From positions 1 to 28,056 of IMG/VR virus record IMGVR_UViG_3300046642_000759: 28,056 nucleotides of DNA; one strand, written 5' to 3'. The notes under the pieces are model-generated. The model saw nothing but the letters and a program-made list of their open reading frames with translations. It had not been told where the DNA came from and did not search any database. Position numbers and translations under genes: made by a program. This document shows, piece by piece, positions 1 through 28,056 of this stretch (position 1 is its first letter; each line of letters opens with the position of its first letter). This stretch comes from a virus.

Positions 1-429
1 CGCAGACACCCGGAGGCAGAGGACGTCTACCACGATGCAATGGACCAGATCAATGCCGCCTATACCAGTATGATCGAGCTGGGGGTGGAGATCCAGGATG
101 CCCGCGGTGTCCTGCCGCTGAACATTTTGACTAACCTCGTCGTCAAGGGAAACCTACGGAGCCTCGCCGACATTCTCCGCAAGCGGGCCTCTCCCCGCAA
201 CCAGGGTGCCCGCCCCGGTTACGAGGGCGAGTGGGCCTGCGTCCACAGGGAGATGAAGCGCCTGATGGTCTCCGCCCTACCGTGGACGGACCTGTTCCTC
301 AATAGGACCGAGGACCAGGTGGCGGCGGACATGTATAAGATGCTCGAGAGTATCACCGACAAGACGCTACGGGTCAACTTGACCAAGGGCATCGACCAGC
401 TCCTCACCAACGTGGGAGGCGAGCCGTGA
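1..429 (+). CDS. ThyX-like (flavin-dependent thymidylate synthase family) protein, C-terminal part
   Basis: The frame is open from the first base, so the gene begins outside the window and only its last 142 residues are seen. The segment GVEIQDARGVLPLNILTN followed by KGNLRSLADILRKR and, after a short insert, GEWACVHREM follows the pattern of the ThyX C-terminal half: Ar-x-x-LP, then N-L-R-x-L with an R-rich helix, then a Q/E-I-R-like helix. In this family the enzyme makes dTMP from dUMP using FAD, NADPH and methylene-tetrahydrofolate. The RHRxxS-type flavin/substrate motif would lie upstream and cannot be checked. The insert (ARPGYE region) and the W-A-C reading are not standard, so a phage-specific variant acting on another pyrimidine is possible. 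Family assignment is fairly good; activity is unknown. Confidence 0.65.
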   Translation, partial: RRHPEAEDVYHDAMDQINAAYTSMIELGVEIQDARGVLPLNILTNLVVKGNLRSLADILRKRASPRNQGARPGYEGEWACVHREMKRLMVSALPWTDLFLNRTEDQVAADMYKMLESITDKTLRVNLTKGIDQLLTNVGGEP

Positions 430-512
430 GCGACGAGGGGACCCGGCTTTGCCTTCCGCATCCTCAGTGAGATTAAGATTGTTAGGTGTAGCGACTTGAG
501 AGTAGTGACAAA

Positions 513-932
513 GTGACCTGGCTCTTGGGCATACGACCTGGGCATAGGGGCCTACCGCCCCTATACCCTACGGGCGGCAGGACCTCTGCGGCAGACCGGC
601 TGCGGATCATGCTCGGTCTCACTGTGGAGGAGTTCGTCGCCACCTTCCCCGTAAGGGCGAACGTATTCAACTCCCGCATGGGGTCGATGATTGCCCGCGT
701 CGTTACGGGGAGGGCCTTCGTCCTTGGCCGCGAGGCGTGGGTGGGCCTGGGTCTGCCCGGCGACCATGAGTTCTGGGCCAGCGTGCGGAGGGGGCGGGCC
801 ACCTATACCCTCTTGCCCCACCCCTCTGGCCGCTGCCGCATCTACAATATAGAGAAGAACCGAGCCCGCTTGCGGAGGATCATACGTAGAAGCAATAACC
901 AGTACGCAAAGCTGGCCGCACCGCCAGCATAA
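513..932 (+). CDS. uracil-DNA glycosylase superfamily-like protein
   Basis: 139 residues from a GTG start (513), preceded by a weak purine-rich TTGAGAG. The N-terminus MTWLLGIRPG resembles the first strand and water-activating loop of uracil-DNA glycosylases (L-L-G-x-x-P-G). GGRTSAADRL (21-30) resembles the uracil-pocket/helix segment, and HPSGR (103-107) followed by RIYN matches the H-P-S-G leucine-loop motif near the C-terminus. The family removes uracil or related bases from DNA, but phages also carry inactive members that bind DNA or inhibit other enzymes. The protein starts abruptly at strand 1 and lacks a clear acidic or Asn catalytic residue in the first loop (GIRPGH), so it may not be catalytic. 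It lies next to a ThyX-like gene, which suggests uracil or thymine metabolism (inference). Confidence 0.5.
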   Translation: MTWLLGIRPGHRGLPPLYPTGGRTSAADRLRIMLGLTVEEFVATFPVRANVFNSRMGSMIARVVTGRAFVLGREAWVGLGLPGDHEFWASVRRGRATYTLLPHPSGRCRIYNIEKNRARLRRIIRRSNNQYAKLAAPPA

Positions 933-945
933 AGGATGACAAGCC

Positions 946-1212
946 ATGAGCACACAGCCATTTCGGTTGGCCCTCCGCGCAGAGGGCAAGGATTGGAACG
1001 CCTACCTCGCACGGCAGGGGACGATGGACGGAGCGGTCCTGATGGCCTCCATCCGCAGGTCTCTGGCGGAGGACCCCGCGGTGAAGGAGGCATTCATCGA
1101 GACGATGAAGCTGGCGATGGGTGCGGCCGTAAGGGCCGTCGGGCTAGGCGACATCTCGTGGCCCGATCCCCCGCAGCAGGCCCCAGAGAGCGAGAGGTCC
1201 GGCAATGGGTGA
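946..1212 (+). CDS. hypothetical phage protein with APESERSGNG tail
   Basis: 88 residues; the ATG at 946 has AAAGGATG about 8 bases upstream. The pattern FRLALRAEGKDWNAYLA, TMDGAVLMASIR and the ending APESERSGNG fits a small protein family I know from rhizobial genomes and their phages, which has no assigned function. No membrane segment, signal peptide or metal-binding cluster is visible; the middle is predicted helical by eye. It sits between the glycosylase-like gene and another conserved small gene. A GTG reading at 1209 within its end gives only five residues, so no coupled gene follows directly. Confidence 0.7.
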   Translation: MSTQPFRLALRAEGKDWNAYLARQGTMDGAVLMASIRRSLAEDPAVKEAFIETMKLAMGAAVRAVGLGDISWPDPPQQAPESERSGNG

Positions 1213-1269
1213 CCAAGAGAATATGATCTGGAGCTAGCGACGATGCCGCCAACTCAGGACTGAGAGAGG

Positions 1270-1644
1270 ATGAGCCGCTTAGGCTATAGTAACGATATCG
1301 ACTATTGGTCCCTCATCCGCTGGAGAGGAGCCGTTGCGAGTGCCGTCCGCGGCAGGCGCGGCCAGGCATTCCTACGCGAGATGCTGGCCTCCCTCGATGC
1401 CCTACCGGAGCACAGGCTGATCGCGCACGACGGTGAGGTCTGTGCACTCGGTGCGGTAGGCCGCGCACGTGGAATGCCGATGGCCGACATCGATCCCGAG
1501 GACCACGAGACAGTGGCTGCCAAGTTCGGCGTGGCGCACGCACTTGCCTGTGAAGTCATGTGGATAAACGATGAGTTGAGTAATTCCCCCGAGAGGCGCT
1601 GGGCTACGGTGCGTGATTGGATCATAGAGAGGCTGGAGGAATGA
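1270..1644 (+). CDS. conserved phage/rhizobial hypothetical protein
   Basis: 124 residues; ATG at 1270 preceded by TGAGAGAGG. It opens MSRLGYSNDIDYWSLIRWRG and contains RGRRGQAFLREMLASLDALP, a small family commonly seen in alphaproteobacterial prophages. HDGEVCALGAVGRARG and the region around IDPEDHETVAAKFG are further recognisable blocks. The function is not known. The C-terminal IIERLEE overlaps the next start (ATGA at 1641-1644), so the two genes are translationally coupled. No catalytic motif is visible. Confidence 0.75.
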   Translation: MSRLGYSNDIDYWSLIRWRGAVASAVRGRRGQAFLREMLASLDALPEHRLIAHDGEVCALGAVGRARGMPMADIDPEDHETVAAKFGVAHALACEVMWINDELSNSPERRWATVRDWIIERLEE

Positions 1645-2099
1645 CCAAGGATATCGTCATTGTCGACATCGACCACACCGTCGCAGACGCTGCGTGGCGA
1701 GACCCCCTGATCGGCAAGTGGAAGGAGTACCACGAGGCCTCCTCGAGGGACAAGCCAATCAAGTTCATGGCCGACTTGATACTCCGCCTCGTACCAAAGT
1801 ACTACATCGCTGCGGTGACCGGCAGGGACGAGGCGTACCGCGCTCTCACCATAAGGTGGCTCATAGAGCATGACATACTAATCGACCACCTGGTCATGCG
1901 CCCCTATGGCGACTACCGCCCGTCCCCGGAGATGAAGTGCGCACTAGTCAAGGCATACTTCGATTTATCGAAGATAGCCTTCGTTCTAGAAGACCGCAGC
2001 GACTGCTGCGCAGCCTACTTCCAGCTGGGGCTGAGCGTTCTCCAAGTCAGCTACAACCACGGAGGAAAGACCAATGTCGAGGCAGCTCAAGCCAGTTGA
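1641..2099 (+). CDS. HAD-superfamily phosphatase, polynucleotide phosphatase-like
   Basis: 152 residues. The start is set by GGAGG at 1634-1638 and by overlap with the upstream stop. HAD motif I is DIDHT (residues 9-13; D9 nucleophile, D11 acid/base), motif II is VTGRDE (T60), motif III is one of the lysines near MKCALVK (99-104), and motif IV is LEDR (E117-D118). The overall pattern, with an N-terminal phosphatase core and no kinase P-loop, resembles the phosphatase domain of T4 polynucleotide kinase/3'-phosphatase, which repairs DNA or RNA 3' ends. A nucleotidase role is equally possible. The final residues overlap the next gene by 26 bases. Confidence 0.7.
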   Translation: MTKDIVIVDIDHTVADAAWRDPLIGKWKEYHEASSRDKPIKFMADLILRLVPKYYIAAVTGRDEAYRALTIRWLIEHDILIDHLVMRPYGDYRPSPEMKCALVKAYFDLSKIAFVLEDRSDCCAAYFQLGLSVLQVSYNHGGKTNVEAAQAS

Positions 2100-2388
2100 G
2101 ACCGACGTCGGTAGGGCGCTAAAGTCCCTCGCCGACCTCCACTCCGAGCGCGGAGACCTCTACAGGGACGACTACGTCCGCGTCGGTGCCAGCCTGGCCG
2201 CCCTGTTCTCCTCCGGTGTCACCCTGTCCTCCCCGGAGGACTTCTGCCGCTTTGCCCTACTGGTCCACCTCCACGGCAAGCTGGGCCGCTACGCAGTCAT
2301 GTTCGACCGAGGCGGCCACGACGACAGCCTCGACGACATGGCCGTCTACTCCCAGATCCTCCGCAAGGTCGATGGAGAGGCGCGATGA
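2074..2388 (+). CDS. helical phage protein with GGHDDSLDD motif (DUF6378/DUF1599-like)
   Basis: 104 residues; ATG at 2074 with GGAGGAAAG about 6 bases upstream, inside the end of the HAD gene. The order ERGDLYRDDY, HGKLGRYAVM and GGHDDSLDDMAVY matches small all-helical phage proteins of the DUF6378/DUF1599 type, which share a K-x-x-R and D-S-x-x-D pattern with MazG-like folds. No nucleotide pyrophosphatase activity can be claimed from this alone. Its place in a nucleotide/DNA-end operon is consistent with a nucleotide-related role (inference). The stop overlaps the next ATG (ATGA at 2385). Confidence 0.6.
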   Translation: MSRQLKPVETDVGRALKSLADLHSERGDLYRDDYVRVGASLAALFSSGVTLSSPEDFCRFALLVHLHGKLGRYAVMFDRGGHDDSLDDMAVYSQILRKVDGEAR

Positions 2389-2678
2389 TAATGAAGCCAG
2401 TCTGCGCCCCGTGCCGTCGCTTCTTCCGCCCCAAGAGGAACGGCTTTTACTTCATTGAAGGGATGCCCACCGTGAACGACGCCAAGCCGGGCAATGCGGA
2501 GCCGGAGAAGTGGAAGCCGTATAAGCTCTGGCAGGGAGACCTGTGGGAGTGCCCCGACTGCAACTCGACCATCGTAGTCGGTACTGGAATGAGACCGGTC
2601 GCCGTACAGCACCAGGAGGACTTCCCAGAAAAGCTCGTATCGTTCGGGGCAACCCAGCTCCAAGTCAATGACTGCTAG
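2385..2678 (+). CDS. small zinc-binding phage protein
   Basis: 97 residues starting in the ATGA overlap at 2385. Two cysteine pairs, CAPC (residues 6-9) and CPDC (56-59), are spaced about 50 residues apart and would form one zinc site. Other features are FFRPKRNGFYF, PYKLWQGDLWECPDC and a C-terminal GATQLQVNDC. The arrangement is known from small phage proteins without assigned function. There is no nuclease or helicase motif, so a structural or DNA/RNA-binding role is only inferred. Confidence 0.7.
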   Translation: MIMKPVCAPCRRFFRPKRNGFYFIEGMPTVNDAKPGNAEPEKWKPYKLWQGDLWECPDCNSTIVVGTGMRPVAVQHQEDFPEKLVSFGATQLQVNDC

Positions 2679-2683
2679 CGGCT

Positions 2684-2899
2684 ATGGTCAGTGTTCCCCC
2701 AAGGTTCTGGCAGTCGCTCTCTCGCGAAGAGGTCTACGAGATCATCGAGACAGGCTATCTCAACCAAGACCAGCGCCAGCGACTGTGGCGAATGATGGAT
2801 CTGAACGGAGAGCCGCCAGACGAGCTCAAGCTGTTCATCAATAGCGAAGACATGGACGCCTTCATAGCCAAGGTGATGCGAGAATATGGCAAAAAGTAA
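2684..2899 (+). CDS. hypothetical small protein
   Basis: 71 residues; ATG at 2684, six bases after the previous stop, with only a weak purine stretch (AGCGG) upstream. It has SREEVYEIIETGYLNQDQRQRLW and an acidic helical C-terminus, no cysteine, no membrane segment. It ends in REYGKK and overlaps the next start by 14 bases. I do not recognise the family; the shape suggests a small soluble helical protein. Confidence 0.55.
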   Translation: MVSVPPRFWQSLSREEVYEIIETGYLNQDQRQRLWRMMDLNGEPPDELKLFINSEDMDAFIAKVMREYGKK

Positions 2900-3101
2900 G
2901 AGCCCTCCCTATCGCCAACTGATCTCGGATGTAATGCCATGGATGACGAACAGCAACACCGACCTCGGCCTGGCCCGCAAGTACCACGTCAGCATCTCCG
3001 AGGTCAAGCGGCTGAGGATGTACGTCCGCAGCCTGGTCAGGTGGCAGATGAGCCAGGGGCCGTGGCCAGGCCACTTCGACCCACCGCGGAGGAAGAAGTG
3101 A
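2886..3101 (+). CDS. small basic protein with HTH-like segment
   Basis: 71 residues, basic (ends in PPRRKK). LARKYHVSISEVKRLRMYVRS resembles a helix-turn-helix pair (A-x-x-x-x-V-S-x-x-x-V-x-R), so DNA binding is plausible. It overlaps the upstream gene by 14 bases, and its TGA is nested in the GTGA start of the next gene at 3098. The possible start codon has no strong ribosome-binding site, and coupling probably provides initiation. The function is not identified. Confidence 0.55.
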   Translation: MAKSKSPPYRQLISDVMPWMTNSNTDLGLARKYHVSISEVKRLRMYVRSLVRWQMSQGPWPGHFDPPRRKK

Positions 3102-3304
3102 AGATCGTAGAAATTCATACACCAGAAGAAGTCGCTGCAGAGGCTCGGATCATTGCGGAGAGGTGGCCGCAAATCCCAGAGAACATGCGAGACTGCGAGG
3201 CATATAATAGGCTGACGACCAAGAAGCTGACCAAGAGTGACCCAGACGAGTCGACGCAAATTCTAGCCGATTGGTATTCGTATTTACGCTTAAGACCAAT
3301 CTGA
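3098..3304 (+). CDS. hypothetical small protein, GTG start
   Basis: 68 residues. The frame is open further upstream (to 2939), but the GTG at 3098 has GGAGGAAGAA immediately before it and overlaps the previous stop, so this start is preferred. The protein opens VKIVEIHTPEEVAAEARIIA, then RWPQIPENMRDCEAYNRLTT, and has no motif I recognise. It is soluble and mainly helical by eye. Confidence 0.55.
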   Translation: MKIVEIHTPEEVAAEARIIAERWPQIPENMRDCEAYNRLTTKKLTKSDPDESTQILADWYSYLRLRPI

Positions 3305-3331
3305 GAACATGACCGTCACCGGAAGTAAAAG

Positions 3332-3397
3332 ATGCAGCGCGCCTATGCCGAGATCATTCGGTTAAGAAAGGGCGCGTCAAAGGACGGGAATCCATGA
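3332..3397 (+). CDS. 21-residue peptide ahead of the next gene
   Basis: MQRAYAEIIRLRKGASKDGN plus one proline. GGAAGTAAAAG lies 5-10 bases upstream of the ATG, and its TGA is nested in the next ATG (ATGA at 3394-3397). The coupling and ribosome-binding site are what make it plausible; it has no family match. It could be a leader peptide that couples translation of the next gene, or chance. Confidence 0.35.
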   Translation: MQRAYAEIIRLRKGASKDGNP

Positions 3398-3798
3398 GCG
3401 AGCAATGGCTGCTGGTGAAGCGCGGGCTCTACTATCGCCCTAACGACTGCGGCTATACCGGCATCCGCGATTACGCGGGCCGCTACAGCGAAGAGGAAGC
3501 GCGGGCGCGCATGAGCCCCGGCATTGCCATGATCCGGCTGGATAGCGCGCCAGAGTTCAGCGAGGCGTGCTTTGAGGACTTGGCGCGCAAGCATCTTGCC
3601 GATCAGCGAGACGCCCTGCGAGCGGCGGTTGCGCCGTTCCTGCGCTACTACGACGACATCCGATTCAACCTGCGCAAGCAGCCGCGCCCGACTGATGCGG
3701 CCATAGAGGAATGCGGTGAGCGCGTGGCCTGCGTGACTTGGGAAGAGTTCTACGCTCTGCGCAAAGCGTTCACGAATGGCCCGTCACCCCAAACATAG
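3394..3798 (+). CDS. conserved rhizobial phage hypothetical protein
   Basis: 134 residues; ATG at 3394 with GGACGGGAAT upstream. The N-terminus EQWLLVKRGLYYRPNDCGYT followed by GIRDYAGRYSEEEA is a recurrent small domain in rhizobial prophage proteins, of unknown function. The centre, ADQRDALRAAVAPFLRYYDD, resembles the QRDxLxAA helix found in the genes at 4738, 4995 and 25739, so part of this protein may be shared with that coiled-coil family. No enzyme motif is visible. Confidence 0.7.
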   Translation: MSEQWLLVKRGLYYRPNDCGYTGIRDYAGRYSEEEARARMSPGIAMIRLDSAPEFSEACFEDLARKHLADQRDALRAAVAPFLRYYDDIRFNLRKQPRPTDAAIEECGERVACVTWEEFYALRKAFTNGPSPQT

Positions 3799-3806
3799 GA
3801 GACCAC

Positions 3807-4031
3807 ATGCCTGAGATCGGAATCGACCTGGCCATGGACCGGAATATCTCCGAACTAATAACCGACCTTCGGCTCCGTTCGCAGCGCGGCCACGTGAGCA
3901 CTTTGAGTGTCGGTGAGGCCAAATTGGTCTCAGATGCTCTCACAGGCTTTCGCCAAGTGACGAAGCATTGGGACGAGTTCGGCCCCGAGCATGGTTTCGG
4001 CGAGACCATGGATCAATGGAGAGTCGAATAA
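3807..4031 (+). CDS. hypothetical small protein
   Basis: 74 residues; the frame is open from 3738, but the ATG at 3807 has TAGGAGA 4-10 bases upstream and avoids overlap with the previous gene. It reads MPEIGIDLAMDRNISELITD, then LRSQRGHVSTLSVGEAKLVS, and ends DQWRVE. It is acidic, soluble and has no recognised motif. The next gene starts one base after its stop. Confidence 0.55.
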   Translation: MPEIGIDLAMDRNISELITDLRLRSQRGHVSTLSVGEAKLVSDALTGFRQVTKHWDEFGPEHGFGETMDQWRVE

Positions 4032-4032
4032 C

Positions 4033-4254
4033 ATGAACACAGAGACAGCCAACCATCCCCGGACCTGCACCTGTCACCCCGACGACAGGCCGGAGCCCTG
4101 CACCCATCAATACGCCACGCGCGATTGCTGGCGAGTAGCCGTGCTGTCCGAGACGCAAGCCCACATCGTTTCGCTGAAAAACCGAGATCGGCTTCCCGTC
4201 GAGCAAGCGCGCCTCGACTATCTGATGCGCGTCCGACGCTGCCTTGAAGTCTAA
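4033..4254 (+). CDS. small cysteine/histidine-rich protein (CTCHPDDRPEPCTHQYA)
   Basis: 73 residues; ATG at 4033 with GGAGAG nine bases upstream. The motif CTCHPDDRPEPCTHQYA followed by RDCW recurs in alphaproteobacterial prophage proteins and could bind one zinc ion with C, C, H and C. The remainder is a helix pair (QARLDYLMRVRRCLEV). No function is known to me. It lies in an operon of small proteins with close spacing. Confidence 0.65.
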   Translation: MNTETANHPRTCTCHPDDRPEPCTHQYATRDCWRVAVLSETQAHIVSLKNRDRLPVEQARLDYLMRVRRCLEV

Positions 4255-4283
4255 CGTGTGAACATCACCACAGGAGTACGACC

Positions 4284-4518
4284 ATGGGACGCCCGATGAA
4301 ACGCCAGCCGAACAAATCCGCGAAGCGCCCGCCCGAGCCGATGCAGGCGTTCGTCACACCGCACCGAGGCAGACGGCAGCCACACCGTCGTCATCGAAAT
4401 TTCGGAAATCCCGTCGCTCAACATGGCGCAGGGCGTCTCCGACTGGATGCGCGACCTCGTGCGCGCCAACGCCCACAAGATCGGACGGCTCGAAGCTCGG
4501 CCGCCAGGGATGCAATAA
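4284..4518 (+). pseudogene. frameshift-interrupted small gene
   Basis: The ATG at 4284 has a good CAGGAGTACGACC ribosome-binding site and starts MGRPMKRQPNKSAKRPPEPM. That frame then becomes an arginine-rich stretch and ends at 4544. The frame one base on instead reads ADGSHTVVIEISEIPSLNMA then QGVSDWMRDLVRANAHKIGR and stops at 4518. The second segment has the look of a genuine protein and no start of its own (there is a stop at 4297 and no ATG afterwards). A one-base shift between about 4345 and 4370 would join them. It may be an assembly error, a real lesion or recoding; no slippery heptamer is visible. Confidence 0.5.
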
Positions 4519-4540
4519 ACTTCCGTCAGAGGAGCGATAG

Positions 4541-4741
4541 ATGATCCGATCGTGGTTGCGGTTTCTCTTCTCGCTGCTGAGTTCTCCGCACTGGCGCTGC
4601 TCTGGTTGCGGCGAGATCATGCGCCTACGCGAGGGCAGATATATTTGCAGCCTGCCTGACAACAGAACGGAATGGTACTGCGACGACTGCTGCACCAACG
4701 AACTCGAACACGCCCGCGCCGCAGTGGAGGAGAAGCCGTGA
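4541..4741 (+). CDS. small zinc-ribbon protein with ELEHARAA tail
   Basis: 66 residues; ATG at 4541 preceded by AGAGGAGCGATAG. An N-terminal hydrophobic/basic helix (SWLRFLFSLLSS) is followed by CSGC (residues 20-23), C35 and CDDCC (47-51), suggesting a zinc ribbon. The end, NELEHARAAVEEKP, is shared in DNA with the gene at 4995 (30 identical bases). Its GTGA stop/start overlap at 4738 couples the next gene. Confidence 0.6.
   Translation: MIRSWLRFLFSLLSSPHWRCSGCGEIMRLREGRYICSLPDNRTEWYCDDCCTNELEHARAAVEEKP
4693..4722 (+). repeat. 30-bp direct repeat, copy 1
   Basis: Thirty bases from CACCAACGAACTCGAACACG onward are identical to 5252-5281. They encode TNELEHARAA in both genes, in the same frame. 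The identity at third codon positions implies recent duplication or recombination. Confidence 0.85.
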
Positions 4742-4742
4742 C
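4724..4742 (+). repeat. 19-bp direct repeat carrying ribosome-binding site, copy 1
   Basis: GTGGAGGAGAAGCCGTGAC is identical to 4981-4999. In each place it encodes VEEKP-stop of one gene, supplies GGAGGAGA as ribosome-binding site, and holds the GTGA overlap that starts the next gene, so the repeat is a complete gene-junction cassette. Confidence 0.85.
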
Positions 4743-4998
4743 TGAACAACGCACTTTCGGACTATATGCGGACGACCCCGCCATGGCCGAGATCGCCCGC
4801 CTCCGCGCCGAATGGGCCGCAACATTAAAGAAGGTGGGGCAACTGAGCAGTCAGCGAGACCAACTGCTCGCGGCGCTGAAGTTCTATGCCGATGAGGAGA
4901 ACTGGCGAGAGGAAATTTTGCATCTCGGCTCACAAGTCAGAGCCGATGAAGGTGAGATCGCCCGCGCCGCCGTCGCCGCCGTGGAGGAGAAGCCGTGA
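4738..4998 (+). CDS. coiled-coil protein of the QRDQLLAAL family
   Basis: 86 residues from GTG 4738, preceded by GGAGGAGA and overlapping the prior stop. MAEIARLRAEWAATLKKVGQ and SQRDQLLAALKFYADE form a continuous helical heptad-like region; the end is GEIARAAVAAVEEKP. Related helices occur at 4995 and 25739. No function is known; such proteins in rhizobial phages appear as variable, repeatedly duplicated small genes. The 3' junction is a copy of the 5' junction (see repeats). Confidence 0.6.
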   Translation: MTEQRTFGLYADDPAMAEIARLRAEWAATLKKVGQLSSQRDQLLAALKFYADEENWREEILHLGSQVRADEGEIARAAVAAVEEKP

Positions 4999-4999
4999 C
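4981..4999 (+). repeat. 19-bp direct repeat carrying ribosome-binding site, copy 2
   Basis: Identical to 4724-4742; it forms the end of the gene at 4738 and the ribosome-binding site plus start of the gene at 4995. Confidence 0.85.
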
Positions 5000-5309
5000 C
5001 TTAAAAGATGACAATACAATTTATCGTTTAGAACAAGAAAATGATCGCCTCCGCGCCCAGCGGGACAATCGCGAGATGCTTTTTGAGATGGCTAAGAAAG
5101 ATGTTGAAAAATTAATAGCCCAGCGGGATCAATTGCTCGCGGCGCTCAATGCACTGGTTTCTCGATTGGATGCTGTTCATGCCAACGAGGATTATAAATC
5201 GGTTTGGGTGGTCAATCAAATACACGCAGGTCCGTACCAAGGACCAAACTACACCAACGAACTCGAACACGCCCGCGCCGCCATCGCCGAGACGAGGGAC
5301 GCGGAATGA
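4995..5309 (+). CDS. coiled-coil protein of the QRDQLLAAL family, longer paralogue
   Basis: 104 residues from GTG 4995, with GGAGGAGA upstream. IYRLEQENDRLRAQRDNREM and VEKLIAQRDQLLAALNALVS form a coiled coil, followed by a less regular region and a NELEHARAAIAETR end. The first half is noticeably richer in A and T (TTAAAAGATGACAATACAAT) than the neighbours, which suggests a separate origin for this segment. The C-terminal 30 bases are copied from, or to, the gene at 4541. Confidence 0.6.
   Translation: MTLKDDNTIYRLEQENDRLRAQRDNREMLFEMAKKDVEKLIAQRDQLLAALNALVSRLDAVHANEDYKSVWVVNQIHAGPYQGPNYTNELEHARAAIAETRDAE
5252..5281 (+). repeat. 30-bp direct repeat, copy 2
   Basis: Identical to 4693-4722; encodes TNELEHARAA near the C-terminus of the gene at 4995. 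Confidence 0.85.
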
Positions 5310-5518
5310 CCAAGTATGAGAAGCTGCGCCGACAGGTGCTCGCGCTGGTTCCCGCCGACTGGCAGGGGGTAGCGCCACGCGAGGTGCACGCCGTGATCGG
5401 CGGTCGCGTCAAGGACGTCTCGCGGGTGCTCGTCGAGCTCTGCGACGAGGGGGTCGTCGAGGTCCGGGGCAACAACAACGCGCGCCGCTACTGGCGAAAA
5501 CCGCTGGAGAAAATATGA
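5306..5518 (+). CDS. winged-helix DNA-binding protein
   Basis: 70 residues; the frame is open from 5204, but the ATG at 5306 overlaps the previous stop (ATGA) and follows GAGGGACGCGG. LRRQVLALVPADWQGVAPRE, then VKDVSRVLVELCDEGVVEVR and RRYWRKP give a helix, recognition helix and basic wing, the usual winged-helix pattern. It could be a small regulator of adjacent replication genes (inference). A 12-codon reading overlaps its stop at 5515 and ends just before the exonuclease gene. Confidence 0.6.
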   Translation: MTKYEKLRRQVLALVPADWQGVAPREVHAVIGGRVKDVSRVLVELCDEGVVEVRGNNNARRYWRKPLEKI

Positions 5519-5556
5519 GTTGGGTCTGCAAAGACAAACTGTGGGAGATTTGACCA

Positions 5557-6096
5557 ATGATCGCCTGCATCTTCGACACAGAGACGACAGGTCTGATCGA
5601 CAACCACAGCATCGCGCTCGGTAAGCAGCCCGAGGTCGTGGAGTTTGCCGCGGTCCGCTTTGACTGGGACACCTACGACATAGTCCATAGGTACGACACC
5701 CTGATCAAGCCTAGCTGCGGCAGGCTGCCGGACAAGACCATCCAGACCACCGGCCTGACCGATGCAGACCTCGTTGGCGCCCCTAGCTTTAAGGCTGTCG
5801 CAGCCAATATCGCCGGCACGATCGAGCCTGCCGACATCGTCATCGCCCACAACCTGTCCTATGACATCGAGATGATCGATATAGAGTTCGAGCGCCTCGT
5901 TAGGAGGGTAGCGTGGCCAGCGATCAAGCTGTGTACCGTCGAGCAGACCATGCACGTTACGGGCAACCGGATCAACCTGAGCGGCCTGCACAAGATGATC
6001 ACTGGTAGACCCCACGAGGGCGCCCACCGGGCAATGGCCGACGTCATGGCCACCCTGACCGTCCTCCGTGGAGCCAGGGAGAGGGGGTGGCTATAA
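5557..6096 (+). CDS. DnaQ-like 3'-5' exonuclease (DEDDh)
   Basis: 179 residues; ATG at 5557, with GTGGGAGATTTGACC just before. Exo I is FDTETTG (D7, E9), Exo II is AHNLSYD (D103), and Exo III is HRAMADV (H157, D162). The histidine marks the DEDDh class of the DNA polymerase III epsilon type. The family removes mismatched 3' ends. The protein is exonuclease domain only, without the C-terminal polymerase-binding tail of cellular epsilon. It lies just upstream of the DnaE-type polymerase, so it is likely its proofreading partner (inference). The stop TAA overlaps the ATG of the next gene. Confidence 0.85.
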   Translation: MIACIFDTETTGLIDNHSIALGKQPEVVEFAAVRFDWDTYDIVHRYDTLIKPSCGRLPDKTIQTTGLTDADLVGAPSFKAVAANIAGTIEPADIVIAHNLSYDIEMIDIEFERLVRRVAWPAIKLCTVEQTMHVTGNRINLSGLHKMITGRPHEGAHRAMADVMATLTVLRGARERGWL

Positions 6097-6305
6097 TGAG
6101 GGACGAGGACGAGAGGAGGACTACTGTGAAACGGTTTGCCCTCCGCCTCATGAAGGAGGTCGTTGCGCATCAGCGCTACGGCGGCTCTCTCGAGGACGCC
6201 ATAGACGGCTCCATCCTGTTTATTTCCAACCTGCTCAAGATAGACGAGCGGGAGCTGAGGAGCTACCTCCGTGAGCAATCTAAAACTAACGACGTGGCTC
6301 CATGA
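6096..6305 (+). CDS. hypothetical small helical protein
   Basis: 69 residues; start chosen at ATG 6096 (TAATG overlap with the exonuclease stop) with AGGGAGAGGGGG eight or so bases upstream; a GTG at 6087 is an alternative. RRTTVKRFALRLMKEVVAHQ and GSLEDAIDGSILFISNLLKI are helical, no catalytic motif is seen. It lies between exonuclease and polymerase genes, so it may belong to the replication unit. Confidence 0.55.
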   Translation: MRDEDERRTTVKRFALRLMKEVVAHQRYGGSLEDAIDGSILFISNLLKIDERELRSYLREQSKTNDVAP

Positions 6306-6441
6306 CCTCCACGAGGTTACCGGCACCCTGGTGATATACTGGACCAAGGACGTACCGGAGCGGGAGCGCCAGAGAATGACGGTCATCCTCCGCGGTGTCT
6401 TGGCGGAGATGGAGGACCCTAAGAACTGGGATCAGGAGTGA
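6271..6441 (+). CDS. 56-residue hypothetical protein between exonuclease and polymerase
   Basis: GTG at 6271 preceded by GAGGAGCTACCTCC, overlapping the previous gene by 35 bases. It reads VSNLKLTTWLHDLHEVTGTL, then VIYWTKDVPERERQRMTVIL and ends DPKNWDQE. The end carries the AGGAG used as ribosome-binding site by the polymerase gene, which starts three bases later. The composition is protein-like, and the spacing favours a real gene. Function unknown. Confidence 0.5.
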   Translation: MSNLKLTTWLHDLHEVTGTLVIYWTKDVPERERQRMTVILRGVLAEMEDPKNWDQE

Positions 6442-6444
6442 ATA

Positions 6445-9400
6445 ATGATAGCGGTCAGGACGGGATACTCGTTTAAGCTCGCCGTCGGTCACGTTAAGTC
6501 GGTCGTCGATCGCCTCGTCGAGCTCGGCAAGACCGACGCCCCAATCGCCGACCGGGGCGGCACCTTCGGCTTCGTCTCGTGGACCAAGGCCTGCGCCACC
6601 GCTAACCTGCGCCCCGTCTACGGCGTAGAGCTGGCGGTCAGCGACAACTGGGGGACCAAGTCCCGCAAGGAAGCCTCGCCGGAGCAACAGCCGCGCTTCG
6701 ACTACTGGACCTTTCTGGCCAAGAGCGACCTCTCCGACCTCCACCAGCTGGTCAGGGCGGCGACTGGTAAGGCGGCCAAGGTCCCGGTACTCTCCTATGA
6801 CGAGGCGCTTGGAGCGCCGGGCGTGATCAAGGTCGCCAATGAGCAGGTCGATATCGACCTTGTCGACTTTGACATAGAGGACGTCTATATGGGCCTCACC
6901 CCCGCCACTCCGCTGGGCCTGGTCAGGGCTGCCGCGCGCAGGGGCGCCCTGTTCGTCGCAGGTAGTCGCAACGTCTACCCCTGCAGCGGAGACCTCGAGT
7001 TCTATAGAGTCATGCTGGGGAGGCACTCGGCATCGACCCAGACCTATCCGCAGCACATCCTCTCCGACGACGAGCTCGCTGCCGCACTCGCCCCTGCGGC
7101 ACTCGCCACAGATATCGCTAAAGCTATGGATCACTCCCGCGAGATAGTCTCCGGCTGTTGCGCCGTGCTCGAGAAGGGCGAGTTGCTCCACTTCAATGCC
7201 GAGAAGACCCTGCACCAGCTCTGCGAGGAGGGCGCGGCTCGGCTAGGCGTCGATCTATCCGTCCCGATGTATCGGGAAAGGATAGATCGAGAATTAGCCC
7301 TGATTGCCGAGAAGAAGTTCGACGACTACTTCCATATCATCTCCGACCTAGTGAACTGGGCCAAGCCCCGCATGGTCGTCGGACCGGCGCGGGGAAGCTC
7401 GTGCGGCAGCCTCGCCTGCTACCTGCTCGGTATCACTGCGATAGACCCCATTCCCCACGGCTTGATCTTTGAGAGGTTTATCGATATCACCCGCGCCGAC
7501 CTCCCCGATATCGACCTCGACTTCTCCAGACAGGACGAGGTGATGGCCTACGCGGAGCAGCGCTACGGCGAGAGGGTGGCCAGGCTGGCCAGCGTATCGA
7601 TCTTCCAGTCCCGCTCTGCCCTGGCCAGGGTAGGGGCCGCCCTGAAGATACCCTCCTGGCAGGTGGAGAAGGTGGCGGAGACTGCGTTCAAGCGGATGAT
7701 GGGCGACTCCCGCAAGAGTAGTACGATCTTAGATACGCTCACAGATACCGATCCTGGCAGGGTGATGCTCAAGGAGTTTCCCCAGGCAGTCATCGCCGGC
7801 AGGTTCGAGGGTCACCCCGACCACTCCTCGATCCACGCCGCGGGCCTCGTCGTTACAGATAAGCCGGTCTCTACCTACGTTGCCGTAGACCGGAGGAACG
7901 GCACTGCGATGTGCAACAAGTACGACGCAGAGTACCTCAACCTGCTCAAGATCGATGTCCTGGGTCTGACCCAGCTCTCGATCTTTGAGCGTACCCTCGA
8001 GCTGATCGGTGAGAGCCCCGTCTCCGGCTGGCTGGAGAAGATACCGCTCGACGATGCCAAGGCATTCGATCTACTCAATCGCCACAAGTACTGCGGCGTC
8101 TTCCAGTTTACCGGTGCCGCAATGCGCGGCCTGGCCAAGCAGATCACGTTCGAGTCGTTTGAAGACATCGTCGCCGCCACCGCCCTAGTCCGACCTGGCC
8201 CGCTCGCCTCCGGGGGGACCAGCCAGTGGGTGGAGAGAAGGGCGGGGCGCCAGGCAGTGACCTATCCACACCCACTGCTCGAAGAATTTTTGAGAGACAC
8301 CTACGGGATACCGGTCTATCAAGAACAAATCCTTCGGATCGGTAGAGAGCTTGGCGATCTCTCGTGGGCGGACGTGACCCAGCTACGCAAGGCCATGAGC
8401 AGGTCCCTTGGTAAAGAGTATTTCGATCAGTATGGGGACAAGTGGAAGGAGACCGCGATCAAGAAGGGGATGCCGCCTGAGGTGGCGACAGAGTTTTGGG
8501 TAGCGATGTGTCTTGACGCGAATACTAAAATTAGATTGGCGAAGAGGAGTAAGCCGCTAACTATTAAACAACTATATCGGAAGTATGAGAGTCATCAGAC
8601 GTATGAGATTAAGCGGAAGGGCTCAAGGCCTTCCCTGGTCAGCCTGTTCCCAGACGGGAGGGGTCATACGCAGAAGGCGCTCAAGTTCATCAAGTCTGGA
8701 AGAAAGGTCTGCTGGAAATATATGTTTGAAGACAAGAGCCACGTCATATGTACCCCAGATCATCGCTTCATAGTTAATGGAGGGTGGCAGAAGATAGGAG
8801 AGGCAAAGATTGGAGACGACTTCGCATTCATGGGAGAAGACTATGAGAAGCGAGGATCGCGAGCTCGGAACCATACTGGAGGTGGTAAGGGGAGTGGGAA
8901 GCGGGATACTCTAGGCCGCTACTCTGGTACGGGTCGCGTCTCCTTTGCTAAAGATTTCCGTAGAGAGATGACAGGCAAGCCCTGTGCTGACTGCGGTAAG
9001 ATTGCAACTCACATGGAGGTCCACCATAATGATTTCGTGGAAGGTAGAAAGAGACTGCGAGACGTAGCTTGGCTATGTCCTAGTTGTCATCGCACCAGGC
9101 ACTGGCAGTTTGGTAGAGGGGCAACCCCTCCGTGGGGGGTAGGCAAGGCTGTTACATCAAAGAGACTAGTTAAGAGACAAAAGATCGGATTGAGAGAAGT
9201 CTATGACATCTCAATGGAAAAACATTTTAACTTTACTCTTCAAAATGGGTTGATAACTCATAATTGTCAATACGGAGCTTGGTGCCTGAGCGGCGATACC
9301 GTATTAGTAGACCCTTATGGAAACCAGTCCCACAAGAAGCGGACCTTTACCCTGAGAGAACTCTACGAAAACGGGGGCTCATTCAATAGCCAGACCGGCA

Positions 9401-10560
9401 AGAAGCAGAACCTGCTGTGCCTCCAGGACGGGAGGATCAAGCCCCTCAGGTTGGTCGATGTCTACTATAGGGGCAGACAGAAGACCTGGCTGGTCAAGGT
9501 CGAGAGCGGAGAGAGCATTCGCGCCACCAAGGCCCACAGGTTTCTGGGCGTGGACGGCAAGTACTGGAGGCTCGATGACCTGCGACCAGGCGACGCGGTC
9601 ATCTCGATAGGATGGAGTGCAGGCAGGACCGCAGTAGCCTCCAAGATCGTCTCTATCTCCGATCCCAAGATCGAGGACACCTACGATGTAGCCATGCCAG
9701 AGCCCTATAATAACTTCGTTGCCAATAACTTCGTAGTCCACAACTCCTTCAATAAGAGTCACAGCGTCGCCTATGCCTATGTCTCGTATTGGTGCGCGTA
9801 CCTCAAGGCCCACTACCCTACGGAGTTCGCCGCCGCCACGCTCGATGCAGAGGAGAAGCCGGAGCGCCAGATCGAGCTGCTCCGCGAGCTAGCAGAGGAG
9901 GGCATCGGCTATATCCCGGTAGACCCGGAGAGGTCTACCGCCCGCTGGCAGGCCACCAGCGATGGCCGCCTGCTGGGTCCCTTGACCAACATCAAGAGCA
10001 TTGGCCCCGCCAAGATGCTGCTGATCCTCCAGGCCCGCAGGGGAGAGCGCAAGCTAACCGCCTCGCAGGCCAAGCTGCTCGAGAACCCAAAGACTGCAAT
10101 CGATAGCCTGTTTCCGATCAGGGACCGCGTCCGCACTCTCTATCCAAACGGGCTTGGAGACGCGAACATCGCCAGTCTGCCAACTCCGGTGATCGCGTGC
10201 CAGCCTGGTATCCAGGGCCCGCAGGTCATTGTGGTGGTGATCAACCGCCTGATCCCCAAGGACGAGAACGAGCCGGTCAAGGTCGCCCGCAGGGGCGGGG
10301 TCCTCCTCGATGGTCCGATCCAGGCACTCAACATGTTCGTCAGGGATGACGGAGATGAGATGTTTGCCAAGATCGGTCGCTTCAAATTCAATGAGTTGGG
10401 CAAGCCCGTCCAGGAGGAGGGCAAGCCGGGCAAGGTGATCTACGCCTTAAAGGGGGTAGTCCCTCCGTCGTTCAGAATGCTCGATGTCCGGCAGGTCAGG
10501 AAGCTCGGATATATGGAGGAAGGCTATGATGACAATAGACCAAGCGGCGATCCTGATTAG
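6445..10560 (+). CDS. dnaE: DnaE-type DNA polymerase III alpha subunit with two inteins
   Basis: 1371 codons; about 965 residues remain after removing two inteins. ATG at 6445 has CAGGAGTGAATA upstream. The N-terminal PHP-like domain (RTGYSF, PIADRGGTFGF, PVYGVEL) lacks the usual HxH metal ligands, so it is probably inactive. The palm has VVGPARGSSCGSLACYLLG, PDIDLDF (D355, D357) and KIDVLGL (D504), the three catalytic aspartates of C-family polymerases. Fingers and thumb follow (LVRPGPLASGG, YGIPVYQEQIL, FNKSHSVAYA). The C-terminal part is shorter than cellular DnaE (about 1160 residues) and has no visible clamp-binding motif. Intein 1 is at residues 689-940 and intein 2 at 947-1100, with CQYGAW between them. 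It would replicate phage DNA with the exonuclease at 5557. Confidence 0.9.
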   Translation: MIAVRTGYSFKLAVGHVKSVVDRLVELGKTDAPIADRGGTFGFVSWTKACATANLRPVYGVELAVSDNWGTKSRKEASPEQQPRFDYWTFLAKSDLSDLHQLVRAATGKAAKVPVLSYDEALGAPGVIKVANEQVDIDLVDFDIEDVYMGLTPATPLGLVRAAARRGALFVAGSRNVYPCSGDLEFYRVMLGRHSASTQTYPQHILSDDELAAALAPAALATDIAKAMDHSREIVSGCCAVLEKGELLHFNAEKTLHQLCEEGAARLGVDLSVPMYRERIDRELALIAEKKFDDYFHIISDLVNWAKPRMVVGPARGSSCGSLACYLLGITAIDPIPHGLIFERFIDITRADLPDIDLDFSRQDEVMAYAEQRYGERVARLASVSIFQSRSALARVGAALKIPSWQVEKVAETAFKRMMGDSRKSSTILDTLTDTDPGRVMLKEFPQAVIAGRFEGHPDHSSIHAAGLVVTDKPVSTYVAVDRRNGTAMCNKYDAEYLNLLKIDVLGLTQLSIFERTLELIGESPVSGWLEKIPLDDAKAFDLLNRHKYCGVFQFTGAAMRGLAKQITFESFEDIVAATALVRPGPLASGGTSQWVERRAGRQAVTYPHPLLEEFLRDTYGIPVYQEQILRIGRELGDLSWADVTQLRKAMSRSLGKEYFDQYGDKWKETAIKKGMPPEVATEFWVAMCLDANTKIRLAKRSKPLTIKQLYRKYESHQTYEIKRKGSRPSLVSLFPDGRGHTQKALKFIKSGRKVCWKYMFEDKSHVICTPDHRFIVNGGWQKIGEAKIGDDFAFMGEDYEKRGSRARNHTGGGKGSGKRDTLGRYSGTGRVSFAKDFRREMTGKPCADCGKIATHMEVHHNDFVEGRKRLRDVAWLCPSCHRTRHWQFGRGATPPWGVGKAVTSKRLVKRQKIGLREVYDISMEKHFNFTLQNGLITHNCQYGAWCLSGDTVLVDPYGNQSHKKRTFTLRELYENGGSFNSQTGKKQNLLCLQDGRIKPLRLVDVYYRGRQKTWLVKVESGESIRATKAHRFLGVDGKYWRLDDLRPGDAVISIGWSAGRTAVASKIVSISDPKIEDTYDVAMPEPYNNFVANNFVVHNSFNKSHSVAYAYVSYWCAYLKAHYPTEFAAATLDAEEKPERQIELLRELAEEGIGYIPVDPERSTARWQATSDGRLLGPLTNIKSIGPAKMLLILQARRGERKLTASQAKLLENPKTAIDSLFPIRDRVRTLYPNGLGDANIASLPTPVIACQPGIQGPQVIVVVINRLIPKDENEPVKVARRGGVLLDGPIQALNMFVRDDGDEMFAKIGRFKFNELGKPVQEEGKPGKVIYALKGVVPPSFRMLDVRQVRKLGYMEEGYDDNRPSGDPD
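8509..9264 (+). other. intein 1 in DnaE (HNH homing endonuclease type)
   Basis: 252 residues. Block A is CLDANTKIRLAK after WVAM; block B is ICTPDHRFIVNGG; block F/G is REVYDISMEKHFNFTLQ to GLITHN, followed by Cys+1. An HNH nuclease is embedded: CADCG, then MEVHHND and LCPSCHRTRH, with the paired cysteines of a zinc site. Cys1, block B T and H, penultimate His, terminal Asn and Cys+1 are all present, so splicing should work. The DNA is clearly richer in A+T than the polymerase around it (AATACTAAAATTAGATTGGC), a sign of recent arrival. The homing domain could still be active. Confidence 0.88.
9283..9744 (+). other. intein 2 in DnaE (mini-intein)
   Basis: 154 residues. Block A is CLSGDTVLV, block B is RATKAHRFLGVDG, block F is DTYDVAMPEPYNNF and block G is VVHN followed by Ser+1 (SFNKSHS). 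No endonuclease domain is present, and the length equals that of a minimal splicing domain. The insertion point, just before FNKSHS, is the one used by the split DnaE inteins of cyanobacteria, but here the +1 residue is Ser rather than Cys. Base composition matches the host gene, so it may be an older resident. All splice residues are intact. Confidence 0.88.
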
Positions 10561-10705
10561 GGAGACTAGCGGCCAGCTCGGAGAGGCGCTGCCGCAAGAC
10601 GTCTGCGTGGCGATCGCCACCAGGCTGCTCTCTCCGCCTCAGCAGCTACGGTTGCTGAGTCCTGGGGACGTCGCTCGCTACCACAGGGAGAGGTACGAAG
10701 AGTGA
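10526..10705 (+). CDS. hypothetical small protein overlapping the polymerase end
   Basis: 59 residues; ATG at 10526 (or 10529) with GGAGGA 5-8 bases upstream, inside the last 35 bases of the polymerase gene. MMTIDQAAILIRETSGQLGE, LPQDVCVAIATRLLSPPQQL and DVARYHRERYEE are seen. It is soluble and helical with no known motif. The next gene begins in its GTGA stop overlap, so the polymerase, this gene and the nuclease form one coupled unit. Confidence 0.6.
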   Translation: MMTIDQAAILIRETSGQLGEALPQDVCVAIATRLLSPPQQLRLLSPGDVARYHRERYEE

Positions 10706-11094
10706 GCGACGGAGATCTGAGGAAGATATTTCGCAACCACCTGCCTATGGTGGCCTGGAGTACGATAGAGACTGGCGCGGTCGAGCCCGGCGTCGCCGAT
10801 CTCAACGGCCTGCTTAACGGTGTTGAGTTCTGGGTAGAGAACAAGCGCACGCTTGCCTATGCCGTAGAGGTCAAGCCGAGCCAGGTCGCCTGGCACCGGC
10901 TGCGGTGGGCCAAGAGGGGGAGGACCTTCTTTGCGGTACGCCGCTGCGGCAGCGAGCTCTGGCTAATCGAGGGCCGCCACGCGCTCCAGCTCAAGGACTA
11001 CGGTCTGCGGGACTGCCCCACCCTCCTGGTGGCCGACGGAGGTCCGGCCCGCTGGCCATGGGCCAGGGTTCTAGACCTCCTAGTGGGGCACTAG
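10702..11094 (+). CDS. PD-(D/E)XK nuclease, VRR-NUC/resolvase-like
   Basis: 130 residues from GTG 10702. The nuclease core is GVADLN (D33), FWVENK (E46, K48) and the following VKPSQVAWHRLRWAKRGRTF, where Q61 and W64 match the conserved Q-x-x-W helix of phage VRR-NUC-like endonucleases. E22/E23 may supply the leading acidic residue. The family acts on branched or structured DNA in recombination and replication fork processing; here it follows the polymerase, which fits. The C-terminal half (ELWLIEGRHALQLKDYG, PARWPWARVLDLL) is less conserved. A terminator follows. Confidence 0.7.
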   Translation: MSDGDLRKIFRNHLPMVAWSTIETGAVEPGVADLNGLLNGVEFWVENKRTLAYAVEVKPSQVAWHRLRWAKRGRTFFAVRRCGSELWLIEGRHALQLKDYGLRDCPTLLVADGGPARWPWARVLDLLVGH

Positions 11095-11137
11095 GAGGGC
11101 CCATGTGCAGCGGTTAGACCGTGGGGTACCCCCTCCA

Positions 11138-11165
11138 GGAGGGCCTACCAGCGGCCTTTTCTATC
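11138..11165 (+). terminator. intrinsic terminator after the replication genes
   Basis: GGAGGGCC, loop TACCAGC, GGCCTTTT, then CTATC. The stem has four GC pairs plus G-U and A-U pairs to the U-tract. It lies 44 bases after the nuclease stop and closes the long transcription unit. Confidence 0.55.
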
Positions 11166-11211
11166 GTATTGGAGGCCTAGAAAATTGAGTAAAATCAAGC
11201 CCCCTAGGCCC

Positions 11212-11240
11212 TTTACATTTCTTCCTTCTTTCTTTATATA
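11212..11240 (+). promoter_or_regulatory. sigma70-like promoter
   Basis: TTTACA (11212-11217), a 17-base spacer made of pyrimidines, then TATATA (11235-11240). Spacing is optimal and both boxes are near the consensus TTGACA/TATAAT. It lies downstream of the terminator and upstream of the operon beginning at 11799, giving a long leader of about 550 bases. Confidence 0.5.
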
Positions 11241-11494
11241 TAGGAGGCCTTCTAGGGCATGCGGGGAGCTTCCACCCTCCCTCCCCCTAGGAAGTGGTTC
11301 GACAAAGTGGTCGGCCCCTGAGGACCTCTCGAGTGCCCTAGCGGCCTTGACCCTCCCCCGGTTGGGGCGGGACTGTAGAGAGGGAGCACGGGGAACCTCC
11401 TTAGGACCTCTCCCCCACTAGAGCGATAAGCTGCACGAGGGGAGAGGGCCTGGTTTAGGGCGAACCTCCTGCCGGCATCTACGAAAAGCCGAAG

Positions 11495-11555
11495 GGAAAA
11501 TTTAGGAGGGTCTAGGCCCCTGCGGCCTCCTCTCTATTCTCCTCCTAAATTTTCC
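11495..11555. repeat. 15-bp perfect inverted repeat
   Basis: GGAAAATTTAGGAGG (11495-11509) and CCTCCTAAATTTTCC (11541-11555) are perfect complements with a 31-base loop containing TCTAGGCCCC and GCGGCC. On RNA it would be a strong hairpin; on DNA it could be a protein site or cruciform. It is not followed by a T-run, so a terminator is unlikely. Confidence 0.85.
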
Positions 11556-11716
11556 AGAGCGAATGACCCTCCCTAAAAATTGTTCTTCTCCTCTCGCAAA
11601 AGCGGAGGAGCAGTGCCGTCGGCAAACGACGGAGCGCAAGCGCAAGCAGAAAATGCGACAAGAGCGGGGAGGTTGGATCGACTGCGACGGGCCGCCCGCC
11701 ACCGCGCGGCCCAGAA

Positions 11717-11778
11717 AGTGAAATGCGGCCTCGGCCGCATCGAGGCGGGATGACCTCCGCCTCCTGAAGATCAGGTCC
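11717..11778 (+). promoter_or_regulatory. structured RNA leader, copy 1 (hairpin plus possible pseudoknot)
   Basis: In order: AGTGAAAT; a hairpin ATGCGGCC/GGCCGCAT; a second stem GAGGCGG (11742-11748) closing loop GATGACCT with CCGCCTC (11757-11763); then CCTGAAGATCAGGTC. The loop GACCT (11752-11756) can pair with AGGTC (11773-11777), an H-type pseudoknot, while CCTGA/TCAGG offers a competing hairpin. The gene at 11799 starts 21 bases after the element. The same layout with different stem bases recurs at 12074. Class unknown to me. Confidence 0.55.
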
Positions 11779-11798
11779 AACACAAAGGAAAGACCAAG

Positions 11799-12068
11799 AT
11801 GACCACCGCAACCACTCTCGACCTCCTCGCCCGCCCGAACACCTACAAGCACTTTGTTGCAGCGGCCCTGCTCAAGAGCAAGGGTAAGACACTCACCTTC
11901 GACCAGCTCTCCAAGGCGGCCTACGGCGAGGTTAAGGACGAGTACAAGGCCCCGATTGCTATGATCCTGGTTGGGATCAAGGTCGCGATCAAGGCGAACA
12001 AGCTCCCGCTCCAAGTCGTGCGAGAGAAGGGCACCGTGAAGATCGCACCCAAGGGTCGCAGTCGATAA
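11799..12068 (+). CDS. winged-helix-like small protein, paralogue of the 21024 C-terminus
   Basis: 89 residues; ATG at 11799 with CAAAGGAAAGACCAAG upstream. TFDQLSKAAYGEVKDEYKAP, then IAMILVGIKVAIKANKLPLQ and VVREKGTVKIAPKGRSR align with the last 80 residues of the protein at 21024 (LDLIKAVYGK, LKMVLQGLQVAIDSDKLPYT). The helix-helix-strand-wing order suggests a winged-helix DNA-binding fold. It is the first gene of its operon and carries the structured leader, so it could be autoregulated (inference). Confidence 0.65.
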   Translation: MTTATTLDLLARPNTYKHFVAAALLKSKGKTLTFDQLSKAAYGEVKDEYKAPIAMILVGIKVAIKANKLPLQVVREKGTVKIAPKGRSR

Positions 12069-12073
12069 GGCCT

Positions 12074-12138
12074 AGTGAAATTCGGAGGAGACCCTCCGAG
12101 TTGTGCAGGGATGACCTCCTGCGCCTGACGATCAGGTC
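12074..12138 (+). promoter_or_regulatory. structured RNA leader, copy 2 (hairpin plus possible pseudoknot)
   Basis: AGTGAAAT; hairpin CGGAGG/CCTCCG (12083-12098); stem GCAGG (12105-12109) closing the identical loop GATGACCT with CCTGC (12118-12122); then CCTGACGATCAGGTC. Loop GACCT (12113-12117) can pair with AGGTC (12134-12138). The stem bases differ from copy 1 but stay paired, while loop and 3' partner are unchanged. It lies 31 bases ahead of the gene at 12169. Confidence 0.55.
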
Positions 12139-12168
12139 TCTCCACCCATAAGCAAGAAAGCGAAAGCG

Positions 12169-12669
12169 ATGCCTACCGACAACGTGTGGACCCGCCACCT
12201 CCACAAGCCCAAGACGGCGAGCAAGATCAAGAGGACCGCTACCTCCCCGCTCTATCAGTCCCTCCGCAGTGAGAGCTACAGGCTGGGCGAGCGCAATGAC
12301 TGCTCCGTCGTTGCAGTCGCCGCAGTCTGCGGGGTCTCCTATGCGGATGCCCACGCGGCCCTGGCCAAGAGAGGGCGCAAGCACAAGCGCGGCGTCTATA
12401 ACTCAATCATCATCGATGCGGTCTTAGGCTTCTCTAAGACCCTAGAGCGGATCGACCCCAAGTCGATCATCAGCAGCTACCCCGGCATCCATAAGACACT
12501 CCAGAACGTAACCACCCATCACCCCCGCCGCTTCCCCGGCTCGTTCAATCCGTCCAAGTGCTACCTCTTGTTCATCAAAGGCCACGTGCTCGCAGTCATG
12601 GGCGGCGAGGTCAACGACTGGACGATCAACAAGGCCAAGCGTGTGATCGCCATCTACGAAGTTAAGTGA
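12169..12669 (+). CDS. papain-fold-like cysteine protease candidate
   Basis: 166 residues; ATG at 12169 with AAGCAAGAAAGCGAAAGC upstream. NDCSVVAVAAVCGVSYADAH begins with a catalytic-type cysteine (C45) at the N-terminus of a helix, KGHVLAVMGG gives H139, and VNDW gives D150, the order Cys-His-Asp of papain-like and C39-like folds. The N-terminus is basic (HLHKPKTASKIKRT). There is no signal peptide, so it would act in the cytoplasm, perhaps on host proteins; peptidase activity is not proven, and amidase or transglutaminase-type functions share the fold. The structured leader precedes it. Confidence 0.5.
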   Translation: MPTDNVWTRHLHKPKTASKIKRTATSPLYQSLRSESYRLGERNDCSVVAVAAVCGVSYADAHAALAKRGRKHKRGVYNSIIIDAVLGFSKTLERIDPKSIISSYPGIHKTLQNVTTHHPRRFPGSFNPSKCYLLFIKGHVLAVMGGEVNDWTINKAKRVIAIYEVK

Positions 12670-12678
12670 AATAACCCC

Positions 12679-12695
12679 AAGCAAGAAAGGAAGAC
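12679..12695 (+). promoter_or_regulatory. repeated leader AAGCAAGAAAGGAAGAC
   Basis: A 17-base purine-rich sequence 7 bases before the ATG at 12702. Exact or near copies stand before other genes: 12150-12166, 13198-13213 (partial), 13594-13610 (exact), 14169-14184, 17158-17171 and 27727-27744; a shorter form is at 11784. It contains the ribosome-binding site and an A-rich enhancer-like part. The shared upstream half (AAGCAAG) exceeds what a ribosome-binding site needs. Confidence 0.7.
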
Positions 12696-12701
12696 CCCAC
12701 C

Positions 12702-13199
12702 ATGAGTGACGCTTTCTCCAACTTCGCCGTTGACACCGACTTCGATGCTCCTCCGCAGGCTGAGCCGTCGATGCGCGGCCGGCTCTCTAACGCAATCGAT
12801 GCCTCGCGCTACATTCTCGCGGGCAAGAGCACCGTCACCCTAGTCTCCAAGAAGACCGGGGCGCGGTTTACCTACCGTATATCGGTCAGCGATGACGGGG
12901 CCTGCCACTTCGTCGCGCTGCTGTCTGGCCCGAACAACGGGGCCGACTACAAGTACCTGGGCAGGATATCCCGCGGCATCTTCTGGCTTGGCCGCAAGGT
13001 CCCCCGCGCCGACGATATCTCCCGCGACGCCCCGTCTGCCCGCGCCTTCGAGTGGACCTGGAAGAGGCTGGCCCGGCAGGTCCTGCCGGACGACCTGGAG
13101 GTCTGGCACGAGGGGTCCTGCGGTCGCTGCGGCCGCAGGCTGACCGTCCCGTCGTCCGTAGAGCGGGGCTTCGGTCCCGAGTGCGCCACTAAGATTTAA
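12702..13199 (+). CDS. DUF6011-like zinc-binding phage protein
   Basis: 165 residues; ATG at 12702. The C-terminal block HEGSCGRCGRRLTVP, then GFGPECA provides H136, C140, C143 and C161 as likely zinc ligands and matches the DUF6011 pattern. The middle (GARFTYRISV, YKYLGRISRGIFWLG, FEWTWKRLARQ) also fits the long form of these phage proteins. The function of the family is unknown. It is common in phages and plasmids that infect Actinobacteria and Proteobacteria (from memory). Confidence 0.75.
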   Translation: MSDAFSNFAVDTDFDAPPQAEPSMRGRLSNAIDASRYILAGKSTVTLVSKKTGARFTYRISVSDDGACHFVALLSGPNNGADYKYLGRISRGIFWLGRKVPRADDISRDAPSARAFEWTWKRLARQVLPDDLEVWHEGSCGRCGRRLTVPSSVERGFGPECATKI

Positions 13200-13218
13200 A
13201 GAAAGGAAGACCCTACCC

Positions 13219-13518
13219 ATGAGCTATGTTATGATCAACCGCGCGCCCGACGGCACGCACACCAGAGCCTTCACGAGTGAGGCAGCCGCCCTGGCCGCCC
13301 TGGCAGAGATGCTTGGCCGCAGTACAGACGACTGCGGCCTGCCCCTATGCCCCGGCCGCTCCTACTATAGCGACTGGGGCAACGTCATCACGGTAGAGCA
13401 GAGAGGCCCGGGCCACACTGCCGCCATCGAGACCAGGCTGCGCGAGGCCTTCGACGCCAGAGAGTGCGGCACTGCAACCAAGCGGCAGATCGCCCTGCTC
13501 GAGAAGTATGGGACCTGA
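13219..13518 (+). CDS. hypothetical protein, possibly frameshifted at its end
   Basis: 99 residues; ATG at 13219 with GAAAGGAAGACCCTACCC upstream. INRAPDGTHTRAFTSEAAAL, CPGRSYYSDWGNVITVEQRG and ATKRQIALLEKYGT are visible. No known motif. The stop at 13516-13518 is directly followed, in the frame one base back, by a protein-like segment without a start (see 13509-13613), so the native protein may be about 32 residues longer. Confidence 0.6.
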   Translation: MSYVMINRAPDGTHTRAFTSEAAALAALAEMLGRSTDDCGLPLCPGRSYYSDWGNVITVEQRGPGHTAAIETRLREAFDARECGTATKRQIALLEKYGT

Positions 13519-13613
13519 GCCATGAACTCGACCGCCTGTGCGACCGCGGCGTTATCAGGTACAGCCGCCGCAAGGGCGGCTACGTCATGACCCAAGCAAG
13601 AAAGGAAGACTAA
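13509..13613 (+). pseudogene. orphan coding segment after 13518 (possible frameshift)
   Basis: The frame reads WDLSHELDRLCDRGVIRYSR, then RKGGYVMTQARKED before TAA at 13611-13613. It has a winged-helix-like C-terminus pattern (ELxRLxxxGxIxxSRxKGGY). The only ATG inside it is late, and the upstream GTG at 13464 would give a less natural start. A -1 shift near 13510 would give LLEKYGDLSHELDRLCDRGV. The next gene's leader repeat is encoded within its last codons. Confidence 0.35.
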
Positions 13614-13614
13614 C

Positions 13615-13917
13615 GTGACCACCAAGATGTCCCTCCCCACCTGCGAGGTCCGCGTCTCTACCTTAACCGGCCTCTACTATCTTGGCTTCGGGCCAACACG
13701 CTCGCGCTCAGAGTACAAGACCTTTAAGGGCGCCGTCAAGTCGGCCGTCCGCAAGGGATACGAGGTCCTCACCACAGAGGACCCTATGATCGAGTTTGTC
13801 AAGAACGAGAGGAAGACAAAGATCGTAACCAACCTCATGAGCGGCAGGCTCATCCGCATCGGTGTCAATACGGACCCCTGCTGTGACCCATCAACCGAGA
13901 GCTACTGGAGCAAGTAA
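13615..13917 (+). CDS. hypothetical protein, GTG start
   Basis: 100 residues; GTG at 13615 preceded by AAGCAAGAAAGGAAGACTAAC, the repeated leader. TCEVRVSTLTGLYYLGFGPT, YKTFKGAVKSAVRKGYEVLT and the ending TDPCCDPSTESYWSK are visible. It is basic in its centre (KNERKTKIVTNL) with no recognised motif. Two cysteines at the end could form a disulphide or metal site. Confidence 0.6.
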   Translation: MTTKMSLPTCEVRVSTLTGLYYLGFGPTRSRSEYKTFKGAVKSAVRKGYEVLTTEDPMIEFVKNERKTKIVTNLMSGRLIRIGVNTDPCCDPSTESYWSK

Positions 13918-13919
13918 AC

Positions 13920-14102
13920 ATGATGAAGGCACTGGAGATAGTGGCCGCCGACAGGTGGAACCTCCTAAGCTACAAGGCCGCCGTCCGCGCCCTCCTGGCC
14001 TCTGGCCACGCAGCCGGCCATGCCGGCTCTACCTGGGGGGACCTCCCCCAGGAGGTCCAGCGGGACCTGCTGGCCCTGTGGACGAAGAAAAGGGAGGCCT
14101 AG
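13920..14102 (+). CDS. hypothetical 60-residue protein
   Basis: ATG at 13920 (or 13923), two bases after the previous stop; only a weak purine stretch (GGAGCAAG) serves as ribosome-binding site. MMKALEIVAADRWNLLSYKA, AHAGSTWGDLPQEVQRDLLA are visible; helical, no known motif. It is followed by a terminator, closing the operon. Confidence 0.5.
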   Translation: MMKALEIVAADRWNLLSYKAAVRALLASGHAAGHAGSTWGDLPQEVQRDLLALWTKKREA

Positions 14103-14142
14103 GGGCCTCCAGGGGTAGGGCTATAACCCTCCTCCCCGGCTG

Positions 14143-14166
14143 GGCCCCCCCAGAGGGGCCTCTTTT
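14143..14166 (+). terminator. intrinsic terminator
   Basis: GGCCCC (14143-14148), loop CCCAGA, GGGGCC (14155-14160), then TCTTTT. It separates the gene at 13920 from that at 14191. Confidence 0.6.
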
Positions 14167-14190
14167 ACAAGCAAGAAAGGAAAGAAACCC

Positions 14191-14793
14191 ATGCAGTACG
14201 TCATTAAGAACCACAATGCCCTCATAGGGGAGGCGTTTGCCTTCCTGTGGAGGGACAACCTCAGCCGCCAAAAGAGCGAGGCTGGGAGCTACAACCCCGG
14301 CCAGTACTACTACGTTACCGCCTCCGACGTCGAGGCCCAGGTCCGCCTGTTCATCGAGGAGGACCTGGAGCACGTGGAGCGGGGCAGCAAGGGGCGGGCC
14401 TGGGGGCGAGGCTATAGTCGCATCACCGTGAGGGGCAACCTACTCAGCGATGTCCGCAAGTGGCTGCTCTGCAACCTGAGCCTGGAGCGCCATAACTTCG
14501 GCAGGGGCCACGTCAGTGGGATGCGATTTCGCCCTAGAGGCGCACCGCTCCACCCCTCTGAGGTCCAGACCATGGAGAGGAGAGAGAGGCGCAAGGCCAA
14601 TGGCCCGGTGATCCACTTTAAGGCGAGGGCCAAGGGTGGCTCGCTGCTCTGCTCAATCAAGCCGAGGTCCCCGTGGTCGCGGCACAAGCACCGCGTCTAC
14701 TCTACGGAGGCCCAGAAGGAGGTGACTTGTCCCCGCTGCGCTAAGGCCCTCTCCGAGGGACGCAGCCAACCAAAGTGGTGGGTAGGCAAATGA
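14191..14793 (+). CDS. hypothetical protein with C-terminal Cys/His cluster
   Basis: 200 residues; ATG at 14191 with AAGCAAGAAAGGAAAGAAACCC upstream (repeated leader). The N-terminal half has KNHNALIGEAFAFLWRDNLS and YYYVTASDVEAQVRLFIEED, the middle is basic (RRERRKANG), and the end contains LLCSIKPRSPW, HKHRVYS and VTCPRCAKAL. C-x-n-H-x-n-C-x-x-C could bind zinc; the layout resembles small phage proteins with a terminal V-T-C-x-x-C motif. Function unknown. Confidence 0.6.
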   Translation: MQYVIKNHNALIGEAFAFLWRDNLSRQKSEAGSYNPGQYYYVTASDVEAQVRLFIEEDLEHVERGSKGRAWGRGYSRITVRGNLLSDVRKWLLCNLSLERHNFGRGHVSGMRFRPRGAPLHPSEVQTMERRERRKANGPVIHFKARAKGGSLLCSIKPRSPWSRHKHRVYSTEAQKEVTCPRCAKALSEGRSQPKWWVGK

Positions 14794-14969
14794 AGATGAA
14801 CAACGCTAAGCCTTTCGTCTGCTCGATCTGCCAGAGGGAGGTCACCGATGAGTGGGGCAACAACCCCGCCCCCATCTGCGAGGGGAGGTGCTGCGACGAG
14901 TGCGACCTCTCTATCGTCCTGCCCGCACGCATTCGCCGACTGAACAGGGAGAAGATACGTGGCCTTTAA
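14790..14969 (+). CDS. small zinc-finger phage protein
   Basis: 59 residues; ATG at 14790 overlaps the previous stop (ATGA). CSIC (residues 11-14), then GNNPAPICEGRCCDECD places a second group of cysteines about 20 residues later; this C-x-x-C ... NNP-x-P-x-C ... RCCDxCN pattern is a common small phage zinc protein. The C-terminus IVLPARIRRLNREKIRG is basic. Probable nucleic-acid binding; no direct evidence. Confidence 0.7.
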   Translation: MKMNNAKPFVCSICQREVTDEWGNNPAPICEGRCCDECDLSIVLPARIRRLNREKIRGL

Positions 14970-15189
14970 CATGTGTAGCCCGTCGGAGGATGCCGAGGAG
15001 GTCCTCGTCGATGCACTCGATGCCACTCTCAAGCTGATCGGGATCGCACTAGAGGAGGACAAGTTTGAGCTCCTCTCCCTGTGGTTCCTAGGGCAGATGA
15101 GTACCGCCTATAGCGCTGGCTACAGGGAGGCTAAGGGCGAGGAGGAGCTATTCAGGGACCTCTTTGAGGAGAGCAAGAGTGGACTGTAA
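14959..15189 (+). CDS. hypothetical acidic helical protein
   Basis: 76 residues from GTG 14959 (AGGGAGAAGATAC upstream); ATG 14971 is an alternative. SEDAEEVLVDALDATLKLIG, EEDKFELLSLWFLGQMSTAY and an acidic end (EELFRDLFEESKSGL) are visible. Soluble and all helical by eye, no known family. It ends the block before the terminator at 15265. Confidence 0.55.
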   Translation: MAFNMCSPSEDAEEVLVDALDATLKLIGIALEEDKFELLSLWFLGQMSTAYSAGYREAKGEEELFRDLFEESKSGL

Positions 15190-15264
15190 CCACGCCTGAG
15201 GGATTAAAGATTGCACTCGATGCGTCTCCCCCAGGCGGGCGGCGCATCAGGGGCAATCCCGCCC

Positions 15265-15285
15265 AAAAGGCCAAGGAGGCCTTTT
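15265..15285. terminator. bidirectional terminator that also holds the next ribosome-binding site
   Basis: AAAAGGCC (15265-15272), loop AAGGA, GGCCTTTT (15278-15285): a perfect 8-bp stem with A and U tracts. AAGGAGG (15273-15279), the ribosome-binding site of the gene at 15290, occupies loop and stem. It therefore ends upstream transcription and may also mask translation start of the exported protein. Confidence 0.7.
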
Positions 15286-15289
15286 CCTG

Positions 15290-15934
15290 ATGAAGAAACT
15301 TTTGCTCATGGCTACAGTGGCAGTCCTGGCATTCGCCAGTCCAGCTGCGGCTGACGTCATCATCGACAACCACCTCAGCGGTACCGGCGACAACGTGGTG
15401 TTCGACAGCTTCAACAGTGTCACCAATGTTGCAGTCGGCAGCTTTAACGGGCAGCATCAAGGGCTCGTTGACTTCAGTTGCTTGGGCGGCTGCCTCGGTT
15501 TCACTGGAGCGGCGAACGGCAACGACATCAAGATCGCCGACACCAACGACCTGAAAGTTCAGGTCTTCGACACGACCGGCCTTCACGTGTTGCAGACGCA
15601 AACCGATGTCTTTTCTTTGAAGGGCAGCGGAGATGCGACTGCGTTCGTGATCGCTGACGAAGCGAACGGCACCCAGAAGCTGTTCACGTTCGCTCTCGGT
15701 ACGCTAAGTCTGTCGTCACAGTCCGGTTTCACCCTGAGCGCAATCAACGGCGAAACAATCGACTCGTTCAGGGTCGCCACAACCGGCAACCTCACGGACT
15801 TCGAGCACTACCGGATCGACGTCGCAGCAGCGGCGGTTCCTGGCCCGGTCGTGGGTGCGGGACTGCCGGGGCTGATTACTGCGTGTCTCGGCCTCTGGGG
15901 ATTGCAGCGTCGGCGACGTACACTGCAAGCGTAG
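15290..15934 (+). CDS. exported protein with PEP-CTERM-like sorting tail (1)
   Basis: 214 residues. A signal peptide MKKLLLMATVAVLAFASPAA precedes an A-D cleavage site. The mature part is beta-rich, low in lysine, with C64 and C68 (FSCLGGCLGF) and many D/N/T residues. The C-terminus has VPGP (183-186), GAGLPGLITACLGLWGLQ as a membrane segment and RRRR, the tripartite exosortase sorting signal seen in Bradyrhizobium-type proteins. In that family the tail is cut by an exosortase after transport to the outer surface; the host must supply exosortase. Likely a moron of host origin. The 3-residue shift after the signal fits export; function of the mature part is unknown. Confidence 0.7.
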   Translation: MKKLLLMATVAVLAFASPAAADVIIDNHLSGTGDNVVFDSFNSVTNVAVGSFNGQHQGLVDFSCLGGCLGFTGAANGNDIKIADTNDLKVQVFDTTGLHVLQTQTDVFSLKGSGDATAFVIADEANGTQKLFTFALGTLSLSSQSGFTLSAINGETIDSFRVATTGNLTDFEHYRIDVAAAAVPGPVVGAGLPGLITACLGLWGLQRRRRTLQA

Positions 15935-16056
15935 TATCGTTTTGACCCTGCCCTAAGTCGGGACCGGACGGGAGGTTAGACTAAGAGAGGGCACGACCAT
16001 TGACCGTTCCGGCGGTAGGTACGGCCCTCGCCTTCACATACAGGAGTGATCAAGAT

Positions 16057-16728
16057 ATGAGACGGCTACTTCTAGCCTCTGCGGCCGTGCTGGCGCTATC
16101 CGCACCAGCTCTAGCCGATACCTACCAGATGGACAGCTTCACTGTGAATGCGGGGGAGCAGAATGTCCACATAACCTCGCCGATCGACCTGACCGTTCAG
16201 GCTGGAGATATCACGCTGCATTCAGCTACGCAGGGTGACCTGCTTGTCTGGTGCCTCGATCTGACTGACCTATTGTTCCAGCCATACAAATTCAACGAGA
16301 CGGTCTATGGCGGGGGCAACCTTCCGGGTCTTCCGGCCGGTGGCCTGAGCGCTGTGCAAATCCGTGAGATCGCCTCACTGATGAAATTTGGCTTGACGGT
16401 CAACCCCGACGCGGACAATGACGCGGCGGTACAACTCGCGATCTGGAAAACGGAGTATGGCAACGCCTTTACCGACACTGGCTTGTCTGCGTCGCTTTCG
16501 GCCAAGGTGGCACTCCTACTGCTCGATGCGGCCAACGGAGGCCTGATCGACTGTCCGACCTGTACCCTCACCGTACTGTCGGACGCCGTGAGTGCGCCCA
16601 ATCAGGCACTTGGCTTTGCGTCAGTACCAGTTCCTGCCCCAATCGTTGGGGCGGGTCTACCTGGGCTGATCGCAGGATGCCTCGGTCTCTGGGGTCTCCA
16701 GAAGCGTCGGCGTAGCAAGCTCGCATAA
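16057..16728 (+). CDS. exported protein with PEP-CTERM-like tail and Cys-Gln pair (2)
   Basis: 223 residues; the frame is open from 16000, but ATG 16057 has AGGAG 10 bases upstream and opens the signal peptide MRRLLLASAAVLALSAPALA. VWCLDL (C66) and AAVQLAIWKTEYG (Q126) resemble the Cys and Gln of thioester-forming TQxA/TED domains. Further cysteines are C166 and C169. The tail VPVPAPIVGAGLPGLIAGCL and KRRR matches that of the gene at 15290, so both share one sorting system. Together they look like host-derived surface proteins. Whether a thioester forms is inferred only. Confidence 0.7.
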   Translation: MRRLLLASAAVLALSAPALADTYQMDSFTVNAGEQNVHITSPIDLTVQAGDITLHSATQGDLLVWCLDLTDLLFQPYKFNETVYGGGNLPGLPAGGLSAVQIREIASLMKFGLTVNPDADNDAAVQLAIWKTEYGNAFTDTGLSASLSAKVALLLLDAANGGLIDCPTCTLTVLSDAVSAPNQALGFASVPVPAPIVGAGLPGLIAGCLGLWGLQKRRRSKLA

Positions 16729-16738
16729 AGCTAACTTG

Positions 16739-16773
16739 CCCTGGCGGGGGCTTGCTCCTGCCGGGGTCTTTTC
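16739..16773 (+). terminator. strong intrinsic terminator
   Basis: CCCTGGCGGG (16739-16748), loop GGCTTGCT, CCTGCCGGGG (16757-16766), then TCTTTTC. All ten positions pair, two of them G-U. It closes the pair of exported-protein genes. Confidence 0.75.
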
Positions 16774-16781
16774 TTCACTAC

Positions 16782-16855
16782 CGGCAGCGAGTGAAGCCGC
16801 TGCCGTAAGGCCCCGAGGCTCTCTTTAGGGTCCCCGCCCTTCTGGGAGCCTCGGG
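16782..16855. repeat. two further perfect hairpins
   Basis: CGGCAGCG/CGCTGCCG (16782-16789 and 16798-16805, 8-base loop) and CCCGAGGCTC/GAGCCTCGGG (16812-16821 and 16846-16855, 24-base loop holding AGGG/CCCT). With the preceding terminator they form a run of three stem-loops. They may strengthen the boundary of the exported-protein unit or act as a processing site. Confidence 0.75.
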
Positions 16856-16878
16856 TATTTCAAAATAGGAGAAGGAAT

Positions 16879-17085
16879 ATGGGACGACCTAGCTACTACG
16901 ACGACAACTACGGCCACTGGGAGATCAATGGCGAGGAGGACCTCGAGTACTACCGACAGACCCAAGCGGCGAGCGTCAGGAAGAAGTGCAGCGGCTGTGG
17001 CAGGACGGTAAAGATCAAGCCAGACTACGCCTACTGCAACGGCTGCGCAGAGAAGATCGAGAGAGGATGGGATGTGGGAGGTTAG
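16879..17085 (+). CDS. small zinc-ribbon phage protein
   Basis: 68 residues; ATG at 16879 with ATAGGAGAAGGAAT upstream. MGRPSYYDDNYGHWEINGEE, then KKCSGCGRTVKIKPDYAYCN with CAEK gives two CxxC pairs, 20 residues apart. This N-terminal DDNYGHWEI and zinc-ribbon pattern occurs in many small phage proteins of unknown role. Confidence 0.7.
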   Translation: MGRPSYYDDNYGHWEINGEEDLEYYRQTQAASVRKKCSGCGRTVKIKPDYAYCNGCAEKIERGWDVGG

Positions 17086-17176
17086 CAGTGGTGAGGCCCT
17101 CGAGGCCTGTTTCTTCTTGGGGCTAGTTCTATCGAGCTGGCTCTGCCTGTACATCATAAGCAAGAAAGGAACGTGA
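17072..17176 (+). CDS. 34-residue single-span membrane protein
   Basis: MWEVSSGEALEACFFLGLVL, then SSWLCLYIISKKGT. ATG at 17072 overlaps the previous gene and has GAGAGGATGG a few bases upstream. One hydrophobic segment (about residues 13-29) is followed by Lys-Lys, consistent with a small inner-membrane protein. The leader repeat AAGCAAGAAAGGAA overlaps its end. Could be a lysis or immunity accessory, but this is only inference. Confidence 0.45.
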   Translation: MWEVSSGEALEACFFLGLVLSSWLCLYIISKKGT

Positions 17177-17179
17177 ACG

Positions 17180-17266
17180 GTGCCGCACCGATTGCGCTGT
17201 ATATGTGCACGCAGCGCAGTTAGGGCGACATTGCCCAAACCAGGAAAGGACTACTCCTATGGCTGA
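17180..17266 (+). CDS. possible 28-residue peptide
   Basis: GTG 17180 lies about 9 bases after the AAGGAA of the leader repeat at 17158-17171; it reads VPHRLRCICARSAVRATLPK and ends over the start of the next gene. It is basic with two cysteines. The leader repeat argues for a gene here, but the peptide itself has no recognisable feature; the GTG at 17173 is another option. Confidence 0.25.
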   Translation: MPHRLRCICARSAVRATLPKPGKDYSYG

Positions 17267-17651
17267 AACTAAACGCGAGCTCCGCGTAGCTCCTCCCCTC
17301 CCCGACAATATTGACGATTGGACGCGGCACATCAAGGCCGAGCGCACTCTCAATGATGCGGTGGAGGATATCCACAGGGTCTTGGTTAATGAAGACCCTA
17401 AGTATCGCGCACTCCTGCGGGCTACCTATGATGCCCACGCCGTAGAGGGATCACTGTCCATGGACAATGCCCTAGCGGCGATGGCGATCCGCAAGAAGGC
17501 TGAGGATACCAACAACAGTGAAGTCGCCGAGGAGAAGCTCGCGGTCATTAACATGGCGCTTGGCGTTGTGTTGAGGCGCTATAAGGCTTCTCGCAAGCAG
17601 CGACGCAACACCATTGGTGGAGAGGAGGTCCCACCAGAGAATAACGATTAA
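17259..17651 (+). CDS. hypothetical protein, helical
   Basis: 130 residues; ATG 17259 has CAGGAAAGG upstream and is preferred over the longer frame start at 17205. LRVAPPLPDNIDDWTRHIKA, LNDAVEDIHRVLVNEDPKYR and a basic LRRYKASRKQRRN are visible. The pattern is of a soluble helical protein with a positively charged end; no family recognised. A terminator at 17673 follows. Confidence 0.6.
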   Translation: MAETKRELRVAPPLPDNIDDWTRHIKAERTLNDAVEDIHRVLVNEDPKYRALLRATYDAHAVEGSLSMDNALAAMAIRKKAEDTNNSEVAEEKLAVINMALGVVLRRYKASRKQRRNTIGGEEVPPENND

Positions 17652-17672
17652 ATCTCTTCACTTACTATACAG

Positions 17673-17697
17673 CCGGGGCGCAAATGCCCCGGTTCTT
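17673..17697 (+). terminator. intrinsic terminator
   Basis: CCGGGGC (17673-17679), loop GCAAAT, GCCCCGG (17686-17692), then TTCTT. It separates the genes at 17259 and 17741. Confidence 0.7.
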
Positions 17698-17740
17698 ACG
17701 CATGCATGGTGCCGCGTGAAACAAAGAAAAGGATCAAAAA

Positions 17741-18619
17741 ATGAAATGCGTATGTCCTATGGGCGGGGATCGGACCTGCCCCGACGACTGCCCCCTTGCG
17801 GTATGGGCTGGCCTATCGAAAACCGACCGCAAGGCTCAACGTAAGTCCGTAGCCGAGAGACTTTATAGGCAGGGCTTGACGATGGAGCAGATCGCGACCC
17901 AGCTTGGCGTGAGCCACATGACTATCGTCCGCGATCTCAGGGAATTTGAACATAATGTTCAAATTAAACCTGCTAAGACCGAGCGCAATCCCAAGGGTGC
18001 GGGCCGCCCCAAGGGCAAGAAGACAGCCAAGCGAGCCCCGCGTAAGGAGGGGGAGAAGCAGGCGCAGCGCTCCGTCAATGCCCGACCAGAGGACTGGGAC
18101 CAGTTCAAGGCTAAGGCCATAGCGGAAGGGAAAACGGCTGCACAGAAACTAGGCGAGCTCGTTGCCGAGCCAGTGATCGATCCGACATCACTATCCATGA
18201 CGGCGCAGCAGAAGCTAGACATTGCATTACGGCAACAGAAGAACCGCAACGACGCAATTTTTGAGCAACGAGTTCGCGGTGAAGTTGTCAGGCGCGTTGA
18301 CGAGATCATGCTGCCCCTCTGGAAAGAGCGCATCGAGGAGGCCAAGAACCTCTACGTGGGCCGCAGGGGGATCATGGATAAGGTGACGTATAATCTCATC
18401 TGGGGCTGCCTTCACCCCGATAGTCGTCTATCCACCAGCCCTGAGAGGCTCGCCAAGGCGTTCAATGCATTCGAGTCATTTGAGAAGCGACTCCTCGCTG
18501 AGAAGGACTCGCCAACCAATATGCCGGACATACCGGACAACCTCGCGGCCTGGGATAAGATGAAGGCAGAGGCGCAAAAGAGTAGACGCGCTAATCGCAA
18601 TGCTGTGAAGCGCCGATAA
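17741..18619 (+). CDS. helix-turn-helix DNA-binding protein
   Basis: 292 residues; ATG 17741 with AAAAGGATC about 10 bases upstream. Four cysteines at the N-terminus (CVCP, TCPDDC) may bind metal. RLYRQGLTMEQIATQLGVSH, then MTIVRDLREFE (about 42-70) is a good helix-turn-helix, followed by a basic linker (GRPKGKKTAKRAPRKEGEKQ) and a helical C-terminal half. In pattern it resembles DNA-binding proteins of plasmid/phage replication or partition, but no ParB or RepA signature is present. A 23-bp palindrome sits in its own coding DNA at 17943-17965. Confidence 0.65.
   Translation: MKCVCPMGGDRTCPDDCPLAVWAGLSKTDRKAQRKSVAERLYRQGLTMEQIATQLGVSHMTIVRDLREFEHNVQIKPAKTERNPKGAGRPKGKKTAKRAPRKEGEKQAQRSVNARPEDWDQFKAKAIAEGKTAAQKLGELVAEPVIDPTSLSMTAQQKLDIALRQQKNRNDAIFEQRVRGEVVRRVDEIMLPLWKERIEEAKNLYVGRRGIMDKVTYNLIWGCLHPDSRLSTSPERLAKAFNAFESFEKRLLAEKDSPTNMPDIPDNLAAWDKMKAEAQKSRRANRNAVKRR
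17943..17965. repeat. 23-bp perfect palindrome inside the helix-turn-helix gene
   Basis: AATTTGAACAT - A - ATGTTCAAATT, eleven base pairs each side. It is AT-rich in a GC-rich gene and encodes EFEHNVQI just after the helix-turn-helix. Its shape is that of an operator or partition-type site for a dimeric protein. Confidence 0.75.
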
Positions 18620-18670
18620 AAATGAGGAGCCACCGGTGACCGACGACCTAATGTAAGGATGGCAGCGCAG

Positions 18671-18744
18671 CGCCCTCTGGCGGAGGGCGTCACGGTGCAA
18701 TCTGCACCACTAGGATGGCTGTCACGTTGGCCAAAAAAGGCCAA
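18671..18744. repeat. three consecutive hairpins between genes
   Basis: CGCCCTC/GAGGGCG (18671-18689), GGTGCA/TGCACC (18694-18708) and TTGGCC AAAAAA GGCCAA (18727-18744). None is followed by a typical U-run on the + strand. They fill the gap between the stop at 18619 and the ATG at 18778 and may form a regulatory leader. Confidence 0.6.
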
Positions 18745-18777
18745 GTCAGGAAGCCATTCCCAAACCAGGAGCTTAAT

Positions 18778-19084
18778 ATGTCAGAGCCTAGATTCACTAT
18801 CTCAGAAGTTAGTCGATCAAGCTAAGCGGGCTGGAACAGAGGTTTCCAAACACATGCAGTCTCTTGCCATCTTCTTAGGAGATGTCAAAAAGGCCCATGA
18901 AGCCATCGCCGCTCTCCCAGAGGATAGGGCAAAGGTTAATGAATATATCAAGACCCTAGATGGCAAAGCCTTCGATATCACTGTCGATGACATCATGAAC
19001 GAATCAGGAGTTCGTGACGTGCAAGGCACACGCGCCTTTGTCTACGCTCTCCACAAGAAGCTCTTGGAAAATAAACCCCGCTAA
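18778..19084 (+). CDS. helical protein, start region probably frameshifted
   Basis: The best start by signal is ATG 18778 (CAGGAG seven bases upstream), which reads MSEPRFTISEVSRSS and stops at 18825. The main coding frame is one base on and runs SQKLVDQAKRAGTEVSKHMQ, then SLAIFLGDVKKAHEAIAALP to the stop at 19084, with no good start of its own (GTG 18695 lies in a hairpin; ATG 18659 has poor spacing). A one-base shift near 18800-18825 would give MSEPRFTI joined to QKLVDQAKRAG. Protein: helical, ends YALHKKLLENKPR, no known family. Confidence 0.5.
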
Positions 19085-19124
19085 AAAGGAGAGGGAGGGC
19101 GGGGCAGCCCCCCGTCCTCTCTTT
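19085..19124 (+). terminator. imperfect terminator-like hairpin
   Basis: AAAGGAGAGGGAGGGCGGGG pairs with CCCCCCGTCCTCTCTTT with a bulge and a CAG-type loop, right after the stop at 19084. The U-tract is short (CTTTG), so termination may be weak. Confidence 0.4.
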
Positions 19125-19130
19125 GAAAAA

Positions 19131-19373
19131 ATGGATCATCAACTCGTTCAAAGAATGCAGGTCCACTGGAAGAAGGGACTAGAAAATTTTCGATCTTTCT
19201 TCCACCTGTTGGGAGAGGCCAAGGGTGAGATCGGAAATAACGCATTACCAAGTTGGTGCCTCAATACAGTTGGCGTCGGCTTTAGCCGGGTCACTCAAAT
19301 AGCCGGCGTACTTCAGAAAGAGGATGAGCTGAGAGCAAGACAAGATATCGCTAAGGCTCGCGAAGCGGCATAG
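19131..19373 (+). CDS. hypothetical helical protein, 5' part of a split gene
   Basis: 80 residues; ATG 19131 without a clear ribosome-binding site (CTTTGAAAAA upstream). MDHQLVQRMQVHWKKGLENF, then RSFFHLLGEAKGEIGNNALP and DELRARQDIAKAREAA. TAG at 19371. Directly after, in the -1 frame, an unbroken protein-like segment without a start follows (19355-19564). The two would join as KAREAAIVGEDDIRFGHWL. The 19131 part alone may therefore be truncated. Confidence 0.5.
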   Translation: MDHQLVQRMQVHWKKGLENFRSFFHLLGEAKGEIGNNALPSWCLNTVGVGFSRVTQIAGVLQKEDELRARQDIAKAREAA

Positions 19374-19564
19374 TTGGCGAAGACGATATTCGGTTTGGTC
19401 ACTGGTTAATCGATCACGGCATCGATATCACTCGTCATGACCGAGCCGCTCTCATCAAGCTTGGGTCAAACCTCGAGGCCATGCGCCAGGTCCTAGAAAG
19501 AACCGATCGCTCATCTTATCAATATATCTGGGAGGAGGCTCGAGCCCAACTGCCACCGACGTGA
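19355..19564 (+). pseudogene. coding segment without start, 3' part of a split gene
   Basis: Reads IVGEDDIRFGHWLIDHGIDI, TRHDRAALIKLGSNLEAMRQ and VLERTDRSSYQYIWEEARAQ. The block FGxWLxxxGIDxTxxDRAAL with a T-x-R-S-x-x-x-I-W end recurs in rhizobial and phage proteins of DNA-binding or replication type. No ATG, GTG or TTG lies in this frame ahead of the conserved block; a stop is at 19352. It is best read as the C-terminal part of the gene at 19131 after a one-base frameshift. Confidence 0.5.
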
Positions 19565-19578
19565 ACCCTTTCAACTTT

Positions 19579-19605
19579 CTCCTTTCCTTAGTGTAAGGAT
19601 AGGAG
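19579..19605 (+). promoter_or_regulatory. hairpin covering the ribosome-binding site of the 19615 gene
   Basis: CTCCTTTCCTTA (19579-19590), loop GTG, TAAGGATAGGAG (19594-19605): eleven of twelve positions pair. The 3' arm contains AGGAG, the ribosome-binding site for ATG 19615 nine bases on. No U-run follows. Confidence 0.55.
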
Positions 19606-19614
19606 AATATTGAA

Positions 19615-19821
19615 ATGTATTTAGGAGGGTCAGAGAAAGTGACCGACGACCTCGACGACATCGAGAGACAGATGACTCGCCGCGGCAACTCTCGCAGTAG
19701 GTCAGGTCGCAAGACGGGCCAGGGCTGGGACATCATGAAGCGAACCCATACCTTCAAGGCCAAGCTGAGGAGAGCCGTGGCGAGCTATAACACCAGAGCA
19801 AGGAAGTCAAGGGAGAAATAG
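19615..19821 (+). CDS. small basic hypothetical protein
   Basis: 68 residues; ATG 19615 with AGGAGAATATTGAA upstream. It has an acidic start (SEKVTDDLDDIERQMTRRGN), then a very basic part (SRSRSGRKTGQ, KAKLRRAVASYNTRARKSRE). The composition suggests nucleic acid binding; no family recognised. The next gene begins 1 base after its stop. Confidence 0.55.
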   Translation: MYLGGSEKVTDDLDDIERQMTRRGNSRSRSGRKTGQGWDIMKRTHTFKAKLRRAVASYNTRARKSREK

Positions 19822-19822
19822 A

Positions 19823-20035
19823 ATGGATAAGGCAAAGACTGATAACGGAGATACGATCTCTGTCGAGATGGTACCCGATCGAGACACCAAGGGGACCTAC
19901 GTGTACAAGTCCGTTGATAAGTTGGCAATGATCACATCGCTCTATATAAGGAAGGAGGCCTATACCGGAGAGCGGCCAGAGAGGATCGTTCTGACCGTGG
20001 CGAGGGGGAGAGAGGGAGATGACGAACGTCATTAA
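19823..20035 (+). CDS. hypothetical small protein
   Basis: 70 residues; ATG 19823 with GGGAGAAATAGA upstream. DNGDTISVEMVPDRDTKGTY, VYKSVDKLAMITSLYIRKEA and PERIVLTVARGRE are visible; a beta-rich small fold. The end overlaps the next gene by 17 bases. No family recognised. Confidence 0.55.
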   Translation: MDKAKTDNGDTISVEMVPDRDTKGTYVYKSVDKLAMITSLYIRKEAYTGERPERIVLTVARGREGDDERH

Positions 20036-20249
20036 GTTTCCGACCAGCTACAGCAAGGCTCGCACGGCCAGGGAGCTATACTTTGCCCTGCGGCGCTACA
20101 CCAAGACCCCTGAGCGGATGAGCGACCTGCTCAGGGACCTGCTCGACTACAAGATGACGGACACGTTTGCCAAGGACCTCGCCATCTTGATGGTGATGAT
20201 CCACAGAGAGGAGAGGGACAAGGAATGGCCTCCACTGACGACGAGATAA
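20019..20249 (+). CDS. hypothetical small protein (VIKFP start)
   Basis: 76 residues; ATG 20019 with GGGGGAGAGAGGGAG upstream, overlapping the previous gene. MTNVIKFPTSYSKARTAREL, then LRRYTKTPERMSDLLRDLLD and KDLAILMVMIHREERDKEW. The x-V-I-K-F-P start is frequent in small alphaproteobacterial proteins and recurs in the gene at 27751. Helical; function unknown. Confidence 0.6.
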   Translation: MTNVIKFPTSYSKARTARELYFALRRYTKTPERMSDLLRDLLDYKMTDTFAKDLAILMVMIHREERDKEWPPLTTR

Positions 20250-20413
20250 CCGAACTGGCTATTGTATATCTGGCCGGCCAGATGCCTCCGCATGAGTACC
20301 GCAACCTGATGATCGTTGAACTGATGAACCTCTCCCTCTCCCGCCACAGCGGCGAGGAGAGTGAGGACGACGACAGGCTGACCAAGCTTGCAACCGCAAT
20401 CAGGGGGAAATAA
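20225..20413 (+). CDS. hypothetical acidic protein
   Basis: 62 residues; ATG 20225 with GAGAGGGACAAGGA upstream, overlapping by 25 bases. TDDEITELAIVYLAGQMPPH, NLMIVELMNLSLSRHSGEES then EDDDRLTKLATAIRGK. Acidic, helical, no motif recognised. The next gene starts one base after its stop region. Confidence 0.55.
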   Translation: MASTDDEITELAIVYLAGQMPPHEYRNLMIVELMNLSLSRHSGEESEDDDRLTKLATAIRGK

Positions 20414-20791
20414 GTGAGGCAACATATACCCGCCATCCTGGAGAACGATCGGATCACGACGGGGGAGTACGCCACCCACGTCGGGGACCTGCACGGGGCC
20501 TTCATCGTCAGAGGGCCGCACGGGACCGAGCTTAAAATCATTTCGAGTGGTACCGGTCCGATCTGCGAGGGCTGGGAGCACGTCAGCGTCTCTACCCCCA
20601 ACCGTATGCCAACGTGGGCGGAGATGTGCTTCGTCAAGAGCCTGTTCTGGCGAGACGACGAGTATGTTGTTCAGTACCACCCTGCGAAGTCTGAGTACGT
20701 CAACTATCACCCGTACTGCCTCCACCTGTGGAGACCGATCGCAATGTTCATGCCGACCCCGCCGCCTGGCTTCGTCGGCCCAAAGGAGTGA
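20414..20791 (+). CDS. conserved phage protein (DUF7694-like)
   Basis: 125 residues from GTG 20414 (GGGGGAAATAA upstream). GWEHVSVSTPNRMPTWAEMC, then FVKSLFWRDDEYVVQYHPAK and YVNYHPYCLHLWRPI form the pattern of a phage protein family I associate with DUF7694. PTPPPGFVG near the end is also typical. The family has no defined biochemical role. No membrane segment or metal cluster. Confidence 0.7.
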   Translation: MRQHIPAILENDRITTGEYATHVGDLHGAFIVRGPHGTELKIISSGTGPICEGWEHVSVSTPNRMPTWAEMCFVKSLFWRDDEYVVQYHPAKSEYVNYHPYCLHLWRPIAMFMPTPPPGFVGPKE

Positions 20792-20793
20792 AG

Positions 20794-21027
20794 ATGTCGA
20801 AGACACTGCAAGAGAGATACCAGGCCGCTCTAGAGCGGTCCGGTGAGAGAGTGGTCAAGCGCCTTAACTCTGGCGTCATCGTCATGACCAGGACCAAGGG
20901 CAGCCACTACTACCTCGGCCCCAGCGGGAGCCTGCGGGTGGGTCCAACGCGAGAAGGCAGCCTTCCCGCATCGGACAAGTTCAAGATGCTGCTGCTGCGC
21001 GACCCTGCCCTCGAGGGCAAGTCGTGA
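20794..21027 (+). CDS. hypothetical small phage protein
   Basis: 77 residues; ATG 20794 with AAGGAGTGAAG upstream is preferred over the open frame from 20728. MSKTLQERYQAALERSGERV, VKRLNSGVIVMTRTKGSHYY then LGPSGSLRVGPTREGS. Small beta-hairpin type, basic; common in phage operons next to the DUF7694-like gene. The GTGA overlap couples the next gene. Confidence 0.6.
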   Translation: MSKTLQERYQAALERSGERVVKRLNSGVIVMTRTKGSHYYLGPSGSLRVGPTREGSLPASDKFKMLLLRDPALEGKS

Positions 21028-21836
21028 AGGAGCAGGTCATCGTTCACGGCGAGTGGAGGGCGGACCTGCTCCAGGAGGGGCCCGAGCAGAGCCTCGTTAA
21101 GATTATCAAGGGACCCTCCAACCTGATTGGCCTGTCTCTGTGCTTTCCCAATAGCCACATAGCCAGGGCCACAGGAAGCGAGTACACTGAAGACAACCAG
21201 GAGCTGCCTATGTCGGAAGATAACCATACCGCGAGGTACAACGAGCTCGTTGAGGAAGCGATTGCCGCAGGTCTCTCTGCAAAGAAGATCGGCACACGCT
21301 TCCGCAATGCAGAGACCGGGGCCAAACGCTGCGAGGCCCTGGAGGCTGCGATCGCCTCCCATAAAGAGAAGGTCGCGGAAGGGGTCGTGCCCGAGAAGGG
21401 CACGGTAGAAGTCGCAGCCATACCGGCGGAGGGTGAGAAGACTGAACCCCCGCGCATCAACCAGGAGAAGAAGATGGCTAAGAGTGCAACGAAGAAGAAA
21501 CCGACGGCTGCCGCCAAGAAGGCCACGAAGCCCGCAAAGTCTGTAGTCGTTGCAGAGAAGCGGAACGGTATCGTTGGAGAGTTCGGTACCAGAGCGGATA
21601 CAAACAAGGAGAAGCTACTCCTGGCGCTCTATGCCAAAAAGAACAAGCCGGTGCCGGCTCTCGATCTGATTAAGGCCGTCTACGGTAAGCAAGACATCGA
21701 GATGTTGGGAAGCCTGAAGATGGTCCTCCAGGGTCTCCAGGTCGCAATTGATAGCGACAAGCTGCCGTATACCATCGAGGTAGAGGGACGCCTGAAGGAA
21801 GCCACCATTACACTGGCATCGAAGTCCGGCCGCTGA
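21024..21836 (+). CDS. two-part protein with lysine-rich linker and winged-helix-like C-terminus
   Basis: 270 residues from GTG 21024 (GTGA overlap); ATG 21210 with CAGGAG upstream would give 208 residues, starting MSEDNHTARYNELVEEAIAA. The first 62 residues (EQVIVHGEWRADLLQEGPEQ) could be a separate coupled gene. The middle is a histone-like linker (KKPTAAAKKATKPAKSVVVA). The last 80 residues match the protein at 11799. Overall a DNA-binding protein is likely. A terminator follows at 21852. Confidence 0.6.
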   Translation: MKEQVIVHGEWRADLLQEGPEQSLVKIIKGPSNLIGLSLCFPNSHIARATGSEYTEDNQELPMSEDNHTARYNELVEEAIAAGLSAKKIGTRFRNAETGAKRCEALEAAIASHKEKVAEGVVPEKGTVEVAAIPAEGEKTEPPRINQEKKMAKSATKKKPTAAAKKATKPAKSVVVAEKRNGIVGEFGTRADTNKEKLLLALYAKKNKPVPALDLIKAVYGKQDIEMLGSLKMVLQGLQVAIDSDKLPYTIEVEGRLKEATITLASKSGR

Positions 21837-21851
21837 TTTCGGCCGTTACGT

Positions 21852-21897
21852 GAGGGAGGGGGAGGGGGACTAGTCCCCCTCTCCCTCTTTTGCTTTT
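21852..21897 (+). terminator. long intrinsic terminator
   Basis: The core GGGGGACTAGTCCCCC (21864-21879) is a perfect palindrome; lower arms GAGGGAG and CTCCCTC extend the stem, and TTTTGCTTTT follows. It ends the operon that contains the gene at 21024. Confidence 0.75.
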
Positions 21898-21914
21898 GGA
21901 AGGAGAAGTCCGAA

Positions 21915-22199
21915 ATGAGAACCGCAGTAGCTAAAAAAGATATCGAGTACTCTCCATCGGAGAGGGAGCTACTCGATTGTATCCCCATGGACGGCAAGAA
22001 GATCACCATCGAGGAGCTAACCAAGCGGCGCTATGCCAGGGATAGAGAGCCGCCATTCAATGCTACGGGCAGCGTCAGGGCTACGCTGTCCCAGCTCATG
22101 CGCAAGGTCGACCACAACCTAGAGACCTTCCGCATCAGGAAGGGGCGGCGCATGGGGCCAATCTCTTCAGAGGTCTGGGTAGAAAAGCGAGGACGCTAG
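21915..22199 (+). CDS. winged-helix-like DNA-binding protein
   Basis: 94 residues; ATG 21915 with GGAAGGAGAAGTCCGAA upstream. SERELLDCIPMDGKKITIEE, LTKRRYARDREPPFNATGSV and RATLSQLMRKVDHNLETFRI with a basic wing (RKGRRMGP) follow a winged-helix order. Distantly similar in layout to the 11799 and 21024 proteins. It is followed after one base by the helicase. Confidence 0.6.
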   Translation: MRTAVAKKDIEYSPSERELLDCIPMDGKKITIEELTKRRYARDREPPFNATGSVRATLSQLMRKVDHNLETFRIRKGRRMGPISSEVWVEKRGR

Positions 22200-22200
22200 T

Positions 22201-23658
22201 ATGTACGAGCCAAAGTGGCCATGCCATCCCCACCAGTTGATCGGGGAGAGGAAGATGAGAGGGAGAAGGGCATTCGCCCTGCTGATGGCCATGCGGACCG
22301 GCAAGACCAAAACGGCAATAGATGACTTCGGGGAAATGGAGTCGGCCGGAGAGGTAAGGGACTTGCTGGTTTTGGCTCCCGCCGGGGTCTACCGGACCTG
22401 GCACGATGAGTTCGATAAGCACGCGGGTGCGGACCTGCTGGACAGGGCCCGCATCCATACCTGGGAGACCGGAGGCGGCGCGGGCCATGCCAGGGCGGCC
22501 ACCAGGTTTATGGCCGAGCGCGATGACAGGGTGCCTCGGATTATGCTCATGAATATCGAGGCTCTCTCCTACAAGACCGCGGGGGCCAGGGAGCTGGCGG
22601 CAGAGTTCGTCGGCCACAGGCACGCAGAGGTCATCGTAGACGAGAGCACCACCATCAAGAGTCACGCTACGAACCGAACTAAGTTCGTTATAAGAGCACT
22701 GCGCGACGCAGGTAGCTATAGGAGGATACTGTGCGGCCTGCCGACTCCGCAGAGCCCGCTCGACCTGTTCGGCCAGTTCACCTTCCTCGACGAGAACATC
22801 CTCGGTTACGCGTTTACCGAGTTCACCCTATTCCGGGCGCGCTATGCCAAGGTCGTAATGACCCAGCTCCCGGGCAGGAAGTTTCTCGTACCACTGATCA
22901 GGGGCTTCCAGAATACCGATGAGCTGTACGCCAAGATCGAGCCCCACTCGTACCGCATCAGGCTGGAGGACGTCAAGGACCTCCCGGTCACCTACCAGGT
23001 CAGGCACGTCGAGCTGACCCCAGAGCAGAAGAAGGCCTACGACAGTCTGAAGAAGAACGCCATCGCCGAGCTGGAGGGAGGCAGGCTGGTGACGGCCCAG
23101 TTGGTTATCGTCCAGATGCTCAGGCTCCACCAGATCCTGTGCGGCTTCGTCAAGGACTCGGAGGGGGTAGTCAGGGAGCTGCCGGAGAAGCGCACGGCAG
23201 CCTTGCTCGATCTATTCGAGGAGTATGACGGCAAGGCGATCGTGTGGTGCTCCTACGACCTCTCCATCAGGAGAGTGGCGGCCGCGCTCAAGGACAAGTA
23301 CGGAGAGGGCTCCGTCGCCCTGTTCTGGGGCGGCAACATCAGGGAGAGGGAGGGAGAGGACAAGCGCTTCAAGGAGGACCCCAAGTGCAGGTTCATGGTC
23401 GCCACACCGGGGGCAGGCGGGAGGGGGAGGCGGTGGGACGTGGCCAACCTGGTCGTCTACTATAGCAGCACCAACAACCTAGAGCACCGAGACCAGAGCG
23501 AGGAGAGGGCCAAGGACATGACCAAGACCGACAGCACGGCCTACGTCGATTTGATCGTGCCTGGTTCTATTGACGAGAAGTTCATCCACGCGCTGCGGCG
23601 CAAGATCGACCTCGCCAGTGTGATCACCGGCGACGCCTACAGGGAGTGGCTGGTATGA
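22201..23658 (+). CDS. SNF2-type DEAD-like helicase/ATPase
   Basis: 485 residues; ATG 22201 with GAGGACGC upstream. Walker A-like AMRTGKTKT (30-38), motif Ia LVLAPAGVYRTW (56-67), motif II VDEST (146-150, DEST instead of DEAH), motif III LCGLPTPQSP (177-186), then helicase-C parts KAIVWCSYDLSIRRVA and QSEERAKDM with arginine residues for ATP sensing. This is the common phage SNF2 helicase, length normal for the family. It would move DNA-bound proteins or help replication. It lies downstream of a winged-helix gene. Confidence 0.85.
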   Translation: MYEPKWPCHPHQLIGERKMRGRRAFALLMAMRTGKTKTAIDDFGEMESAGEVRDLLVLAPAGVYRTWHDEFDKHAGADLLDRARIHTWETGGGAGHARAATRFMAERDDRVPRIMLMNIEALSYKTAGARELAAEFVGHRHAEVIVDESTTIKSHATNRTKFVIRALRDAGSYRRILCGLPTPQSPLDLFGQFTFLDENILGYAFTEFTLFRARYAKVVMTQLPGRKFLVPLIRGFQNTDELYAKIEPHSYRIRLEDVKDLPVTYQVRHVELTPEQKKAYDSLKKNAIAELEGGRLVTAQLVIVQMLRLHQILCGFVKDSEGVVRELPEKRTAALLDLFEEYDGKAIVWCSYDLSIRRVAAALKDKYGEGSVALFWGGNIREREGEDKRFKEDPKCRFMVATPGAGGRGRRWDVANLVVYYSSTNNLEHRDQSEERAKDMTKTDSTAYVDLIVPGSIDEKFIHALRRKIDLASVITGDAYREWLV

Positions 23659-23680
23659 TACAACCAACGGAGCAGGATAA

Positions 23681-23929
23681 ATGATCAAATTCAAGGCGGC
23701 GGGTTCAAGTGATCGCGAGATCGTCGGCTTCGGCCTCACCGAGAAAAATATCGAGCATTTGAAAAAGGGCAACCCGATATTCGTCATGGGCCTCGAGATG
23801 GGCCTGCCGTTTGACGTGACCATCTTCTACGGCAAGGACGAGCAGACGATGGCTGCCAGCCTGCGCAGGTCCGGCTTGATCGACGAAAAGACCGTCATCC
23901 ACGATACCGGCAAGAAGGTACGCCAATAA
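23681..23929 (+). CDS. conserved hypothetical phage protein
   Basis: 82 residues; ATG 23681 with AGCAGGATAA upstream. GFGLTEKNIEHLKKGNPIFV, MGLEMGLPFDVTIFYGKDEQ then ASLRRSGLIDEKTVIHDTGK. This short alpha/beta layout with F-G-L-T-x-x-N-x-x-x-L and I-F-Y-G is repeated in many phages; I cannot name its function. No metal-binding or catalytic motif. Confidence 0.65.
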   Translation: MIKFKAAGSSDREIVGFGLTEKNIEHLKKGNPIFVMGLEMGLPFDVTIFYGKDEQTMAASLRRSGLIDEKTVIHDTGKKVRQ

Positions 23930-23941
23930 CGGAGGGGGGCC

Positions 23942-24148
23942 ATGAAAGTCTACAAGGAGGGAAACTCGCGGGGAGTGACCAACCGGGGCAGGGGCATCAA
24001 GCCCTGGCAGGTCCGCCTCTATGCCGACGGCCACTTCACCTACATCGGGTCATTTGCAACACAAGAGGAGGCCCAGGCAGCCTACCGCGAGGCCTGGGAT
24101 AGATACGTCAGTAAGACTGCGACCGCCAACAAGAGGACCAAGGTGTAG
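23942..24148 (+). CDS. small AP2-like DNA-binding protein
   Basis: 68 residues; ATG 23942 with CGGAGGGGGGCC upstream. KPWQVRLYADGHFTYIGSFA followed by TQEEAQAAYREAWDRY is the AP2/ERF three-strand-plus-helix pattern, as in the DNA-binding part of homing endonucleases and phage proteins. No nuclease domain is attached. It may be a relict of a mobile endonuclease or a small regulator. Confidence 0.65.
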   Translation: MKVYKEGNSRGVTNRGRGIKPWQVRLYADGHFTYIGSFATQEEAQAAYREAWDRYVSKTATANKRTKV

Positions 24149-24218
24149 CGGCAGGCACCAATGCAGTCTGGGCAAAGAGCCCCTCGACCTACCCGCTACA
24201 GCGCAAGGAGTGGCTAGT

Positions 24219-24470
24219 ATGAATGAGAGCGTAAAAAACTTTTTTGAACTGCCTGGCGACACACTCGTAAGTTGTAAGGAGCTATGCAGAAGCCTGCATT
24301 GCGATAGACAGCAATTTAATAGGTGGTGTCGAGTTGGTAAGGGTCCTCAACGAACGCAATTGGCTCCGAGACTGATCATGTATCGAGTGGATCACGTGAA
24401 GGAGTGGATTATGGATAATCTTCTCTACGATGCTATTGCAATGTATTTTTCACGTGGAGGCAGACCATGA
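24219..24470 (+). CDS. AlpA/excisionase-like DNA-binding protein
   Basis: 83 residues; ATG 24219 with AAGGAGTGGCTAGT upstream. DTLVSCKELCRSLHCDRQQF, then NRWCRVGKGPQRTQLAPRLI and HVKEWI has the order of the MerR/AlpA-type helix-turn-helix used in prophage excisionases and regulators. The base composition is AT-richer than the neighbours (GTAAAAAACTTTTTTG), so it may be acquired. No integrase is nearby, so excision is not supported in this window. Confidence 0.55.
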   Translation: MNESVKNFFELPGDTLVSCKELCRSLHCDRQQFNRWCRVGKGPQRTQLAPRLIMYRVDHVKEWIMDNLLYDAIAMYFSRGGRP

Positions 24471-24493
24471 CTAACCAAAAGGAGACGATATAA

Positions 24494-24742
24494 ATGATGA
24501 CCTATAGCTACGCACTCAGCGGCACCAACAGGGACGGCCAGACCTGGACCGCCAGGGGCAGGGTAGAGATTGAAGGGGATAAGGGAGACCTCATGGTGGC
24601 CATGGAGCGCTGCCTCTCCGACGCCTTCCTCAGGCTGACCAAGGGTGAGGCCGTCTACGGCCAGCCCGGGGTGGCGTGCCGCGGCCCGTATCGGGTTACG
24701 GGCTTTGAGCTTAAGGTGGGGGAGGGGAGCGATGTTGATTAG
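24494..24742 (+). CDS. conserved hypothetical phage protein
   Basis: 82 residues; ATG 24494 with AAAGGAGACGATATAA upstream. SYALSGTNRDGQTWTARGRV, EIEGDKGDLMVAMERCLSDA and GQPGVACRGPYRVTGFELKV match a small beta-rich phage family, with G-x-T-W-T and G-x-A-C-x-G-P-Y blocks, of unknown function. The end overlaps the next gene's start. Confidence 0.65.
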   Translation: MMTYSYALSGTNRDGQTWTARGRVEIEGDKGDLMVAMERCLSDAFLRLTKGEAVYGQPGVACRGPYRVTGFELKVGEGSDVD

Positions 24743-24947
24743 GCTCCCGCACTGGCTCACCATCGTTATCGACTGGCTTAACGAGCCCCTCTATGGCGCA
24801 CACCTGCGCAGGATAGACCCGCTACTGCTGGCGATCGGGGTCGTCGTCACCGCCTACTACTGGACAACCGGAGGCTGGTACCTCGCGCTAGAGGGGGCTG
24901 CCCTATACGCCTTCATCATCGTCTGCGTACTGTGGGTGATGCCGTGA
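24732..24947 (+). CDS. small membrane protein with two spans
   Basis: 71 residues; ATG 24732 with GGAGGGGAGC upstream, overlapping the previous gene by 11 bases. LPHWLTIVIDWLNEPLYGAH precedes two hydrophobic segments: PLLLAIGVVVTAYYW and ALEGAALYAFIIVCVLWVM, with short turn and few charges. It could be a holin-like or inner-membrane accessory; no lysin is nearby, so lysis is not supported. Confidence 0.55.
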   Translation: MLIRLPHWLTIVIDWLNEPLYGAHLRRIDPLLLAIGVVVTAYYWTTGGWYLALEGAALYAFIIVCVLWVMP

Positions 24948-25123
24948 CGTGGGTCTTCGTATTCGCCTGCGCCGCCTTCTTCTGCCATGGAGCCGCCAAG
25001 CCTGGCAATGGAGAGTACTACGCCGCCAAGGCCGCCTGCATTAGGGCGGCCCTAGTCTACGCCAAGCGACATCGGATCGGCACGGGCCATTGGGAGGTAG
25101 CATGCGTAGAGAGGGAGAGATGA
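24944..25123 (+). CDS. small protein with N-terminal membrane/signal segment
   Basis: 59 residues from GTG 24944 (GTGA overlap); a GTG at 24932 is an alternative. VTWVFVFACAAFFCHGAAKP is hydrophobic with Cys residues and may be a signal anchor; the rest (NGEYYAAKAACIRAALVYAK) is polar. It follows the two-span protein, and both may act together at the membrane. Family unknown. Confidence 0.5.
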   Translation: MTWVFVFACAAFFCHGAAKPGNGEYYAAKAACIRAALVYAKRHRIGTGHWEVACVERER

Positions 25124-25305
25124 CCAAGCCGGCCATGACCCGCTACTTCATTATCATAGAGACCGCAGAGGGAGAGAGGCTGTTCCACTGCCGCCGCGCC
25201 AATAGGACCGAGGCATACAAGTACGCCATGGAGAGGGCGAAGGAGTACCAGGGCAAGATAACGCTCTGCCGCCCAGCCAAGAACCAGGAGGGAGCCGTAA
25301 CATGA
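25120..25305 (+). CDS. hypothetical small protein
   Basis: 61 residues; ATG 25120 (ATGA overlap) with AGAGGGAGAG upstream, preferred over ATG 25102. TRYFIIIETAEGERLFHCRR, ANRTEAYKYAMERAKEYQGK and LCRPAKNQEG. Short beta-strand then helix; no motif. Stop TGA is nested in the next ATG. Confidence 0.55.
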   Translation: MTKPAMTRYFIIIETAEGERLFHCRRANRTEAYKYAMERAKEYQGKITLCRPAKNQEGAVT

Positions 25306-25709
25306 ACTTCGTCACTATCATCCCAGAGCGCCAGGCCATCGAGGAGATCGCCTGCGGCGACATCATAGATGCCTACGAGGTAGTAGGACTCGAGCCTAGC
25401 CAGATCGACATCGGCATCGTCCGCAGACTGGGAGACGGCTTTGCCGTCAACATCGTAGTCGCAGGGCAGGGCCTGCTTAAGCCACCAGAGGAAGGTCGCT
25501 ACTTCTCTATCGACCGCCAGCTCTACGAGGGCAGGGCGGTCATCTTCCTCTCTGACATCGAGGGAGAGACAGTATCGTGTCGGATTAAGCCACCTGTTAC
25601 GTTCTATCGCAGCCACGTTGAGGTCGAGGCAGCAATCCAACGCAAAGAAATCGACCGTCCATATCTGGCCGTCGGCAAGGAGGTATGCTGGCAGTGGGAG
25701 GGAGGATAA
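25302..25709 (+). CDS. hypothetical protein
   Basis: 135 residues; ATG 25302 (ATGA overlap). NFVTIIPERQAIEEIACGDI, IDAYEVVGLEPSQIDIGIVR, RYFSIDRQLYEGRAVIFLSD and EVCWQWEGG are seen. A mixed alpha/beta soluble protein without catalytic motif or cysteines pairs. Its end reads into TAATG, where another gene may start. Confidence 0.6.
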   Translation: MNFVTIIPERQAIEEIACGDIIDAYEVVGLEPSQIDIGIVRRLGDGFAVNIVVAGQGLLKPPEEGRYFSIDRQLYEGRAVIFLSDIEGETVSCRIKPPVTFYRSHVEVEAAIQRKEIDRPYLAVGKEVCWQWEGG

Positions 25710-25738
25710 TGTTCGTGACATTTAGTGGAGGACGACGC

Positions 25739-26368
25739 ATGAACTCAGTTCGCACCCAAGCGCAGATCGACAATCTGGCGGTGATGTTGCGCCGCATGAT
25801 TTGGATGGCACGGAAGCAAGTGGGCGACACTTCGATGAAGGTGATCGCGGGGAAAGCCGAGGAGCTTTTGAAACTTTACGGCCTTCAAGGATCGCTGCTC
25901 CGGGAAATGTCGCCGAACGCCGACACTTCGGAATGTCGCCAAGCGACAGTAACACCAGCTACAACCGAATTGTTGGATGAGCTTCTCGATATGGAGGCGC
26001 TTCTCGCTGATAGCACTGTTATCAAATGGCAGCTTGACAAGGCTCATGCCGAGATCGCCCGCCTCTGCGCCGAGAATGAAAACCTGCGGCGTTGGAAAGC
26101 ACTCGACAAGCCGCTAACCGCCGCGATGGAAATCGCCAATCTCGCCATAGACCAACGTCGCGCGGAGAACGACTGCCTCCTCGCCCAGCGGGACCAACTG
26201 CTCGCAGCGCTGCTTCCATTTGCAAATGCCCGCTGGGATTTGCTGAACGATGAGCATGACAGTGTTTTCACGCAAATCACGAGCGGAGCTAACGGCATTC
26301 GTGTTGGCCATGTACGCAATGCCCGCGCCGCCATCGCATCCGTGGACTTAAGGGAGAGAGGAAGATGA
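25739..26368 (+). CDS. coiled-coil protein of the QRDQLLAAL family (large)
   Basis: 209 residues; ATG 25739 with GGAGGACGACGC upstream; ATG 25709 (TAATG) is an alternative. The first part is helical (TQAQIDNLAVMLRRMIWMAR), the middle is acidic (TELLDELLDMEALLADSTVI), and LDKAHAEIARLCAENENLRR followed by CLLAQRDQLLAALLPFANAR forms a coiled coil, ending NARAAIASVDLRERG. The QRDQLLAAL helix recurs in the genes at 4738 and 4995, more than 20 kb away, and a relative at 3394. Role unknown. Confidence 0.65.
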   Translation: MNSVRTQAQIDNLAVMLRRMIWMARKQVGDTSMKVIAGKAEELLKLYGLQGSLLREMSPNADTSECRQATVTPATTELLDELLDMEALLADSTVIKWQLDKAHAEIARLCAENENLRRWKALDKPLTAAMEIANLAIDQRRAENDCLLAQRDQLLAALLPFANARWDLLNDEHDSVFTQITSGANGIRVGHVRNARAAIASVDLRERGR

Positions 26369-26709
26369 CGATCATCTGGGACCCCCGCATCCGCTACCTG
26401 GGATGGGGCGCACTGACGCTGATCGGGGCGTCAGTCGTGGCCGCAGTAATGCTGACTGTGGCCGCCCCGATCCCTACTGCTGCCCCGAAGGGGGACCGCC
26501 TGGTGTTGGTACCGCGGCATCAGGCTGTGGTTGAGACACCGCAGCCGACTGCCCCGATACTAACGGAGCCCCTACCCCTACCCCTGCCCCTACCGTTACC
26601 GCTCCCTACCCCTCCAGAGAGAGTCCTCGCCGCCCCGTACGACGTCTGCGCGGCCCACCACTTAAGGAAGGTGTACACACACAACGGTAGGGGATGGCGC
26701 TGCCGCTAA
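26365..26709 (+). CDS. membrane-anchored protein with proline-leucine repeat
   Basis: 114 residues; ATG 26365 (ATGA overlap) with GAGAGGAAG upstream. One membrane span (about residues 14-34, ALTLIGASVVAAVMLTVAAP) precedes a polar region with PLPLPLPLPLPTPP, then a C-terminal DVCAAHHLRKVYTH and RGWRCR. The proline-rich stalk would place the small Cys-rich C-terminus in the periplasm. The C-terminal V-C-x-x-H ... W-R-C-R unit is known from small phage proteins without function. Confidence 0.55.
   Translation: MTIIWDPRIRYLGWGALTLIGASVVAAVMLTVAAPIPTAAPKGDRLVLVPRHQAVVETPQPTAPILTEPLPLPLPLPLPLPTPPERVLAAPYDVCAAHHLRKVYTHNGRGWRCR
26569..26610 (+). repeat. proline-leucine tandem repeat
   Basis: Repeats of CCCCTA type encode PLPLPLPLPLPTPP. 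Short-period repeats of this type slip during replication, so length variation between isolates is likely. Confidence 0.75.
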
Positions 26710-26885
26710 TGCGCGACACAGTCTGGGTCACCCGCGAGGGGGAGAAAATACTCGTCTCGCAGATGGAGACGCGCCACATCAAAAACTGCATCGCAATGAT
26801 CTTGCGGCACAGGTGCTGGAGGCGAGAATATCTTGATCGCCTCCAGCTAGAGCTATTGATCCGAGATATGAAACTGAGAGGATGA
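26709..26885 (+). CDS. hypothetical small protein
   Basis: 58 residues; ATG 26709 (TAATG overlap) is preferred over ATG 26694. MRDTVWVTREGEKILVSQME, TRHIKNCIAMILRHRCWRRE and YLDRLQLELLIRDMKLRG are a strand pair followed by a helix, a pattern frequent in phage small proteins. The stop is nested in ATGA at 26882. Confidence 0.55.
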   Translation: MRDTVWVTREGEKILVSQMETRHIKNCIAMILRHRCWRREYLDRLQLELLIRDMKLRG

Positions 26886-26902
26886 AAGAAGGAAGAAAGA
26901 CA

Positions 26903-27289
26903 ATGCACTTCTGCACATCAACAATGAAGTTTCTCAAGAACGACTGGTTCTGGCAGAAGACCGACATGCTGGTCGCCCGCATGACCTCGCAGGACCTGGT
27001 CAACGTCTACTCCCACATCGATAGGTTCTTTGACGACCACTTGAGGGATTGGACCAACGTGGTCGGGGTAGCCAGGAACTGCCCTGACCCGTGGCCTCCG
27101 GTGCTCGCTCCAGTATGGGTCTCCGCCTGGAGGAACGAGGACGAGGCTGCAATGTTCCTCGGCAACCTATACTGTCGCAAGGCGATAGTCCGCCCGGAGG
27201 TTTGGTGGAGCTTCTCGGACACGGTGCTACCGGGGAGGCCTAGGCGCTACATCGTACAGCACCACATGATGACACCGCACTCAAAGTAA
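26903..27289 (+). CDS. hypothetical protein
   Basis: 128 residues; ATG 26903 with AAGGAAGAAAGACA upstream; ATG 26882 (ATGA overlap) would add seven residues. TSTMKFLKNDWFWQKTDMLV, LVNVYSHIDRFFDDHLRDWT, ARNCPDPWPPVLAPVWVSAW and RRYIVQHHMMTPHSK. Aromatic-rich, soluble, with no recognisable motif. Confidence 0.55.
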   Translation: MHFCTSTMKFLKNDWFWQKTDMLVARMTSQDLVNVYSHIDRFFDDHLRDWTNVVGVARNCPDPWPPVLAPVWVSAWRNEDEAAMFLGNLYCRKAIVRPEVWWSFSDTVLPGRPRRYIVQHHMMTPHSK

Positions 27290-27304
27290 GCAGAGGAGAG
27301 AGCA

Positions 27305-27664
27305 TTGACTAACCAAGATAGCGAGCGAATAGCAGAGTTGACGTCAGAGGCGATCCGCACCTCCGGTGAGGAGGTGATCAAGGACATCGTCGCAGCAATA
27401 GAGAGGGCAGAGGAGACGGCCAAGGCGCTGCGCGCAGAGGGCGACGCCCTGATCGAGGCGATCAGGGGGCAGACCTATCGCTTCGCCGACAAGGTGTCGA
27501 GGTACGTAACCAACTGCCAGGAGGTCAAGGACCTATTCCAGGTCCAACAGGTCAAGGCGTTCGACCCTGACAACTTCCTCGATGAGAAGAAGAAGGCCCC
27601 TCGAGAGGTCCCCGTACTCATCACCGAGGAGCACCTCGCGACTGAAGAGGAGATACCATTCTGA
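27305..27664 (+). CDS. acidic coiled-coil-like protein, TTG start
   Basis: 119 residues; TTG at 27305 with GCAGAGGAGAGAGCA upstream. SERIAELTSEAIRTSGEEVI, KDIVAAIERAEETAKALRAE and GDALIEAIRG form a charged helical region; the C-terminus ends LATEEEIPF. A short form of the E-E-x-P-F end resembles C-termini of single-strand DNA-binding-type proteins, but the rest does not. No function assigned. Confidence 0.55.
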   Translation: MTNQDSERIAELTSEAIRTSGEEVIKDIVAAIERAEETAKALRAEGDALIEAIRGQTYRFADKVSRYVTNCQEVKDLFQVQQVKAFDPDNFLDEKKKAPREVPVLITEEHLATEEEIPF

Positions 27665-27694
27665 TGGCGTGGTATGTAAAGTAACCCGGCGCAC

Positions 27695-27726
27695 GGGGCC
27701 GGCTGGATTAAATCAGGCCCCCTCTT
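27695..27726 (+). terminator. terminator-like hairpin
   Basis: GGGGCC (27695-27700), an inner CTGGATTAAATCAG element, GGCCCC (27716-27721), then CTCTT. It separates the gene at 27305 from that at 27751. Confidence 0.5.
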
Positions 27727-27750
27727 AAGCAAGGAAGGAAGAAGTTGGAC

Positions 27751-28056
27751 ATGGCAAAGATCGTAAAATTTCCAAGGGGCCGCAAGTCGTCCGCGGACCC
27801 CATCTACTCCGACGAGGTCTCCCAGTTCGTGGACGACCTCGGAGGCTTCGTGCTCAACCTCAAGGCGGCAACCCACTCGACGTGGGAGGAGCTGGCCCAC
27901 CGGACGGGCCTCAACGATATGACCCTGGTCAGGCTGGCGGATAGGAAGACCAAGGCGCCGATGTTCAGAACGGTGTACGCCATCCTGCGGGCACTCGATG
28001 AGAGGTCCCTGATTAGGCACTCGCTGTTCGAGAAGTACAGGGGGTTTAACCGGGCA
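27751..28056 (+). CDS. Cro/CI-type helix-turn-helix protein, C-terminus outside the window
   Basis: 102 residues visible and no stop before the window end. ATG 27751 follows AAGCAAGGAAGGAAGAAGTTGGAC. MAKIVKFPRGRKSS opens as the 20019 gene does (x-I-K-F-P). TWEELAHRTGLNDMTLVRLA, then DRKTKAPMFRTVYAILRAL (about 44-82) is a Cro/CI-type helix-turn-helix pattern. It may be a repressor or transcription regulator for the next block. The repeated leader precedes it, linking it to the 12-14 kb genes. Confidence 0.65.
   Translation, partial: MAKIVKFPRGRKSSADPIYSDEVSQFVDDLGGFVLNLKAATHSTWEELAHRTGLNDMTLVRLADRKTKAPMFRTVYAILRALDERSLIRHSLFEKYRGFNRA

Follow-up and report, generated by a model that had tools for sequence, protein, structure and literature searches.

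We report that a soil phage carries two adjacent genes, P0001 and P0002, whose products are predicted to be secreted and then sorted to the surface of the infected cell by an exosortase-type enzyme of the host, a model to which we assign a probability of roughly 0.7. The window, that is, the whole stretch of DNA analysed, was the 28,056-base IMG/VR virus record IMGVR_UViG_3300046642_000759 (positions 1 to 28,056). Exosortase systems are known from bacteria, in which they place proteins on the surface and in the exopolysaccharide. Searching the open-access literature for PEP-CTERM or exosortase together with phage, prophage or viral contigs, and for GAGLPGL, we found no report of phage-borne exosortase substrates. 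Single cases had been glimpsed before, and were not interpreted, in a virome study that mentioned a TIGR03118 family, bearing a putative exosortase-interaction domain, as one of the cellular genes transferred horizontally to hot-spring viruses (PMC11003980). The P0001/P0002 system is a real and, it appears, so far undescribed variant of the known sorting systems.

A gene pair with a common C-terminal tail

The pair and the signals around it comprise the following features.

15265..15285, + strand: 8-pair hairpin (fold z about -1), overlapping the AAGGAGG ribosome-binding site of P0001
15290..15934, + strand: P0001, 214 aa, with a signal peptide, a conserved phage-specific beta-sandwich domain and a C-terminal GAGLPGL-type sorting tail
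15836..15931, + strand: sorting tail of P0001, VPGPVVGAGLPGLITACLGLWGLQRRRRTLQA, with motif, hydrophobic helix and Arg cluster; a tail class also present on host proteins
16057..16728, + strand: P0002, 223 aa, with a signal peptide, a body with relatives among phage proteins and weak ones among host PEP-CTERM proteins, and the tail class of P0001
16630..16725, + strand: sorting tail of P0002, VPAPIVGAGLPGLIAGCLGLWGLQKRRRSKLA
16738..16767, + strand: intrinsic terminator with a 13-pair stem, a 4-nt loop and the T-rich tail CTTTTCTT (z -4.4 against shuffles)

Both open reading frames were present as described in the initial annotation, which had noted a pair of signal-peptide proteins with a common tail. 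The signal peptides, read from the sequence, are MKKLLLMATVAVLAFASPAAAD in P0001 and MRRLLLASAAVLALSAPALAD in P0002. For P0002, the mechanical open reading frame opens at TTG 16000, but an AGGAG site precedes the ATG at 16057, with which the signal peptide begins. Each C-terminus has three parts (motif, transmembrane helix and basic cluster), and the tail common to the two proteins reads VP(G/A)P-x-x-GAGLPGL followed by a hydrophobic helix and an Arg/Lys cluster, with the helix at 192-213 in the P0001 model. Among the spellings first given for these tails, VPGP, VPVPAP and GAGLPGLI were correct, and so was RRRR apart from the P0002 tail, which has KRRR. The description of the proteins as PEP-CTERM-like did not carry over to curated models, as neither P0001 nor P0002 matched any NCBIfam model. 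The same pair recurred in two other contigs with 100% protein identity.

The pair had also been described as bracketed by terminators. The downstream structure (16738-16767) bore this out, whereas the one at 15265 did not and gave no hit in the terminator scan of the window. Because a T run lies inside the stem of the 15265-15285 hairpin and the Shine-Dalgarno sequence of P0001 occupies its loop and 3' arm, this hairpin is better read as part of the ribosome-binding site than as a terminator, and it could mask that site and control translation of P0001. An Rfam search of the window gave no match.

Tail classes in the phage protein family

The find is not a one-off, as the P0001 body family is widespread in phages and occurs with three tail types. 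Relatives of P0001 were found in at least 79 IMG/VR viral loci. The body was absent from 385 alphaproteobacterial genomes in a profile search, in which tails alone matched, and from 84,980 species genomes searched with peptide patterns that reach close relatives only. No INPHARED phage record held a member of the family, and searches by protein, tail or DNA returned no relative from a cultured phage. The tail itself was followed with a DNA pattern, which matched 14 stretches in the 84,980 species genomes and at least 119 in IMG/VR. Tails of the GAGLPGL type were spread over 18 body families in viral contigs, and the phage analysed here has two tailed proteins; the GAGLPGL tail is not a product of chance. 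On one further viral contig, three different GAGLPGL-tailed proteins follow one another (L031:4925-7608).

To place the tails on the history of the body, a tree of 61 P0001 rows was built without the tail. It contained 40 rows with GAGLPGL, 13 with PEPxxW and 8 with xPLPA, and the tail class needed 11 changes along it, where the minimum possible was 2 and shuffled classes gave a mean of 19.4. One relative (L024), with a body 77% identical to that of P0001, nevertheless ends in the PEPxxW-class tail VPETATWAMM. Curated models recognised part of this diversity, with 12 of 58 P0001 homologs matching the PEPxxWA-CTERM model NF035944 or TIGR02595 and three matching VPLPA-CTERM TIGR03370.

Many contigs encode a second, unrelated tailed protein near the P0001 relative. 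Of 16 such pairs, 14 agreed in tail class (permutation p=1e-5), and both discordant cases were antisense open reading frames. Pairs that set GAGLPGL against xPLPA traced to spurious antisense or structural-gene frames and were filtered by objective criteria, under which the two antisense cases stayed among the 16. In one contig (L032), the relatives of P0001 and P0002 both belong to the xPLPA class. Concordance within a phage combined with swapping between phages is what would be expected if the tail must fit an enzyme of the host, and the swapping among related phages points to use of the infected host's sorting machinery as their route to its surface. We consider it rather probable that a phage-specific family of surface proteins is common to phages of Alphaproteobacteria, which replace nothing but its tail to suit whichever sorting enzyme their present host has, among them an unnamed exosortase with its own GAGLPGL class, and that they thereby rebuild the surface of the infected cell by way of bacterial sorting.

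A plain C-anchored membrane protein would also show a signal peptide, a C-terminal helix and a basic cluster, and some tail-bearing genomes had no detected enzyme, as given below. The tail might then be an uncleaved anchor that keeps the proteins in the inner membrane facing the periplasm, for example for superinfection exclusion at the step of DNA entry. However, such an anchor has no need of the conserved VPxPxxGAGLPGL motif, and it would neither alternate among three known sorting-motif classes nor match the class of an unrelated neighbour. We therefore regard simple anchoring as unlikely, though it is the strongest competitor of sorting by a host enzyme.

Host tails and a candidate sorting enzyme

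The tails had been likened to host sorting signals of Bradyrhizobium type, and their host character was supported: the GAGLPGL tail occurs on host signal-peptide proteins, and the PEPxxW and some xPLPA tails of the homologs match sorting-signal models. Two MAGs, one of Bradyrhizobium (G001) and one alphaproteobacterial (G003), each carried the tail on several signal-peptide proteins, with nine matches apiece, and the tail was found in few other genomes; a match in G086 was a degenerate remnant.

Use of a host exosortase, as originally suggested, received a divided answer. Classical exosortase (PF09721) was found in none of the five genomes that carry the GAGLPGL tail, and the three of 150 genomes of the bacterial family that encode it lacked the tail under the strict pattern. 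PF09721 was ruled out as the enzyme for this tail because it is missing from the tail-bearing genomes. In contrast, both Bradyrhizobium MAGs G001 and G002 encode a multi-pass protein that scored above the TIGR04178 cut-off and fell into no named NCBIfam subfamily, so that a superfamily candidate does exist in plausible hosts, against the concern in the initial annotation that no host of the phage might have an exosortase.

L241:215-1093 (G001:C491): candidate enzyme, TIGR04178 above cut-off
L242:7363-8235 (G002:C60), minus strand: candidate enzyme, TIGR04178 above cut-off

Three residues of the candidate, C200, R246 and H261, were invariant across 10 relatives, and Cys/Arg/His is the triad described for exosortase (PMC1569441). 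Other TIGR04178 matches, in G086, G004 and G001:C125, were not exosortases or lay below the cut-off. Relatives of the candidate were detected in 9 of 150 genomes of the bacterial family and, at the level of the order, in 17 of 398. In 5 of 26 loci, compared with 0 of 520 shuffles, the enzyme gene adjoined one for a small signal-peptide protein whose tail resembles GAGLPGL (for example APGPVAGASLP...RRRR and VPGPIAGAGLP...RRRK). Haft and colleagues identified sorting pairs by such one-to-one neighbours (PMC3237569). In G001, the candidate lies on the same contig as two GAGLPGL-tailed proteins. Enzyme and tail occurred together in G001, G002, G011 and G026; no candidate enzyme was found in the fragmented, tail-bearing MAGs G003-G005, nor in G009 and G125, which have similar tails.

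Because its relatives often adjoin a small protein with a GAGLPGL-like tail, we propose this unnamed protein of the exosortase/archaeosortase superfamily (TIGR04178) from Bradyrhizobium-like Alphaproteobacteria as the likely sorting enzyme for the GAGLPGL tail. The proposed pairing draws on gene neighbourhood and on co-presence in a few genomes. No phage-encoded exosortase was found in 31 viral records.

Beside more distant relatives of the enzyme lie small proteins with another tail, GPLPxLGxTLLGQ...WRRRR, which perhaps form a separate pair.

L297:2726-3118: GPLPxLGxTLLGQ-tailed protein
L298:2827-3069: GPLPxLGxTLLGQ-tailed protein
L299:374-682, minus strand: GPLPxLGxTLLGQ-tailed protein
L300:618-926, minus strand: GPLPxLGxTLLGQ-tailed protein

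Cutting of the tail by a different membrane protease, for example of rhomboid or CPBP type, was judged somewhat less probable still than simple anchoring. A rhomboid-like protease would fit the small-residue motif GAG/PG, G003-G005 have the tail with no exosortase relative detected, and rhombosortase and myxosortase are other enzymes capable of such work (PMC3237569, PMC11980579). Against this reading stand the five loci in which relatives of the enzyme adjoin small proteins with GAGLPGL-like tails, and the single G001 contig that holds both enzyme and tails.

Sorting to the surface by a host exosortase-type enzyme would proceed by export, arrest, cleavage and release, steps that we propose because they are known from the PEP-CTERM system. 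The signal peptide would take P0001 and P0002 through the inner membrane, and the tail (VPxPxxGAGLPGL, transmembrane helix and basic cluster) would hold them there until the transpeptidase cleaves at the motif and hands them on to the cell surface or the exopolysaccharide.

Phage origin, possible role and relation to known systems

The window contains PHROG-type genes for an exonuclease, a DNA polymerase III alpha subunit, a polynucleotide-kinase-like protein and a helicase, which lie as follows around the pair.

5557..10560, + strand: replication genes upstream of P0001/P0002, exonuclease (phrog_192) and DNA polymerase III alpha (phrog_405) with two inteins
22201..23658, + strand: phage helicase downstream of P0001/P0002 (phrog_62)

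The phrog_62 helicase family was also found near a P0001 homolog in 20 contigs. The neighbours of the P0001 family otherwise include polymerases, primases, recombination genes, endolysins, tail fibres, one terminase and, in a few contigs, an integrase; apart from the family itself, these contigs have no gene in common. The DNA polymerase III alpha gene itself (6445-10560, + strand) contains two tandem inteins, at 8509-9264 (252 aa, with an HNH endonuclease) and at 9283-9744 (small, 154 aa), separated by just six extein residues (CQYGAW) immediately before the SFNKSHSVAY motif.

Comparison of P0001 with its relatives gave dN/dS of 0.13-0.22, which indicated purifying selection. An AlphaFold2 model of P0001 showed a signal helix, a beta-sandwich (blocks mostly with pLDDT >90), a loose or flexible linker where the motif lies, and a helix at the C-terminus. 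A PDB sequence search gave no match, and Foldseek returned weak matches, with TM-scores mostly <0.5, to carbohydrate-binding modules, FlaA1 and phage tail domains, which provide a weak structural hint that P0001 may bind glycans. Relatives of P0002 occurred in several viral contigs, and weak relatives were found among host proteins with classical PEP-CTERM tails (TPEPST...ARRR). P0002 may derive from a family of host surface proteins.

Proteins of the virion come together in the cytoplasm and usually have no signal peptide. Since P0001 and P0002 do have signal peptides, and since the P0001 gene has no fixed place in a structural module, it is very improbable that they are exported virion parts decorating the particle, despite the weak similarity of the beta-sandwich to phage tail and carbohydrate-binding domains. 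The alternative that the window is a piece of host DNA or a chimera, carrying ordinary bacterial surface-protein genes, a concern of the initial annotation to which the host-like tails and the weak host relatives of P0002 lend a little weight, is hardly credible given phage genes on both sides of the pair, a G+C content of 58.7% for the pair against 58.8% for the contig, the same pair in other viral contigs and a P0001 body family missing from the 385 genomes; the contig is a phage.

Sorted by the host enzyme, the proteins would most likely coat or modify the glycan surface of the infected cell rather than form part of the virion. Their purpose may be superinfection exclusion, or to prevent adsorption of progeny to debris, in the manner of T5 Llp (PMC9586334). 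The roles in adhesion, biofilm or phage adsorption put forward in the initial annotation are hypothetical. If tails are indeed exchanged to suit the host, a tail can be read as a pointer to the bacterium that an uncultured phage infects, natural swaps reveal what portion of the tail is recognised by each enzyme, and P0001 and P0002 offer a handle on how phages alter the surface of infected soil bacteria. In addition, a tail class without a curated model now has a candidate sorting enzyme.

The closest known system is that of PEP-CTERM and the exosortase EpsH (Haft 2006, PMC1569441; TIGR02595, PF09721), which likewise combines a signal peptide with motif, transmembrane helix and basic cluster, and in which several unrelated proteins share the tail; the 12 of 58 phage homologs above match its models. 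It differs in that the P0001 and P0002 tails have no near-invariant Pro-Glu-Pro and no model match, that the carriers here are phages, and that the genomes with the GAGLPGL tail have no PF09721. VPLPA-CTERM/XrtD (TIGR03370, TIGR04152) is represented by the xPLPA tails of some P0001 family members, three of which match TIGR03370, but these are a minority of the family and not the tail of P0001 or P0002. In GlyGly-CTERM/rhombosortase (PMC3237569), some genomes have the gene for one small tailed substrate beside that of the enzyme, the same layout as for our candidate, which however belongs to the exosortase superfamily, without a named NCBIfam subfamily, and is not a rhomboid protein. T5 Llp (PMC9586334) is also a phage product exported to the envelope of the infected cell, yet Llp, a lipoprotein, blocks a known receptor, whereas P0001 and P0002 are predicted to take an exosortase-type tail route.
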